A stretch of DNA of 64,000 nucleotides from Oceanimonas smirnovii ATCC BAA-899 (GTDB taxonomy: Bacteria; Pseudomonadota; Gammaproteobacteria; Enterobacterales; Aeromonadaceae), in contig NZ_KB908456.1 in the NCBI RefSeq assembly GCF_000381965.1, positions 124,001 through 188,000 of the forward strand, read 5' to 3'. The translations under genes were made by a program, and so were the position numbers. Shown here one piece after another: positions 1 to 64,000 of the stretch. The notes under the pieces were generated by a model. It was not told the origin of the DNA, did no database searches, and was given only the letters and a program-made list of their open reading frames with translations. The first letter of the stretch is position 1; the number at the start of each line of letters is the position of its first letter.

Positions 1-2
1 TC

Positions 3-842
3 GCATCCTTTGAGGCGGTAGTGCTGCTGGAGCCGGTGACCACCGCCGAGCAGATTAATGCCGCTCAGGCCTTGCGCAACCAGCTGATTGCCACCTGGGG
101 CCGCTGGCAATTCATGATCCTGGCCACCAACGGCATTGTGACCGATGGTGTGGATGCCCAAGACTGGCCCGCCTATGAAGCGGCCATGGTGACGCTGGCC
201 GATGGCATTGCCGCCGACGGCGTGATGCTGGTGCCCCAGTTGCACGGCAACAATGCCGGCGTAATGGCCGGACGCCTGTGCAACCGCGCGGTGACCGTGG
301 CCGACACCCCCATGCGGGTGAAGACCGGGGCTGTGGTCGGTTTGGGCCCGGCACCGGTCGACAGCAACGGCACCGGGCTGTCTCTGGCTACCCTGCAGAC
401 CCTGGAAGCGGCCCGCTACTCCGTGCCCTGGTGGTTCCCGGATTATGACGGCGTGTACTGGGCCGACGGCAACATGCTGGACGTGTCCGGTGGTGACTAC
501 CAGGTGGTGGAAAACCGTCGGGTGGCCGACAAGGTAGCCCGCAAACTGCGCATTCGCGCCATTGGCCGCATTGGTGATCGCCAGCTCAACAGCACCCCGG
601 GCAGCATTGCCGCCGCCAAGCTTTATTTCATGCGCGATCTGCGTGTTATGAGCAAGTCGGTCACCATTGCCGGTGTCACCTTCCCCGGCGAAGTCATGCC
701 CCCCGACGATGGCGATATCGCCATTGAATGGCTGAGCAAGTACGAAGTGGCCATCTACGCCATGGTGCGCCCCTACGACTGCCCCAAGAAAATCACCATC
801 AACATCATCCTTGATCTCAGCAACCCGGGAGACAACCAATGA
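3..842 (+). CDS. Phage contractile tail sheath protein (DUF2586 family), 5' truncated
   Basis: The reading frame is open to the left edge of the window, so this is the C-terminal ~280 residues of a longer gene; the GTG at 21 is only an internal valine. The protein resembles the DUF2586 sheath family of P2-like phages and tailocins, which polymerises around the tail tube and contracts. I see the characteristic late part with a Gly/Pro-rich segment, a Trp-Trp-Phe-Pro-Asp-Tyr-Asp-Gly stretch and a C-terminal strand rich in Ile. It overlaps the tube gene by 4 bases (ATGA). The family call rests on recognition and on the sheath-then-tube gene order; no search was run. Confidence 0.82.
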   Translation, partial: ASFEAVVLLEPVTTAEQINAAQALRNQLIATWGRWQFMILATNGIVTDGVDAQDWPAYEAAMVTLADGIAADGVMLVPQLHGNNAGVMAGRLCNRAVTVADTPMRVKTGAVVGLGPAPVDSNGTGLSLATLQTLEAARYSVPWWFPDYDGVYWADGNMLDVSGGDYQVVENRRVADKVARKLRIRAIGRIGDRQLNSTPGSIAAAKLYFMRDLRVMSKSVTIAGVTFPGEVMPPDDGDIAIEWLSKYEVAIYAMVRPYDCPKKITINIILDLSNPGDNQ

Positions 843-1294
843 GCCGCCGCATTTCCGGTATGAACTTTGACGTGGAAATCCTGGGCACCATGATCCACGT
901 CGAGAAAGCCACCGTTACCATCAACGACAGCACCGCCGCTGCCCAGACCCGGGGCATTACCGACGGTTACGTGGATGGCGACGTCACCGCCGACGTGGAA
1001 TATGAACTGGATACCAAGAACTTTAACCTGCTCAGCGACGCGGCCGCCGGCGCCGGTTCGTGGCGGGGCATTGATCCCCACGATGCGCTGTTCTACGCCA
1101 AGGCCGACAAAGAAGAATTCCGCATTGAAGCCTTCGGCATCAAGCTGCAGATCTCCGACCTGCTCGATATAGACGGCAAGGGCGGCAGCAAGCAGGTGCA
1201 CAAGATTAAGGGCTTTGTCACCGATCCCGAGTTCGTGCGCATCAACGGCGTGCCCTACCTCTCCGCTGACGATACCCGTCACCTGATTGGATAA
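839..1294 (+). CDS. Phage tail tube protein (DUF2597 family)
   Basis: A 151-residue protein starting MSRRISGMNFDVEI, typical in size and start for the DUF2597 tail tube family that follows DUF2586 sheaths. It should form the inner hollow tube onto which the sheath assembles. The sequence is beta-rich with alternating hydrophobic residues and an early segment on ligand-free strands (VEKATVTIND). It overlaps the sheath stop codon by 4 bases, indicating translational coupling, and the next gene begins 5 bases after its stop. Confidence 0.8.
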   Translation: MSRRISGMNFDVEILGTMIHVEKATVTINDSTAAAQTRGITDGYVDGDVTADVEYELDTKNFNLLSDAAAGAGSWRGIDPHDALFYAKADKEEFRIEAFGIKLQISDLLDIDGKGGSKQVHKIKGFVTDPEFVRINGVPYLSADDTRHLIG

Positions 1295-1299
1295 CCGCC

Positions 1300-1503
1300 A
1301 TGGATGCCATTGACCGCGCCAATGACATGAGCGACTGGCTGCTGGCCCAGCAGCTGGCCGCCCAGACCGGCCACCACTGTACCGCACCCAGCCGCCACCA
1401 GTGCGAAGAGTGCGACGACCCCATCCCCGAGGCCCGCCGGGCAGCCCTGCCCGGCGTGACCCTGTGCGTGGGCTGCCAGACCCTGCTGGAGAAAAGACGC
1501 TGA
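1300..1503 (+). CDS. Small TraR/DksA-type C4 zinc-finger protein
   Basis: A 67-residue protein with two CxxC pairs (CEEC near residue 32 and CVGC near residue 55) separated by a short linker containing IPEARRAALPG, the signature of TraR/DksA C-terminal zinc fingers. Phage and plasmid members bind in the RNA polymerase secondary channel and can change promoter choice. The protein lacks the long coiled coil of DksA, as phage TraR-like proteins do. Its place between tail tube and holin is usual for this phage group. The effect on transcription is inferred from the family. A weak ribosome binding site precedes the ATG. Confidence 0.8.
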   Translation: MDAIDRANDMSDWLLAQQLAAQTGHHCTAPSRHQCEECDDPIPEARRAALPGVTLCVGCQTLLEKRR

Positions 1504-1524
1504 AGCGCCATGGAAATAAACCCT

Positions 1525-1845
1525 ATGCCCTATAAAGACCCGACTATCTGGACCCTTCTGCTGGCCTGGCTGGCAGATAACTGGCCCACACTTTACGGCT
1601 TTATCCTGGCCGTGCTTACCGCCTGGCTGCGAGTGACCTACAACGGCGGAACTGGCCGGCGGCGCTGGCTGGAAGCGTCGCTGGTGGGCGCTATTACCCT
1701 GGCCTTTATCAGCGGTTTTGGCTGGTTCGGCATTCCCAGCGAAGCCGCCGGCTTTATCGGCGGCATGTTCGGCCTGTTCGGAGTAGAGAAAATCCGCGAA
1801 CTGGCAGAACGCATGATGGGAGGAAAACTCAATGGCCCGCATTAA
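1525..1845 (+). CDS. Phage holin, lambda-type class (Phage_holin_3_1-like)
   Basis: About 106 residues with hydrophobic spans near the N-terminus (LLLAWLADNWPTLYGFILAV) and in the middle (ASLVGAITLAFISGFGWFG), then a glycine-rich span and a charged tail ending in MMGGKLNGPH. This is the layout of small inner-membrane holins that set lysis timing. The start at 1525 (MPYKDP...) is preferred to an in-frame ATG at 1510 because GGAAA lies at good spacing and relatives begin with M-P-x-K-D-P; 1510 remains possible. The end overlaps the endolysin start by 14 bases. Confidence 0.75.
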   Translation: MPYKDPTIWTLLLAWLADNWPTLYGFILAVLTAWLRVTYNGGTGRRRWLEASLVGAITLAFISGFGWFGIPSEAAGFIGGMFGLFGVEKIRELAERMMGGKLNGPH

Positions 1846-2296
1846 CTGCAGTCGTAACCTGTCCGCTTTTCTGGATGTTCTCGCCTATGCCGAAGGCACC
1901 ATTGGGCGGGGTGATGATGGCTACAACAAACTGGTAAACCCGGCCGGCTTCTTCGCCAGCTACGCCACCCATCCTAACCAACGGGTGCAAGTACGGCCCG
2001 GCCTGGTAAGTACCGCCGCCGGTCGCTACCAGCACCTGTCTCGCCACTGGCAGCACTATCGCCAGCTGTTACAACTGCCCGACTTCGGACCCGAATCCCA
2101 GGACCGCTGGGCCATCCAACTCATCCGTGAACGCCGTGCTCTGGAAGACATCGAAGCCGGTCGCATTGAGCTGGCCATTGCCAAATGCCGAAATATTTGG
2201 GCCAGTTTGCCGGGAGCCAATTATCCGGGCCAGCCCATGCGCCGATTGCCGGTGCTACTGGCCAAGTTCACCGAATTCGGTGGGGTGCCAGCATGA
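1832..2296 (+). CDS. Endolysin, lambda R-like transglycosylase/lysozyme (GH104)
   Basis: 154 residues with the GH104 pattern: LDVLAYAEGT containing the probable catalytic Glu (residue 21), a following YNKLVNPAGFF segment, and STAAGRYQ, which matches the lambda R active-site region. It should cleave the glycan backbone of peptidoglycan after the holin opens the inner membrane. No signal peptide is visible, so it depends on the holin for export. A strong Shine-Dalgarno (GGAGG) precedes the ATG. The 3' end overlaps the Rz start by 4 bases. Confidence 0.85.
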   Translation: MARINCSRNLSAFLDVLAYAEGTIGRGDDGYNKLVNPAGFFASYATHPNQRVQVRPGLVSTAAGRYQHLSRHWQHYRQLLQLPDFGPESQDRWAIQLIRERRALEDIEAGRIELAIAKCRNIWASLPGANYPGQPMRRLPVLLAKFTEFGGVPA

Positions 2297-2715
2297 ACAA
2301 GCTAACAAAGTTCCTGCTGATCATGGTTGCCGTATTGCTGTTCGTAGCATGGCAGCAACAAGCCATGGTGGAACGACTGACTGAACGATTGGGCAAGTCC
2401 GAAGCCCGGGCCGAACTGCAAACCAGCCTCACCCAAGAGCTGCAGCTGTCCCTGAACAAAGCACAGCAAGAGCGGCAGCAGGCACACCGCCTGCTGAAGG
2501 AACAACAGGGCCGGCTGCAGCAAGCAGATACCAGCACCAGGAGCAAACGAAATGCCGTGCAACAACACCTTGCCACTCTGCCGCCAAGCCGCCCGGACTG
2601 TAGTCGCGAGCCTTTGCCTGCTGCTGTTATCGGCCTGCTCAGCACCGCCGCCACAGGTGATCATCAAGCCGGTACCGGTACTGCCGCCACCGGGCCTGAT
2701 GCCGGAGTGCCCTGA
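2293..2715 (+). CDS. Rz-like i-spanin (inner membrane lysis subunit)
   Basis: 140 residues: a single N-terminal membrane span (FLLIMVAVLLFVAW) followed by a long alpha-helical, Gln/Glu/Arg-rich periplasmic region, typical of phage Rz i-spanins. I chose the ATG at 2293 because it overlaps the endolysin stop and begins directly at the membrane anchor; an upstream in-frame ATG at 2185 lies inside the endolysin gene. The 3' part overlaps the Rz1 gene in another frame, the classical Rz/Rz1 layout. It should pair with Rz1 to bridge the periplasm and disrupt the outer membrane. Confidence 0.8.
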   Translation: MNKLTKFLLIMVAVLLFVAWQQQAMVERLTERLGKSEARAELQTSLTQELQLSLNKAQQERQQAHRLLKEQQGRLQQADTSTRSKRNAVQQHLATLPPSRPDCSREPLPAAVIGLLSTAATGDHQAGTGTAATGPDAGVP

Positions 2716-2851
2716 GCCCGTTTTTACCGGCACCACCTACGGCGAGGCGGTGGCCTTTATTCCCGATCTGCAGGGTGCTCTGCGCCGCTGCCAAATACAA
2801 ATCGACACCCTGGAGCAATGGCTCCTTACCCAAGAAGGAATCGCACAATGA
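2552..2851 (+). CDS. Rz1-like o-spanin lipoprotein
   Basis: 99 residues in a different frame from Rz, starting inside it. It has a signal peptide ending in the lipobox LLSAC (Cys near residue 29), followed by a proline-rich stretch (PPPQVIIKPVPVLPPPG), the hallmark of outer-membrane Rz1 spanins. The C-terminal part beyond the Rz stop is longer than in lambda Rz1. The start codon is the least certain point. Its stop overlaps the tail chaperone ATG (ATGA). Confidence 0.82.
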   Translation: MPCNNTLPLCRQAARTVVASLCLLLLSACSAPPPQVIIKPVPVLPPPGLMPECPEPVFTGTTYGEAVAFIPDLQGALRRCQIQIDTLEQWLLTQEGIAQ

Positions 2852-3111
2852 GCAAGCAAATCATCACCCTGACCGTTAACGGCACTGATCTGGCGTTTGA
2901 GCCCACCACTCAAGCGTACAACAAGTACATCAACGAACTGACCATGGATGACAAGGTCGCTCCGGCACACAACTACCTGAACCGGGTGGTCACCGCCGAC
3001 AGCAAGGACGCCCTGGCCAAGCTGCTGAACCTCACCGGTGCCGGCCTCAAGATCGCCGCCAAGGTCAACGAGGCGTTCGTACCCGAGCTTGAGATCAGCA
3101 TAAAAAACTGA
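2848..3111 (+). CDS. Putative phage tail assembly chaperone (zero-frame product)
   Basis: 87 residues, beginning MSKQIITLTVNG, resembling short tail assembly chaperones of P2/Mu-like phages (Phage_TAC type). It sits directly before the tape measure gene, where lambda G/T, P2 E/E' and their counterparts lie. These proteins coat the tape measure during tail assembly. The last codons ATA-AAA-AAC-TGA contain a perfect slippery heptamer, and the -1 frame continues with a 63-codon extension, so this is the short, more abundant product of a two-product gene. Confidence 0.8.
   Translation: MSKQIITLTVNGTDLAFEPTTQAYNKYINELTMDDKVAPAHNYLNRVVTADSKDALAKLLNLTGAGLKIAAKVNEAFVPELEISIKN
3102..3108 (+). other. 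Programmed -1 ribosomal frameshift site (A AAA AAC)
   Basis: The heptamer A-AAA-AAC has the X-XXY-YYZ form in the correct register, with AAA and AAC being the last two sense codons before the zero-frame TGA at 3109-3111. A -1 slip avoids that stop and continues with CTG at 3108 for 63 codons. A small hairpin (TGACCC/GGGTTA with one G-U pair, loop GTC, 3109-3123) follows immediately. It is closer than the usual 5-9 base spacer, so its stimulatory role is uncertain. Confidence 0.8.
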
Positions 3112-3299
3112 CCCGTCGGGTTAACGCGATAGAGGGCAACCAGCTGGAGCAGGTACTGGCACTGCGCCGCCACTACCTGCCCCACGAACCCGACGATGAA
3201 GAAGCCCTGGCCCGGGCCATCTGGCTCGACAAACAGCACTGGGACAACACCGGCAACGCCATCGCAACCGGCATAGCAAAGGCATTTAACGGCACATGA
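3108..3299 (+). CDS. Frameshift extension of tail chaperone (DUF6890-like C-terminal domain)
   Basis: This 63-codon stretch has no plausible start codon of its own near its beginning but is fully open from the slippery site to the TGA at 3297-3299. Its translation contains LEQVLALRRHYLPHEPDDEE and ends GIAKAFNGT, which resembles small phage proteins annotated as DUF6890 next to tail chaperones. Fusion to the upstream 87 residues gives a 150-residue product analogous to lambda gpGT. Its stop overlaps the ATG of the tape measure gene (ATGA), the position expected for the T domain. Automatic annotation would probably miss it or call it a separate gene. Confidence 0.75.
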   Translation: MTRRVNAIEGNQLEQVLALRRHYLPHEPDDEEALARAIWLDKQHWDNTGNAIATGIAKAFNGT

Positions 3300-6172
3300 A
3301 GCACCTGGAACAATTAATGCTGACGGTGAGCCTGGTCGACAAGGTCACCCGGCCCATTCAGGGCATTAACCAGCAGATCAGGGAAACCGGAGAGCTGGGC
3401 CGCCAGAGCATGGACCGCATGATCAGCGGTGCTGCCGGTCTGGCGGCGTCTGGTGTGGCGCTGCATCAGGCGCTGATGCCCGCCATTGAAATGGACCGCG
3501 CCCTGGGAGAAGTGAAATCCCTGGGCGTGGCCGAGCAGGATCTTAATAAGCTCAGCCAAACCGCTACCGACTTTTCCATTGAGTTCGGCAAGTCGGCCAC
3601 CGAGTTTATTGGCGCGGCGTATGACATTAAGTCTGCCATGGGGGATCTGTCCGGTGACGAGCTGGCCGGCATTACCAAGTCGTCGGCCGTGCTGGCCGCG
3701 GCTACCAAGGCCGACACCGCCACCGTTACTGCCTACATGGGCACCATGTATGGTCTGTTCAAGCAGCAGGCCGATGCCATGGGCCGGGATAACTTCGCCG
3801 CCATGGTGGCCGGACAGACCGCGCAGGCGGTGGAGTCTTTCAAGACCACCGGCGCTGAAATGAGTGCCGCCTTTACCAGCATCGGTGCCGCCGGTACCGC
3901 CGCCGGCATTGCCATGAACGAGCAGATGGCGGTGCTCGGCACCCTGCAGGCCACCATGTCCGGCTCGGAAGCCGGTACCAAATACAAGGCGTTTCTGGCC
4001 GGCATTGCCGGTGCCCAGGACAAGCTCAATATGAGTTTTGTCGACGGCAACGGCAACATGCTGGGCATGGTGCAGATACTGCAAAAGCTGAAAGACAAAT
4101 TCGGCGACACCCTGACCGTGGCGGAATCGGATGCCCTGAAAAAGGCCTTCGGCTCTGATGAAGCCGTGGCCCTGATCAAACAGATGATCCCCGACGTGGA
4201 CGGCCTGGCACACAGCATCGACAACGTGGGCAAACAGACCGGCATGGACAAGGCCACTCAAATGGCCGGCACCATGACTGACCAGTGGGAACGGCTGGAA
4301 CAAGTCTGGTTTGCCCTGCGTGCCGGGGCCGGGGTCAGCGTGCTGCCCACCATCAATGCGGTGGTGGGCTCCATCGTGGATGGCATGGCCGTGCTGGTGG
4401 AATGGACCGACATGTTCCCCCATCTGACCGAAGTGGTGACCTGGGCCGCCATTGGCATTGCCAGCCTGACCGCCGTGGCCGCCAGCTGGACGCTGATCAG
4501 TGGCATTAGCAGCAGCATGTCACTGTTCTTTGGTCGCAGTATCAGCCTGTTGCTCAGCCCGCTCAAGCTGGTGCGTATGGCCATGGTGGCCATGCGTCCG
4601 GCACTGATTGGCCTTAACTTTTTGATGATGGCTAACCCTGCAGGCCTGATGATTGCCGGCATTGTGGGTGTGATTGCGGTGCTGGGAGCGGCAGCCATTG
4701 CGGTTTACAAGTTCTGGGAGCCCATCAAAGCCTTTATCAGCGGCTTTATTTCCGGCTTTACCCAAGCCGCCGGACTGAGCGAACTGTTTGCTCCCTTTGT
4801 GGGACTGTTCCGGTTGTTTTCTGCTGTACTCGGCTGGATTGGCGGCTTACTGGCCGATCTGTTTGGCTGGTTCACCGCCTTGATTGCACCGGTAGAAAGC
4901 ACCACTGAGCAGCTGGATGGCGTGGCTGAAGCAGGGCAAACCATCGGCAACGTCTTTGGCACCATCTTTAATGCCATCCTGTTTCCGATCCGCATGGCCG
5001 GCAAGCTGGTGCAATGGCTGCTGGAAAAACTGAACATGATCCCGGGGGTCGACATTGACCTGAGCGGAACCAACATGGATCTGCCGGATACCCCGGACAT
5101 GCCCGCCGTGATGCAGCAGGTTGAGCAAACAACGGGCGAGCTTCCCAAGGAGGCAGCCACCGTTCCCGCCCTTCCACCGGCCACTCAGCAGGTAGCCCGC
5201 ACCCTGCAGCCGGTACCAACGGACGTTGCCCCGGCCAGCCAGCAGGTAAACAGGAACTGGCCCGACGCCGCCAATACCGCGGTGCCGCCGGCCACCCAAC
5301 AGGTAGCCCGCACCCTGCAGCCGGTACCAATGGACGTTACCCCGGCCAACCAGCAGGTAAACAGAGACTGGCCCGACGCCGCCAATACCGCGGTGCCGCC
5401 GGCCACTCAGCAGGTGGCCCGTACTCTGCAGCCGGTGCCGATGGATATTCCCCCGATCAGCCAGCAGGTAAACAGGAACTGGCCCGACGCCGCTAATACC
5501 GCCGTGCCGGCTGCCAGCCAGATGGTGAACCAGCACTGGCCCGAGGCGGCCAATGCCGACCTGCCCGCTGCCACTCAGCAGGTGGCCCGCACGCTGCAGC
5601 CGGTGCCGATGGACGTTGCCCCGGCCAGCCAGCTGGTCAACCGACACTGGCCCGACGCCGCCAATACCGACCTGCCCGCTACCACTCAGCAGGTAGACCG
5701 CGATCTGCAGCCTGTGCAGGCAGAAATAGCGCCGTTGAAACAGGATGTATTCCGGGAATATTTCGACGATCTGGACTTTGAATTTTCGCCGGCCACTCAG
5801 GAGATAGAGCAGGTTTATACAGGCGGTACCCATATGGGCGGCTCTTTCATTCATAGCAATGAAGAGCTGTTTCTGCCGTCACTGGTGCCGGAGTCACCGC
5901 TGGCAAACACGCCACTCACTCAGCCGCGCTTTGATGATGCTCCGCAAGTGAACAGCGAACAGCTGATGGCCGGCATTAATGAGCGCCTGCGCACCACCCG
6001 CGCTCCGGAGTCGATGCAATCGCCGCCATCACCACTAATGCCGCAGCTGCTGAAAGTGGCCGGCCAGAACACCGGCAAAACCGTGCACTTTGGTGATGTG
6101 CATATCAAGAACGAACAGGGCATGGACCCGCAAACCCTGGCGGAATGGGAGGAACTGCAATATGGCTTCTGA
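3296..6172 (+). CDS. Phage tail tape measure protein (TP901-like core)
   Basis: 958 residues, the longest protein of the tail module except the fibre. The N-terminal half is a helical tape-measure core (TATDFSIEFGKSATEFIGAAYDIK region) with the repeated Ala/Gly-rich pattern of TP901 minor tail proteins. Three hydrophobic segments lie near residues 382-403, 440-473 and 500-532, probably used to insert into the host membrane on DNA entry. Residues ~627-805 are a tandem repeat of about 37 residues with the pattern ATQQVARTLQPVPMD. The length of such proteins sets tail length. The start is the ATG overlapping the frameshift product's stop. Confidence 0.85.
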   Translation: MKHLEQLMLTVSLVDKVTRPIQGINQQIRETGELGRQSMDRMISGAAGLAASGVALHQALMPAIEMDRALGEVKSLGVAEQDLNKLSQTATDFSIEFGKSATEFIGAAYDIKSAMGDLSGDELAGITKSSAVLAAATKADTATVTAYMGTMYGLFKQQADAMGRDNFAAMVAGQTAQAVESFKTTGAEMSAAFTSIGAAGTAAGIAMNEQMAVLGTLQATMSGSEAGTKYKAFLAGIAGAQDKLNMSFVDGNGNMLGMVQILQKLKDKFGDTLTVAESDALKKAFGSDEAVALIKQMIPDVDGLAHSIDNVGKQTGMDKATQMAGTMTDQWERLEQVWFALRAGAGVSVLPTINAVVGSIVDGMAVLVEWTDMFPHLTEVVTWAAIGIASLTAVAASWTLISGISSSMSLFFGRSISLLLSPLKLVRMAMVAMRPALIGLNFLMMANPAGLMIAGIVGVIAVLGAAAIAVYKFWEPIKAFISGFISGFTQAAGLSELFAPFVGLFRLFSAVLGWIGGLLADLFGWFTALIAPVESTTEQLDGVAEAGQTIGNVFGTIFNAILFPIRMAGKLVQWLLEKLNMIPGVDIDLSGTNMDLPDTPDMPAVMQQVEQTTGELPKEAATVPALPPATQQVARTLQPVPTDVAPASQQVNRNWPDAANTAVPPATQQVARTLQPVPMDVTPANQQVNRDWPDAANTAVPPATQQVARTLQPVPMDIPPISQQVNRNWPDAANTAVPAASQMVNQHWPEAANADLPAATQQVARTLQPVPMDVAPASQLVNRHWPDAANTDLPATTQQVDRDLQPVQAEIAPLKQDVFREYFDDLDFEFSPATQEIEQVYTGGTHMGGSFIHSNEELFLPSLVPESPLANTPLTQPRFDDAPQVNSEQLMAGINERLRTTRAPESMQSPPSPLMPQLLKVAGQNTGKTVHFGDVHIKNEQGMDPQTLAEWEELQYGF
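5176..5712 (+). repeat. In-frame tandem repeat in tape measure gene (~111 bp units)
   Basis: Four or more imperfect copies of a ~37-codon unit. Each contains a QQVARTLQPVP half and a QQVNRNWPDAANT half, and shorter half-units occur between them (for example MVNQHWPEAANADLP). Adjacent copies are nearly identical at the DNA level around the ATACCGCGGTGCCGCCGGCC junctions, so recent duplication is likely. The unit length being a multiple of three keeps the frame. Confidence 0.85.
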
Positions 6173-6488
6173 ACGGCTGTATATCGATCTGCTGGTCGAA
6201 AATGGCGGGCTGGTGCTGGATGCCGGCGCACAGCCGGTGACCACCGACAACCGCCACAGCATTGGCCAGGACATTAAGCACGCCATTATGGAATCCGGGC
6301 TGGCCCGTGCGCTGATTGGTGAACGCAGCCCGACCCTGCGCGCCGACGTGCGCACCCAAATCCGTATTCTGGTAGAGCAAGACACCCGTATCGAGCCCGG
6401 CACCGCCGATGTGCGCGAAGAAACGGCCGACCGCTACCTGTTGACCGCCCGCACCTATGAATTCGGTGATCTGGAGGTGTTCCTGTGA
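6162..6488 (+). CDS. Baseplate-associated phage protein (DUF2590, gpW-like)
   Basis: 108 residues starting MASERLYIDLLVENG. The sequence, with DNRHSIGQDIKHAIMESGLARAL and VRTQIRILVEQD, fits the DUF2590 family, which has the position and fold features of P2 gpW/T4 gp25-like baseplate wedge proteins. The ATG at 6162 lies inside the end of the tape measure gene (11-base overlap); a longer in-frame ORF from 6090 has no phage-like sequence and is rejected. It overlaps the baseplate J gene by 4 bases. Confidence 0.78.
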   Translation: MASERLYIDLLVENGGLVLDAGAQPVTTDNRHSIGQDIKHAIMESGLARALIGERSPTLRADVRTQIRILVEQDTRIEPGTADVREETADRYLLTARTYEFGDLEVFL

Positions 6489-7669
6489 ACGTCCGTCCCA
6501 AGGTCGACTTTACCCGGCTGGTGGCCGCCGCCGGCATTCCCACCACCACAGAGGCACTGGAGCAGGAACTGGCCCGGGAAGTGGAAGCCGCCGGCTCCAT
6601 CATCACCAACGACAGCCGCATGTCCCCGTTCTGGCGGCTGCAGCGGGCCATTGTTGTTAAGCCGGCCATGTGGCTGCTCAATACCCTGCTGGTAGACCAT
6701 GTGCTGCCCAATAGTTTTGCGGCCACGGCACGGGGCTACTATCAGGATCTGAAAGCCTGGGACGTGGGGCTGGAGCGTAAAGCCGCCAAGGCCACCCGGG
6801 GGCTGGTGGAGTTTTTTAAAACCGATCCGGCCAGCACGGTGACCATTAAGGCGGGTACCACCATCACCACCGAGCGCATTAATGGCCGCAGCTACACCCT
6901 GGCGGTGGTGGAGACCGTCACCATTTCCGCCGGCCTGAGCAGCGGCCTGGTGGTGTGTGAAGCCACCGAGCCCGGCAACGCCTGGAACCTGCCCGCCGGC
7001 TACTACTGCATTTTGCCTGCTGCCGTGAACGGGATTGAACGGGTGGCCAACCCGGTCGACTGGATCACCGAGCCCGGCGACGACGAAGAAAACGACGATG
7101 CACTGGGCCTGCGCATTCAGAACCAGTATTCTGTTGTGGGCCGCTATCACATTGATGCGGTGTATCGCTCCATGCTCGCCGCCGTGGCCGGCATCCGCTC
7201 CGATAACATCTTTTTTGAGCACGATGCCCCGCGCGGCCCGGGCACTGCCAACGCTTTTATTTTGATGGAAGTGGGCACCACGCCCCCGGCCCTGATTGAA
7301 AAGCTGAACCGTCATGTCAGCCATGATGGCAACCACGGCCACGGCGACGATCTGCAGTGCTTTGCCCTGCCCGACACCCTGCACACCATTACCCTGGAAA
7401 TCTGGCCCCGGGCCTTTTTGGGTGATCAGGAAAAAAGCCAGCTCAAGGCCCGCGCCGAGGCCATGGTGCGCGCTGCGTTTCGGGAGACCGCCGATTACCC
7501 GAACATCACCCGCACCAAGCCGCTGAGCCGCTTTTCATTCAGCCGGCTGGGGGCCGAGCTGCATGCTGCCCTGCCCGACATTGACACCCTGTCATTCGGC
7601 CAGCCCGACATCAACAGTGCCCAGAGCATTCCGCGCCTGGCTGAACTGACGGTGACCCTGCATGGATAA
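6485..7669 (+). CDS. Baseplate J/gp47-family protein
   Basis: 394 residues with the gp47/J architecture: a central region with RATRGLVEFF-like segments and PAGTTIT-type strand (KAGTTITTERINGRSY), a stretch reading WITEPGDDEENDDALGLRI typical of J proteins, and a long C-terminal alpha-beta domain. It should build the baseplate wedge that triggers sheath contraction. A 4-base overlap with the DUF2590 gene and an 8-base overlap with the next gene place it firmly in the tail operon. Confidence 0.87.
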   Translation: MNVRPKVDFTRLVAAAGIPTTTEALEQELAREVEAAGSIITNDSRMSPFWRLQRAIVVKPAMWLLNTLLVDHVLPNSFAATARGYYQDLKAWDVGLERKAAKATRGLVEFFKTDPASTVTIKAGTTITTERINGRSYTLAVVETVTISAGLSSGLVVCEATEPGNAWNLPAGYYCILPAAVNGIERVANPVDWITEPGDDEENDDALGLRIQNQYSVVGRYHIDAVYRSMLAAVAGIRSDNIFFEHDAPRGPGTANAFILMEVGTTPPALIEKLNRHVSHDGNHGHGDDLQCFALPDTLHTITLEIWPRAFLGDQEKSQLKARAEAMVRAAFRETADYPNITRTKPLSRFSFSRLGAELHAALPDIDTLSFGQPDINSAQSIPRLAELTVTLHG

Positions 7670-8228
7670 ACACCAGCGACAGGCCCCGGAACTACCCGAG
7701 CACAAAGCCCCCTGGTGGATGGACGGCCGGGAACAACAGGAGCCGCATTTTCTGGGCAACGGCCTGAACACATTCTGGCGCAAAGCCTGGCACTGGCTGC
7801 TGTTCCCGCTGCGTCAGCTCGACCCGCTGGAATGCAGCGAAAACATTTTAAATGTGCTGGCCTGGGACAGAGGCATTCAGCGCTTTAGTAACGAGCCCCT
7901 GAGTCTGTATCGCAAGCGTGTGAAGTACGCCTTTGCCAATGCCCGGGACGCCGGCGACATTGCCGGCTTCAAGCGCATTTTTGAACGCCTGGGCATTGGC
8001 TGGGTAGAGCTGCACGAACGTCAGCCCGGTGTGCCCTGGGACGTGATCCTGATAGAGCTGGCAGACCATGAGCTAGCCCGCAACCAGCAACTGCTGCAGG
8101 TGCTGATCCAGCATTACGGCCGCACCTGCCGCCGCTATCGCTACAAGGTGGTTTACCCGCAACCCCTGCGCCTGCACGCCGCCCGATTCAGTGGCAGTTA
8201 TCAAGTATTTGGAGCAAAACTAGGATGA
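7662..8228 (+). CDS. Phage tail protein I (P2 gpI-like)
   Basis: 188 residues; the segment LRQLDPLECSENILNVLAWDRGIQ is the hallmark of the Tail_P2_I family (the LDP...ALPWLAWAWSVD-type motif), followed by the conserved R-x-x-V-K-x-A helix and an RIFERLG region. It joins the baseplate wedge and connects to the tail fibre, whose gene follows with a 4-base overlap. In P2 the order J-I-H is the same. The N-terminal ~40 residues are longer than in P2 gpI. Confidence 0.83.
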   Translation: MDKHQRQAPELPEHKAPWWMDGREQQEPHFLGNGLNTFWRKAWHWLLFPLRQLDPLECSENILNVLAWDRGIQRFSNEPLSLYRKRVKYAFANARDAGDIAGFKRIFERLGIGWVELHERQPGVPWDVILIELADHELARNQQLLQVLIQHYGRTCRRYRYKVVYPQPLRLHAARFSGSYQVFGAKLG

Positions 8229-11200
8229 CCCAAACCGCCATCACCCTCGCCTTTGAAGCACACCTGGCAGAGCAGCAACTGGGCGGTCAGCCCGTGGTAC
8301 TGGATGAAATGGTGCTGGCCCATATTCCGGGTCTTGACCTGAGCCAGCCCATTGACCGCGCTGCAGGGCTGCCGGATGCCAGCCAGATTGTGCACCGCCA
8401 GCCGGTGGATCAACGCGGCAAAATCAACGCCAACGGGGTGGCCTATTCCATCGTCATGGACACCAACCTGGGCGACTTTACCTTTAACGCCATGTACCTG
8501 ACCCACAAAACCAGCGGTCTGGTGGCCATGGTGGTGCACAAGGCGGAAGAAGAAAAATTAAAGAACCTGCTGAACCGCCCCGGCAACAGCCTGGTGAAGT
8601 CGATGCTGATGGAATACCAGGGTGCCGCCGAGGCCACCCTGACCCATGTGGATGCCGGCACCTGGCAAATCGACTTTACCGCCCGCCTGATGGGACTGGA
8701 TAAAGACATTCAGCAGCAAGCGCTCGACCATTACGGTGACGCTGCATTTATTGCCGACGGGTTTGCCGTGCGCCCCGGTACCGGCGTAAATGAGTTTCTG
8801 GTGACCCCGGGCCTGGGCTACATTGCCGGCTTGCGTACCGAACTGACCAGCGTGCAGTCTGTGACCGTGGCCCAGCGCCCCGCTGTGCTGTATGCCGATG
8901 TATACCACGCCGGCACCCTGCTCTCAGACTGGCACACCCTGGTCACCATTCGGGCCAGCACCACCCCGCTCAGCGACTACGTGGATGAGGCCGGTTATCC
9001 GCACTATGTTACCCCGCTGGCGTCTCTCGCCGCCAATGGGGCTGTAACCGACCTGCGCGGCCGTGGCGGCCTGTGGTGGCATGAGCACCGCCCCGCAGCC
9101 CACACCAAAGATCAGGTCGGGCTGGATAAGTTGGAAAACTGGAGCTGGTCGCACAGCTACACCGATGCCACCGGCGGAGCCACCAAATACGCCAGCGGCA
9201 AGGCCGTGGCCGATGCCTATAACAAGCTCAACAGCATCAAGCTCAACGCCGCAAACTACACCGCTGCCGATGTGCTGGGCAAAATGCTGACCGTGGACGG
9301 TGCCGGCTCGGGGCTGGATGCGGATTTGCTAGATGGTAAGCACGGCGTTTACTACCTGGACTGGCGCAACTTAACTCACACCCCAAATTTTGCCCTTCAG
9401 CAAGACGTGCTCGACAGCTACGCCCAAAGCTATACGCTGCGGGCAGCAGCCCATGTCGGCTACACTGGGGAGTCACTCAGCGGCCGGTTTGCCCACTTAC
9501 GCGGTGGTACCGGTAACGCCGGCCGTACTTTTGCACAGGCACTGGCTGAAGCCGCCAGCCTGGGAGTTCGGCTACCCACTGTTGAAGAACTGGAAGACAG
9601 AATTGCGGCGGGTACTGGAGCGGGATTTGACAGCTCGCAATGCTGGACATGCACTTCCGTTCCGGGGCAACCCGGCTGTGTTTATACCGTTCGCGGTGAT
9701 GGTGCATCAGGAACAAGAAAAGTAGTCCAGACCAACAGTGTGGCTACCGCCGATTGCCGCTACGTTGCTAACGTCACTGTACCTCATATCTGGCACGCTG
9801 CTAATGATGGCGCGGGGTCGGGGCTTGATGCTGATTCGGTTGACGGCATACAGGGTAATGACATAGCCAGAAGAAGTCAGGGAAATACGTTTGCCGGGTC
9901 TATTCAGGTACTAAATGGCACAAAATCGTTCTTTATCAGCACCGGCGGTATAGAACGTGGTTTTCTTGAGGGTGGGACGTATGGCATACGGCTCCGAAGC
10001 CGTGATGCCAATGGCGCTGGCTTACCGGCAACCATCACGCTTGGCTCGACTCCCTACATAGAGTTTTTAGCCAATGACATTAACGCCAATGGGAAAGTCA
10101 TGTTTAACGTCCATGACGATTGGTTGCGTATAAACCAGGCTTTACATTTCAGCAACGGTGTTTATTTTGGCAACTCCGTTGTCCGAACAGAAAGTGAGTT
10201 TCAAGTCGGCTCAAACGGCACTACCTTTCTCGCGTCTAAAACAGCACTTACATACAAAGGCCATAAAATCTGGCATGCCGGCAACGACGGGGCAGGCTCT
10301 GGTATGGATGCTGACACTGTTGACGGTCTACATGCTGGGCAACTAGTTAGATCCGATGTCGATAACCAAGTAGTTCAAGATAATTTTCAGGTAAAGGGAA
10401 AGAAGTTTTACTTCGGCTTGGATATCAAAGAGCACAACCTGTTTGATAATGACGGGGCAGGCAATGCCGGTATTCAGTTCGGTATGGACAAAGACGTCCA
10501 TACCGTCTCGGGTGGTGCGGTAGAGTTCCAGGCCAACATAGACAACACAACAAACCCCGGCTTTGAAATCAACGTCAGCACCGGCAATAAAAATGCAGGT
10601 GACGTGGTTTCATGGTCTTGCCAGTTAATAGGCAAATCTGACGGCACTCTCACCTGGAACAATCATAGCCTGTGGCATGCCGGCAATGACGGCTCTGGCT
10701 CAGGCATGGACGCTGACCTGCTCGACGGTCAGCACGGCAGCTATTACCTCGACTGGCGCAACTTCACCCATGTTCCCAACCTGGGCAGCCAGCTGATTAT
10801 CGAAAAGCGCAGTTCAACCAAAGAGGCCTACGGCGGAAATGATGCACTCCAAACGAAGCGATCACCCTACCTGAGTCACAGATTTAAACCTGAGGCCGGT
10901 GCAACTTACCAGATTACCGCAAAGCTGTGTTTTGGTTATGCGACCAGCGTTGAGGGTGGCGTTCGTGATATTGATTTATATGCCTCAATTGAAGTGAATG
11001 GGCAGCGAAAAGACAGGACAACGGAAGATCTATTATCCGCACAAGGTGAAGGCCGGACTCTGTATGTAACCTACACCGGACCACTACACACCGATCCATA
11101 CGGGTGGTCGGATATCAACATTACCTACACCATCGGTGGAGGGGACAACCCAGGCTCACCGCATACCGAAATACAGGTGTGGGGATTAAATATCACCGAC

Positions 11201-11275
11201 CCCCATACCTGGAGCCCCACGGCATCAGGCAACCGCACCAGCACTCAATCCGTACTGACCATAGTGAAGCTGTAA
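8225..11275 (+). CDS. Phage tail fibre protein, mosaic (H-like)
   Basis: 1016 residues. The N-terminal ~150 residues look like the tail-fibre N-terminal baseplate-binding domain (DUF3751-like, MTQTAITLAFEAHLAEQQLG). Four copies of a H-A-G/A-N-D-G-A-G-S-G-x-D-A-D-x-x-D-G motif lie near residues 358, 521, 681 and 815. The first and last are followed by YYLDWRNxTHxPN. Between the first and second is a Cys-containing module (about 413-515, RLPTVEELEDRI, CWTC) resembling DUF1566/lectin-like adhesin modules. The segment from roughly 9,850 to 10,660 is AT-richer than the flanks. It should determine host binding. No intramolecular chaperone is obvious. Confidence 0.85.
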   Translation: MTQTAITLAFEAHLAEQQLGGQPVVLDEMVLAHIPGLDLSQPIDRAAGLPDASQIVHRQPVDQRGKINANGVAYSIVMDTNLGDFTFNAMYLTHKTSGLVAMVVHKAEEEKLKNLLNRPGNSLVKSMLMEYQGAAEATLTHVDAGTWQIDFTARLMGLDKDIQQQALDHYGDAAFIADGFAVRPGTGVNEFLVTPGLGYIAGLRTELTSVQSVTVAQRPAVLYADVYHAGTLLSDWHTLVTIRASTTPLSDYVDEAGYPHYVTPLASLAANGAVTDLRGRGGLWWHEHRPAAHTKDQVGLDKLENWSWSHSYTDATGGATKYASGKAVADAYNKLNSIKLNAANYTAADVLGKMLTVDGAGSGLDADLLDGKHGVYYLDWRNLTHTPNFALQQDVLDSYAQSYTLRAAAHVGYTGESLSGRFAHLRGGTGNAGRTFAQALAEAASLGVRLPTVEELEDRIAAGTGAGFDSSQCWTCTSVPGQPGCVYTVRGDGASGTRKVVQTNSVATADCRYVANVTVPHIWHAANDGAGSGLDADSVDGIQGNDIARRSQGNTFAGSIQVLNGTKSFFISTGGIERGFLEGGTYGIRLRSRDANGAGLPATITLGSTPYIEFLANDINANGKVMFNVHDDWLRINQALHFSNGVYFGNSVVRTESEFQVGSNGTTFLASKTALTYKGHKIWHAGNDGAGSGMDADTVDGLHAGQLVRSDVDNQVVQDNFQVKGKKFYFGLDIKEHNLFDNDGAGNAGIQFGMDKDVHTVSGGAVEFQANIDNTTNPGFEINVSTGNKNAGDVVSWSCQLIGKSDGTLTWNNHSLWHAGNDGSGSGMDADLLDGQHGSYYLDWRNFTHVPNLGSQLIIEKRSSTKEAYGGNDALQTKRSPYLSHRFKPEAGATYQITAKLCFGYATSVEGGVRDIDLYASIEVNGQRKDRTTEDLLSAQGEGRTLYVTYTGPLHTDPYGWSDINITYTIGGGDNPGSPHTEIQVWGLNITDPHTWSPTASGNRTSTQSVLTIVKL

Positions 11276-11276
11276 C

Positions 11277-11837
11277 ATGACCTACTTCGCACAAATTGAT
11301 CCGACGAACCCTGAGCCCCACCCCATTCTGTGCCGGCTGGCCGGCCAGATAGAGCCGTCGGCAGACATTCTGCCGTGCCCTCCGGAGACGGACACCGATT
11401 GGTGGTACCACCCGGCAACCGGCGAGTTCACTCCCCCGCCCGAGCTGGTGCCCGAGCTGTCAGATGTGATTGAAAAGAAGCTCTATTACATCAACGTCTG
11501 GCGCGACACCCAGGAAAAAGCAAACTTGCTGTTTGATCACGGCGGCTACACCTGGGATGCCGGCGAACGCTCAAAATCCCGCATGGAAGAAACCCTGGCA
11601 CTGGCCGATGCCACCGGCAGCCTTCCCGAAGGATTTTTCTGGACGACCGCCGACAACACCGATGTGCCCATGACCACCACCGAACTGCAGGCGCTGGCCA
11701 GTGCAATGGCCGCCGCCCGTGGACAGCGCGGTTTTGAAATCCACGCCCGGCAGCGGCAAATGAAAGCCGAAGTCTCGGCATTGACAACCGTAGAAGCCGC
11801 CCAGGCATACATCATTGACTGGCCATCACAGGCCTGA
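11277..11837 (+). CDS. Phage tail fibre-associated protein (DUF4376-like)
   Basis: 186 residues. The N-terminal part is a low-complexity, proline-rich linker (WWYHPATGEFTPPPE), and the C-terminal ~110 residues (IEKKLYYINVWRDTQEKANLLFDHGG) fit DUF4376, found beside tail fibres in many phages, often as a fibre assembly or accessory protein. It starts one base after the fibre stop codon. Its role as a fibre chaperone is inferred only from position and family. Confidence 0.72.
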   Translation: MTYFAQIDPTNPEPHPILCRLAGQIEPSADILPCPPETDTDWWYHPATGEFTPPPELVPELSDVIEKKLYYINVWRDTQEKANLLFDHGGYTWDAGERSKSRMEETLALADATGSLPEGFFWTTADNTDVPMTTTELQALASAMAAARGQRGFEIHARQRQMKAEVSALTTVEAAQAYIIDWPSQA

Positions 11838-11848
11838 AGGAGCAAACC

Positions 11849-12094
11849 ATGAAATACACCATCACCGCCCCCGTAAAAGACGAAACCACGGTTCAGGTTG
11901 TGTTCTTTGAAGAATCAGCCCCGGATCTGGTGTTCAAGCGCGCCGTGAACGCTGTGTTTACTGAGCAAGGCCTTTACGATGAAGAAGCCACCCATGAGCG
12001 TGTTGCTCAGGTGGCAGACGGCGTAGCCAACAAGCTGCAGGTGGGTGCCATTCAGCTGACCAGCCTGACCGAGGATAAAGAAACAACCGAATGA
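11849..12094 (+). CDS. Hypothetical phage protein (81 aa)
   Basis: A small acidic protein, MKYTITAPVKDETTVQVVFF onward. I recognise no family. It has a good ribosome binding site (AAGGAG, 7 bases upstream), an in-operon location 11 bases after the DUF4376 gene and a 4-base overlap with the next gene, so it is very likely translated. The beta-strand-rich N-terminus and Glu-rich tail suggest a small structural or fibre accessory protein, but nothing decides this. Confidence 0.65.
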   Translation: MKYTITAPVKDETTVQVVFFEESAPDLVFKRAVNAVFTEQGLYDEEATHERVAQVADGVANKLQVGAIQLTSLTEDKETTE

Positions 12095-12969
12095 GCTGGT
12101 CCCGCACCTCACTGACCTGGCCGGCCAGCGCCGAAGATATCGCCTCAAAAGCGGATGCCGTATTGTCCCGCGTGGCCACCACTCAACAGCAGGCCATGGC
12201 AACGCTGAGCCAGGCCGCCGGGGCCGTCAGTTTTCGCCCTCACGCCTTAAGTGAAGAAGCCGCCCAGCTGACCCAGTTGCGCGCACTTATCGAGCAGATG
12301 CTGGTTACCGGACACCGCATTACGGTGACGCCCTATGATTACGGCGTGGGCCAGGTGGAAAGCAGTGGCAGTTATCTGGCCCCCGGCAACGCCGCCAGCC
12401 GCCTGGCTGAAAAGCTGCAGGGTGACGCCGCGCCACCGGGCTCACATGTGCAGGGCCTGCTGGTTACCGCCAACTCGCTGGCTGAATTTGCTGATGCACT
12501 GTCTGCACTGACGGCCGTGCTGCCCATTCCGGAGCTGTGTGCCTGTGCCCGGCGCAGCCAGGCAGAAAGCACCAATGCTCAGGATCGCATGCAAACCCCC
12601 ACCGGCAGTGCCACCCCCAAGTGGGTACCGGGCCGGCATCTGTTTGAGCCGTTGCGCTCCACCGTGGCCATTCTCGGTTCCAGCGTGGCGCAGCTGGAGT
12701 CACTGGCAGCAGATACCCAATCCCCCATCAACAAACTGCAGGCGCTGGCCAGCAAACGGGAAGCCTGGCTGGAGCAACAGAAACAGGCATTAAATGCCCT
12801 GAAAACCGGGCTGAACGGCAGCCTGTATGCCATGAATGGTTCCGGCTCTGCATCCGGCATTGCGGCCTCGTTATCATCCGGCCTGCCAAGCTACGAGCGG
12901 GCACATACCGCCGCTGTGCTGCTGGTATCCGAGCAGCCCATGACGTTTTTCAAGGAGTTGCTGCCATGA
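12091..12969 (+). CDS. Phage protein of unknown function (292 aa)
   Basis: Unrecognised. The sequence is Ala/Ser/Gln-rich and mostly helical, with a long amphipathic segment (residues ~195-245, LESLAADTQSPINKLQALAS and following), suggesting a coiled coil, and a more ordered middle (HRITVTPYDYGVGQVESSGS). The C-terminal residues YERAHTAAVLLVS follow a Ser/Gly-rich linker. It overlaps both neighbours by 4 bases and is located between fibre and hub-spike genes, so a baseplate or spike-associated role is likely. Genes of this type occur in P2-like elements with DUF2586 sheaths. Confidence 0.65.
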   Translation: MSWSRTSLTWPASAEDIASKADAVLSRVATTQQQAMATLSQAAGAVSFRPHALSEEAAQLTQLRALIEQMLVTGHRITVTPYDYGVGQVESSGSYLAPGNAASRLAEKLQGDAAPPGSHVQGLLVTANSLAEFADALSALTAVLPIPELCACARRSQAESTNAQDRMQTPTGSATPKWVPGRHLFEPLRSTVAILGSSVAQLESLAADTQSPINKLQALASKREAWLEQQKQALNALKTGLNGSLYAMNGSGSASGIAASLSSGLPSYERAHTAAVLLVSEQPMTFFKELLP

Positions 12970-13505
12970 TCGCGCTCGACGGCGAATTGCTGCGCCTCAA
13001 GTCTCCCCGCATCACCCTGAGCATGGAGTTCAAGGAAAAGGACACGTCCGGGCAAACATCCAATACCAGCACGGCAGAGCAGGGAGAAAAGGGCAAAGAG
13101 CTGCAGATAACCGGCTTGGTCCCGTTTAAAGACCAGGCCGCCCTGACTCGCCTGTTTGAACTTGCCCAAAGCAAAGAGGACGGTAACAACCGCAAAATCT
13201 ACCGTATCGGCTGCGAACTGGCGGAAGCGGTAAAGATTTACCAGGTAAAGTTTGCCGGCCGCATTATGGCCCCTGAGCAGGAAGGGCTGCTGGCCTGGCG
13301 GGTATCTTTCACCCTGCGTGAGCACCTGTCTGTACCAGAAAAACGCGAACAACGCGCATCAAAACCAGCGGCCACAGTTGGCCAGAGCACTGCAGGCACC
13401 AGCACGGTATCACCACCGCCGGCCGCCCAAGGTGGAGAGCAACGCGAATTAAACGGATTTGAGAAAAAACTGAAGGTTTTAGACGATATCCTGGCTGGAG
13501 ACTGA
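12966..13505 (+). CDS. Phage protein of unknown function, probably baseplate/hub-associated (179 aa)
   Basis: A 179-residue protein whose N-terminal ~120 residues are strand-rich (MIALDGELLRLKSPRITLSM; LQITGLVPFKDQAALTRLF; GRIMAPEQEGLLAWRVSF), then a Pro/Ala/Thr linker and a charged C-terminal helix (NGFEKKLKVLDDILAGD). The N-terminal part recalls the small membrane-puncturing or DNA-circularisation/hub connector proteins of Mu-like tails, but I cannot name the family. It overlaps the upstream gene by 4 bases and ends 2 bases before the hub-spike start, suggesting it works with that protein. Confidence 0.62.
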   Translation: MIALDGELLRLKSPRITLSMEFKEKDTSGQTSNTSTAEQGEKGKELQITGLVPFKDQAALTRLFELAQSKEDGNNRKIYRIGCELAEAVKIYQVKFAGRIMAPEQEGLLAWRVSFTLREHLSVPEKREQRASKPAATVGQSTAGTSTVSPPPAAQGGEQRELNGFEKKLKVLDDILAGD

Positions 13506-13507
13506 CC

Positions 13508-15277
13508 ATGAAACTAAATAAGCGCATCACCGTTAATGGCCAGGAGGTTCACCTGGTGAATGACAAATGGATGCTGGAGCTGTCGTCAGCCGGTCGCGGT
13601 ATCGTCACCATTAAGGGCAGTGCCACACCCAAGGCACTGGTGCACTTTGATATGGGCTATGGCACCACCATGCACCGCTGGTTTACCGGCATCGTCACCC
13701 GTGCCGAGCCCGCCGATAATGGTCACACCCGGCTGCTGATTAAAGAGCTGTCCTTTGTACTTGGTACCCGTACCACCATGAGCATTCAGCATGCTACCTT
13801 CAGGCAGGTAATTACCGAGCTGGCGGAGCAAACCGGCCTCACCTTTGCCCTGCCTGAAGCGGATTATGTGGATACGGCCATCCCCAACTTCACAACCGCC
13901 GGTACCGGTGCCCAGCTGCTGGAAAACGCCAGCCGGGCGTTCCAGATCCCCGAGTTCTGCTGGTATCAGCAACCCGACGGAAATATCTATGTAGGCAGCT
14001 ATCAACACTCGCGCTGGCCATCCCGGCCGCTTACGCTGGACGCCGAGCTGACAGACCATCAGGCGGCAGGCAACAGCCTGACCCTGCCTGTGATCCCCCT
14101 TATGCGGCCCGGTGCACTGGTGAACGGCCAGCGCATTACCCATCTGGAGTTTGACGGCGCAGACATGACCCTGCGCTGGCAGGGTAAGCAGAAGACCGCG
14201 CAACAGCGGCAAATGGAGCAGGACTTTCCCGAACTGGCCGCCGGCTTTCACCTGCCGGTATTTGGCGTGGTCACCGCGGCAACAGATGCCGCCAGCGCCG
14301 GGCAAGTGAATGACCCCTTTCGCCCTCGCTACGCCGTGGACGTACAGCAGCTGGATGAGAACGGCCAGCCCGACACGGCCGTGCCCGTGTTTAAGGCGGT
14401 TCCCGTTCCCGTGCTCTTCGGTGGCCCCGAACAGGGGCATTTTCAGTACCCGGTGGAAGGCACCCTGGTCGAAATGGGCTGGGCCTTCGGCCGACCGGAC
14501 AAACCCTTTATCCGGACTATCCTTGGCACCGGCTGGCACCTGCCCGATATACAACCCGGAGAGCAGCTGCAGCAGCAGCGCGCCGAGGTGTATCAGCGTA
14601 CTGACCCTGCCGGCAACCACACCCTGGAAACCGACCAGACCATAAAACACCTGGCCGCCCAGATGATTCAGCAGGCTGATGATTACCAGGGCGAGTTTGG
14701 CAGCCAGCACACCACGGTCACCCAACACAGCACCGAGGAAATTGCAGGCCGTAAACTCATTGAAGCGCTGGGAGCCATAGAGCTGCTGGCCGGCGACGAC
14801 CTCACCCTGGCCAGCCTGGCTAACCTGCAGCAGGTGGCCGCCGGCGAACGGGTTGATGTTACCGGTGCCGACTACCAGCACAGCGTAGGCGGCAACAGCA
14901 CCACTACCATCACCGGCAACGACCAGCGCACTACCCAGGGCAACAAGACAGTGACGGTAAACGGTGACAATGCCCAAACCGTTCAGGGGAACAGCACCAC
15001 CACCGTCAGCGGTAACACCACAGAGCAAACCACGGGCACCCACAAGAGCACGGCCAGCACCCAGGTCATACAGGGCAGCAGCATTGTGCTGGGCAACGGA
15101 ACCCACAACATGCTGGCCCTGATGATCAGCATGATGGCAAACGTGCAGGCAGCCCTGCAGAAGCTCGACGGGCACACACATACAGAGGCCGGCCCACCCA
15201 ACGTGCAGGGCCAGGTTGCCACACACGCCAACGCTATCGGCGGCATCAAGAACAACCTGCAGAGCTTCACTGGATAA
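13508..15277 (+). CDS. Fused baseplate hub and spike protein (gpD-gpV/VgrG-like)
   Basis: 589 residues. The N-terminal ~290 residues look like the hub (P2 gpD/late control, gp27-like). Residues ~299-345 (VPVPVLFGGPEQGHFQYPVE) look like the gp5/VgrG OB-fold that starts a spike. A Thr/Asn/Gly-rich stretch follows at about 455-520 with repeated GN-x-T-T-T-V/I-x-G units, as in trimeric beta-helix spikes. Near residue 554 an HTH triplet (H-x-H, DGHTHTEAGPP) resembles the metal-binding tip motif of gpV-type spikes. P2 has hub and spike as two genes; here they are one. This is the last tail gene before the element's end. Confidence 0.78.
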   Translation: MKLNKRITVNGQEVHLVNDKWMLELSSAGRGIVTIKGSATPKALVHFDMGYGTTMHRWFTGIVTRAEPADNGHTRLLIKELSFVLGTRTTMSIQHATFRQVITELAEQTGLTFALPEADYVDTAIPNFTTAGTGAQLLENASRAFQIPEFCWYQQPDGNIYVGSYQHSRWPSRPLTLDAELTDHQAAGNSLTLPVIPLMRPGALVNGQRITHLEFDGADMTLRWQGKQKTAQQRQMEQDFPELAAGFHLPVFGVVTAATDAASAGQVNDPFRPRYAVDVQQLDENGQPDTAVPVFKAVPVPVLFGGPEQGHFQYPVEGTLVEMGWAFGRPDKPFIRTILGTGWHLPDIQPGEQLQQQRAEVYQRTDPAGNHTLETDQTIKHLAAQMIQQADDYQGEFGSQHTTVTQHSTEEIAGRKLIEALGAIELLAGDDLTLASLANLQQVAAGERVDVTGADYQHSVGGNSTTTITGNDQRTTQGNKTVTVNGDNAQTVQGNSTTTVSGNTTEQTTGTHKSTASTQVIQGSSIVLGNGTHNMLALMISMMANVQAALQKLDGHTHTEAGPPNVQGQVATHANAIGGIKNNLQSFTG

Positions 15278-15295
15278 CCCCGGCACACCCTCACC

Positions 15296-15321
15296 AGGCG
15301 GCCCACAGTGGCCGCCTTCTT
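15296..15321 (+). terminator. Terminator after the tail operon
   Basis: Inverted repeat AGGCGGCC / GGCCGCCT (15296-15303 and 15310-15317, loop CACAGT) followed by a short T-rich run (TTCTT), 18 bases after the hub-spike stop codon. It is GC-rich and perfectly paired; the U tract is weak, so efficiency is uncertain. Confidence 0.65.
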
Positions 15322-15878
15322 GTATCCGAATCCCAGCAGCGCCTCAGGCAACCAACGCCACGTAAAGCGTCCACGCACGCGCTCGCCCCACGGAAACCGC
15401 GCTCCTCCGCGCCCGCCTTCGCGCTTTGCGTCATAAAAATTATGAAATTCTGCGGGTGTGCAAAACCAACCGCCAACCCTCGCTGTTACAGGGATCTGCG
15501 GGGGATCTGAGGATCTGCAACCAATGAAGGAAATTGCACGAAAATGAAGGAATTAGAGCGCTGGCAGATCACCGGCAGGATCAGCAAACCCGCTCACCGC
15601 CTGACGTTCGCGCCGTTTACGTGGAGAAAAAGAAAATGGTAATTAATGCAGAGCAAAATCAGTTTTTGCTGCAATGTCAGTCACAGAAAGGGGTTCAGAC
15701 CAAACTCGCATCACAGAAAAATTTCAATCAACTTCAATCAAGTTATGAAGCTGAAAAGACACGAAAAGAAAATTGCTGGAAAAATTCTGCTGCCACTTTG
15801 CTGCCATTTAATGCAAGTTGGTGCAGTTTGAAATCTGGGGGAAAGTGCTTAAATCGTTGCTAAGTGCTTGATTTATAA
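15322..15878. other. Prophage end and probable attachment region, no confident gene
   Basis: About 560 bases between the tail operon terminator and tRNA-Leu. The first part is GC-rich. From about 15,620 the base composition becomes distinctly AT-rich. Seen here: a palindrome TCATAA-AAA-TTATGA (15430-15444), three copies of GGATCTG (around 15,492-15,517) and a repeated AATGAAGGAA (15,524 and 15,543). An open frame (15534-15863) and a 32-codon frame from 15544 are possible but have weak start signals and no recognisable protein. Since the tRNA 3' end is at 15879, the attachment core probably overlaps 15879 to about 15,930; the second copy would lie left of the window. Confidence 0.5.
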
Positions 15879-15965
15879 TGGTGCCCGGAGCCGGACTTGA
15901 ACCGGCACGCCCTTACGAGCGAGGGATTTTAAATCCCTTGTGTCTACCGATTTCACCACCCGGGC
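15879..15965 (-). tRNA. leuZ: tRNA-Leu (anticodon UAA)
   Basis: 87 bases, minus strand, with encoded CCA end. The acceptor stem starts GCCCGGG; the anticodon arm AGGGA-TTTAAAA-TCCCT gives anticodon UAA; a long type-II variable arm and a normal T-arm (GGTTCAAGTCC) follow. Very close to E. coli leuZ, and in the same place after pgsA and tRNA-Cys. The prophage lies directly at its 3' end. No glyW gene is present upstream, unlike E. coli. Confidence 0.95.
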
Positions 15966-15988
15966 GTAGACGTTTTTGAGATGGAATA

Positions 15989-16062
15989 TGGAGGCGCGTT
16001 CCGGAATCGAACCGGACTAAACGGATTTGCAATCCGCTGCATAACCACTTTGCTAACGCGCC
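15989..16062 (-). tRNA. cysT: tRNA-Cys (anticodon GCA)
   Basis: 74 bases, minus strand, beginning GGCGCGT and ending GCGCCTCCA with encoded CCA. The anticodon loop reads TTGCAAA within stem CGGAT/ATCCG, giving GCA. The sequence is nearly that of E. coli cysT. It is transcribed with tRNA-Leu 23 bases downstream, probably in the pgsA transcript. Confidence 0.96.
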
Positions 16063-16185
16063 ATGCATGTCTTTGATATGGGCAGCATTTTAATGCTCGC
16101 TGCCGCCCAGTCAACTGGTTTTACACTTTTTGCAGCTGTTCGCATACTTTTTATGCGCAAATGCAGTTTTACCGGCAATTAGTCG

Positions 16186-16734
16186 CTACTCGCTGCGGGT
16201 CAGGTCGTTCCAGGCAGCTTTAAAATAATCATAGGCAGAGAACAGAGTCAGACCGGTGGCCACATACAGCAGCACATAGCTGGCCCACACCATATAAATG
16301 CTCTGTTGCCAGATAAGGCCAATCAGTGCCAGCATCTGAATGGTCGTTTTCCATTTGCCAATCCAGCTTACCGCCACCCGTGAGCGTTCACCAATGCCAG
16401 CCATCCACTCCCTCAGCGCTGAGATAATAATCTCGCGGCTGATCATCAGCATGGCCGGAATGGTTACCAGAATACTGCTGTAGTCATCCACTATCAGCAC
16501 CAGGGCAGCCGCTACCATTACCTTGTCGGCAACCGGGTCGAGAAAGGCACCAAAAGGCGTGCTTTGCTTGAGCTGGCGGGCCAGAAAGCCGTCCAGCCAG
16601 TCGGTCGCGGCAGCCACGGTAAACACCACTGCTGCCCAGAAGTATCCCCACTCAACGGGCAGATAAAACAGCACAATGAAGATGGGGATCAGCAAAATGC
16701 GAAAGAACGTCAGAGAATTAGGGACATTTATCAT
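16186..16734 (-). CDS. pgsA: CDP-diacylglycerol-glycerol-3-phosphate 3-phosphatidyltransferase
   Basis: 182 residues, the usual length of PgsA. It makes phosphatidylglycerophosphate, the committed step to phosphatidylglycerol and cardiolipin, in the inner membrane. The CDP-alcohol transferase motif D-G-x2-A-R-x8-G-x3-D-x3-D is complete in [20 protein letters not shown] followed by LDPVADK. Several membrane spans are visible. It lies 47 bases downstream of uvrC and upstream of the two tRNAs, as in E. coli. Confidence 0.95.
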
Positions 16735-16781
16735 TGTTATTCAAACCAAGGGAGATGCAGCTACATGGTGCATGATGAGAC

Positions 16782-18611
16782 TCAGTGATGCAACGCATCG
16801 TGTATCTTTTCTGCCAGTGCTTTGCTGATGCCGGGCACTTTGGCCAGCTCTTCCACACTGGCCCGTTTTACTTCCTGCAAGCCACCCATGTATTTCAGTA
16901 GTGCCTGCCGGCGTTTGGCCCCTATACCGGGAATGGTTTCCAGGCTGCTGGTGACTCTGGCCTTGCCCCGCTGGGCACGGTGACCGGTAATGGCAAAGCG
17001 GTGAGATTCATCCCGAATATGCTGAATAAGGTGCAGCGCCGGCAAGTCGGCCGGCAAATGCCGCTCTTCATGCGTCTGCCCCATGATCAGGGTTTCCAGC
17101 CCGGGCTTGCGGGTAACGCCCTTGGCAACCCCAATCAGTACCGGCTTTCTGGGGCTGTCGGCCAGGACATCAGCAATCACACTTTCTGCCTTGCTGAGCT
17201 GGCCCAGGCCGCCGTCAATAAAGAGCACATCGGGCAGCGTGTCGGGATCCGCCCCGTCAAAGCGTTTATACAGGGCCTGCTCCATGGCGGCATAGTCATC
17301 GCCGGGCGTAATGCCGGTAATGTTAAAGCGGCGATAATCGCTTTTGCACGGGCCGTCTTTGTCAAATACTACACAGGACGCCACGGTTTTTTCACCCATG
17401 GTATGAGAGATATCGAAACACTCCATGCGGGCAATATCGGGCATGGCCAGCACGTCCTGCAGCTGCGCCAGACGCTGACGCTGAGTGCTGCGGTGAGCCA
17501 GCCGGCTGGCCAGGGCCGTCTCTGCATTGGTGCAGGCCAGCTTGACAAAGCGGGCCCGTTCACTGCGCACGGCACTGCGCAAACGCACCCGGCGGCCATA
17601 GTGCTGAGTCAGGGTATCGCTGAGCACGGTTTCATCGGGCAAGGTGCGGTCCAGCAGTACTTCTGACGGTGCTTCCCGGCCGTTGATGCCGGAAAGATAA
17701 AATTGCAACACAAAGCTTTGCAGGATTTCCTCGGCGTCGGTATCCGGGGCCATGCGCGGAAAATAACTGCGCCCGCCCAGCACCTTGCCCTGACGAATAA
17801 ACAGCACCTGCACACAGGCCTGGCTACGCTCCACAGCAAGGCCAATGACATCGAGATCGTCAAGCACATTGCCACTGACAAACTGCTGCTCCTGCACCCG
17901 GCGCAGCGCCTGCAGCTGATCGCGAAAGCGGGCCGCATCTTCAAAACGCAGTTCAATGCTGGCCTGCTCCATACTGTCGGCCAGATCCGTCAGTACCTGC
18001 TGGTTTTTACCCTGCAAAAATAACCGGGCCAGCTGCACCTGATGAGCATATTCTTCATCACTCACCAGCCCTGTTACACAGGGGCCGGCACAGCGCTTGA
18101 GCTGATAAAGCAGACAGGGCCGGCTGCGATTGGCATACATGGTGTCTTCACACTGGCGCACCGGAAACAGCTTTTGCATCAGATGCAGGCTTTCCCGTAC
18201 GGCAGCACCGTTAGGGTAAGGGCCAAAGTATTCGCCGCGCTTCTTGCGGGCACCGCGATGAATGCTGATGCGCGGATGGGCATGATCGGAGATCAGAATA
18301 TAGGGGTAAGACTTGTCGTCGCGCAGCAGCACATTGTATTTGGGCAGATACTGTTTGATCAGGTTGTGCTCAAGGATCAGCGCTTCGGTTTCGGTGTGGG
18401 TCACCGTCACCTGCACATCACAAATCTGGCGTACCAGAGCACGGGTTTTCTCGCCACTCACATTGGTGCGAAAATAGGATGACAGCCGCTTTTTCAGGTT
18501 TTTGGCCTTGCCCACATAGATCACCACACCGCCGGCGTCATACATGATGTAAACACCGGGCTGATCAGTGACTACCTTAAGAAAGGCTTTGGCATCAAAG
18601 GGCTGACTCAT
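16782..18611 (-). CDS. uvrC: Excinuclease ABC subunit C
   Basis: 609 residues. UvrC makes both incisions around bulky DNA lesions in complex with UvrB. The N-terminal GIY-YIG nuclease is seen as [10 protein letters not shown] with [15 protein letters not shown]; a UVR motif lies near residues 205-240 ([20 protein letters not shown]). The RNase H-like second nuclease follows, and the C-terminal helix-hairpin-helix pair ([30 protein letters not shown]). It starts 4 bases after the uvrY stop, so the two are co-transcribed. Confidence 0.97.
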
Positions 18612-18615
18612 AAAC

Positions 18616-19257
18616 CTAGATTTTCTCGGCGTCGAGCATACCGTAGCGAATGGCCAGGTGGGTCAGCTCCACATCACCATTAATATTAAGTTTACTGAAC
18701 AACCGGTAACGATAGCTGTTCACGGTTTTGGGGCTCAGGTTCAACTGCTCGGAAATATCCGTTACTCGCTGGCCGCGGGTGATCATCAGCATGATCTGCA
18801 GCTCCCGCTCCGACAGTTCCTTGAACGGGTTTTCCTCATTGGAGAACTGACTCAGGGCCATGCGCTGGGCAATTTCCGGTGACAGATAACGCTGGCCGCT
18901 GTTCACCAGCCGAATGGCATTGATCATTTCTTCCGGCCCGGCACCCTTGGTCAGATAGCCGGCGGCACCTGCCTGCATGACCTTGGTGGGGAACGGGTTT
19001 TCGGTGTGAATGGTCAGAACAATGATTTTGATGTCCGGATTAAAACGCAGAATTTTGCGGGTGGCTTCCAGGCCGCCAATACCGGGCATATTCATGTCCA
19101 TTAAAATCACGTCAGGATGATGCTCGCGACACCACTGCACGGCTTCTTCGCCGCTTTTGGCCTCGCCGGTCACCTTCATTCCCTTGACGTCTTCTAAAAT
19201 GCGTCGGATCCCTGTGCGCACTAACTCATGGTCATCAACCAGGAATACGTTTATCAA
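18616..19257 (-). CDS. uvrY: Response regulator UvrY (GacA), TTG start
   Basis: 213 residues with an N-terminal receiver domain ([15 protein letters not shown], phospho-acceptor Asp in [10 protein letters not shown]) and a C-terminal LuxR-type helix-turn-helix ([21 protein letters not shown]). With BarA it activates the CsrB/C small RNAs. I place the start at TTG 19257 because GGAG lies 7-8 bases upstream and E. coli UvrY begins at the same residue (MINV). A longer frame reaching 19338 adds residues with no family similarity. The uvrY-uvrC-pgsA order is conserved. Confidence 0.93.
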
Positions 19258-19314
19258 AGCTGTTCTCCGACTGCTTGTGGCCTGCTTAGCATATATCAAT
19301 TGGCTATGCTTCGC

Positions 19315-19320
19315 ATTATA
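19315..19320 (-). promoter_or_regulatory. Candidate -10 element upstream of uvrY
   Basis: A perfect TATAAT on the minus strand, about 58 bases before the TTG start. No good -35 hexamer is seen at 16-18 bases, so this is only a candidate, perhaps activator-dependent. Confidence 0.35.
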
Positions 19321-19430
19321 ACGAAAAAACGCAGGCATTGGCCTGCTGGAATATCTTAAGTATCAAATCGGCGCGAACTTGGCAACTCACCGGCTCACAA
19401 AGCAAATAAAGTATGGCCGCAGTAAAAACA

Positions 19431-19456
19431 AAAACAGACGCCGAAGCGTCTGTTTT
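19431..19456 (-). terminator. ppiD terminator
   Basis: Perfect 11-bp stem (AAAACAGACGC/GCGTCTGTTTT) with a TTCG tetraloop on the minus strand, followed by a T-rich run. It lies 21 bases after the ppiD stop codon and can also act for plus-strand transcription. Confidence 0.93.
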
Positions 19457-19477
19457 CAGTCATGGATATTGGCTGGC

Positions 19478-21376
19478 TCAGAAGAAACTGTCGTCTTCGC
19501 TGTCCAGCTGGCGATACTCAATGTCGGCTGCCGCTTTGAGGGCATTGATAAGGCTCAGGTAGTCACGCTGTCCTTGTACCCTGCTCTGTCCCTGGCGCAC
19601 CAGTGCCAGCTCGTCAGAAGGGGTTTCAGGCGTATTTACCTCGTCCAGACGCAGCACCGCAATGTCACCGCCAACCAGAGACACTGTGCTCAGGCTGGGC
19701 TCTTCATCAGGTGCCGGCATGGCAAACAGGGCATTGAGCAGTGCCGGATCCTGGGCGCTCTCACGGGTAACCTGCTCAAGCCGGGTGCTGTTCAGCTCAC
19801 GCTCACTCAGCCAGTTGTCGGCACTGCCTTCACGCCAGGCCTGCTCCAGCTCGGCTGCCGCCTGCTGCGCCAGTTCGCCGGCCTTGTCCTGCAACGCAAG
19901 CTCGGTGGCCTCGGCTTTCACTTCTGCAAAGTCACGCACCGCTGCCGGCCGGTAGTCGAGCACTCGAATAACGACCGCCTGATTGGTATCCAGCTCAATA
20001 ATATCGGAGTTCATACGCTGCTCACGCAGCTCAACAGAGAAGGCTTTGTTGATCACCCGGGTGTCATTCAGCTCTTCCGGCAGCTCACCGGCAGCCACAA
20101 AGTCGGTAGACGCTATGGTCAGGCCCAGTTCTTCAGCCGCAATATCCAGCGAGTCGGGGAATTCAAAGGCCAGCTCCGCCAGACGCTGTTCACGCTGATA
20201 GAAGTCGTCACCAGCCTGCTCCTGAGCCAAACGCTCGGCAATGCTGTTTCGCACTTCGTCCAGGGGTTTTACCTGAGCCGGGCGAACTTCAAGCAGCTTG
20301 ATAATGTGCAGGCCAAAGTCCGTTTCTACCACACCGGAAACATCGCCTGTTTCTGCCAGAGCAAAAGCGGCATTATCAAAGGCCGGATCCAGAGTGCCCG
20401 CTTCCATCCAGTCCAGCTCGCCGCCTTTTTCACCGGTAAAAGTGTCATCAGACTCAGTTTCAGCCAGCTCGGCAAAGTCTTCACCGGCGTTCAGGCGGGA
20501 CAGGATGCCGTCGATTTTTTCAGCGACATCATCACCTTTATTGACCATAATATGGGCCACGCGGCGCTGTTCCGGCTGAGTGTAACTGGCCTGGTTAGCA
20601 GCGTAATAATCTTCAATCGCCTGCTCGTCAATATCCGCCGCCGTCACTGTGCCTGCATCCAGCAGCACATAGTTCAGCTTCACTTGCTCAGGACGCTGAA
20701 AACGCTCTGGGTGAGCCTCATACCAGGCTTTTGCTTCTTCTTCACTGACGGCAGCACTGGCCTCGAATTGTTCAAGCGGTAAACGGACCAGGGTAGCGCT
20801 GCGCTGCTGGTGAGTCAGACGGTCCAGCAGACCGGCTTCGCTTTCCAGCGAAAAGGCAGAGCCTACCACCGCATTCAATAACATCTGGCGGTTCAGATCC
20901 TGGCGAATGCTGTCACGCAGCTGCTCCGGGCTCAGATTATTACGGCTTAGCAGCTGCAGATAACGCTCGTTGTCAAACTGGCCGTCTACCTGAAACTCGG
21001 GCAAAGAGCGAATGGCATTGCGCACCTGCTCATCGCTGGCACGCAGCTGCAAATCATCAATTTTCTGGTCAATCAGGCGCTGCTCAATCAACTGCTCCAG
21101 CACAGAGCGGCGAATTTGCGCCACATAGGCAGGATCGGCCAGCAGCTGGCTGAACTGCTCGCCCAGCTGACTCTGCAAACGAGCGCGCTCGTTGCTATAG
21201 GCATTTTCCAGTGCCTGAGCAGAAATCTCATCGCCGTTAACCACAGCCGCTATCTGTCTGGCAGGCTGAGTCACATAGCTGCCCACCCCCGCCAGGGCAA
21301 AAGACAGTATGATGGCACCCAGAATGATCTTGGAGGTAGTGCCCTGAGCACCTTCTCGCAGTTTGTCAAAAAACAT
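19478..21376 (-). CDS. ppiD: Periplasmic folding chaperone/PPIase PpiD (SurA-N domain)
   Basis: 632 residues, the usual PpiD size. It is anchored in the inner membrane by an N-terminal span (ILGAIILSFALAGVGSYVT) and faces the periplasm, where it binds newly secreted proteins near the Sec translocon. A SurA-N-like helical region covers residues ~35-200, and a parvulin-type PPIase domain covers about 265-360 (RRVAHIMVNKGD; GGELDWMEAGTL; FGLHIIKLLEVRPA). It follows hupB as in E. coli. Confidence 0.94.
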   Translation of the reverse strand: MFFDKLREGAQGTTSKIILGAIILSFALAGVGSYVTQPARQIAAVVNGDEISAQALENAYSNERARLQSQLGEQFSQLLADPAYVAQIRRSVLEQLIEQRLIDQKIDDLQLRASDEQVRNAIRSLPEFQVDGQFDNERYLQLLSRNNLSPEQLRDSIRQDLNRQMLLNAVVGSAFSLESEAGLLDRLTHQQRSATLVRLPLEQFEASAAVSEEEAKAWYEAHPERFQRPEQVKLNYVLLDAGTVTAADIDEQAIEDYYAANQASYTQPEQRRVAHIMVNKGDDVAEKIDGILSRLNAGEDFAELAETESDDTFTGEKGGELDWMEAGTLDPAFDNAAFALAETGDVSGVVETDFGLHIIKLLEVRPAQVKPLDEVRNSIAERLAQEQAGDDFYQREQRLAELAFEFPDSLDIAAEELGLTIASTDFVAAGELPEELNDTRVINKAFSVELREQRMNSDIIELDTNQAVVIRVLDYRPAAVRDFAEVKAEATELALQDKAGELAQQAAAELEQAWREGSADNWLSERELNSTRLEQVTRESAQDPALLNALFAMPAPDEEPSLSTVSLVGGDIAVLRLDEVNTPETPSDELALVRQGQSRVQGQRDYLSLINALKAAADIEYRQLDSEDDSFF

Positions 21377-21416
21377 AAGTTGTTATTGCTCCCGATGGCG
21401 GCAGGCCGCCAGTACC

Positions 21417-21446
21417 GAAAAAAAAGCGCACCACCGGATGCGCCTT
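21417..21446 (-). terminator. hupB terminator
   Basis: On the minus strand GCGCA/TGCGC (21426-21430 and 21439-21443), extended by A-T and G-T pairs and followed by eight T residues. It lies about 45 bases after the hupB stop. A second hairpin with GCCGGC arms (21463-21480) lies between it and the gene. Confidence 0.85.
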
Positions 21447-21489
21447 GTTCGGAGTCAGTGTGGCCGGCAGTATTGCCGGCGTGCTGATA

Positions 21490-21762
21490 TCAGTTAACGG
21501 CGTCTTTCAGGGCCTTTCCGGCTTTGAATGCAGGTGTTTTGGCCGCGGCAATCTGAATGGTGGCACCGGTTTGCGGGTTGCGGCCGGTACGGGCGGCGCG
21601 CTCACGCACTTCAAAAGTACCAAAGCCAACCAGAGAGACAGACTCACCATCTTTCAGAGTTTCGGTGATCGCTTCCACGAAAGCATCCAGTGCACGGCCG
21701 GCAGACGCCTTGGTGATGTCGGCGCCATCGGCGATTCTGTCAATCAGTTGAGATTTATTCAC
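21490..21762 (-). CDS. hupB: DNA-binding protein HU-beta, GTG start
   Basis: 90 residues, exactly the E. coli HupB length: [20 protein letters not shown] through GKALKDAVN. It bends and compacts DNA as a dimer; the RNPQTG proline-tip motif of the beta arm is present. I choose GTG 21762 over the ATG at 21768 because GAAGGGG lies 7 bases before the GTG and only one base before the ATG, and the GTG matches the first residue of homologues. Confidence 0.95.
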
Positions 21763-21927
21763 GGTCATTCCCCTTCATTTTATATTTGGCGTTGGTCGGA
21801 TGACACAACCCTGTTATTTGAGTCTGATGACAGGGCTTCATCCCGACCCTGTCATCACAAGCTTTCCAAGGCTACTGCGACTCTCGGCTACTGACAAGCC
21901 TCAAACCGCAGCCGAGAGCGAAAAACC

Positions 21928-24279
21928 TCAGGCAGATGCCACGGTAAAGCCTTCCGGCGGCTGTTCCAGGGCCAGTTCCAGCACTTCATCCACCCAGCGC
22001 ACCGGATAAATGTCCAGATCGCCTTTGACGTTATCGGGAATTTCTTCCAGGTCACGCTCATTTTCGGCCGGGATCACCACCCGCTTGATGCCACCACGGT
22101 GGGCCGCCAGCAGTTTTTCCTTAAGGCCACCAATGGGCAGCACTTCGCCGCGCAGGGTGATCTCGCCGGTCATGGCCACATCGGCGCGCACCGGGTTGCC
22201 GGTGAGGCTGGACACCAGAGCGGTACACATGGCAATGCCGGCACTGGGGCCATCTTTGGGCGTGGCACCTTCGGGCACGTGCACATGAATATCCCGCTTC
22301 TCGTAAAAGTCGGCGTTAATGCGCCACTTTTCGGCGCGGGAGCGTACCACCGTCAGGGCCGCCTGAATGGACTCCTGCATCACATCGCCCAGGGAGCCGG
22401 TGTAAGACAGCTTGCCCTTGCCCGGCACGTTGGCCACTTCAATGGTCAGCAGGTCGCCACCCACTTCGGTCCAGGCCAGTCCGGTTACCTGACCTATCTG
22501 ATTGCTTTCTTCTGCCTTGCCATAGTCAAAGCGAATAACGCCCAGATAATTTTTCAGGTTGTCACCATTAATCACGACCTGTTTGATATCTTTATTAAGC
22601 AGAATTTCCTTCACCGCCTTGCGGCACAGCTTGGAAATTTCACGCTCCAGACTACGCACCCCGGCTTCCCGGGTATAGTAGCGAATAATGCCGATAATGG
22701 CAGAATCTTCCACTACCAGCTCATTTTCTTTCAGGCCATTTCGGCTGATCTGCTTGGACAGCAAATGTCGTTTGGCAATATTGAGCTTTTCGTCTTCGGT
22801 GTAGCCGGACAGCCGAATCACTTCCATTCGGTCCAGCAGCGGCCCGGGAATGTTCATGGAGTTGGAGGTGGCCACAAACATCACATCGGAAAGGTCATAA
22901 TCCACTTCCAGATAATGATCGTTAAAGCTGTGATTCTGCTCCGGATCCAGTACCTCCAGGAGGGCGGAAGACGGGTCACCACGCATGTCCGACGACATTT
23001 TGTCGATTTCGTCGAGCAGGAACAGCGGGTTGCGCACGCCCACCTTGGCCATTTTCTGAATCAGCTTGCCGGGCATGGAGCCGATATAGGTACGGCGGTG
23101 ACCGCGGATTTCCGCCTCGTCACGCACGCCGCCCAGCGCCATGCGCACATATTTACGACCGGTGGATTTGGCAATGGACTGCCCCAGCGAGGTTTTACCC
23201 ACACCGGGCGGACCCACCAGGCACAAAATGGGGCCTTTAATCTTGTTGGTCCGGCTCTGTACCGCCAGATATTCAATAATGCGCTCTTTGACCTTTTCCA
23301 GGCCATAGTGATCCGCGTCGAGCACTTCCTCGGCCTTGGCCAGATCTTTTTTCACCTTGGACTTTTTCTTCCAGGGTACCGACACCATCCAGTCGATATA
23401 ACCACGCACAACCGTGGCTTCTGCCGACATGGGTGACATCATTTTCAGCTTGGCAAGCTCGGCCTCGGTCTTTTGTCTGGCCTCGTCGGTCATGCCGGCG
23501 TCTTCAATTTTCTGCTGCAGCGCTTCAAATTCGTCGGGCACATCATCCAGCTCGCCCAGCTCTTTCTGAATGGCCTTCATCTGCTCATTCAGGTAATACT
23601 CACGCTGGCTCTTTTCCATCTGCTTTTTCACGCGGGCGCGAATGCGGCGCTCCACCTGCAGCAGATCCATCTCCGACTCCATCATTGCCATCAGGTACTC
23701 GAGGCGTTCACTGACCTCAACAATTTCCAGTACCTTCTGCTTGTCTTCCAGCTTCAGCGGCATGTGGGCTGCCATGGTGTCCGCCAGACGGGCAGCATCT
23801 TCAATGGCCGACAGCGAGGTCAGCACCTCGGGCGGAATTTTCTTGTTAAGCTTGATGTAGCCTTCAAACTGGGTGATGGCAGAGCGCACCAGCACTTCCT
23901 GCTCGCGCTCGTCCAGGGCCTGGGTGGCCAGATACTGGGCTTCAGCTACAAAGTAGCCGTCTTCTTCCCGCAGCTGATCGAGCTGAGCCCGCTGGGCCCC
24001 TTCTACCAGTACCTTGACGGTACCATCGGGCAACTTGAGCATTTGCAGTACGTTGGCCACAGTGCCCACCTGATAGACATCATCCGAACCCGGATCGTCG
24101 GTGGACGCATCTTTCTGAGCAACCAGCAGTACCTTCTTGTCCTGCTCCATGGCTGCTTCCAGGCAGCGAATGGATTTTTCCCGTCCTACGAACAGCGGGA
24201 TCACCATATGAGGGTAAACCACCACGTCACGGAGAGGCAGGACGGGAGTTTCGATGCGTTCGGAACGCTCTAGGGTCAT
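21928..24279 (-). CDS. lon: ATP-dependent protease Lon
   Basis: 783 residues (E. coli 784). N-terminal substrate-binding domain from [23 protein letters not shown]+ module with Walker A GPPGVGKT, sensor and Walker B region ([12 protein letters not shown]), and the protease domain with the Ser-Lys dyad: PKDGPSAG holds the catalytic Ser. The start ATG 24279 has GAGG six bases upstream; a longer frame to 24351 includes the promoter and is rejected. Degrades misfolded and regulatory proteins. Confidence 0.97.
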
Positions 24280-24324
24280 AATGTCCTCTCGGCTTGAATG
24301 CAAAGTATTAGCGCTTGGATGAGT

Positions 24325-24351
24325 ATATGGGGGCAGGATCGCAAGATTCAA
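24325..24351 (-). promoter_or_regulatory. Sigma-32-type heat-shock promoter of lon
   Basis: On the minus strand TTGAAT (24346-24351), 13 bases, then CCCCATAT (24325-24332). The E. coli lon heat-shock promoter has the same two elements with the same 13-base gap. It lies 45 bases upstream of the lon ATG. Confidence 0.88.
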
Positions 24352-24372
24352 TCACAACACCCGCAAAAACGA

Positions 24373-24397
24373 AAAAAGGGGCAAAAAGCCCCTTTTT
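24373..24397 (-). terminator. clpX terminator
   Basis: AAAAAGGGGC / GCCCCTTTTT with an AAAAA loop, 20 bases after the clpX stop codon. The A and T runs on both arms make it bidirectional. It separates clpX transcription from the lon promoter just downstream. Confidence 0.92.
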
Positions 24398-24416
24398 CAG
24401 CTCAAAAAAGCCGCAT

Positions 24417-25697
24417 TCAGTCGCCGGAAGCAGCCTGGCTGTCGCCTTTCTCATAAATGAGAATGGGATCAGACTCACCTTTGATCACGGTTTCGTCAAT
24501 CACCACCTTGGACACGTCGTCCATGGACGGCAGATCATACATGGTGTCGAGCAGTACAGCCTCTACAATGGAGCGCAGGCCCCGTGCCCCGGTCTTGCGT
24601 TCCATGGCCTTACGGGCAATCGCACGCAGGGCGTCGTCACGAAACTCAAGCTCGACATCCTCCAGAGAGAACAAGGCACCATACTGCTTGGTAAGGGCGT
24701 TTTTAGGCTCAGACAGGATCTGCACCAAAGCCTCTTCGTCCAGCTCAGTGAGGGTTGCCACCACCGGCAGACGCCCGATGAACTCGGGGATCAGGCCATA
24801 CTTCACCAGATCTTCCGGCTCTACCCGGGTGAAGATATCACTCAGGCTGGATTTCTGATCCCGGGATTTCACCTCAGCACCAAAACCAATGCCGGTGCCC
24901 TTGTCCATGCGCTGCTCAATGACCTTGTCGAGACCGGCAAAAGCACCACCACACACAAACAGGATTTTGGAAGTATCTACCTGCAAAAATTCCTGCTGCG
25001 GATGTTTGCGTCCGCCCTGGGGCGGCACCGAGGCTACCGTGCCTTCAATCAGTTTCAGCAATGCCTGCTGCACGCCCTCGCCCGACACGTCCCGGGTAAT
25101 GGACGGGTTATCGGACTTACGGGAAATCTTGTCGATTTCATCGATGTAAACAATGCCACGCTGGGCTTTTTCCACATCGTAGTCGCACTTTTGCAGCAGC
25201 TTCTGAATAATGTTCTCGACATCTTCGCCCACATAACCGGCTTCGGTCAGGGTGGTGGCATCGGCCATGGTAAAGGGCACGTCCAGCAGACGGGCCAGGG
25301 TTTCCGCCAGCAGGGTTTTGCCCGAGCCGGTAGGACCAATCAGCAGAATGTTGGACTTGCCCAGTTCAACGCCGTCGGCACCAGTGGCATTGCGCAGCCG
25401 CTTGTAGTGGTTGTATACCGCTACCGCCAGCACTTTTTTGGCATGATCCTGACCAATGACATAATCGTCCAGATGAGCACGGATTTCATGAGGCGTGGGC
25501 AGGGCATCGCCCTCACGCTTGGGTGAAATATCCTTGATCTCTTCCCGAATGATGTCTTCGCACAGTTCGACACATTCGTCACAAATATAGACAGAAGGGC
25601 CGGCGATCAGCTTGCGCACTTCATGTTGGCTTTTACCGCAAAAGGAACAGTACAGCAATTTGCCGCCGTCCCCTTCGCCCTTGCGTTTGTCTGTCAT
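24417..25697 (-). CDS. clpX: ClpXP protease ATPase subunit ClpX
   Basis: 426 residues. N-terminal C4 zinc-binding domain (YCSFCGKSQ and [10 protein letters not shown]), AAA+ domain with Walker A GPTGSGKT and Walker [11 protein letters not shown], and the pore loop GYVGED. The IGF loop for ClpP docking appears as GIGFGAEV. It unfolds substrates and feeds them to ClpP, whose gene lies 85 bases upstream on the same strand. Confidence 0.97.
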
Positions 25698-25782
25698 TCA
25701 GTCACCTCGTGTGGATGCAGCGCGGGGTGTCACCCTGTTCGGGCCTCTACTGCACAGTGTACAGCACCCCGCCCCGCTTTGC

Positions 25783-26406
25783 TCAGTCGCGCTTGAGAAG
25801 CACCTCGTCAACCAGGCCGTATTCTTTGGCCTGTTCCGCTGACATAAAGTTGTCGCGGTCGGTATCGCGCTCGACCACCGACAGATCCTGGCCGGTATGC
25901 TCGGCCAGCAGCCGGTTGAGCTTTTCCTTGATATAGAGAATTTCCTTGGCGTGGATCTGAATGTCCGACGCCTGCCCCTGAAAGCCACCCAGGGGCTGGT
26001 GAATCATCACCCGGCTGTTGGGCAGGGCAAAGCGCTTGCCCGGTGCACCGCCGGCCAGCAAAAACGCTCCCATGGAGCAGGCCTGTCCCATGCACACAGT
26101 GCTGACGTTAGGCTTGATAAACTGCATGGTATCGTAGATGGACATGCCCGCAGTCACGGAGCCACCCGGCGAATTGATATACAGATAAATGTCTTTTTCC
26201 GGATTTTCTGATTCCAGAAACAGCAGCTGGGCGCAGATCAGGTTGGCCATGTGATCTTCAACCTGACCGGTCAGAAATATCACCCGCTCCTTCAGCAGCC
26301 GCGAGTAAATATCGTAGGAACGCTCACCCTTGGCTGTCTGCTCCACCACCATGGGGATCAGGGCGGCCAGAGGGCCGTCCGTCATCGGATTCTGGTTGTT
26401 CGACAT
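25783..26406 (-). CDS. clpP: ATP-dependent Clp protease proteolytic subunit
   Basis: 207 residues, the E. coli length. Catalytic Ser in [11 protein letters not shown] (Cys replaces the common Ala before Ser), catalytic His in [10 protein letters not shown], and Asp in [10 protein letters not shown]. An N-terminal propeptide-like segment is present. Forms a double heptamer with ClpX caps. It is transcribed from its own promoter region after the tig terminator and runs into clpX. Confidence 0.97.
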
Positions 26407-26428
26407 AAAATTTGTGTCCCTAAAACAA

Positions 26429-26460
26429 AATGGCCCGAGTGCACTTACACTGGGGCCATT
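26429..26460 (-). terminator. tig terminator
   Basis: Stem AATGGCCC/GGGCCATT (26429-26436, 26453-26460) with additional inner pairing AGTG/CACT, followed on the minus strand by TTGTTTT. It lies 34 bases after the tig stop codon and upstream of clpP. Confidence 0.88.
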
Positions 26461-26494
26461 ATACGCAAGAGCTTGATGCTTAAGTCAAATGATC

Positions 26495-27805
26495 TTAAGC
26501 GCCCATACCCGGCTTGTTCATCACTTCGTCAAAGGAAACCTGCTTGTCGGTCACCTTGGCCTGAGACAGCACAAACTCGATAGCCTGATCTTCTACCGCC
26601 AGGCTGCGCACGTTTTCCAGCAGCTGGGGGTTATCGTTGTAGTAAGCCACCACTTCAGACGGATCTTCATAGGCAGACGCCATGGAGGTGATGATTTCCT
26701 GTACCTTGGCGTCGTCAGCCTTGATCTCATTGGTCTTGATCAGCTCGCCCAGCACCAGACCCACGCGCACGCGACGCTCGGCCTGATCCTTGAACAGTTC
26801 AGCAGGCAGCTCAGGCGCATTTTTTGCGTCCAGACCACCAAACCGCTGCATGGCCTGCTTGCGCAGCGTGTCTACTTCACTGTTGATCAGAGACTGGGGC
26901 ACTTCTACCTGGTTCTGCTCCAGCAGACCGTCAATCACCTGCTCTTTCACGGACGCTTTCAGGGCCTGAGCCAGTTCGCGCTCCATGTTTTTGCGTACTT
27001 CGGCTTTCAGGCCGTCAACGCTGCCGTCGGCAATGCCAAAGCGCTTCACGAACTCTTCGGTCAGTTCGGGCAGCTGCTGGGCTTCTACCTTGGTCAGGGT
27101 GATGGCGAAGCTGGCCGGCTTGCCCTTCAGGTTTTCGGCGTGATATTCCTCGGGGAAGGTCACTTCAATGGTGAACTCGTCGCCGGCTTTCTTGCCCAGC
27201 AGACCGTCTTCAAAGCCCGGGATCATGCGGCCGGAGCCCAGTACCAGCACGAAGTCATCGGCCTTGCCGCCTTCAAACTCTTCACCGTCTACAGCGCCCA
27301 CAAAGTTCATGGTCACGCGGTCGCCGTCTTCGGCGGCGCGGTCGGCTTCGGTCCAGTCGGCGTGCTGCTTGCGCAGGGTGTCGATCATATTGTCCAGATC
27401 GGCATCGGTCACTTCGGCCTGTGGCTTCTCAACGGCTACGGCGTCCAGACCTTTTACTTCCACTTCCGGATACACTTCAAAGGTAGCGGTAAAGGTGAAG
27501 TCTTCGCCGGTCTTGATCGGCGTCGGCTCCATGGTGGGCATGCCCGCCGGGTTGAGCTTTTCGCTCATTACGGCTTCAAAGAAGTTGCGCTGCATCAGCT
27601 CGCCGGCCACGTCGGCTTCAACGGACGGACCAAACATTTTCTTGATAACGGTCAGCGGGGCTTTACCGGGACGGAAGCCGTCAATACGACGGGTTTTGGC
27701 CAGCTGACGCAGACGGCTGTTCACTTCACCGCTTACCTGATCGGCGGGAACAGTAATGGTCAGGCGGCGCTCCAGGCCCTGGGTCGTCTCTACAGAAACT
27801 TGCAT
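26495..27805 (-). CDS. tig: Trigger factor, ribosome-associated chaperone/PPIase
   Basis: 436 residues. Ribosome-binding signature G-F-R-x-G-K in [16 protein letters not shown] near residue 45, FKBP-type PPIase domain around 150-245 ([31 protein letters not shown]), and the C-terminal helical cradle. It binds nascent chains at the ribosome exit. The tig-clpP-clpX-lon-hupB-ppiD order is fully conserved with E. coli. Confidence 0.97.
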
Positions 27806-27920
27806 TCTTTTACCTCAATGTTCTTCAGCACAGCGGTGCTGACCCTGTGATATGTGAAACAGCCCGGGCTGCTCCTTGGATCCTGATGAAGACTCGGTCT
27901 TCGCTAAAAACAGACGCGGC

Positions 27921-27949
27921 ATTATAACGGTGCTGTTTGCCAGCGTCGA
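27921..27949 (-). promoter_or_regulatory. Probable sigma-70 promoter of tig
   Basis: On the minus strand TCGACG (27944-27949), a 17-base spacer and a perfect TATAAT (27921-27926), about 115 bases upstream of the tig ATG. A palindrome CAGCCCGGGCTG (27860-27871) sits in the leader. Confidence 0.65.
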
Positions 27950-28025
27950 GTAACGAAAACGCTCCCTGGCCAAGGAATATGGGGCTAAAATGGTGCTTTT
28001 CAAGGCGTTTGCATGTTTTTTACCA

Positions 28026-29006
28026 TCAAGTCGCCTTAAAACAGGCCACCTTGTGTTCGGCCGCTCCCATCAGGCGAGGCATGGACTGCCCGCATGCTTC
28101 ATCTGCCAGCGGACAACGGGTGCGGAACACACAACCCGACGGCGGACTGAGTGGTGAGGGCAATTCCCCTTCCAGCAACGGTACCGACTTGGCCCTTTCT
28201 GCATCGGGATCCGGCACCGGCACGGCGCTGAGCAGTGCCTGCGTATAAGGATGCTTTGGAGCCTTATAAAGGGCGTGCTTGTCGGCCAGCTCAACGCCAT
28301 GGCCCAGATACATCACCAGCACTCTGGTCGAGATATGGCGCACCACCGACAGATCGTGAGCAATAAAGATCAGCGCCAGCCCCATTTCCCGTTGCAGATC
28401 CTTCAGCAGGTTGATCACCTGGGCCTGCACCGACACATCCAGTGCCGAAACCGGCTCGTCACAGATAATCAGTTTGGGCTTTAATATCAGCGCCCGGGCA
28501 ATGCCAATGCGCTGACACTGGCCGCCGGAAAACTCATGGGGATAGCGGTTAATCAGGTTGGGCAGCAGCCCCACCCGCGCCATCATGGCTTCTACTCGCT
28601 GGCGCACTTCGGCCTTGCCAAGTTTGGGATAATAGGTATTCAGCGGCTCGGCAATAATGTCGCCCACCGTCATGCGCGGATTAAGCGAGGCCAGCGGATC
28701 CTGAAAGATCATCTGCATGTCCCGGCGCACTTCACGCCACTGACTGTCAGACATACCGTTCAGCTCCCGCCCCAGCCAGCTCACACTGCCGCCTGTGCTG
28801 TGCACCAGACCAATAATGGCCCGGGCAAGGGTAGACTTGCCACAGCCCGACTCTCCCACTATCCCTAAGGTTTCGCCGGGAGCCACCTCCAGGCTGACGC
28901 TGTCCACCGCTTTTAATTGCTGTGGTGCCTGCCAGGGCCAGGATTTGTTGGCACGCACGGCAAAGTGCACCTTCAGATCATTCACTTGCAGCAAGGGCTC
29001 AGTCAT
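28026..29006 (-). CDS. oppF: Oligopeptide ABC transporter ATP-binding protein OppF
   Basis: 326 residues. Walker [10 protein letters not shown], signature [15 protein letters not shown], Walker [13 protein letters not shown], and the C-terminal Opp/Dpp domain with its cysteines ([13 protein letters not shown]) that in this subfamily bind an iron-sulfur cluster. Last gene of oppABCDF; its start overlaps oppD's end by 8 bases. Dpp-type peptide transport is an alternative assignment for the operon. Confidence 0.93.
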
Positions 29007-29964
29007 GGCTCACCTCCAGAAAACAGGCGCAGCGGCGGCCGGCGGCGGTATTGACCAGGGGCGGTGTCTGCTCACGGCAGCGTGCAAACACATGGGGGCA
29101 ACGCTGCTGAAACGGGCAGCCTGGCGGCAGCCGCAGCAGGTTGGGCGGATTGCCGGCAATGGTATGCAATGTCTCACTGTTACTATCCAGCCGGGGAATG
29201 GCCTGCAGCAGCCCCTGAGTGTAAGGGTGCTCCGGCTGATAAAAGAGCTCCCGCACCGCTCCGGTTTCCATGGTGCGCCCTGCATACATCACCAGTACTC
29301 GATCACAACTGCCCGCCACCACGCCCAGGTCGTGAGTAATCAGAATAATGGCGGTGTTGAACTCGGTTTTCAGCTCATTGAGCAGACTCATGATCTGGGC
29401 CTGCACCGTCACGTCCAGCGCCGTGGTGGGTTCATCGGCAATCAGTAGTTTTGGCCGGCACAAGAGTGCCATGGCAATCATCACCCGCTGGCGCATGCCG
29501 CCGGAAAACTCATGAGGATAACGGCCCATGCGATCCCGCGCTTCGGGTATTTTTACCGCCTCCAGCATGCGCACCGACTCGTTAAAAGCCTGCTGCCGGC
29601 TTATCCCCTTGTGCAGCACCAGCACTTCCATCAGCTGCTCGCCCACTTTCATGTAGGGATTGAGCGAGGTCATGGGGTCCTGAAAAATCATGGCAATTTC
29701 TTCGGCACGAATGCGGTTCAGTGCCCGCTGAGACAACCCCAGCAACTCTTTACCCTGATAGCGCAGGCTGCCACTGGTGCGGCCGTTTTTGGCCAGCAAC
29801 CCCATAATGGCAAAGGCAGTCTGACTTTTGCCTGAGCCCGATTCCCCTACAATTCCCAGGGTCTCGCCGGCGTTGAGTGAAAAACTCAGATCATTCACCG
29901 CGACCACCTGCCCTTCCGGAGTAGCAAACTCCACCCTCAGAGCATCGACATTAAGCAGTTCCAT
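28999..29964 (-). CDS. oppD: Oligopeptide ABC transporter ATP-binding protein OppD
   Basis: 321 residues. Walker [10 protein letters not shown], signature [15 protein letters not shown], Walker [13 protein letters not shown], and the conserved C-terminal C-P-F-Q-Q-R-C-P motif. Partners OppF to power import through OppBC. It starts 11 bases after the oppC stop. Confidence 0.93.
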
Positions 29965-29975
29965 ACCAGCCTCCG

Positions 29976-30884
29976 TCAGCGGTCGCGGGGATCCAGGGCA
30001 TCACGCAGGCCATCCCCCAGAAAGTTAAAACAAAACAGGGTCACCACCATAAAACCGGCAGGGAACAGCAGCTGCCAGGGGGCCACTTCCATCGACTTGG
30101 CGCCTTCATCCAGCAGAGCCCCCCAGCTGGTCATGGGCTCCTGTACTCCCAGCCCCAGAAAGCTGAGAAACGACTCAAACAAAATCATGCCCGGCACCAG
30201 CAGGGTGGCGTAGACCACCACTATGCCCAGCACGTTGGGCACAATATGGCGCACAATAATGCGAAACCGGCTCACGCCGCACACTTCGGCGGCCTCGATA
30301 AACTCCCGGCGTTTCAGGCTCAGGGTCTGGCCGCGCACAATCCGCGCCATATCGAGCCAGCTGACCGCACCAATGGCAAAGAAAATAAGCCCGATATTAC
30401 GGCCAAAAAAGGTCACCAGCAGGATCACAAAGAACATAAAGGGAAAGGAGTACAGAATTTCCAGTATGCGCATCATCACCCTGTCGGTGCGCCCGCCCAC
30501 AAAGCCGGCGGTGGCCCCGTAAAGAGTGCCGATCACCACTGCCACCAGGGCACCGAGCAGGCCCACCATCAGCGAGATGCGCCCGCCCACCAGGGTACGC
30601 ACAAATAAATCCCGCCCCAGGGAGTCGGTCCCGAAATAGTGACCACTGGCCAGCTCAGGGGCCGCCATCATGGCTCCCCAGTCGGTGTCGTCATAGGCAT
30701 AATCAGAAAAAGCCGGCCCGGCAATTACCAGTACCGTCATCAGCAATAGCATAAGCAGGCTGGCCAGCGCCGCCCGGTTTTGCAAAAAGCGACGGCGGGC
30801 ATCGGCCCACAGCGAGCGGCCCTTGACCTCCAGCTCATCGGCAAACTGGAGCACGGCCACGGTTTTATCCTTGGTGGTAACCAT
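29976..30884 (-). CDS. oppC: Oligopeptide ABC transporter permease OppC
   Basis: 302 residues with an N-terminal OppC_N segment and membrane span (ASLLMLLLMTVLVIAGPAFS), then the BPD_transp_1 domain with the EAA-loop IEAAEVCGVSRFRIIVRHIVPN. The segment LGRDLFVRTLVGGRISLMVG is typical of the OppC/DppC subfamily. It follows oppB after 7 bases. Confidence 0.93.
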   Translation of the reverse strand: MVTTKDKTVAVLQFADELEVKGRSLWADARRRFLQNRAALASLLMLLLMTVLVIAGPAFSDYAYDDTDWGAMMAAPELASGHYFGTDSLGRDLFVRTLVGGRISLMVGLLGALVAVVIGTLYGATAGFVGGRTDRVMMRILEILYSFPFMFFVILLVTFFGRNIGLIFFAIGAVSWLDMARIVRGQTLSLKRREFIEAAEVCGVSRFRIIVRHIVPNVLGIVVVYATLLVPGMILFESFLSFLGLGVQEPMTSWGALLDEGAKSMEVAPWQLLFPAGFMVVTLFCFNFLGDGLRDALDPRDR

Positions 30885-30891
30885 GAATACC

Positions 30892-31812
30892 TCAGTAACG
30901 GATTTTGGGATCGATCAGGGCGTAAAGAATATCGACCACCGCATTAAAGGTGATGGTAAGCGCCCCCACCAGAATGGTGAGTCCCAGCACCATGGAGTAG
31001 TCCCGGTTCAGTGCGCCGTTCACAAACAGCTGACCGATACCGGGCAGACCAAAGATAGTTTCTATCACTACCGAGCCGGTAATGATGCCCACAAAGGCCG
31101 GCCCCAGATAGGACACCACCGGCAGCAGCGCCGGCCGCAGGGCATGGCGAAGCAGAATGCGCGACATGGGCAGCCCTTTTGCCCTGGCGGTACGAATAAA
31201 GGGCGCGTTCATCACTTCTATCATGGCACCGCGCATAATGCGGGCAATGGCGGCTATGTAGTGCATCATCATGGCAGTCACCGGCAGCACCAGATATTGC
31301 CAGCCACCGCCCTGCCAGCCACCCGCGGGCAGCCACTTAAGCGCGATGGAAAAGGCCAGAATAAGCAGCGGTGCCAGCACAAAGGAAGGAATCACCACCC
31401 CCAGCATGGCACCGGACATCACCATATAATCCACCCAGCTGTTTTGCCGGAGCGCCGCTGTCATGCCGGCTGCCACACCAAATAGCACGGCCCCGGCAAA
31501 GGCAAACAGACCAATGCGGGCCGATACCGGCAGCGCCTGTGCCACCAGATCGTTTACGGTAAAGTCCCGGTATTTAAAGGACGGCCCCAGATCGCCCTGC
31601 GCCAGATTGCCCAGATAAGTGAAGTACTGCTCCATCACCGGTTTGTCGAGGCCGTATTTGGCTTCGATATTGGCCATGACTTCCGGCGGCAGGGCCCGTT
31701 CCGAGCTGAACGGGTTGCCCGGCGCAAAACGCATCATAAAAAAGGAGATGGTGATCAGCACCAGCAGGGTGGGAATGGCTTCCAGCACCCGCCTGAGGAT
31801 GAATTTAAACAT
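30892..31812 (-). CDS. oppB: Oligopeptide ABC transporter permease OppB
   Basis: 306 residues, six membrane spans, starting MFKFILRRVLEAIPTLLVLI as usual for OppB/DppB. The EAA loop is RTARAKGLPMSRILLRHALR, and the C-terminal part includes ETIFGLPGIGQLFVNGALNRDY. It is separated from oppA by 80 bases holding a strong hairpin. Confidence 0.94.
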   Translation of the reverse strand: MFKFILRRVLEAIPTLLVLITISFFMMRFAPGNPFSSERALPPEVMANIEAKYGLDKPVMEQYFTYLGNLAQGDLGPSFKYRDFTVNDLVAQALPVSARIGLFAFAGAVLFGVAAGMTAALRQNSWVDYMVMSGAMLGVVIPSFVLAPLLILAFSIALKWLPAGGWQGGGWQYLVLPVTAMMMHYIAAIARIMRGAMIEVMNAPFIRTARAKGLPMSRILLRHALRPALLPVVSYLGPAFVGIITGSVVIETIFGLPGIGQLFVNGALNRDYSMVLGLTILVGALTITFNAVVDILYALIDPKIRY

Positions 31813-31853
31813 GGGTTAACCTTTAGGGAAGCACCAGCAGCATGAAGAAAACA

Positions 31854-31875
31854 AGGTTGGGACGAGTCCCAACCT
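31854..31875 (-). terminator. Hairpin between oppA and oppB (probable attenuator)
   Basis: AGGTTGGGAC/GTCCCAACCT is a perfect inverted repeat with practically no loop, followed on the minus strand by TTGTTTTCTT. It lies 17 bases after oppA and 42 before oppB. A leaky terminator or mRNA-stabilising hairpin here would make the binding protein more abundant than the membrane subunits, as known for peptide and sugar ABC operons. Confidence 0.75.
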
Positions 31876-31892
31876 GATTCATCAGGGCGCGA

Positions 31893-33506
31893 TTACTTCG
31901 CCTTGATATACATATCCTTGCTGTAGAGGTTATCCAGCGGGTTATCAGGGTAGCCACCCACTGTGGGCTGTACCAGCCGCGCTTTTACATACTGATAAAC
32001 CGGCGCTATGGGCATGTCTACCGCCAGAATTTCCTCGGCCTGGGCATAAAGATCGTTGCGGGCGCTTTCATCAGTGGCCAGGCGCGAGGCCGACATCAGC
32101 TTGTCGAACGCGGGGCTGCTGTATTTGCCGTCGTTATTGCCATGGCCGCTTTGCATCAGATCCAGCATGCTGGACGCCTCGTTATAGTCGGCAATCCAGC
32201 CGGCCCGGGCCACGTCAAAGTTGCCCTGGGTTTTGGTGTCGAGGTAGGTTTTCCACTCCTGATTAACCAGCTCCACTTCCACCCCCAGATGCTTTTTCCA
32301 CATGGAAGCAATGGCCACCGCCACCTTGCGGTGATTGTCGTTGGTGTTATAGAGCAATTCAAAGCGCAGCGGATTGCTCTTGCCGTAGCCGGCGGCTTCG
32401 ATCAGCTCACGGGCTTTTTCATCCCGTTGTTGCTGGCTCCAGCCGGCCCAGTCCAGTGCCGGCGGGGTAAAACCGTCGACTACCTCTGGGGCCAGGGTGT
32501 AGGCAGGAATTTCCCCCTGCCCCATTACCTTATGGGCAATAATGTCACGGTCGATGGCATAAGACAGCGCATTGCGCACCCGGGCATCATCAAAGGGCGG
32601 TTTCCGGGTATTGAACACATAGTAGTAAGTGCCTACATAGCCGCCCACGCGAATGGCATCGGGGTGGCTGGCCTGCAGCCGCTTGAAGTGCTCCAGCGGA
32701 ATTTCATAGGTCATGTCCAGCTCGCCCGACAAAAACCGGTTCATTTCGGCGTTCTGGGACGCGATGGGCAAAAAGGTGACTTCTTCCACCACGGTGGCGT
32801 TGTTATTCCAGTAATGAGGGTTGCGCTTCAGCTCTATGCGCTCGTTCACCACCCAGTTTTTCAGCTGGTAGGCACCGTTGGATACCATATTGCCCACCCG
32901 GGTCCATTCATCACCGTATTTTTCTACTGTGGCCCTGTGCACCGGATAGGTGGAAGTGTGAGACAGCATGGACACAAAATAAGGCACCGGACTGGCCAGG
33001 GTGATTTGCAGCGTGTGCTCATCCAGGGCTTTTACGCCCAGCTCACTGGCGGGCTTGTCGCCGTTGACCACCTCAGTGGCGTTAACAATGGTGGCTTTTT
33101 CCAGATACCAGGAATAAGGGGACGCGGTATTGGGATCCACTGCCCGCTTGAAGGCATATTCAAAGTCGGCGGCGGTCACGGCATCACCGTTGGACCATCT
33201 GGCATCCTTGCGCAAATGGAACAGATATACCAGGTTGTCGTCGGTTTCCCAGCGCTCGGCTACGCCGGGCACCACTTCGCCGTTGGGGCCGGAATTGACC
33301 AATGCTTCAAACAGGTCTCTCAGTACATTGGCCTCGGGTACGCCTTCCACTTTATGCGGATCAAGGGATGCAGGCTCGGAGCCATTGCCTCGTACCAGTT
33401 GCTGAATATCGGCAAGCTGAGTGCCTTCGGGCACAACGGCAGCATAAGCAGGCAATGCCGGCAGGGTGGCAAGCGACAGGGCAAGCAGGGATGTTTTCAG
33501 CGTCAT
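31893..33506 (-). CDS. oppA: Periplasmic oligopeptide-binding protein OppA
   Basis: 537 residues, SBP_bac_5 family. A signal peptide (LKTSLLALSLATLPALPAYA, cleavage after AYA) precedes the mature start AVVPEGTQLADIQQLVRGNG. The ATG at 33506 has AAGGAGA upstream and begins at the signal peptide; a longer open frame to 33581 is rejected. It captures peptides in the periplasm and delivers them to OppBCDF. First gene of the operon. Confidence 0.94.
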   Translation of the reverse strand: MTLKTSLLALSLATLPALPAYAAVVPEGTQLADIQQLVRGNGSEPASLDPHKVEGVPEANVLRDLFEALVNSGPNGEVVPGVAERWETDDNLVYLFHLRKDARWSNGDAVTAADFEYAFKRAVDPNTASPYSWYLEKATIVNATEVVNGDKPASELGVKALDEHTLQITLASPVPYFVSMLSHTSTYPVHRATVEKYGDEWTRVGNMVSNGAYQLKNWVVNERIELKRNPHYWNNNATVVEEVTFLPIASQNAEMNRFLSGELDMTYEIPLEHFKRLQASHPDAIRVGGYVGTYYYVFNTRKPPFDDARVRNALSYAIDRDIIAHKVMGQGEIPAYTLAPEVVDGFTPPALDWAGWSQQQRDEKARELIEAAGYGKSNPLRFELLYNTNDNHRKVAVAIASMWKKHLGVEVELVNQEWKTYLDTKTQGNFDVARAGWIADYNEASSMLDLMQSGHGNNDGKYSSPAFDKLMSASRLATDESARNDLYAQAEEILAVDMPIAPVYQYVKARLVQPTVGGYPDNPLDNLYSKDMYIKAK

Positions 33507-33656
33507 GATTCTCTCCTTGAGTGAGCGCAACAGGCTCAGTGGTCCTGATTTCAATTCGGTTATAGCATGACAAAATTCCAAAATAAACGAAACAACTGGT
33601 TTACATCACCAATATGCTGGCCATATCCAGAATGAATAAGAGCCAAAGGTAAACAA

Positions 33657-33682
33657 AAAAGGCATGCCGAAGCATGCCTTTT
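33657..33682 (-). terminator. maeA terminator
   Basis: AAAAGGCATGC/GCATGCCTTTT with a TTCG tetraloop on the minus strand, followed by TT-rich sequence, 29 bases after the maeA stop. It isolates maeA from the oppA promoter region. Confidence 0.93.
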
Positions 33683-33710
33683 CACCGTTATTCAATATAA
33701 GCCGGCGTGA

Positions 33711-35414
33711 TCAGAAAGAAACGCGGCGATACTGGCGGTATTCCGGAGTCCAGTAGTTGAACTCAATGGCCTTATCCAGCTGCTCATCGGAAATCTGCAG
33801 CGCATGGCCCTGCAACTGAGCGGTTTTGGCAACCATTTTGGCAATCTGGCGGCTTACCTGCTGAATCTCGCCCAGCGGCGGCAGCAAGGCACCTTCACCA
33901 TTTTTCGCCAGCGGCGAGCAGGCGGCCAGAGCACGGCTGGATGCCATCAGCATGGCATCGGTCACCCGCTTGGCACCACAGGCCAGTACCCCCAGACCAA
34001 TGCCGGGGAAGATGTAGGAGTTATTGCACTGGGCAATCTCGTACAGAGTCCCTTTGTACTCTACCGGTGCAAAGGGACTGCCGGTGGCGACCAGCGCCTT
34101 GCCGTCGGTCCAGTTAATGATCTCTTCCGGCGTGGCTTCAACCCGGGAAGTGGGGTTGGACAACGGGAAGATAATGGGACGTTCACAGTGGGCGTGCATG
34201 GTCTGCACCACTTCCTTGGTAAACAGACCCGGCTGTCCGGAAACACCGATAAGAATATCGGGCTTGGCGTTCTGCATCACTTCCAGCAGCGAGATATTGT
34301 CACCGGCCACGGTCCAGTCCTGCAAGTTCTCCGCAGACTGGGCCAGCGGGCGCTGAAAGTCCACCAGGTTAGGCATATTGTCGGTGAGCAGACCAAAACG
34401 ATCTACCATGTAGACCCGCTCACGGGCCTTGGCATCAGACAGGCCTTCGGCCTTCATCTGCGCCACTATCTGCTCGGCAATACCACAACCGGCGGAGCCG
34501 GCACCCAGGAAAGCAACCTTTTTATCGGACAGTTTGCTGCCGCTGGCCTGACAGGCAGCAATCAGTGAACCCAGGGTCACGGCGGCGGTGCCCTGAATGT
34601 CATCATTAAAGCAGCACAGCTCGTCTTTATAACGGTTCAGCACCGGCATGGCGTTCTTCTGGGCAAAGTCTTCAAACTGCAGCAGTACGTTCGGCCAGCG
34701 ACGTTTCACTGCCTGAATAAAGGCATCGACAAATTCTTCGTATTCCTCGCCGGTGACCCGCGGGTTGCGCCAGCCCATGTACATGGGATCTTTCAGCAGC
34801 TGCGGGTTATTGGTACCCGGATCCAGCACCACCGGCAGAGTATAAGCCGGAGAAATGCCGCCACAGGCCACATACAAAGACAGCTTGCCAATGGGAATGC
34901 CCATGCCGCCAATGCCCTGGTCACCCAGGCCCAGAATGCGCTCGCCATCGGTAACCACAATCACCTTAACGTTACGCTTGGTGGCGTTTTGCAGAATGTC
35001 GTCGATATGGTCTTTATCGGCATAAGAGATAAACAGACCCCGGGCGCGACGATAGATATTGGAGAACTCCTCACAGGCCTGCCCCACAGTCGGGGTATAG
35101 ATGATGGGCATCATCTCGGTGAGGTGATCTTCTACCAGACGATAAAACAGGGTTTCGTTGGTATCCTGAATGTTGCGCAGATAGATGTGTTTATCGAGAT
35201 TATTCTGAAACCCGCAGTACTGCTTGTAGGCCCGCTCGACCTGCTCTTCGATGGTTTCAATATTATTAGGAAGAAGACCGTCCAGGTTAAATGCCAGCCG
35301 TTCTTCCTTGGTGAACGCACTGCCCTTGTTCAGCAAGGGAGTTTCAAGCAGCGCAGGGCCAGCATAGGGGATGTAAAGGGCACGTTTGTCCTGATGGTCT
35401 TGGGGCATAGACAT
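33711..35414 (-). CDS. maeA: NAD-dependent malic enzyme
   Basis: 567 residues, the size of E. coli MaeA (SfcA). It oxidatively decarboxylates malate to pyruvate. The N-terminal malic domain holds [21 protein letters not shown] and the Tyr/Lys catalytic region. The NAD domain has a Rossmann signature [29 protein letters not shown] binds metal. The ATG at 35414 or the one six bases on (MPQDHQD) could be used. Confidence 0.95.
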
Positions 35415-35528
35415 CTCGCTTAGTTATTTTTCCGCAGGAAAGTCATGAGTGGTAATTACAGTACGGGGGCTTGGCAAGCAGTATAAGCCAAGCCTCGTAT
35501 ACAAACCACCACTCAAAGGGCTTATTAA

Positions 35529-36611
35529 TCACGCCGCCGCTTGTATACAGTTACGACCACTGCGTTTAGCCTCATACAACGCCTCATCGGCCCGGTTCAG
35601 CAACTGCTGCAGTTCACTGTGATGATCGCCCTGCACCACACCGGCACTGAGAGTCACGGTAATTTCTTCCTCACCCAGCGGATTTTCTACCGGCTGGGAT
35701 TCGACTGCCAGGCGTAATGTTTCGGCCTGGCGTAATCCTTGCTCCAGCGGTGTATCGGGCAGCAGCACCATAAACTCTTCCCCGCCATAGCGGGCCATGA
35801 TGGCCTCTGAGCCAAAAATATCTCCCAGGGTGGTGGCTACTCTTACCAGCACTTCATCACCCATCAGGTGGCCATATTCATCGTTGATGCGCTTGAATTT
35901 ATCCAGATCGAACAGAATAAGCGTAAATGGCTTGCCCGGCTGCTCCTGCTGAACCTGCTCCAGCTGACGAAGAAACAGCCGCCGGTTCATTAAGCGGGTC
36001 AGCGGATCCCGGGTAGACTCCCGGTATAAATCCAGCAACATGCGTAACTGGCCGGCCTGCACCCAGATCATGGCCAGACTGAAACAAATCAGCAGCCATA
36101 ATCGATCCAGTAGTGCACCGTTATTCAGACTGCGGGAATCCAGCCAGTAATCCGTTGCCAGTACACAGACAATCACCATCAGTGCCACTCTCAGACCGGA
36201 TTTGACCGGCAGCGGCAGCACACTCAGCAGTGCCAGCAGAAAATAAGGAAAAGCAATATAACCGATGGGAATGGGCGTGCCGTCGCGAAAGCTCCACAAG
36301 CTGACAAAGTTAAAAATCAGCAACACGCCCAGCAGAAAATAAAGGGAAGCAAACATCCAGCGCCGGTTCAGCTTGCATAAATAGCTGAGGGGCAGCAAAG
36401 GGGTCAGCATGGCACCGGTGATCAGCCTGATTTTCCAGATCAGCTGAAAGTGTGCCGAATCCAGTACCCACCAGTCCACCGCAATCCAGCCGGCAATGCC
36501 ACCAATCAATAACATCACCAGCCAGCGAAAACGAATGGCCACAAAGCCGATGCGCGTCAGTTTAAAATCACCGGAGTGATAGCTGTCGCTCCAGTATTCC
36601 TTGAGTTCCAA
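35529..36611 (-). CDS. Membrane diguanylate cyclase (GGDEF domain)
   Basis: 360 residues. The N-terminal ~190 residues are membrane-embedded with about six hydrophobic spans (MLLIGGIAGWIAVDWWV; FLLGVLLIFNFVSLW; and others), an uncharacterised MASE-like sensor. The C-terminal GGDEF domain begins STRDPLTRLMNRRLF and carries the intact active site MARYGGEEFMVLLPD. It should synthesise c-di-GMP. No RxxD inhibitory site is visible at the expected place before GGEEF. Confidence 0.9.
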   Translation of the reverse strand: MELKEYWSDSYHSGDFKLTRIGFVAIRFRWLVMLLIGGIAGWIAVDWWVLDSAHFQLIWKIRLITGAMLTPLLPLSYLCKLNRRWMFASLYFLLGVLLIFNFVSLWSFRDGTPIPIGYIAFPYFLLALLSVLPLPVKSGLRVALMVIVCVLATDYWLDSRSLNNGALLDRLWLLICFSLAMIWVQAGQLRMLLDLYRESTRDPLTRLMNRRLFLRQLEQVQQEQPGKPFTLILFDLDKFKRINDEYGHLMGDEVLVRVATTLGDIFGSEAIMARYGGEEFMVLLPDTPLEQGLRQAETLRLAVESQPVENPLGEEEITVTLSAGVVQGDHHSELQQLLNRADEALYEAKRSGRNCIQAAA

Positions 36612-36652
36612 GCCTTTCCCCTCTTTTGTTAAGGCAAAGCGAATGAAAAGCC

Positions 36653-36790
36653 ATGCAAGACAATATCAGCCTTACTGATATTGCAGCGGCGGTGACGGAA
36701 TTCGAAAAAACGCTAACACTACCCAAAGCAGCCGCCATGCGCCAGCGGATTTTCACCATTATCCGGCCCGGTTGCAGCCTTGGGTGTTAA
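36653..36790 (+). CDS. Possible small ORF (45 aa), low confidence
   Basis: An open frame starting MQDNISLTDIAAAVTEFEKT, read toward the ArsC-like gene and ending 40 bases before it. Its first codons overlap a perfect inverted repeat (CAATATCAG/CTGATATTG, 36661-36683). There is no convincing ribosome binding site and I recognise no family. It lies in the shared upstream region of the divergent diguanylate cyclase, so the inverted repeat may simply be a regulatory site. Confidence 0.2.
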   Translation: MQDNISLTDIAAAVTEFEKTLTLPKAAAMRQRIFTIIRPGCSLGC

Positions 36791-36829
36791 GTGACAAAAT
36801 TCCGTTCACCCTTTCAGGAAGACAACATC

Positions 36830-37180
36830 ATGACCGTGATTCTTTACGGCATCAAAAACTGCGATACCGTCAAAAAAGCTCGCAAGTGGCTGGAACAGGC
36901 CGGCGTAGACTACCACTTTAAAGACCATCGTGCTGACGGGCTGGATCCGGCACAACTGGACCACTGGCTGAGTGTGCTGGGTCATGAGGCGCTGGTCAAC
37001 AAGCGCGGCACCACCTGGCGGGCGCTGAGCGATGAACAAAAAGCCACGCTTGGCCCAGATACCGCAGCCGCCCTGCTGCTGGCCAAGCCTGCCATGATCA
37101 AACGCCCGCTGCTGAACATTGACGGCGAGCTTCATCTTGGTTTTAAACCTGAGCTGTATGCCAGCTTGTTCAACCAATAA
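36830..37180 (+). CDS. ArsC/Spx/MgsR-family protein (YffB-like)
   Basis: 116 residues, [20 protein letters not shown] onward. It has the thioredoxin-like Spx/ArsC fold with a single Cys in the position of ArsC's catalytic Cys (KNCDTV) and no CxxC. C-terminal [15 protein letters not shown] is conserved in YffB. E. coli YffB is also next to dapE. It is probably a glutathione-dependent reductase; arsenate reduction is not implied. AGGAAG precedes the ATG at 36830. Confidence 0.9.
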
Positions 37181-37196
37181 TACGTTAAGGAAAAAC

Positions 37197-38330
37197 ATGA
37201 CTGACTCTGCCGTGCTGGCACTCACCAAAGATCTGATTAATCGCCCTTCGGTCACGCCTGAAGACGAAGGCTGCCAGGAACTGATGGGAGAGCGCCTGGC
37301 CAAGCTTGGCTTTAATCTGGAAACCATGGTGTTTGAAGACACCACCAACCTGTGGGCCCGCCGCGGCACCGAAGGCCCGCTGTTCTGCTTTGCCGGCCAC
37401 ACCGATGTGGTGCCGCCGGGACCGCTGGATCAGTGGCACACGCCTCCCTTTGACGCCACTGAAATTGAAGGCTATCTGCATGGCCGGGGTGCCGCCGACA
37501 TGAAAGGCTCACTGGCCGCCATGGTGGTGGCTACCGAGCGCTTTGTGGCCCGCTTTCCCGATCACAAGGGCTCTATTGCCTTTTTGATCACCAGTGATGA
37601 AGAAGGCCCTTTTATTAACGGCACCACCCGGGTGGTAGACACCCTGGAAGCCCGTAACGAAAAAATTACCTGGTGTCTGGTGGGCGAGCCTTCCTCCACT
37701 CATGAAGTGGGTGATGTGGTGAAAAACGGCCGCCGCGGCTCCCTGACCGGCGATCTGACCATTAAAGGGGTGCAGGGTCATGTGGCCTACCCGCACCTGG
37801 CCGACAACCCGGTGCACAAAGGCTCACCGGCGCTGGCTGAACTGGCTGCCATTGAGTGGGACAAAGGCAACGATTACTTTCCGCCCACCAGCTTTCAGAT
37901 TGCCAACATTCACGCCGGCACCGGGGCGTCAAATGTGATTCCGGGCGAGATGAAGGTACAGTTCAACTTCCGCTTCAGCACCGAGCTCGACGAAGACAAG
38001 ATCAAGGCGCGGGTGCACAGCATTCTGGACGCTCATGGCCTGAATTATCACATTGACTGGTTGCTGAACGGCAAGCCGTTCCTGACCGACACCGGCGATC
38101 TGCTCACCGCCACCGTGGGTGCCGTGCAGGCAGTGCGCCATCAGGCACCGGCACTGCTGACCACAGGCGGCACCTCAGACGGCCGCTTTATTGCTCAAAC
38201 CGGCGCGCAGGTGATTGAGCTGGGTCCGGTCAATGCCACCATTCACAAGCTCAACGAATGCGTGAAAATTGCCGATCTGGAGCAGCTCACCGATATGTAT
38301 GAAGGCATTCTGGAGCGCCTGCTGGCATGA
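37197..38330 (+). CDS. dapE: Succinyl-diaminopimelate desuccinylase
   Basis: 377 residues, the usual DapE length. It cleaves N-succinyl-LL-diaminopimelate to LL-DAP in lysine and peptidoglycan precursor synthesis. Zinc ligands: His in [11 protein letters not shown], Asp in [14 protein letters not shown], and catalytic Glu pair in [12 protein letters not shown]. It starts 16 bases after the ArsC-like gene and overlaps the next gene by 4 bases. Confidence 0.96.
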
Positions 38331-38986
38331 TCAGCGACTGCCTGCTGGGCCTGAATGAAAGCCATCTGGTGCCCCTTGCCGAGCCGGGCCACCGGCTGCA
38401 ACCGCAAGCCAGAGACGCCTTTGTGGCCATGCAGGCAGCGGCGGCCGGTGCCGGCTTTACCCTGGTGCCGGCGTCCAGCTTTCGTGGCTTTGCGCGCCAG
38501 CTTGCCATCTGGAACGGCAAGTTTGACGGCAGCCGGCCACTGCTGGATGAAGACAGCCGCCCGCTCAATGCCCTTGCGTTATCAGAGCCTGAGCGTATTC
38601 ATGCTATCTTACGCTGGAGTGCCCTGCCCGGCACCAGCCGGCATCATTGGGGCACGGATCTGGATATTTACGATCCGACCCTGTTGCCTGCCGGCGGTAA
38701 ACTGCAACTGGAGCCCTGGGAATATGCGCCGAATGGCTATTTTTATCCCCTCAGCCAATGGCTGAATGCCAATATGTACCGTTTTGGCTTTTATCTGCCT
38801 TATGCAGTGGCCGGCAGTATCGGGGCCGAGCCCTGGCACTTAAGCTATCAACCGTTGTCTAAGCGTTATCAGCAACAGCTGACTCCTGCTCTGCTGGCAC
38901 CGGCATTAGCGGCTCAGCCCATCAAGGGCAAGCCGCATATTCTTAATATGCTGGACGAACTTTTCGCCCGTTACATTTATCAATGA
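38327..38986 (+). CDS. M15-family D-alanyl-D-alanine carboxypeptidase-like peptidase
   Basis: 219 residues. VanY/M15 zinc motif S-x-H-x-x-G-x-x-x-D is seen as [11 protein letters not shown], and the second ligand region as [11 protein letters not shown]. It probably trims D-amino-acid-containing peptides of the cell wall. No clear signal peptide is present, so cytoplasmic recycling or non-classical export is possible. Translationally coupled to dapE through ATGA. Confidence 0.85.
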
Positions 38987-38996
38987 GGAATTCACC

Positions 38997-39209
38997 ATGA
39001 GCACCTGGCTCTGGATTACCCTGCCCCTGCTATTCGTGGTGGGCCTGTTTGTCAGCGCCCTCAAGGACACCAAACAGGTAGAGAAAAGCGTGCAGAAAAA
39101 CCGCGACAAAATGAAACTGCGCGAATGGAAAGACGAAGACGAAAAAGAGGATGACTGGGGCGTGCCTCCGGGGGAATATCATCCTGAAGATAAAAAAGAC
39201 AGGGACTAG
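38997..39209 (+). CDS. DUF2897-family small membrane protein
   Basis: 70 residues: one N-terminal membrane span (WLWITLPLLFVVGLFVSAL) and a highly charged tail (KLREWKDEDEKEDDWGVPPG). Matches DUF2897. Function unknown. It lies 10 bases after the M15 gene. Its stop codon TAG (39207-39209) is inside a 7-bp tandem repeat, so the last codons may have been set by insertion of the repeat. Confidence 0.8.
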   Translation: MSTWLWITLPLLFVVGLFVSALKDTKQVEKSVQKNRDKMKLREWKDEDEKEDDWGVPPGEYHPEDKKDRD

Positions 39210-39221
39210 GGACTGGGGACT
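39201..39221 (+). repeat. Heptamer tandem repeat, RGGGACT x3
   Basis: AGGGACT, AGGGACT, GGGGACT in perfect 7-base register between the convergent DUF2897 and polB genes, followed by AATCCCT. It carries the DUF2897 stop codon. One of four sites with G-rich heptamers in this window (also 41598, 55907 and 63302). Confidence 0.75.
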
Positions 39222-39234
39222 AATCCCTGCACGT

Positions 39235-41589
39235 TCAGAACAGCCCCAGCTGGCGGCCGGTAATGCCTTCAAAACTAAGGCCCACAAAAGGCAGAATGGC
39301 ATCGGCTACCGGCTTGAGTTGTTTGTCCACATAGTGCTGATAATCAATGGCCGACTGCCGGTATTCTGCCGGCTCCGGGCCATTAACCGTGATCACATAA
39401 GCCACCACACCCGTACGCTGATAGCGTAACGGCCTTCCCAGCCTGGCATTATGCTCGTCTGCCAGCCGGGCGGCGCGTACCTGAGGCGGCTGGGATTTCA
39501 CATACTGCGCCAGGGGCCGGCGCAGCCGCTTGCGATACACCAGCTCTTCGTCACGCTCTCCGCTCAGTATCTCGCTCAGAGTGCGTTGTACAAGATCGCC
39601 CGGGTTTTCATCATTGAATACCAGCCGGAATAGTTCGGTCTGAAACGCCCGTGCAAGTGGCGTCCAGTCGGAGCGCACTGTTTCCAGCCCCTTGAACACC
39701 AGTCCCGCTGCACCTTGTTGCAGCCGCAGCCCGGCATAACGCTTTTTGGAACCTTCTTCCCGCCCGCGAATGGTGGGCATAAAAAAGCGGGAAAAATAAC
39801 TTTCAAACTGCAGCTCCAGATAACTGTCCAGCTGCAGCTCCTGTTGCAGCCAGCCCTGCCAGTGCGCATTCACCAGCGCCGCCAGACGTGTTCCTTCACG
39901 ACTGGCCGAGGCTTCATCATGGTCCCCCTGCAGCCACACAAACACAGAGTCAGTATCTCCATATATAACCTTATGGCCTTGCTGCTCAATGCAGTGAGCA
40001 CTTTGCTGCATAATCTCATGGCCGCGCAAGGTAATGGATGAGGCCAGCCGGGTATCATAAAAACGGCAGCCACCGGAGCCAAGCACGCCGTAAAAGGAGT
40101 TCATCAATATTTTAATAGCCTGGGAGCGGGGCTCATCTTTACTGCGTTTGGCCTGATCACGCTCATGCCAGAGACCGGCAATAATGTCGGGCAAAAAATG
40201 ATGAGTACGGGAAAAGCGTGCTCCCCGAAAACCCGGAATGGCATCGTGTTCGGTCAGACCGGTGATCAGCCCCAGCGGATCAATACGAAAGGTACGAATA
40301 ATGGACGGATACAGGCTTTTAAAGTCGAGCACCAGCACATGACGATAAAGTCCGGGGTGTGAGTCCATCACATAACCGCCGGGGCTGGCCAGCCCGCCGC
40401 CTGCCGGCAGGTTGGGGGCGGCAAAACCGGCCCGGTGCAAGTGGGGCAGATACACCTGCACAAAGGCCGCCACCGAGCCGCCGACGCGGTCCAGCTCAAG
40501 GCCGGTCAGCCAGCTGCGCAGGCGCAAGAAGTCGAGCACTTGCGTGTGTTCAAAAATATCCCACACCAGGCGGCAGTCTTCCAGGTTGTAGGCGGCAAGT
40601 TTGGGCTTGTTGTGGCGAAAGTCACGCATTATGGTGCCAAGGCGGTCGGCCACATTCTCGGTTTGCTTGCCACGACCCAGCAGGGCTTGCGCTACCGACT
40701 CCAGACTGAAGCTGTCAAACTGATAACAGGCGGTTTTAAGGGCTTCTATGCCGTCGATGGCCACCCTGCCCGGCAGAGTGATAAATACCTGACCGGTATG
40801 GGCGCGCTCCCGCACAAAGGCGGTTTCTCCGCCCCGCCCCAGCCTGAGCCGAAGTCCATGCAGAGCCGCCCGCTTTAACAGCAGCCGAAGATCAAAGGCG
40901 ACCAGGTTCCAGCCGATGAGAATATCGGGATCGTAACGATTCAGCTCCTCTTCAAGGGCCTGCAGCAGTGTCCGCTCATCCTGTACCCAGCGTATATCGG
41001 TTCCGGTATCGGTTGTGGCGGGCTCGGACGCACCAATCATGATCACACGGGCAAGCCCGCCGCCATACAGGCCCACGGAATAGAGTTCTCCCTTACCCGA
41101 GCACTCCACATCCAGCGATAACACCCGAAAACGCGGTTGCCAGCTGCCGGTGCGAAGCCGGGCATTATCCACCTGCTGTATGCCCTGATGCTGACGGACC
41201 TGGCCGGTAAATTCCACACTGCCGCGAATAAACCGGCTGAAAAGGTAGCGCTCATGAGGCCTGAAATCGTACTCCAGCACCTCTGTGCCGGCGGCCTGCA
41301 GCCGTTGCACAGCCTGAGCCTGACTGCTTATGGTATTGAAATAAAGGACTGCCAGCGGCTGGTGGGCAAAGTTTTTCAGACCGGGTTCAGCCCATTCATA
41401 CTCAACCCCTGCCAGTGCCGTTTCTGCTTGATTCCGTTCCGCTACCGGCACCATCAGCAACGCCCGCTCGCCACGCACCGTCAGCCGTGCCGGCCCGTCT
41501 GGTGTGCACAGCCAGTAGTAAAGTTCGGTATGGCCATGACGATCCCGGCTGTGGCGGGTCAGCACAAAGCCTTGCTTAATGGGGTTCAT
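39235..41589 (-). CDS. polB: DNA polymerase II (family B)
   Basis: 784 residues (E. coli 783). 3'-5' exonuclease motif with Asp and Glu in LSLDVECSGKG, polymerase motif A DFKSLYPSIIRTF, and motif C YGDTDSVFV, all intact. It takes part in SOS replication restart and translesion bypass. ATG 41589 is used (MNPIKQGFVLTRHSRD as in PolB); the longer frame from 41652 runs through an upstream heptamer repeat and is rejected. Confidence 0.96.
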   Translation of the reverse strand: MNPIKQGFVLTRHSRDRHGHTELYYWLCTPDGPARLTVRGERALLMVPVAERNQAETALAGVEYEWAEPGLKNFAHQPLAVLYFNTISSQAQAVQRLQAAGTEVLEYDFRPHERYLFSRFIRGSVEFTGQVRQHQGIQQVDNARLRTGSWQPRFRVLSLDVECSGKGELYSVGLYGGGLARVIMIGASEPATTDTGTDIRWVQDERTLLQALEEELNRYDPDILIGWNLVAFDLRLLLKRAALHGLRLRLGRGGETAFVRERAHTGQVFITLPGRVAIDGIEALKTACYQFDSFSLESVAQALLGRGKQTENVADRLGTIMRDFRHNKPKLAAYNLEDCRLVWDIFEHTQVLDFLRLRSWLTGLELDRVGGSVAAFVQVYLPHLHRAGFAAPNLPAGGGLASPGGYVMDSHPGLYRHVLVLDFKSLYPSIIRTFRIDPLGLITGLTEHDAIPGFRGARFSRTHHFLPDIIAGLWHERDQAKRSKDEPRSQAIKILMNSFYGVLGSGGCRFYDTRLASSITLRGHEIMQQSAHCIEQQGHKVIYGDTDSVFVWLQGDHDEASASREGTRLAALVNAHWQGWLQQELQLDSYLELQFESYFSRFFMPTIRGREEGSKKRYAGLRLQQGAAGLVFKGLETVRSDWTPLARAFQTELFRLVFNDENPGDLVQRTLSEILSGERDEELVYRKRLRRPLAQYVKSQPPQVRAARLADEHNARLGRPLRYQRTGVVAYVITVNGPEPAEYRQSAIDYQHYVDKQLKPVADAILPFVGLSFEGITGRQLGLF

Positions 41590-41597
41590 TCTGTTGA

Positions 41598-41721
41598 GGG
41601 ATTGGGGAATAGTGACTGGGGAATGGGAGAACAGCGGCATCACATTCAACACCGCTGCCCGTTTTTTAAGCCTTGGCTTTCAGGCAACACCACTTACAGC
41701 TGACAGCTTACGGCTGACAGC
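41598..41721. repeat. Composite intergenic element without stem-loop core
   Basis: Between polB and bamC. First GGGATTG, GGGAATA, GTGACTG, GGGAATG in 7-base register (41598-41625); then about 68 bases of other sequence; then TTACAGC, TGACAGC, TTACGGC, TGACAGC (41694-41721). Read on the minus strand it has the same arm order, GCTGNNA then YANTCCC, as the elements at 55853 and 63214. Confidence 0.7.
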
Positions 41722-41733
41722 TCCCCGAAGGGG

Positions 41734-42720
41734 TTATCGTGCCAGATCCGCCCGTTCAAAGGCGGGCGTCAGCGTGGCAGCCAGCTCGCTCAGCACCTCG
41801 GCAGCGACCGGCTCGCGATCTTTGTTACTCAGGCTCAGGCTGGTGCGGTTACCCAGATCCCCCAGCTGAATGCGGTATTCCTGTTCAGGAATATTCAGGG
41901 CCGGCAGGTTAAGATCCTGCCAGTCTCCCTTGCTCAGACCGTCAAACTCCACATCCACATAACCCAGCGCCTGCTGGCGGTTACTGATATCAAAACCCAG
42001 CTTGGGCAGCAGTACTATCAGTCGCTTCCAGGTACGGTCGTAGCTCTGCACCGACACCAGACGCTGCTGCTCACTGTCCAGAGTCAGGCTGATGGGGCTT
42101 TGATCCAGCAGCTCCTGCTGGCGGCTCAATGACTGCTGATAAGACAGCGAGAAGGCATTGAGCATGGAGGCCTCGGCACGCTGACGGTCTTGTAACAACG
42201 CATCGGCACCCTCGGTGGCCTGCACCTGCACGGCCACGGCCCGGCGCACCGGGTCCGGCATCAGCTGCCAGCTGAATTGCTGCTCGGGTGCACCTATCAC
42301 CTTACCACTGCTGGTAAAGCCATTGTTCACGCGGCTGTGTTTGGCATCGGTGGCATCAAAAAAGTCGGCCAGCGCCTGACTGAGCTGCTGCTCCAGCGGC
42401 TGATCCAGCTGCTGCTGATAAAACCAGAGGCCTGTGCCGTCTGCCATGATTTCAGAACCTCTCACCAGCGGCAGCACCTGAGTGGGGGGACGTATATCCA
42501 GGCTCTTGCCGGTGGCGCCGGAGGTGCCGTTTTCGGGAATCACATATTCGGTATTGAAGCGTGGCGCTTCCAGCCCCTGAGGAATCATTAACGGAGCACT
42601 GCGTAAGGTCTCGCTTTCATAATCAAAGTCACGGTTAGCCTGGCTGCGGGTTTCCGGGTTACTGCAGCCGGCCAGCACGGTTACGGCCAGCAGGCTTATC
42701 ATCATTGTTGGTGCTTTCAC
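41734..42720 (-). CDS. bamC: Outer membrane protein assembly factor BamC
   Basis: 328 residues. Lipoprotein signal with lipobox LAGC (Cys near residue 19), then the unstructured N-terminal segment that contacts BamD (LRSAPLMIPQGLEAPRFNTE; LDIRPPTQVLPLV), and two helix-grip domains. Part of the BAM complex. In E. coli dapA precedes bamC in one operon; here the upstream neighbour is the divergent gcvR, so bamC must have its own promoter. Confidence 0.9.
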   Translation of the reverse strand: MKAPTMMISLLAVTVLAGCSNPETRSQANRDFDYESETLRSAPLMIPQGLEAPRFNTEYVIPENGTSGATGKSLDIRPPTQVLPLVRGSEIMADGTGLWFYQQQLDQPLEQQLSQALADFFDATDAKHSRVNNGFTSSGKVIGAPEQQFSWQLMPDPVRRAVAVQVQATEGADALLQDRQRAEASMLNAFSLSYQQSLSRQQELLDQSPISLTLDSEQQRLVSVQSYDRTWKRLIVLLPKLGFDISNRQQALGYVDVEFDGLSKGDWQDLNLPALNIPEQEYRIQLGDLGNRTSLSLSNKDREPVAAEVLSELAATLTPAFERADLAR

Positions 42721-42740
42721 GCTTGATCCATGCCCTTAAG

Positions 42741-42768
42741 TTTACTTGGTTCGGCCCTACCCTAATAC
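42741..42768 (+). promoter_or_regulatory. Candidate promoter of gcvR-bcp
   Basis: TTTACT (42741-42746), 16 bases, TAATAC (42763-42768), about 77 bases upstream of the gcvR start, in the short bamC-gcvR divergent region. A match by eye only. Confidence 0.35.
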
Positions 42769-42844
42769 AAGACGGGCACTGGAGCCAACCGGCTTTTATG
42801 CTAACATGCCGAATCTTACCATTCTCATGATTCCCGGACAGCCG

Positions 42845-43393
42845 ATGACCCATCATCTTGTGGTGACCGCCATAGGCGAAAACAGAGCAGGCATTGTTAA
42901 TGAAGTGGCCCGCCATGTTTCCGATTGTGGCTGTAATATCGTAGACAGCCGGCTGGGTATCTTCGGCAATGAATTTACCTTTATTCTGCTGCTGTCGGGC
43001 AGCTGGAATGAGATCACCCGGCTGGAAACCACATTGCCGCTGTTTGGGCAGAGCCAGCAGCTGATCACCATGATGAAACGTACTCAGGTGCTGAGCCAGC
43101 CCAGTTATGTACTGAGCGCCGATGCTGAAATCATGCTGGCCGATCGTCCGGGCATAGTGAATCGCTGTACTCAGTTTTTCAGTGATATCGGCTGGGATAT
43201 TCAGGCCATGCAGAACCGAACGCTTACCGGAGAGCTAAGCGGCCTGTTTCAGGCCCATTTTCAGCTCAACCTGCCAGAGCAGCTGAATGATGAACAGGCC
43301 ACCACGACTTTCAACTCGCTGTGCACAGAGCTGGAATGCAAGCAGCACAGCTTTCGTTTAAAACGCAAACCAACCACAGGAAGCAGCAAATGA
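42845..43393 (+). CDS. gcvR: Glycine cleavage system transcriptional repressor GcvR
   Basis: 182 residues with two ACT domains (ENRAGIVNEVARHVSDCGCN; DRPGIVNRCTQFFSDIGWDI). GcvR binds GcvA and blocks its activation of gcvTHP when glycine is low. The ATG at 42845 (MTHHLVVTAIG) matches homologues; upstream in-frame ATGs at 42746 and 42806 lack similarity. Only a weak Shine-Dalgarno is present. Overlaps bcp by 4 bases. Confidence 0.9.
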   Translation: MTHHLVVTAIGENRAGIVNEVARHVSDCGCNIVDSRLGIFGNEFTFILLLSGSWNEITRLETTLPLFGQSQQLITMMKRTQVLSQPSYVLSADAEIMLADRPGIVNRCTQFFSDIGWDIQAMQNRTLTGELSGLFQAHFQLNLPEQLNDEQATTTFNSLCTELECKQHSFRLKRKPTTGSSK

Positions 43394-43857
43394 CTTATCT
43401 GCAGGAAGGCTCGCAGGCACCGGCCTTTACCCTTTGTGATCAAAACGGCCAGAACGTAAGCCTGAGCGATTTCAGTGGCAAGAAAGTTCTGGTGTATTTT
43501 TATCCTAAAGCCATGACGCCGGGCTGCAAGGTGCAGGCTTGCGGCCTGCGCGACAGCCGTGCAGAGCTTGAGAAGCTCGGCGTAGTCGTGCTCGGGATCA
43601 GCCCGGATCCGGTGGCCCGGCTGAAAAAGTTTGAAGAAAAGGATGAGCTGAATTTCACCCTGCTGTCTGATGAAGACCATGCTGTGGCCGACGCCTTTGG
43701 CGTCTGGGGGCCCAAAAAGTTTATGGGCAAGGAATATGACGGCATTCACCGCATCAGCTTTCTGATTGACGAAGCCGGCACCGTTGCCAGGGTATTCAAC
43801 AAGTTCAAGACCAAGGATCACCACGAAGTGGTGCTGGAGCACCTGAAACAACTTTAA
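43390..43857 (+). CDS. bcp: Thioredoxin-dependent thiol peroxidase Bcp
   Basis: 155 residues, AhpC/TSA family, atypical 2-Cys peroxiredoxin. Peroxidatic Cys in MTPGCKVQACGLRD, with the resolving Cys five residues later as in E. coli Bcp; Lys replaces the usual Thr after the first Cys. Reduces peroxides and lipid hydroperoxides in the cytoplasm. gcvR-bcp order as in E. coli. Confidence 0.95.
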   Translation: MTYLQEGSQAPAFTLCDQNGQNVSLSDFSGKKVLVYFYPKAMTPGCKVQACGLRDSRAELEKLGVVVLGISPDPVARLKKFEEKDELNFTLLSDEDHAVADAFGVWGPKKFMGKEYDGIHRISFLIDEAGTVARVFNKFKTKDHHEVVLEHLKQL

Positions 43858-43931
43858 AGCTCGAAGCGAGCGCAATACGAAGCAACAGCGCGGTTGCGCT
43901 TCACGCCACGCTTCGGTAAAGGCCACTCACT

Positions 43932-43977
43932 AAAAAAGCCTGCTGCGAACATAACTAATGTTCGGTCAGGCTTTTTT
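43932..43977 (+). terminator. bcp terminator (bidirectional)
   Basis: Outer stem AAAAAAGCCTG/CAGGCTTTTTT and inner stem CGAACAT/ATGTTCG (43946-43952, 43958-43964) with loop AACTA. It has T runs in both directions and lies between the convergent bcp and yeeE genes. Confidence 0.92.
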
Positions 43978-43998
43978 AATTCGTCATGGCGAGCAAAG

Positions 43999-44095
43999 CT
44001 CGCCCCATGCCGTCCATGGCATGTGACGGTCGGCTTCGGCAATCCCCACTGCTGCTTCGTGCAATATCGGCGTTGCCTGATTGCTGCCTGTCAGC
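43999..44095 (+). repeat. Dispersed ~96-bp intergenic repeat, copy A
   Basis: Aligns with the reverse complement of 51685-51780 over the full length, including an identical 20-base block GGCAATCCCCACTGCTGCTT. It begins with a small stem-loop (ATGCC-GTCCAT-GGCAT). Located between convergent bcp and yeeE. A frame through it (43894-44109) encodes GNPHCCFVQ, which also appears from the other copy, but I regard this as repeat sequence, not a gene. Confidence 0.85.
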
Positions 44096-44140
44096 AGGGT
44101 TGGCAATGAGCGTCGCGAATCCCAACCTAGCAATTGAATT

Positions 44141-44557
44141 TTATGCTCTTTGCAGCCGGCCAACGAGAAAGAACCCCGCAATCATGGCGGCGACAAACAG
44201 ACCGGCTTGCCATTGCAGACTGCCGAGCATGCCCATTGCAGGCCCCGGACAAATGCCGGCCAGGCCCCAGCCAATACCAAACAAGAGTGCGCCCAGCACC
44301 AGCTTATAATCAAAACGCGCCGGCGGCACCTTGGGCAGTGGCTCGCCCAATACACACTGAGTACGGCCCTGCTTTTTCCACCACCAGTAACCGGGCGCAA
44401 ACACGGCAAGGGCACCGCCCATCACCAATGCCAGACTGGGATCCCACTGGCCGAATACATTCAGAAAGCCCAGTACCTTATCCGGGTTCATCATACCTGA
44501 GAGCAGCAAACCCGCGCCAAACAAAGCACCCGACAGCAATGCAACCAAATGCAACAT
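44141..44557 (-). CDS. YeeE/YedE-type transporter, second half (DUF6691)
   Basis: 138 residues with about four membrane spans. SGMMNPDKVLGFLNVFGQWDP and GWGLAGICPGPA are typical of DUF6691 proteins, the C-terminal half of split YeeE/YedE sulfur-compound transporters. ATG 44557 has GGAGG upstream. It starts 2 bases after the partner gene's stop, so the two form one complex. Confidence 0.88.
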   Translation of the reverse strand: MLHLVALLSGALFGAGLLLSGMMNPDKVLGFLNVFGQWDPSLALVMGGALAVFAPGYWWWKKQGRTQCVLGEPLPKVPPARFDYKLVLGALLFGIGWGLAGICPGPAMGMLGSLQWQAGLFVAAMIAGFFLVGRLQRA

Positions 44558-44559
44558 GA

Positions 44560-44979
44560 TTAACCTCCCAGGCCCAGCAGCGTAACAGTGGCAATGCCCG
44601 CTGCCATAAACATCAAAGTGGCAATAATGGAGCGGGGTGATAACCGGCCCATGCCACAAATGCCATGACCGCTGGTGCAGCCATTACCCAGCCGGGTGCC
44701 AATACCCACCAGCAGGCCCGCCAGCAGCAGTCGCCAGGGCGAGTATTCCTGCAGTGAATAGGCTTCGGCCAGATCCAGGCCAAATATCAGCATAGGCACA
44801 GCCACCAGACCGGCCACAAAAGCCAGCCGCCAGCCTTTATCAGGCTGAGAACCGATGCCGGCCACTATGCCGCTGATGCCGGCAATACGTCCGCCTACCA
44901 GCAGTAATATCAGTGCAGCCGAACCAATTAACAACCCGCCACCCAGGGCACTGAGCGGCGTAAAATTAACGATGGTCAT
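44560..44979 (-). CDS. YeeE/YedE-type transporter, first half
   Basis: 139 residues with about four membrane spans and the signature LGNGCTSGHGICGMGRLSPRS, where the Cys residues are expected to pass thiosulfate or sulfide-related sulfur through the membrane. ATG 44979 gives the typical start (MTIVNFTPLSALGGGLLIG). Pairs with the downstream DUF6691 gene. The substrate is inferred from family. Confidence 0.88.
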   Translation of the reverse strand: MTIVNFTPLSALGGGLLIGSAALILLLVGGRIAGISGIVAGIGSQPDKGWRLAFVAGLVAVPMLIFGLDLAEAYSLQEYSPWRLLLAGLLVGIGTRLGNGCTSGHGICGMGRLSPRSIIATLMFMAAGIATVTLLGLGG

Positions 44980-45009
44980 CACAATTTCCCGATTATCGAC
45001 GTACTCACA

Positions 45010-45037
45010 ATAATACAAGACCAAATTAAATTAGCAA
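45010..45037 (-). promoter_or_regulatory. Candidate promoter of the yeeE-like operon
   Basis: Minus strand TTGCTA (45032-45037), 16 bases, TATTAT (45010-45015), about 31 bases upstream of the first gene. It lies in the AT-rich divergent region shared with the GGDEF/EAL gene. Confidence 0.5.
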
Positions 45038-45146
45038 AATCTTATTTAACAAGAAAGCTGCCGTCTTTGGTAATGCTTTACAATTACTTCCATCAGTTAC
45101 ACCATAAGGTCTCCAGCCGGCTTATCAGTACAAGGACGCAATAATA

Positions 45147-48092
45147 ATGTCACTGCCTGCGCTACCTCAGGCCAAGCACAATTCGTGCTTTTTCAGACTG
45201 GACTCCCGCTGCCATCTTTACCCCCTTACGCCACTGCCGGCCGGACTTGTCTTTCGTGGTGCTGAGCTGCAACCAGCCCTTGGCCAGCAAGATGCACAGC
45301 GTCTGGAACAAGTACTGGCTCAGGGACAGGCCAGCTACTTATTACTGACCGTAGCGGGTCAGCGCTGGCAATGTCATCTGGCACCAGTGGATGCCGGCCA
45401 CTGGTTACTGAGTGTTCGTCTTGGTGCCCGCGAGCAGACTGACCGGCTCGGGATCCTGGAATGGCAGCTGCAGCATCAGTGGCACACTTCCTCCCAGGAC
45501 GCCATCGCACAACTGCCCGAGCTGCTGGATCTGCTTACCAGCGAACTTCAGCCTGACCGCATTATTTTATGGCGTCATTACGACACAGAAGAGCTGCTGC
45601 GCCCGCTCTACAGCCAGGGCCTGCCCTTTGCTCTGCAGCCGGTGCGGGCCGATCGCCGTTACTGGCGCACCCTGCACCAGCGTGGAGGACTCAGCTTCAG
45701 CAACTGCGCCGAGCAGCCGCTGCTGGGGGCCTTTGATTACCTGGCCGGTGACGGTATTCGTCATCGGCTGGATGTTCCCCTCCCCTTCAGTACAGGACCG
45801 GGCGGCCTGCTCAGTCTGGAATATACCCAGCCTCACACCGCCATACCCGCCGCCACCATGCAATTTGTGGCCGCGCTGGCCGGAAAAATTGCCGGCGTGC
45901 TGGAGCAGACGCCGGTTCTGCCTTCATCCCGGCTGTGTGCCGACGACATGATGACCCGGCTGATGCCACTGCTGTGTCAGTACACCGGACAGGATTTTTT
46001 TAACCAGCTGATGCTGCAGCTGGCCAGCCTCACCGGTGCCAGCATGGTACTGGCCGGCTTGCAGCACCCTGCTGCCGAGCGGGTCCATGCCATTGCCTGT
46101 TATCGCCAGGAACAGCTGCAACCGGCCTTTCATTATCATCTTGAGGGGACTCCCTGCGCTTTCAGCCGGCAGCAAGGGCATGATATCTGTATTTATACGC
46201 GGGACCTGGCGTCTCGTTTTCCTGAAGACAAGATGCTGACCGAGCTGGGCTTTGAAGCCTATGCAGGATTATCAGTCAGCGATCAACAGGATCAGCCTCT
46301 CGGCATTCTGGTGCTGTTGTTTGCACAGCCTCTGGAAAATACCAACTGGCTCAATAACCTGCTTACCCGGCTCAAGCCTCGTATTACTGCCGAGTTTCGC
46401 CATCGCAGAGATCAGGAAAACCTGATGGTGGCTGCGGCCGCTTTTGAAACCCGGGAAGGTATCTTTATTGCCAGTGCCAATATGCTGGTACAACAAGCCA
46501 ACCAGGCGTTTGGCCGTATGTGCGGCACCGAGCCGGAAACCTTGGTGGGTACTCCCGTACAGTCTTTACGTCATAACGCGCCGGGCATGACAGATACCAG
46601 CACCATCATGGAGACACTTCGCAGCCAGGGCTGGTGGCAGGGTGAACAGTGCCTGGCCCGTACCGATGGCCGTGCGCTGCCGGTTATTCTGCGGATTTGT
46701 CAGATGCAGGATGGCCTGGGCATTACCCATTATGTCTGTCATATCGAGGATATTTCCGAGCACAAGACCAACCGCGACCGCATTGAAAAAATGGCCTATT
46801 TCGATGAGCTGACGGGCCTGCATAACCGCCGTTTTATGGTGGAGCATATCAGCCATACGGTGGCGCTGGCCGAGCATGAGTCCAGCCGGGGGGCCCTGCT
46901 GCTGCTTGATATTGACGACTTCAAGAACATCAATGACTCCCTTGGCTATATGATTGGCGATGAACTGCTGATCAAGGTGGCCGAGCGCCTTCAGCGTTTC
47001 AGCGAAAAATATGACGATGTGAGTCTGGCGCGCATGGCCAGCGACGAATTTGTGCTGCTGCTGCCCCGGCTGGGTCATGGCTTCTCTGCCACCAAAACCC
47101 GGGCCGAGCAGCTGGCCAATGCCCTGCAGGAGCTGTTTTCCATTCCCTTTGAACTGAACGGGCTGCGCCTGCATGTGAGCATCAGTGCCGGCATCAGCCT
47201 GTTTCCCGCTACCGGGGTAAACCTTGACGAATATCTGCGCCAGGCCGATACCGCCACCCACATGGCCAAACGCATTGCTCAGGGCAGCCATGTGTTCTTC
47301 AGCCAGGAGATGGCAGAAGAAGTGCGGGAACGGCTGCAGCTGACCAATGATCTGCAGCTGGCCCTGGCCAATAACGAGCTGGAGCTGCATTTTCAGCCGC
47401 AGGCACAACTGGCGGATCAAACCGTTGTGGGGGCCGAGGCTCTGCTGCGCTGGCAGCCGCCGGGCAAGCCGCCGGTGCCCCCCGGGCACTTTATTCCGGT
47501 GGCGGAAGAAACCTCGCTGATTTGCGACATCGGCAACTGGGTGCTGCAGCAGGCCTGTGAACGGCTGCAGCACTGGCATGACACCAGCACAGGGCCGGCC
47601 CGCTTATCCGTTAATATCAGTGCCCGGCACTTTCACAGCGCCAACTTTGTCGCCCGGCTGGAAAGCCTGCTGCAGCAATACCCCGCCTGCCGCAACCGGC
47701 TGACGCTGGAAATGACCGAAGGAGTGATTCTGGAAAGCCTTACCGAAAGCCGCACCCGCATGATGCGCCTGAAACGGCTGGGGCTTAATCTGTCCATTGA
47801 TGACTTTGGCACCGGTTATTCGTCTTTTGCCTATCTGAAAGAGCTGCCGGTGGACGAACTGAAACTGGACAGATCCTTTATTCGCAATGTAGACAGCAAC
47901 CCGCGTGACAAGGCCATTATTGCCTGCATTCTGCAGCTGGCCCGTGAGCTCAATATGTCTGTCATTGCCGAAGGGGTAGAGACCGAATCCCAGCACAACC
48001 AGCTGCTGGCCATGAATTGCCCGGCCTGCCAGGGCTTTTTGCTGGCCCGGCCCATGCCGGAAGATGCCCTGATGAACTGGCTGGCGCAATAA
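45147..48092 (+). CDS. Large c-di-GMP phosphodiesterase (GAF-PAS-GGDEF-EAL)
   Basis: 981 residues, probably soluble. Two GAF-like regions occupy about 60-260 and 265-420, a PAS domain about 425-540 (FIASANMLVQQANQAFGRMC). The GGDEF domain starts near 550 (YFDELTGLHNRRFM) but its active site is MASDEF, so it is not expected to make c-di-GMP. The EAL domain (from ~725) has GAEALLRW, NISARHFH, EMTEGVI, DDFGTGYSSF, KLDRSFI and AEGVET, all needed for activity. The predicted role is a c-di-GMP phosphodiesterase with a regulatory GGDEF domain. Confidence 0.92.
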   Translation: MSLPALPQAKHNSCFFRLDSRCHLYPLTPLPAGLVFRGAELQPALGQQDAQRLEQVLAQGQASYLLLTVAGQRWQCHLAPVDAGHWLLSVRLGAREQTDRLGILEWQLQHQWHTSSQDAIAQLPELLDLLTSELQPDRIILWRHYDTEELLRPLYSQGLPFALQPVRADRRYWRTLHQRGGLSFSNCAEQPLLGAFDYLAGDGIRHRLDVPLPFSTGPGGLLSLEYTQPHTAIPAATMQFVAALAGKIAGVLEQTPVLPSSRLCADDMMTRLMPLLCQYTGQDFFNQLMLQLASLTGASMVLAGLQHPAAERVHAIACYRQEQLQPAFHYHLEGTPCAFSRQQGHDICIYTRDLASRFPEDKMLTELGFEAYAGLSVSDQQDQPLGILVLLFAQPLENTNWLNNLLTRLKPRITAEFRHRRDQENLMVAAAAFETREGIFIASANMLVQQANQAFGRMCGTEPETLVGTPVQSLRHNAPGMTDTSTIMETLRSQGWWQGEQCLARTDGRALPVILRICQMQDGLGITHYVCHIEDISEHKTNRDRIEKMAYFDELTGLHNRRFMVEHISHTVALAEHESSRGALLLLDIDDFKNINDSLGYMIGDELLIKVAERLQRFSEKYDDVSLARMASDEFVLLLPRLGHGFSATKTRAEQLANALQELFSIPFELNGLRLHVSISAGISLFPATGVNLDEYLRQADTATHMAKRIAQGSHVFFSQEMAEEVRERLQLTNDLQLALANNELELHFQPQAQLADQTVVGAEALLRWQPPGKPPVPPGHFIPVAEETSLICDIGNWVLQQACERLQHWHDTSTGPARLSVNISARHFHSANFVARLESLLQQYPACRNRLTLEMTEGVILESLTESRTRMMRLKRLGLNLSIDDFGTGYSSFAYLKELPVDELKLDRSFIRNVDSNPRDKAIIACILQLARELNMSVIAEGVETESQHNQLLAMNCPACQGFLLARPMPEDALMNWLAQ

Positions 48093-48100
48093 CAAGCATA

Positions 48101-48126
48101 AAAAAACCGGCTTGCGCCGGTTTTTT
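48101..48126 (+). terminator. Bidirectional terminator between the EAL gene and tkt
   Basis: AAAAAACCGGC/GCCGGTTTTTT with loop TTGC, 8 bases after the EAL gene stop and 18 bases from the tkt stop. T runs on both strands. Confidence 0.95.
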
Positions 48127-48144
48127 ATTGATGTGTCTTTACGC

Positions 48145-50142
48145 TTAACCCAGCAGGGCCTCGGCCTTTTCCACCACGTTCTCGGTGGTAAAGCCGAACA
48201 GCTTGAACAGATCACCGGCCGGGGCCGACTCACCAAAGCTGGTCATGCCGATGATGTCGCCACCAAAGCCCACATACTTGAACCAGAAGTCGCGAATGCC
48301 GGCTTCCACCGCCAGACGCTTGGTCACGGCGGCAGGCAGCACGCTTTCACGGTAGTCGGCGCTTTGGGCGTCAAACACGTCGGTGGACGGCATGGACACC
48401 ACGCGTACGGCGCGGCCCTTGGCAGTCAGTTGCTCGGCGGCAGCCATGGCCAGCTCCACTTCCGAGCCGGTGGCAATCAGAATCAGCTCCGGCGTGCCGG
48501 CGCAGTCGCGCAGCACATAGCCACCCTTGGCCACGTCGGCCAGCTGGGCCTCGGTACGCTCCATCTGACCCAGACCCTGACGGGAGAAGATCAGCGAGGT
48601 GGGGCCGTTTTTACGCTCGATGGCGTGTTTCCAGGCCACCGCAGACTCCACCTGATCACAAGGACGCCAGGTGCTCATGTTGGGGGTCAGGCGCAGAGAG
48701 GCGATTTGCTCTACCGGCTGGTGAGTGGGGCCGTCTTCACCCAGACCTATGCTGTCGTGGGTATAAACAAAGATGGAACGCTGCTTCATCAGGGCAGCCA
48801 TGCGCACGGCGTTGCGGGCGTATTCCACAAACATCAGGAAGGTACCGCCGTAGGGCACAAAACCGCCATGCAGGGCGATGCCGTTCATGATGGCGCTCAT
48901 GCCGAACTCACGCACACCATAGTGCAGGTAGTTGCCGGCGGCGTCTTCGGCGCTGATGGCCTTGGAACCCTTGTGCATGGTCAGGTTGGAAGGCGCCAGA
49001 TCGGCACTGCCGCCCAGCAGCTCGGGCAAAATGGCACCAAAAGCATCCAGGGCGTTCTGAGAGGCTTTACGGGTAGCAATTTTGGCCGGCGCGGCCTGCA
49101 GACCCTTGATAAAGTCGGCGCTCTGCTGGGCCCAGTCGGCGGGCAGCTCACCGTTCAGACGACGCTTGAGCTCGGCGGCCAGCTCGGGGAATTCGGCGGC
49201 GTAGGCGGCAAACTTGGCGTTCCAGCCCGCTTCCTGCTCGGCACCTTTGGCCTTGGCATCCCACTCGCCGTACACCTCGGCGGGGATCTCAAAGGGAGCA
49301 TGGGTCCAGCCCAGCTGCTCGCGGGTGGCGGCAATTTCATCTTCACCCAGGGGGGCACCATGGCAGTCGTGGCTGCCGCCCTTGTTGGGAGAGCCAAAGC
49401 CGATCACGGTGCGGCAGCAGATCAGGGTCGGACGAGAAGTATCGGCACGAGCAGCCTCAATGGCAGCGGCCACGGCAGCGCTGTCGTGGCCGTCCACCGC
49501 GGGAATCACCTGCCAGCCGTAGGCTTCAAAGCGCTTGGGGGTGTCGTCGCTGAACCAGCCGTCCACGTCACCGTCGATGGAGATACCGTTGTCATCCCAG
49601 AAGGCAATCAGCTTGCCCAATCCTAAGGTACCCGCCAGAGAGCAGGCTTCGTGAGAGATGCCTTCCATCAGGCAGCCGTCGCCCAGGAAGGTATAGGTGA
49701 AGTGATCCACCACCTCGTGGCCGGGCTTGTTGAACTGAGCCGCCAGTGCTTTTTCAGCAATGGCCATGCCCACGGCGTTGGTAATACCCTGACCGAGCGG
49801 ACCGGTAGTGGTTTCCACGCCCGGCGCATAACCATACTCGGGGTGACCGGGGGTCTTGGAGTGCAGCTGACGGAACTGCTTGAGATCGTCGATGGACAGC
49901 TCGTAGCCGGACAGGTGCAGCAGGGAATACAGCAGCATGGAGCCGTGGCCGTTGGACAGAATAAAGCGATCGCGGTCGGCCCAGTTAGGGTTGGCCGGGT
50001 TGTGCTTCAGATAATCACGCCACAACACTTCGGCGATATCCGCCATGCCCATGGGGGCACCGGGGTGACCGGAATTGGCTTTTTGTACCGCATCCATACT
50101 GAGCGCGCGCACGGCATTGGCCAGCACTTGACGAGAAGGCAT
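48145..50142 (-). CDS. tkt: Transketolase
   Basis: 665 residues (E. coli TktA 663). TPP-dependent transfer of two-carbon units in the pentose phosphate pathway. TPP motif [14 protein letters not shown] ending in WDDNGIS, and the pyrimidine domain with [15 protein letters not shown] choose ATG 50142 ([17 protein letters not shown]) because CAGGAG is six bases upstream; the ATG at 50148 directly touches the SD, and the frame to 50277 has no similarity. Confidence 0.96.
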
Positions 50143-50380
50143 CGACATCTCCTGAGAAATTCTTGATTGGAAGGGTGAATAAAACGGCGGCCATTGTCCC
50201 AAAGTCGGCGAAGGGGCGCAAATTATTCTCCCTCGCCACAAGCGGTACGCGCAGAGCCGGTCACATTTTTCTGGCAATCATGCCCTCGCCTATCTAGAAT
50301 AGCCGTCCAGATGTTAATACCGCCATTTGTGCGGCTATTGGCAACGCCAAATTCATTACATTTTCAGGAAGCGAAGTAAC

Positions 50381-51538
50381 ATGGCCAGACTGTTTACCTC
50401 CGAGTCCGTGTCCGAAGGTCATCCCGACAAGATTGCCGACCAGATCTCCGATGCGGTCCTCGATGCCATTATCAAGCAGGATCCCAAGGCCCGGGTGGCC
50501 TGCGAAAGTTTCGTCAAAACCGGCATGGTGATTGTAGGTGGTGAAATTTCCACCAGCGCCTGGGTCGATATTGAAGATCTGGTACGCCGCACCGTGCGCG
50601 ACATTGGCTACACCAGCTCGGAAATGGGCTTTGACGGCGAAAGCTGTGCCGTGCTTAACGCCATTGGCAAGCAGTCTCCCGATATCGCCATGGGCGTGGA
50701 TCGGGAAGACAAGGACCCCTACGCTCAGGGTGCCGGCGACCAGGGCCTGATGTTTGGCTACGCTTCCAACGAAACCGATGTGCTGATGCCCGCCCCGGTG
50801 ACCTACGCTCACCGTCTGGTCAAGCGCCAGGCCCATGTGCGCAAGGCCAAGGAGCTGCCCTGGCTGCGCCCTGACGCCAAGTCTCAGGTCACCTTCGTTT
50901 ACGACGACGGCAAGCCCGTAGGCATAGACACAGTGGTGCTGTCTACCCAGCACAGCCCGGATATTGATCAGGCCACCCTGCGCGAAGCCGTGATGGAGCT
51001 GATCATCAAACCGGTGCTGCCCGCCGAGTGGCTGAGCAAGGACACCAAGTACCACATCAACCCCACCGGCCAGTTCATTATCGGCGGCCCCATGGGTGAC
51101 TGTGGTCTGACCGGCCGCAAGATCATCGTGGATACCTACGGCGGCATGGCCCGTCACGGTGGCGGTGCCTTCTCCGGCAAGGATCCGTCCAAGGTGGACC
51201 GCTCCGCCGCCTACGCCGCCCGCTATGTGGCCAAGAACATCGTCGCCGCCGGCCTGGCCGACCGCTGTGAAATTCAGGTGTCCTACGCCATCGGTGTGGC
51301 CGAGCCCACTTCCATCAGCGTGGAAACCTTTGGCACCGGCAAAGTATCGGAAGAAATGCTCGACGCTCTGGTGCGCGAGCACTTCGACCTGCGCCCCTAT
51401 GGCCTTATTCAGATGCTGGACCTGAACCGTCCCATCTACCAGGCCACCGCCGCCTACGGTCACTTCGGCCGGGACGAGTTCCCCTGGGAAGCCACCGACA
51501 AGGCCGCCCTGCTGCGCGACGCCGCCGGCCTCAAGTAA
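50381..51538 (+). CDS. metK: S-adenosylmethionine synthetase
   Basis: 385 residues. Makes SAM from methionine and ATP. Signature [12 protein letters not shown] and the P-loop-like [19 protein letters not shown] are intact; N-terminal [14 protein letters not shown] is almost invariant. ATG 50381 follows AGGAAGCGAAGTAAC. A candidate -10 (TAGAAT, 50295-50300) lies 81 bases upstream. Confidence 0.97.
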
Positions 51539-51543
51539 GCATC

Positions 51544-51571
51544 AAGGGGAAGCATTCGCTTCCCCTTTTTT
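51544..51571 (+). terminator. metK terminator
   Basis: AAGGGGAAGC/GCTTCCCCTT, loop ATTC, followed by T run (51566-51571). Five bases after the metK stop. Confidence 0.95.
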
Positions 51572-51881
51572 ATTCGCTTGCAGAGCCATGCACCATCGTC
51601 GGTCAAAGCGCACTGCTTCGCCGGCACGCCGTGATGAAGGGCATGGCGAAGCAGACACCCTTTGCCCTCCTATATTCACTCGGAGCTGACTGACTGCAAA
51701 CAGACAGCGCCGATGTTGCACGAAGCAGCAGTGGGGATTGCCGTAGCCGACCATAAAATGCCAGGGATGGCATTTTCGAGCGTTACATGGAGGTACTTGA
51801 AGCGTGTCGGCGGAGCGCAACCTCGCTGAGGTTTCGCAGTGCGATCCCTTTTGGCAACGTGTGTAAGCTCGGAGCCAATTT
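51572..51881. other. Intergenic region between metK and sprT, no confident gene
   Basis: About 310 bases. It holds a 10-bp inverted repeat CTGCTTCGCC/GGCGAAGCAG (51613-51622, 51645-51654), the dispersed repeat copy B (51685-51780) and then a short leader for sprT. A minus-strand frame here (51542-51820) also reads GNPHCCFVQ and is a repeat artefact. Confidence 0.6.
51685..51780 (-). repeat. Dispersed ~96-bp intergenic repeat, copy B
   Basis: Inverted relative to copy A (43999-44095). On the minus strand it begins with a stem-loop AATGCC-ATCCCT-GGCATT and continues with GGTCGGCTACGGCAATCCCC. Alignment by eye shows most positions identical, with differences mainly in the stem-loop and the distal 20 bases. 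Confidence 0.85.
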
Positions 51882-52388
51882 ATGGCTTACCGTTATACAA
51901 ATATGAAACTCGACGATTCTCTTTTTCAGCAAGTTCAAGACAAAGTCACCGAGTGCCTGACCCTGGCCGCCCGCCACACCGGCCGGGAATTTGATCCGCC
52001 ACAGGTGAGATTCAATCAGCGCGGCCGTATTGCCGGATCCGCCTGGCTGGAGCGCTGGGAGCTGCGTTTTAATCCGGTATTGCTGGCCGATAACGCCGAG
52101 GCGTTTCTCACGGAAATCGTGCCTCACGAGGTGGCTCACCTGGTGGCCTTTGCCCTCCATGGCAAGGTGAAGCCCCATGGCCGGGAATGGCAGGCCATCA
52201 TGCTCAATGTGTTCGGCCTCGAGCCCCGCACCCGGCACCAGCTCAACACCGAAAAAGCCTCACCGGTTTTTACCTACCGGTGCAATTGCCGTATTCACAA
52301 GCTCAGTCTGCGCCGGCACAACAGCGTGCTGCGCGGCCAAAAACGCTATCAGTGCATTCACTGCAACCAGCCACTGATGCGGGATTAA
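51882..52388 (+). CDS. sprT: SprT-family zinc metalloprotein
   Basis: 168 residues. HExxH-type motif HEVAHLVAFALHG, and a C-terminal zinc-ribbon-like part with YRCNCRIHKLSLRRH and YQCIHCNQPL. SprT resembles the eukaryotic Spartan protease; the bacterial role is not settled. Precedes endA as in E. coli. Confidence 0.93.
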   Translation: MAYRYTNMKLDDSLFQQVQDKVTECLTLAARHTGREFDPPQVRFNQRGRIAGSAWLERWELRFNPVLLADNAEAFLTEIVPHEVAHLVAFALHGKVKPHGREWQAIMLNVFGLEPRTRHQLNTEKASPVFTYRCNCRIHKLSLRRHNSVLRGQKRYQCIHCNQPLMRD

Positions 52389-52470
52389 TTTCTGTCGCTC
52401 TTGTCCCCTTTTCCCGGCCCCGCCGCCGGTGGTAAGCTTGCGCGCACAAACAACATAACAATACTGAGTC

Positions 52471-53178
52471 GTGCGCTATTTTATTCTGTTTCTGAGCCTG
52501 TGCTCCTCACTGGCTTATGGCGAAGCCTTGTCGTTTCGCCAGGCCAAAAAAGTGGCACCGGAAATATACAAGGATCACCCCACCACCTTTTACTGCGGGT
52601 GCAACATTCAAACACAAGGCAAAAAACTGGTGCCGGATCTGGCAAGCTGCGGCTATAAGGTACGTAAACAGGAGCGCCGGGCCAACCGCATTGAGTGGGA
52701 GCATGTGGTGCCCGCCTGGGAGTTTGGCCATCAGCGTCAGTGCTGGCAGCAGGGCGGTCGCAAAAACTGCACCAGTAAGGACACGCTGTTCAAGCAAATG
52801 GAAGGCGACCTGCATAACCTGGTGCCGGCCATCGGTGAAGTGAACGGTGATCGCTCCAACTACCGCTTTTCTGAATGGAACGGCAAGCCGGTGCAATATG
52901 GCCGTTGCCAAATGCTGGTAGACTTCAAGGGGCGCAAAGTACAACCGCCGCCCGGTGAAAGCCGCGGTGCCATTGCCCGCACCTATCTCTATATGCAGCA
53001 GCAATACCGGCTGAAAATTGCTTCGCAGCAGCTTAAGCTGTTTGAAGCCTGGAACCGGCAATATCCCGCCAGCAACTGGGAATGTGAACGGGATCACCGT
53101 ATTAACCGGGTTCAGGGTAACCATAACCCCTTTGTTCAGGAGCAATGCAAACACTATGCGTATACCCCGAATCCATGA
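52471..53178 (+). CDS. endA: Periplasmic endonuclease I, GTG start
   Basis: 235 residues. Signal peptide ([18 protein letters not shown]), then the His-Me finger nuclease with [19 protein letters not shown] and NRSN-like [10 protein letters not shown]. Multiple cysteines suit a disulfide-bonded periplasmic enzyme. The only suitable start is GTG 52471. It overlaps rsmE by 23 bases. Confidence 0.94.
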
Positions 53179-53887
53179 GCCGGGTGAGCTTGTCAGCGGA
53201 CGAGAGCTGAGCCTGTCTGAAGACGGTGCCAACCATGTGGGCCGGGTACTGCGCATGCAGGCCGGCCAGGCACTGGTGCTGTTCAACGGGCAAGGTGGCC
53301 AGTATGCCGCCGAGATTATCGAGGCCGGTAAAAAAACCGTGCGAGTGCGTATTGGTGAGTTCAGCGCCGATGACGTGGAATCGCCGCTGCATTTTCATCT
53401 GGGTCAGGTGATCAGCCGCGGTGACAAAATGGAATTCACCATTCAGAAGTCAGTGGAGCTGGGCGTGAATGTGATCACGCCGCTGTTTTCCAGCCGCTGT
53501 GGTGTCAAACTGGGCGGCGAACGTCTTGAAAAGAAAATTCAGCAATGGCAAAAAATCGCCATTGCTGCCTGCGAACAGTGCGGCCGCAACCGCATTCCCG
53601 AAATACGCCCGGCCATGGCACTGGAACACTGGCTGGCAGAAAATACTGATGAGCTCAAGCTCAACCTGCATCCGCGCGCCGAATACAGCGTCAACACCCT
53701 CCCCGCTCCCGAGCACGGCGTGCGCCTGCTGATTGGCCCAGAAGGCGGGCTGTCGGACGAAGAAATTGTCGCCGCCCGCGATCACCACTTTATTGATATA
53801 CTCCTTGGCCCCCGGGTGCTGCGCACCGAAACTGCCGCACTCACTGCCATTACTGCCCTGCAATGCCGATTTGGAGATCTCGCATGA
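53156..53887 (+). CDS. rsmE: 16S rRNA (uridine1498-N3)-methyltransferase
   Basis: 243 residues, the E. coli length. RsmE methylates U1498 of 16S rRNA. N-terminal PUA-like domain ([35 protein letters not shown]) and SPOUT domain with the knot motif [13 protein letters not shown] and [19 protein letters not shown] 53156 matches homologues. It overlaps both endA and gshB. Confidence 0.95.
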
Positions 53888-54831
53888 CCATTAAACTGGG
53901 AATCGTGATGGACCCTATCCAGTCCATTACCATCAAAAAAGACACCAGCTTTGCCATGTTACTGGAGGCCCAGCGCCGGGGCTATGAACTCTGGTATATG
54001 GAAATGAGCGATCTCAGTCTGCGCGACGGCGAAGCCTATGGCCGTATGGCACCGCTTACCGTAAAAGAAGATGCCAGTCAGTGGTACACCCTGGAAGCGC
54101 CCACACTGGCCCCGCTGCACAGCCTGGATGTGATCCTGATGCGCAAGGATCCGCCCTTTGATACCGAGTTTATCTACGCCACCTATCTGCTGGAGCGGGC
54201 AGAAAGCGAAGGAACGCTTATCGTCAACAAGCCCCAGAGCCTGCGTGACGCCAATGAAAAGCTCTACACCGCCTGGTTTGCCGAGCACACGCCCAGCACC
54301 CTGGTCACCCGCAGTGCTGCCGACATTCGCGCCTTTCACGCCGAGCACAAAGACATCATCATGAAGCCCCTCGACGGCATGGGCGGTGCCTCCATCTTTC
54401 GCGTAAAACAAGACGATCCCAACCTGGGCGTGATCATTGAAACCCTCACCGAGCACGGCAGCCGCTATTGCATGGTGCAGACCTACCTGCCCGCCATTAA
54501 AGACGGCGACAAACGGGTACTGGTGGTGGATGGCGAGCCGGTGCCCTATTGCCTGGCGCGCATTCCGCAGGGCGGCGAGACCCGTGGCAATCTGGCCGCT
54601 GGCGGCCGGGGCGAAGCCCGCCCCTTAAGTGACAGCGACCGTCGCATTGCCGAGGCCCTGGGCCCGGTACTCAAGGCCAAAGGGCTTATCTTTGTGGGGC
54701 TTGATATTATCGGCGACAAGCTCACCGAGGTGAACGTCACCAGCCCCACCTGTGTACGGGAGATAGAGGCCGCTTATCCGGTCAACATTACCGGCATGCT
54801 GATGGACGCCATTGAAAAACGGCTATCCTGA
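53884..54831 (+). CDS. gshB: Glutathione synthetase
   Basis: 315 residues. N-terminal [23 protein letters not shown]-grasp domain with [18 protein letters not shown] and a Gly-rich loop, [14 protein letters not shown] near the C-terminus. Second step of glutathione synthesis. GGAGATCT precedes ATG 53884, overlapping the rsmE stop by 4 bases. Confidence 0.96.
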
Positions 54832-54891
54832 CAGTAACACTCACTGCGCCGAGGCAGGTAACCGCTTCGGCCTGAACCAAACAGAGAGATC

Positions 54892-55446
54892 ATGGATTCA
54901 CTGGAACACCATTTTCTGATTGCCATGCCCAGCCTCAGGGATCCTTTTTTTGCCGGCTCGGTCACTTATGTTTGCGAGCACAATGAAGAAGGTGCCATGG
55001 GGCTGGTGATAAATATTCCGGTTGATATGCAGCTGCACGAGTTGCTGCATCAGCTGGAGCTGACGCCCGAGGATATACCCGAACTGGATCAGCCTGTATT
55101 GCAGGGCGGTCCTGTGGCTGCTGACCGGGGCTTTGTGCTGCATACGCCGGTGGAAGGGTTTAATTCCAGTCAAATGCTGGCCGACGACCTGATGGTCACC
55201 ACGTCACGGGATGTACTGGAAACCCTGGGCACCGACGACGCGCCGGAGAAATATCTGGTCACGCTGGGTTACGCCGGCTGGACCCCGGGCCAGCTGGAGC
55301 AGGAGCTGGTGGAAAACAGCTGGCTGACGGTGCCCGCCGACAGCAGCCTGATTTTCGATACCCCCATCGGTCAGCGCTGGCATCAGGCCATTGGCCGCCT
55401 CGGCATCGACTCGCGCCAGCTGTCTTCCCAGGTAGGTCATGCATGA
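54892..55446 (+). CDS. yqgE: YqgE/AlgH family protein (UPF0301)
   Basis: 184 residues. [36 protein letters not shown] and [13 protein letters not shown] are hallmark motifs of YqgE. Function unknown; conserved next to ruvX in many gammaproteobacteria. Overlaps ruvX by 4 bases. Confidence 0.94.
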
Positions 55447-55859
55447 GCCGGACTCTGCTGGGCTTTGACTATGGCCTGAAAAGCATCGGCGTGGCGGTGG
55501 GCCAGGAGCTCACCGCCACCGCCCGGCCGCTGCTGGCACTCAAGGCCAGTGATGGTGTACCCAACTGGCAGCAGATTGAAAACCTGCTGAAAGAATGGCA
55601 ACCGGCACTGCTGGTGGTGGGGCTGCCGCTGAACATGGACGGCACCGAGCAGGACATCAGCCGGCGCGCGCGCAAGTTCGCCAACCGGCTGCATGGCCGC
55701 TTCGGCCTGCCGGTGGAATTACAGGACGAGCGCCTGACCACCGCCGACGCCCGTGCCCGCCTGTTTGAAGCCGGTGGCTACAAGGCCCTGGGCAAGGACG
55801 CCGTGGATGCGGTCTCGGCGCAATTAATTCTGGAGTCCTGGATGACAGAAAAGCTGTAA
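55443..55859 (+). CDS. ruvX: YqgF/RuvX family Holliday junction resolvase-like protein
   Basis: 138 residues, RNase H-like fold. Conserved [17 protein letters not shown] with the first Asp, [12 protein letters not shown], and [12 protein letters not shown]. In E. coli YqgF has been linked to 16S pre-rRNA processing. The stop TAA (55857-55859) falls inside a heptamer repeat. Confidence 0.94.
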
Positions 55860-55934
55860 GCCATAAGCTTTCAGCTGTAATTTGCCGCGTATAAAACGCG
55901 GCCTACCACTCCCTGCTCCCTAATCACTATTCCC
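55853..55934. repeat. Composite heptamer/stem-loop intergenic element (best example)
   Basis: Gapless order: GCTGTAA, GCCATAA, GCTTTCA, GCTGTAA (55853-55880); a stem-loop core TTTGCCGCG...CGCGGCCTAC (55881-55906); then CACTCCC, TGCTCCC, TAATCAC, TATTCCC (55907-55934). It fills the whole gap between the convergent ruvX and ttrR and contains both of their stop codons. Confidence 0.8.
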
Positions 55935-56517
55935 GGCCTTGCGCCAGCTGCCAGCAGTAGAGCAGCTCGGCCATGTTGGCGGCTTCCAGCTTGGCCATGG
56001 CGGCGGCACGGTGAACCTCAACCGTGCGCACGGCCACGCACAGGCTTTCAGCAATGGCTTTGTTGGTCAGCCCCTGGGCCACCAGACTCACCACCTCATG
56101 CTCCCGGGCCGACAATCGCGCCACCCGTTGCCGGGCGTCAGCCTCGGCCCTCAGATCGGCGGCGCACTTGCTGGCCCGGGCCAATACATCTGCCAGCCGG
56201 CGGGCATCCACCGGTTTTTCCAGAAAATCCACCGCGCCCAGCTTCATGGCTTTCACCGCCTGAGGCACATCACCGTGACCGGTAAGTAAAATCACCGCCA
56301 CCGGACAACGACGACGGTTCAGCTCAGCCAGCACCTCCAGCCCGTCCATCTCCGGCATGGCCAGATCCAGCAACAACACTGCTTCCGCATTATCGTCCAG
56401 CTCTTTCAGAAAACGGGCAGGCTCGGTCCAGCCCTGGCTGTCATGGCCCATGGCCTTTAATAAAAAGCCGTTGGCGGCCAGCACCTTGGGGTCATCATCC
56501 AGCAGATATATGCGCAT
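55927..56517 (-). CDS. ttrR: Tetrathionate response regulator TtrR (FixJ/NarL type)
   Basis: 196 residues: receiver domain with phospho-acceptor Asp in LLLDLAMPEMDG and conserved Lys in FLEKPVDARR, and a LuxR-type helix-turn-helix (SAREHEVVSLVAQGLTNKAI). The start ATG shares one base with the ttrS stop (TAATG), so it is translationally coupled. With TtrS it activates ttrBCA when tetrathionate is present, as in Salmonella. Confidence 0.9.
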   Translation of the reverse strand: MRIYLLDDDPKVLAANGFLLKAMGHDSQGWTEPARFLKELDDNAEAVLLLDLAMPEMDGLEVLAELNRRRCPVAVILLTGHGDVPQAVKAMKLGAVDFLEKPVDARRLADVLARASKCAADLRAEADARQRVARLSAREHEVVSLVAQGLTNKAIAESLCVAVRTVEVHRAAAMAKLEAANMAELLYCWQLAQGRE

Positions 56518-58223
56518 TATTGCTCCTTTGGCAAAAACAGTTCGGCCCTTGTGCCCTTTCCCTGATTGGCCAGCATCAGTCTGCCGCCCAGCCGGCGGGC
56601 CAGCCGGTAACTCACCATCAGGCCAATGCCCATGCCATGAACACGACTGGCGGGCAACGTATGACCCAGCGCTTCAATCACCACGGGTGAAACACCACCG
56701 GCGTTATCCTGCACCACAAACTGCCAGCCCTCTTCTTCAGCGCTGGCCTGCAGCCGTAGCCAGCCGCCCTGTTGCCGACGTTCAAAGGCATCCAGGCTGT
56801 TACCCAGCAGGTTGGACAATATCTGCTCCACCGCCGGCTGTACGCTCAGCAGCTGTCCGGGCTCTGCGCTGATGTCAATGCGAACGCCGGCGGCACCGGC
56901 TCTGGGAGTAATACGCTCGGCCAGCTCCCGGCACAGTGCATCGGGCGCAAAGGCTTCCGGCCCGGGCAACGGCTGACTGGCCCACTGACGAAAACGCCGA
57001 ATGATATCGGCTCCGCGCTCGGTTTCTTCAACAATATGGTTAAATACCTCCCGGCTGTTTTGCTCGGCGGTCATCAGCTCCCCTGCCTGGGCGTAGGCCT
57101 GAATGGCCGACAGCGGCTGATTCAGCTCATGGGCCAGCCCCGTGGCCATTTCTCCCAGCAAGGTGGCCTGGCGGGCCCGGGCCAGCTCCTGCTCTCTGCT
57201 CTGAATAAGACGGTGCAGCCGGTCTCGCTCATCAGTGCGTTTGATCAGCAAGCGGGTTACCCGCACATGGTGCAGCGCAATCACCAGCAATATCAGCATC
57301 AGCCCCGCCAGCCATTGCCAGTAGCCCAGAAGCACATGGCGCAGCGTGTGCCAGGGCGGCTCGCTGCTTTGCCCCAGCTGCCAGCCGCGCAGCAATTGTT
57401 CTACCTCGTCCAGCCGAATGGGGGCTCCCCACAGGGCCTGCTGGTTGTGCTGCAAACTCAGCAGTGTCTGCGTTATATCACGCAGCAGCTGCTCGTCGGT
57501 CACATTCACAGCAGCAAAGCTCCAGCCCGGATACAGCGGCGTGGAGCGCGCGCAGGGCGAGCTTGCCTGTAACATCAGGACGCGAAAATCGCCAGTATTC
57601 ACTAATCCTTCTTCTGCCATTTGCTCCAGCGTGCAGGACGGTACCATGGCCGCATCCAGAGCACCATCACGCAGCAAGTATATAAGCGCATCCACGGGAT
57701 AGCCGCGAAACTGCAGGTTCAGTGCCGACAGCGCCACCCCCTGACGGCGCAGCTGCTCGGCCGCCAGCAAATAGCCGCCAAAGGCCTGCTCATGCACCGC
57801 ACCCACGCGTTGCCCGGCCAGCTGATGCACAGTGCTGATATCACTGCCAGCGCGCACCAGCAGGGCAGACGCCACGCTTTCCCGGGCCGAGCCAAAGCGC
57901 GGATCCAGATAAGACGCCAGCCAGTTCAGCCCCTGGCTGCGATTCAGCACATAATGAGCCGGGTTGGTCACCACAAAATCAAGTGCTCCTTGTATCAGCT
58001 CATCATTCAGCTGCTGCTGGGTCAGAAACACGCCGGTAAAACGGTGCGCCGGCAGAGCCCGGTTCAGACTGTCAAGCACAGGCTGCCATTCTGCGGCCGC
58101 TCTGGCTTCACCCCGGTAGGCCAGAAAGCCGATACGATAATCGTCTGCCCTGAGCGGAAAACACAGCACAAGTCCGGCCAGCAACAGACTGACTCCCTGA
58201 AAAAAATGTCTCATTCGGGCCAT
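56517..58223 (-). CDS. ttrS: Tetrathionate sensor kinase TtrS
   Basis: 568 residues. Signal/anchor at the N-terminus (VSLLLAGLVLCFPLRADD), a periplasmic PhnD-like binding domain (~25-320), a membrane span near 335 (AGLMLILLVIALHHV), and a kinase core: phospho-acceptor His in GLAHELNQPLSAIQAY, N-box LLGNSLDAF, and G-boxes DNAGGVSP, GMGIGLMV. Start at 58223 or 58214; both have a nearby AGG. Confidence 0.9.
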   Translation of the reverse strand: MARMRHFFQGVSLLLAGLVLCFPLRADDYRIGFLAYRGEARAAAEWQPVLDSLNRALPAHRFTGVFLTQQQLNDELIQGALDFVVTNPAHYVLNRSQGLNWLASYLDPRFGSARESVASALLVRAGSDISTVHQLAGQRVGAVHEQAFGGYLLAAEQLRRQGVALSALNLQFRGYPVDALIYLLRDGALDAAMVPSCTLEQMAEEGLVNTGDFRVLMLQASSPCARSTPLYPGWSFAAVNVTDEQLLRDITQTLLSLQHNQQALWGAPIRLDEVEQLLRGWQLGQSSEPPWHTLRHVLLGYWQWLAGLMLILLVIALHHVRVTRLLIKRTDERDRLHRLIQSREQELARARQATLLGEMATGLAHELNQPLSAIQAYAQAGELMTAEQNSREVFNHIVEETERGADIIRRFRQWASQPLPGPEAFAPDALCRELAERITPRAGAAGVRIDISAEPGQLLSVQPAVEQILSNLLGNSLDAFERRQQGGWLRLQASAEEEGWQFVVQDNAGGVSPVVIEALGHTLPASRVHGMGIGLMVSYRLARRLGGRLMLANQGKGTRAELFLPKEQ

Positions 58224-58248
58224 TACCTGGTTTGGTATCAAATATAAC

Positions 58249-58262
58249 TTGTCCTGGATCAA
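58249..58262. promoter_or_regulatory. Candidate FNR box in the ttrS-ttrB intergenic region
   Basis: TTGTC-CTGG-ATCAA matches the FNR consensus TTGAT-N4-ATCAA at 8 of 10 defined bases. Salmonella ttr is FNR-dependent. Position between the divergent ttrS and ttrB fits anaerobic control. Confidence 0.55.
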
Positions 58263-58273
58263 GACCATGCCGT

Positions 58274-58293
58274 TATTGTGGAAAACCACAATA
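58274..58293. promoter_or_regulatory. Perfect inverted repeat, candidate TtrR operator
   Basis: TATTGTGG-AAAA-CCACAATA, 8-bp arms, 12 bases beyond the FNR-like box and about 60 bases before ttrB. No T run follows, so it is not a terminator. FixJ/NarL-type regulators bind short inverted repeats; TtrR is the obvious candidate. Confidence 0.55.
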
Positions 58294-58352
58294 GAGCCAT
58301 TGCCCCCCTCAGCAAGACAATAGCCTTAATTCCTGATTCAAGGGAGTCTGTG

Positions 58353-59069
58353 ATGGACGCCAGCAAACGACAGTTTCTTAAACAGTTAACCGGCCTCACC
58401 GCCGGTGCCAGTCTTATTCCTGTTACTCTGGTACAGGCGGCACCGGCTGGCAATGGCAAACGCTATGGCATGGTCATTGACCTGCGCAAATGTATTGGCT
58501 GCCAGGCCTGTACCGTCAGTTGCAGTATGGAGAACCTGCCGCCGGTGGGCCAGTTTCGTACCACGGTACAGCAATACGAGGTGGAGATCGAAAACCGCGA
58601 TACTCCCACTCAGGTGATGCTGCCTAGGCTCTGCAACCACTGCGCCAATCCGCCCTGCATTCCGGTGTGCCCCACCCAGGCTACTTATCAGCGCGACGAC
58701 GGCATTGTAGTGGTAGACAACCAGCAATGCGTGGGCTGCGCCTACTGTGTGCAGGCTTGCCCCTACGACGCCCGCTTTATTAACCACGATACCCAGACCG
58801 CCGACAAATGCACCTTTTGCGTGCACCGGCTGGAAGTGGGTCTGCTGCCCGCCTGTGTGGAGTCCTGTGTGGGCGGTGCCCGGGTGATTGGTGATCTGAA
58901 CAACCCGCACAGTCAGGCCCGCCGGCTGATGGCCGGGCACGCAGACGATATCAAGGTGCTCAAGCCCGAGCAGGGCACCAGCCCGCAGGTGTATTACATC
59001 GGCCTGGGTGACGAGTTTCTGGAACGCATCGACGGTCAGCCGGGGCTCTGGTCTCCGGCTCACGCCTGA
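58353..59069 (+). CDS. ttrB: Tetrathionate reductase iron-sulfur subunit TtrB
   Basis: 238 residues. N-terminal signal MDASKRQFLKQLTGLTAGAS, a Tat-like motif with Lys-Arg in place of Arg-Arg, as in Salmonella TtrB. Four cysteine clusters for four [4Fe-4S] centres (CIGCQACTVSC; CNHCANPPC; CVGCAYCVQAC; CTFCVHR). It passes electrons from TtrC to TtrA. ATG 58353 follows AGGGAG; a GTG start at 58278 falls in the inverted repeat and is rejected. Confidence 0.94.
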   Translation: MDASKRQFLKQLTGLTAGASLIPVTLVQAAPAGNGKRYGMVIDLRKCIGCQACTVSCSMENLPPVGQFRTTVQQYEVEIENRDTPTQVMLPRLCNHCANPPCIPVCPTQATYQRDDGIVVVDNQQCVGCAYCVQACPYDARFINHDTQTADKCTFCVHRLEVGLLPACVESCVGGARVIGDLNNPHSQARRLMAGHADDIKVLKPEQGTSPQVYYIGLGDEFLERIDGQPGLWSPAHA

Positions 59070-59085
59070 CCATAAGGGGCTCACC

Positions 59086-60141
59086 ATGATTGAACTGTTA
59101 ACCACCCATGCCGAAGCGCCCTGGCTGCCCTGGGCCGTGCAGTATTTCTTTTTTATCGGTATTGCCGCCAGTGCCGCCCTGCTGCTGCCGCTGGCCATGA
59201 ACCCCCACAGCGTCTGGCACCCCTGGCGCGACCGGCTGGCACTGGTGCTGGGCATCAGTGCGCTCACAGGGCCGGTGGCGCTGCTGGCCGACTTGCACCA
59301 GCCCGCCCGTTTCTGGCACTTTTACACGCAACTGACTCCCAGCTCCTGGATGTGGCTGGGCGCGCTGATTTTGCCGGTGTTTGTCACGCTCGCACTGGTG
59401 ATCACCGCCAGCCTGCTGCGAACGCATCTTGAGTTTAAACAGGCCTGGATCAACCGCTGGCTGAACCTGCCTCTCTGGCCAAAAGGCCGGGTGCTGAGCG
59501 CACTGGCCTGGCTGTGTGCCATCTCGGCGCTGGGCATTTTGCTCTACACCGGCATGGAGATCATGGTGGTGCGCTCCCGGGCGCTGTGGCATACCGCCTG
59601 GCTGCCGGTGAACCTGCTGCTGACCGCGCTGCTGGCGCTCACCGGCCTGCTGATGCTGCTAGAGTGTCTGTTTCCGCGCGGGCAAGACGCTGCCCTGTTG
59701 CGCCGGACTCTGATCGCCGTGCTGGCCGCCCTCACTGCAACCGTATTGCTGTGGGCCCTCACCGGTCAGTGGCAAAACGGCGACTCCTGGCGTGAAGCGC
59801 AGCGGCTGTTTACCCACTTTCCGTTCTGGCGGCATCTGATGCTGCTGTCGGTGGCCGGCGGCATGGTGCTTTGGGGGCTTGCCGCCCTGCGCCTGAACCG
59901 CCCGCTGTCTGTTTTTGACCTGCTGCCCGCAAGTCTGGCCATGCTCTGTGCCTGGGGCTTTCGCTGGGTGGTGCTGATGAACGTGCAGACGGTACCCAAA
60001 TACGGGGCCGGCCTGTATCACCTCGACCCTCAGATGCTTTCTTCCGCCGGCGTGATTGTGGCCGGCACTCTGGGCCTGTGGCTGGCGCTGGCCGGCGCAG
60101 TCTGGGCCCTGCTGGATAATTCAGGAGTCCGCCATGGATAA
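59086..60141 (+). CDS. ttrC: Tetrathionate reductase membrane subunit TtrC (NrfD family)
   Basis: 351 residues with about nine membrane spans (WAVQYFFFIGIAASAALLLP; LGALILPVFVTLALVITASL; and others). NrfD/PsrC-type quinol oxidase subunit that anchors TtrAB. The conserved DLHQPARFWHF motif is present. ATG 59086 is 16 bases after ttrB; overlaps ttrA by 8 bases. Confidence 0.93.
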   Translation: MIELLTTHAEAPWLPWAVQYFFFIGIAASAALLLPLAMNPHSVWHPWRDRLALVLGISALTGPVALLADLHQPARFWHFYTQLTPSSWMWLGALILPVFVTLALVITASLLRTHLEFKQAWINRWLNLPLWPKGRVLSALAWLCAISALGILLYTGMEIMVVRSRALWHTAWLPVNLLLTALLALTGLLMLLECLFPRGQDAALLRRTLIAVLAALTATVLLWALTGQWQNGDSWREAQRLFTHFPFWRHLMLLSVAGGMVLWGLAALRLNRPLSVFDLLPASLAMLCAWGFRWVVLMNVQTVPKYGAGLYHLDPQMLSSAGVIVAGTLGLWLALAGAVWALLDNSGVRHG

Positions 60142-63100
60142 AAAACGACGCGCCCTGTTACAGGCGGGCATGATTGCCGGTGGTACCGGTGCCTTTGCCC
60201 TGGGCTACGCCACTCCGGTGAGCAAGGCGGTAAAGGGGCTGGTTAACGGCACCAGCGGTGTGCCCACCAACGACCGGATTGCCGGCAACGCCCTGGCCCC
60301 GGAATTTATGATCGACCCCGCCGGCGAGCTGGTGATGGCGGATGATCAGGTGGTGAGCCCGGTGCAGTGCTTTGGCTGCTGGACCCAATGCGGCCTGCGG
60401 GCCCGGGTCGATACCGCCAATAACCGCGTACTGCGCATTGCCGGCAACCCCTATCATCCGCTGTCCAACCCCAGACCGCCGGCTCAGGAAACGCCAGTGC
60501 GTGAGGTGTATACCGGCCTTGCCGGAGAAGCGGGCATTGAGCAGCGCTCCACCGCCTGCGCCCGGGGCGCGGCCCTGGCCGAGCAGCTGCAAAGCCCCTA
60601 CCGGGTCACCCAAATACTGAAACGGGCCGGCAAGCGCGGCGAAGGCAAATGGCAGACCATTTCCTTTGAGCAGCTGCTGCAGGAAGTCACGCAGGGCGGC
60701 GATCTCTTTGGTGAAGGCCATGTCGACGGCCTGAACGCCATTCGCGATCTCGACACGCCGGTGGATGCCGCCAATCCCGAGTTTGGCCCCAAGGCCAACC
60801 AGCTGCTGGTGACCAACGCCGGCGACGAAGGCCGGGACAGCTTTCTCAAGCGTTTTGCCTTTAACAGCTTTGGCACCCGCAACTTTGGCCACCACGGCGG
60901 CTACTGCGGCTTTGGCTATCGTGCCGGCGCCGGTGCCGTGTTTAACGATCTGAAAAAGTTCGCCCACGGCAAGCCCGACTGGGATCACACCGACTTTGTG
61001 CTGTGCATCGGCACCTCGCCGGCCCAGGCGGGCAACCCCTTTAAACGCCAGGGCCGGCAGCTGGCCGCCGCCCGCAGCGACGGCGGGCTGGACTATGTGG
61101 TGGTGGCCCCGACTCTGCCCAACAGCATCAGCCGGCTGAATGATGGCCGGGGCCGCTGGGTGCCCATCAAGCCCGCCACCGACGATGCCCTGGCACTGGC
61201 GCTGATGCGCTGGCTGATGGAAAACAACGGTATAAATATTGACTATCTGGCGCAGCCCGGTCCCGAAGCCCAGGCTAGAGCCGGTCAACCCAGCCACAGC
61301 AATGCCACCCATCTGGTGCTGCAGGCACCTCACCCACAGGCCGGTCGCTTTCTCACCGCCGCCGACCTGAACATGGGTGATGCCGAGACTTTGCTGGTTG
61401 TAAATGCCGAAAACGGTGAGCTGATGGCTCATTCCAGCGGTCGTCCTGCCACCCTCTGGGTAGACCATGAAATACAGATTAATGGCGAGCCGGTGCGGGT
61501 GAAATCGGCGCTGCAGTGCCTGAAAGAATCCGCCTTTGCCCATTCCATAGAAGACTACAGCACCCGCTGCGGCGTGCCGGTCAACATCATTGAAGGGCTG
61601 GGCCGGGAGCTGAAACGCCATGGCCCCAAGGCGGTGATTGATGCTCATGGCGGCATGATGAGCGGCAACGCCTTTTATACTGCCATGGCGGTGATGACCC
61701 TGAACACCCTGCTGGGCAATGTGAACGCCAAAGGCGGGCTGGCGCTGGGGGCCGGCGGTGTGGCGGCAGTGGAAAACGGCCCCCGCTATAACCTGGCCGA
61801 GTTTGACGGCATGGTGGCCCCCAAAGGGCTGTTTTTGTCCCGCAACCGCTTTGCCTATGAAAACAGCAGCGAATATCAGCGCAAGCTGGCCGCCGGTGAG
61901 GCCCCTTATCCGTCCAGAGCGCCCTGGTTTTCGTTTTCATCGCCCCTGCTCACCGAGCATCTGGCGGCAGCCTTTGCGGGCTACCCTTATAAGCTCAAGG
62001 CCTGGATCAGCCACATGACCAACCCGCTCTATGGCATCGGCGGCGGCCAGGCATTTTTGGGTGAAAAACTGAAAGACCCGAAAAACCTGCCGCTGTTTAT
62101 TGCCGTGGACGGTTTTATTAACGAAACAACGGCGCTGGCAGATTACATAGTGCCCGACACCCTCACCTATGAGAGCTGGGGCTTTACCAAACCCTGGAGC
62201 GGTGTACCCCAGGCCGCCACCACGGCACGCTGGCCGGTGGTAACCCCGGCCACGCCGCGTCTTACCAACGGCGACTACCTGGGGCTGGAAGCCTTTATTA
62301 TTAATCTCGGCAAAACCATGGAGCTGCCTGGCTATGGTGACAATGCCATTCGCGATCATAAGGGTGAGCTGCACGGCCTGCATACCGGTGCGGATTTTTA
62401 CCTGCGCGCCGCCGCCAACCTGGCCTTTGCCGGCACGCCGGTGCCCGATGCCAGTGCCGACGATCTGGTGCTGACCAACGCCGCCCGGTTAATGCCGCTG
62501 ATAGACAGCACACTGGCACCGGAAGAGCGGCGCAAGGTGGGCTTTGTGTTCAGCCGGGGCGGCCGTTTTGCCCCCTTTGAGTCGGGCTGGCAGGGCGAGC
62601 TGATGAACAAGCGCACCAAAGACAGTTTGTGCATCTGGAACCCCACCATCGGCACCAGCATTCATTCAATGACCGGCGAACGGCTGTCGGGCTGTGCCGC
62701 CCTGTATGAGCCGCGCTTTGCCGACGGCAGCCCCATGCGGGAACACTATTCCGAAGCCGAGTGGCCGCTACTGGTGACGTCTTACAAGTCGCACCTGATG
62801 AGTTCGTCCAGCATAGGAGCCGAGCGGCTGCGCATGATCCATCCGGAAAACCCCATCAGCATTCATCGCAAGGATGCCGAACGTGCCGGCATTGAGCATG
62901 GTCAGGCGGTGCGGGTGAGCACGCCGGGGGGCAGTGTGGAAGGCATTGCCCTGGTACGCGACGGCATTATGGAAGGGGCCATCGCCATTGAGCACGGCTA
63001 TGGCCACACCGAGCTGGGTGCCCGGGCCCATGTGATTGACGGCGAGGCCACGCCGGTTAATCCACGGCTGGGTGCCGGCGTCAACCAGAACGCCCTGGGG

Positions 63101-63202
63101 CTGATGGATCCCACCCGCAAGGACGTAGCCAACGTCTGGCTCGACTGGACCAGCGGTGCCGCCGTACGCCAGGGCCTGCCGGCGAAAATAGAAGCGATTT
63201 AA
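60134..63202 (+). CDS. ttrA: Tetrathionate reductase catalytic subunit TtrA (molybdopterin)
   Basis: 1022 residues (Salmonella 1020). Twin-arginine-type signal MDKKRRALLQAGMIAGGTG, a [4Fe-4S] binding region QCFGCWTQCG near residue 80, and GGYCGFGYRAG with the probable Mo-ligand Cys near 258. C-terminal WLDWTSGAAVRQGLPAKIEA is nearly the Salmonella TtrA ending. Reduces tetrathionate to thiosulfate in the periplasm. AGGAG precedes ATG 60134. Last gene of ttrBCA. Confidence 0.95.
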   Translation: MDKKRRALLQAGMIAGGTGAFALGYATPVSKAVKGLVNGTSGVPTNDRIAGNALAPEFMIDPAGELVMADDQVVSPVQCFGCWTQCGLRARVDTANNRVLRIAGNPYHPLSNPRPPAQETPVREVYTGLAGEAGIEQRSTACARGAALAEQLQSPYRVTQILKRAGKRGEGKWQTISFEQLLQEVTQGGDLFGEGHVDGLNAIRDLDTPVDAANPEFGPKANQLLVTNAGDEGRDSFLKRFAFNSFGTRNFGHHGGYCGFGYRAGAGAVFNDLKKFAHGKPDWDHTDFVLCIGTSPAQAGNPFKRQGRQLAAARSDGGLDYVVVAPTLPNSISRLNDGRGRWVPIKPATDDALALALMRWLMENNGINIDYLAQPGPEAQARAGQPSHSNATHLVLQAPHPQAGRFLTAADLNMGDAETLLVVNAENGELMAHSSGRPATLWVDHEIQINGEPVRVKSALQCLKESAFAHSIEDYSTRCGVPVNIIEGLGRELKRHGPKAVIDAHGGMMSGNAFYTAMAVMTLNTLLGNVNAKGGLALGAGGVAAVENGPRYNLAEFDGMVAPKGLFLSRNRFAYENSSEYQRKLAAGEAPYPSRAPWFSFSSPLLTEHLAAAFAGYPYKLKAWISHMTNPLYGIGGGQAFLGEKLKDPKNLPLFIAVDGFINETTALADYIVPDTLTYESWGFTKPWSGVPQAATTARWPVVTPATPRLTNGDYLGLEAFIINLGKTMELPGYGDNAIRDHKGELHGLHTGADFYLRAAANLAFAGTPVPDASADDLVLTNAARLMPLIDSTLAPEERRKVGFVFSRGGRFAPFESGWQGELMNKRTKDSLCIWNPTIGTSIHSMTGERLSGCAALYEPRFADGSPMREHYSEAEWPLLVTSYKSHLMSSSSIGAERLRMIHPENPISIHRKDAERAGIEHGQAVRVSTPGGSVEGIALVRDGIMEGAIAIEHGYGHTELGARAHVIDGEATPVNPRLGAGVNQNALGLMDPTRKDVANVWLDWTSGAAVRQGLPAKIEAI

Positions 63203-63213
63203 ACCCTACGGGA

Positions 63214-63322
63214 GCTGGAAGCTGGAAGCAATGCTAGGGGCAAACGGCATAACATAACGCACGGTTTGCCCCAATAAATTGGGGCCTACAGACAACACCA
63301 CCAGTCCCTATTCCCCAATCCC
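63214..63322. repeat. Composite heptamer/stem-loop intergenic element
   Basis: GCTGGAA, GCTGGAA, GCAATGC (63214-63234), about 30 bases of other sequence, a stem-loop TTTGCCCCAAT-AA-ATTGGGGCCTAC (63265-63289), then CAGTCCC, TATTCCC, CAATCCC (63302-63322) abutting the stop codon of the next gene. The stem-loop shares the ends TTTGCC and GGCCTAC with that at 55881, but the stem sequence differs. Confidence 0.75.
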
Positions 63323-63808
63323 TTAAAAAGAAGGCACCGGCAGCCAGAGCGGAGTGTGCCCGGTCTGCTCGGTAAAACGCAGTAAATCGCTGCGGCTCAA
63401 CAGCACGGTGACGGTGTTGCGCAGCGGATGGCAGTGAAAGTCGTCGCCGTCTCGCAAGTCTTCATCCAGCCACAGCTCCACCTGCTGCTGCGCATCGTTC
63501 ACCAGCGCCAGCACAGACACATGACCCGGGGCCACGCCCAGATAACGGTCCAGCCGCTCGGCCGAGGCAAACCCCAGACGCGACCAGCCCTGCTGGCGAG
63601 ACAGCGCCTTGAGATCCACCTGCTTGTCAGGCGGGGTCAGCAGAAGCGCGTGTTTACGGCCATAATTGTCCCGCAGAAACAGGTTTTTAAGCCGGGTTCC
63701 GGGCCGGTTCACCAGCAGGCGGTCGGCATCGTCACAGGTGTGCAGTGGCGGGTGTTCAATCAGCGGCGGGGTAATGTGCCAGTCCGCCAGCCGGGCCATT
63801 ATATCCAT
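63323..63808 (-). CDS. Prolyl-tRNA deacylase-like protein (YbaK/ProX family)
   Basis: 161 residues. YbaK-type fold with TRLKNLFLRDNYGRKHALLL and GHVSVLALVND, typical of ProXp/PrdX enzymes that hydrolyse mischarged Ala-tRNA(Pro) in trans. It is a short, free-standing form. The gene before it on the same strand starts 5 bases away. Confidence 0.87.
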   Translation of the reverse strand: MDIMARLADWHITPPLIEHPPLHTCDDADRLLVNRPGTRLKNLFLRDNYGRKHALLLTPPDKQVDLKALSRQQGWSRLGFASAERLDRYLGVAPGHVSVLALVNDAQQQVELWLDEDLRDGDDFHCHPLRNTVTVLLSRSDLLRFTEQTGHTPLWLPVPSF

Positions 63809-63812
63809 GCAC

Positions 63813-64000
63813 TTAACGCTCCGGGTTCACCGCCAGCACGTCGGCACGGATCACCGACTGCTCGGCAATCAGATCGGTCACTACGGCGCGGCTGGCCTTG
63901 TAGTGCGGGGTTTCCTTGTGGGCCGCCAGGGCCGCTTCGTCCTGATAGATTTCATAGAGCCAGAACAGCTCAGGATCGGCTCTGTCCTGCAGCACATCAA
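63813..64000 (-). CDS. ABM-family (antibiotic biosynthesis monooxygenase-like) protein, truncated
   Basis: Open to the right window edge; only the C-terminal ~62 residues are seen ([30 protein letters not shown]). Typical of YgiN-like putative quinol monooxygenases. The GTG at 63995 is internal because the frame and the family sequence continue past the edge. Overlap or near-contact with the prolyl-tRNA deacylase-like gene suggests one operon. Confidence 0.8.

Follow-up and report, generated by a model that had tools for sequence, protein, structure and literature searches.

Evidence for a programmed -1 frameshift in the tail chaperone gene of HP1-subgroup phages and for RNA pairing downstream of its slip site

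Our analysis of the window, the whole stretch of 64,000 nucleotides of Oceanimonas smirnovii ATCC BAA-899 DNA that was examined, makes it very probable that an HP1-subgroup prophage produces two versions of its tail chaperone by a programmed -1 frameshift. The case is built on sequence comparison, which establishes the reading frame, the slippery heptamer, the two domains and their conservation, as well as selection at a silent site and for RNA pairing. As such, the frameshift is the standard arrangement of tailed phages, representing the HP1-subgroup counterpart of E/E+E' of phage P2 and G/GT of phage lambda. The unusual part of the system, as seen in predicted folds, is an anchored RNA arm with a changing partner.

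Matches to Pfam and phrog profiles delineate the tail operon of an HP1-subgroup (Peduoviridae) prophage at the start of the window. A DUF2586 protein that is sheath-like by position (21-842) is followed by a tail tube-like protein of the HP1 Orf24 family (839-1294, forward strand; PF10772, E 7.7e-68; phrog_1182, 'tail protein'), by a DksA-like protein, a holin, an endolysin and an Rz1-like spanin (1300-2851), by the zero-frame product of the tail assembly chaperone gene (87 residues, 2848-3111, forward strand) and by the tape measure protein (3296-6172, forward strand; phrog_28, E 5e-105; PF10145, E 1.6e-27). The chaperone gene (PF10963) thus lies directly upstream of the tape measure gene (phrog_28), as is typical of tailed-phage tail chaperones. 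Of 17 annotated phage records, 16 label the gene after the chaperone as a tail length or tape measure protein, and that of HP1 calls it 'hypothetical'. The lysis genes are interposed between the tube-like gene on one side and the chaperone on the other, and the stop of the Rz1-like spanin overlaps the chaperone start (ATGA, 2848-2851).

The 3' end of the chaperone gene reads ATA (3100-3102), AAA (3103-3105), AAC (3106-3108) and TGA (3109-3111), and hence contains a canonical X_XXY_YYZ heptamer in the right frame, A_AAA_AAC, at 3102-3108 of the forward strand with the zero-frame stop immediately 3' of it. The -1 frame is open from 3105 to a TGA at 3297-3299 (forward strand, 64 codons and the stop), and since one of these codons is shared with the last codon of the chaperone, the predicted fusion has 150 residues. 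From the upstream stop through to its end this frame in the window is devoid of ATG, GTG and TTG, and its stop overlaps the tape measure ATG at 3296 (ATGA, 3296-3299). In all these respects, namely the heptamer on the last two sense codons, the 63 further codons without a start of their own and the overlap with the tape measure, the preliminary description was accurate. The length of the open frame is in itself weak evidence, because a -1 frame of 63 codons is equally open in 1135 of 5000 first-order random sequences, and we discarded it as an argument for frameshifting; it is the homology of the extension and the conservation of the heptamer that take the observation beyond chance.

Both parts of the predicted fusion belong to recognized protein families. 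The chaperone matches PF10963 (Phage_TAC_10) over residues 6-87 of 87 (E 2e-39; 134.1 bits against a curated cut-off of 25.7), and the extension matches PF21830 (DUF6890) over residues 20-63 (E 9.5e-24; 83.3 bits against a cut-off of 23.6). A startless second domain in the -1 frame, joined to the first at a slippery heptamer, is the configuration known from the frameshifted chaperones of tailed phages. In AlphaFold2 models the chaperone adopts a small fold of mixed type (pLDDT 92.6) and the extension consists of three helices (pLDDT 95.7). A fold search of the PDB with the chaperone model recovered a sole standout, the uncharacterised Bacillus stearothermophilus protein 3fgx (TM 0.77, E 0.0097), which on the strength of this model may be an unrecognised tail chaperone. 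The DUF6890 model found nothing in a library of viral structures (best E 0.54), and the word DUF6890 was not encountered in the literature searched, most subscription journals lying outside it. Pfam DUF6848 is also matched by 7 of 66 relatives of the chaperone.

To place the junction in an evolutionary context, 227 loci, including that of the window, were gathered by their protein domains and not by the heptamer; they comprise 17 named phages, with viral contigs, genomes and genome contigs making up the rest, and several are copies of one another. A class-wide genome search for DUF6890 yielded matches in 2 of 369 genomes, and the nearest named match of the second domain among genome contigs, in Oceanimonas baumannii, is identical over 64 residues. 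The second domain is present in 226 of the 227 loci, the exception (L151) ending about 60 bases after a GTAAAAAAATAG. At the junction all 226 loci with the second domain, or 168 unique sequences, carry AAAAAA and then C, A or G (149, 18 and 1 unique sequences respectively), and the stop follows directly in 165 of the 168. In the remaining three the next codon is TCG (two) or CCC (one). Thus the comparison with relatives that the preliminary description had put forward shows heptamer and frame to be conserved throughout, and the two findings it had named as contrary, a second domain without the heptamer and a heptamer lost by silent variation, were not seen in any of the 226 loci. A profile derived from these genes themselves places the chaperone in frame before the heptamer across the loci. 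Independently of it, the window's chaperone and extension, used as tblastn queries, were both recovered in 42 of the first 44 loci and invariably stood in the same frame relation, and Pfam recovered Phage_TAC_10 in 66 of 66 chaperones (the window and 65 relatives) and DUF6890 in 68 of 68 extensions (the window and 67 relatives). Among 74 representatives chosen at no more than 90% DNA identity, a tape measure start was found in 73, and the offset between stop and start is that of the window in 27. Given this overlap, translation of the tape measure may be fed in part by shifted ribosomes.

The codon before AAA provides a further line of evidence, as it ends in A in all 168 unique sequences (GTA 119, ATA 32, CTA 15, TTA 1 and GCA 1). 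Among the representatives the A is present in 74 of 74, as against 230 of 1535 (15%) of the other Val, Ile and Leu codons of the same genes, and ATA precedes AAA in 12 of them, yet accounts for 11 of 502 of the other Ile codons. By this comparison of codons the invariant A indicates selection at a silent site. Minor variation is seen elsewhere at the junction. The heptamer A_AAA_AAA replaces A_AAA_AAC in 18 of the 168 unique sequences (L008, L010, L012, L013, L017, L018, L148, L221, L224 and others), which include several Vibrio and other marine phages and also enterobacterial loci, and A_AAA_AAG occurs once, in L019. The three sequences without an immediate stop (L019, L011 and L153) have their zero-frame stop 21-36 nt further on. 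In an Enterobacter locus (L218) just 41 zero-frame codons are open ahead of the heptamer, and its chaperone reads as interrupted.

Gene callers tend to miss or mislabel the second domain, as had been anticipated from the window: among the 17 annotated phage records 11, including those of HP1, HP2 and K139, lack any annotation of it, 5 call a separate ORF that begins at codon 5 or 16 of the -1 frame, and one joins it to the chaperone. The latter, the GenBank record of Pseudoalteromonas phage ACA1, describes a 'projected programmed frameshift analogous to that in phage P2', and the HP1-subgroup frameshift was therefore already foreseen in at least one GenBank record; in the accessible portion of the ACA1 paper the word frameshift is used once, for a reverse transcriptase (PMC10612066). 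An annotation rule for HP1-type phages, NTA AAA AA[C/A] followed by a stop ahead of the tape measure gene, would recover the domain in the 11 records in which it was left out.

The RNA downstream of the slip site in the window is predicted to form a stem of 9 bp, in which the 5' arm CGUCGGGUU (3114-3122, forward strand) pairs with the 3' arm AACCCGACG (3187-3195, forward strand) with a mean pair probability of 0.96-0.98 in folds of 90-300 nt. The 5' arm occupies bases 6-14 after the heptamer, leaving an ordinary spacer of 5 nt, and the prediction accords with canonical signals, in which structure sets in some 5-9 nt beyond the heptamer. The outer stem encloses an inner stem-loop (3145-3184, forward strand; GCAGGUA/UACCUGC and UGGC/GCCA) whose 7-bp part has a pair probability of 0.99, maintained up to 300 nt; the two stems together have a dG of -34.4. 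The 90-nt fold of the window departs from dinucleotide shuffles (z -4.48, 0 of 200) and from 100 synonymous shuffles (z -2.27), and the shorter folds are ordinary against synonymous shuffles (z -1.24 at 40 nt and -0.1 at 64 nt). The preliminary description had instead pointed to a 6-bp hairpin with almost no spacer. This hairpin (3109-3114/3118-3123, dG -5.2) exists as a string of letters, but its probability falls from 0.66 at 60 nt to 0.21 at 80 nt and to 0.02 or less in folds of 90-300 nt, and it was accordingly rejected.

In the seven sequences of the window's own clade 98% of the cells of the inner stem-loop and 87% of those of the outer stem are paired, and most inner pairs recur in the Aeromonas consensus. 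One outer pair is changed on both sides in three sequences, and three of the nine fail to form in some members of the clade (3, 1 and 4 sequences). Against shuffles the number of paired cells is high (1 of 500), and the number of pairs changed on both sides (2) is matched in 213 of 500; this suggests that covariation support for the stem in this clade is modest. In the block through which its nearest relative L024 pairs, the window forms 0.0 pairs, fewer than the 1.4 of shuffles (127 of 150 equally high or higher). The partner of this 5' arm in L022 and L024 lies around +96 to +110, and L027 shares the window's block weakly (23 of 150).

Pairing was then compared over all 74 representatives with shuffles that preserve the extension protein and its codons. 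The mean fold z is -0.93, -1.39, -1.84, -2.22 and -1.95 at 40, 64, 90, 120 and 159 nt respectively. In positional statistics, weighted over 29 clusters, the probability that a base acts as 5' partner at +8 to +10 after the heptamer is 0.926, as against 0.654 in shuffles (z 6.8, 0 of 300), the random seeds of this test not having been fixed, so that the last digits would vary on repetition. Enrichment extends from +7 to +16 (0 of 300), with +11 to +16 likewise raised (0 of 300), and there is none at +1 to +6 (198 of 300), +20 to +30 (139), +40 to +50 (66) or +60 to +70 (51). Stimulators usually begin 5-8 or 6-9 nt downstream of the slip site according to excerpts of PMC4066793 and PMC5009743, and this is the range in which the predicted arm lies.

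The predicted 3' partner, in contrast to the 5' arm, differs by lineage, lying at about +28-39, +45-57, +72-93 or +99-110, so that the attempt to describe the family by one consensus fold was given up. Within lineages the partner appears to be inherited: representatives retain on average 6.37 pairs of their nearest relative's block, where shuffles retain 2.48 (0 of 150), and this persists for the 27 representatives whose nearest relative is less than 80% identical (0 of 150). The block of a far lineage is not retained (0.32 versus 0.76), which is a mere check, the far sequences having been chosen for possessing another block. When representatives are binned into classes by predicted partner position, retention is seen in A, B and D (0 of 150 each) and in C (1 of 150), and is not clear in E (two sequences, 17 of 150) and in the weak class w (52 of 150), whose nine of the 74 members show no inherited stem. 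On a tree of the representatives (74 rows, 143 columns), in which many forks are unresolved, these labels, weak in nine of the 74, change 24 times as against a shuffled mean of 40.8, a value as low being reached in 0 of 200 shuffles. Covariation is seen in 20 enterobacterial sequences, selected after the folds had been inspected, in which a helix joining +9 to +16 with +32 to +39 has 4 of its 8 pairs changed on both sides (0 of 500) and 96.9% of its cells paired; four of five measures exceed all 500 shuffles, the number of further pair types being the exception (69 of 500), and slid versions of the helix all score far lower. For the 44 sequences of the Aeromonas clade, RNAalifold predicts 26 pairs, just one of which is changed on both sides, and the clade is too conserved for covariation to be assessed.

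Taken together, these patterns lead us to favour, with considerable reserve, the view that the HP1-subgroup stimulator is an anchored and re-paired RNA element, whose 5' arm would be held some 6-16 nt after the slip site as its 3' partner was repeatedly replaced. On the same guarded reading, the partner swaps would span about 30 to 110 nt downstream within a coding region under protein constraint, and selection would maintain a position and an obstacle, not one fold. The family thereby offers natural variants in which slip site and spacing are nearly constant and the partner of the stimulator varies, so that the requirements on a stimulator could be tested over many evolved solutions. A search of titles and the beginnings of abstracts, with subscription journals mostly outside its reach, gave no paper on the HP1-subgroup stimulator among the matches listed, which is no proof of absence.

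Some of these observations could be accommodated by two separate genes, in which ribosomes that have terminated on the chaperone reinitiate at an internal start belonging to DUF6890 and the A6 run is incidental. A separate small ORF is called in 5 of the 17 annotated records, and 38 of the 74 representatives have an ATG, GTG or TTG within the first 24 codons of the extension, the first of them at codon 3 (1), 5 (11), 13 (3), 16 (12), 17 (2), 18 (1) or 19 (8); ORFs beginning there would retain nearly all of the Pfam core, which starts at residue 20 in the window. However, the window and 36 of the 74 representatives have no such start, and the possible starts differ in both place and codon. Moreover, the extension is conserved right up to the heptamer (K1, I9 and Q16), with residues 9 and 16 at least 90% conserved ahead of most possible starts, and the heptamer and the silent A ahead of its AAA are invariant, all of which makes separate genes highly improbable. 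A second alternative would have the RNA polymerase, and not the ribosome, slip on the A run. The run measures six A in 150 and seven in 18 of the 168 unique sequences, and one extra A, or two missing ones, would account for the frame relation. Nevertheless, runs of six or seven A are short for transcriptional slippage, and selection for a stem at a ribosomal spacing suits translation, so that we regard polymerase slippage as hardly credible here.

A less radical alternative, which concerns the stem and not the shift, is that frameshifting is real but independent of any stem, the pairing signal reflecting a codon or GC preference. Its appeal derives from P2-type sites: no hairpin was reported for P2 and three Burkholderia relatives in the portion of PMC3091744 consulted, where 60 bp were screened in the Burkholderia relatives, and our own P2-type control is not significant (0.557 versus 0.464, 31 of 200 shuffles as high), being limited to the 7 sequences with a usable T6N site among 10 genome loci and P2, with 80 viral loci 100% identical to the query left out. 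Against it, the shuffles hold both protein and codons constant, the enrichment is confined to +7 to +16, the nearest relative's pairing block is kept on average, and one clade, the enterobacterial, displays covariation. We consider this alternative unlikely, and the predicted HP1-subgroup stem stands in contrast to the P2-type sites, for which a hairpin is not reported.

Under the favoured frameshift reading, most ribosomes would terminate at the TGA at 3109 and release the 87-residue protein. A minority would be paused by the RNA stem, whose first base pair involves base 6 downstream of the heptamer, shift back by one base on A_AAA_AAC and continue for 63 more codons, giving the 150-residue fusion with DUF6890 that ends on the tape measure start codon. 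In E. coli A_AAA_AAC is much less shift-prone than A_AAA_AAG (excerpt of PMC5009743), and a stimulator such as a pausing stem is therefore to be expected. On the model of lambda G/GT, the short form would be expected to cover the tape measure, to which the DUF6890 extension would recruit tail-tube subunits, with the ratio of the two being of importance. We infer that shifting occurs, and with what frequency, that the stem drives it and what the two products do. An upstream Shine-Dalgarno-like element, an optional stimulator in such signals, was not detected among the 74 representatives (mean -3.26 versus -3.63 for synonymous shuffles).

Of the characterized systems, the preliminary description had invoked lambda G/GT. 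A chaperone made in two forms by frameshifting is strongly supported by the comparison, but the context is nearer to P2 E/E+E', also of the Peduoviridae. As in P2, the chaperone lies just ahead of the tape measure, the -1 shift falls on a homopolymer heptamer and the extension overlaps the start of the tape measure gene (T in P2). The P2 slip site differs, however, in being T_TTT_TTG and lying 18 nt ahead of the zero-frame stop, and the P2 proteins belong to PF10109 (gpE) and PF06528 (gpE'), neither of which is matched by the window proteins in Pfam at E up to 1; hhalign gave probabilities of 0.2% and 0.3%, a weak test with single P2 sequences. Within the HP1 subgroup, ACA1 gp36/gp36a and HP1 orf26 share both families and the junction. 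HP1 has AAAAAAC followed by TAA, with its extension unannotated, whereas ACA1 has A_AAA_AAA with the zero-frame stop 21 nt later, and the records and the part of the paper examined describe no stem for either phage. Lambda is a siphovirus with the slip site G_GGA_AAG, and the likeness to it is drawn from arrangement, not sequence. It too has a short and a frameshift-extended chaperone in a set ratio, its G part attaching to the tape measure and its T part to the tube protein (excerpts of PMC5009743), and a similar division of binding presumably applies here. The E. coli dnaX and IS3-family signals resemble the present one in combining an A-rich heptamer with an RNA structure further 3', most often from 5-8 nt onward (PMC4066793, in part), and the dnaX site is A_AAA_AAG (PMC5009743, in part). 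They differ from the window in that the latter is without an upstream Shine-Dalgarno-like element and has AAC, not AAG, as the A-site codon.

A second copy of AAAAAACTGA in the window, at 13464-13473, is read as AAA AAA CTG within the ORF 12966-13505 and was dismissed as a site of this kind. The tape measure gene contains tandem repeats of about 111 bp between 5177 and 5717, in rows of 3.1 and 1.8 copies, which give rise to repeated QQV...P segments in the protein.
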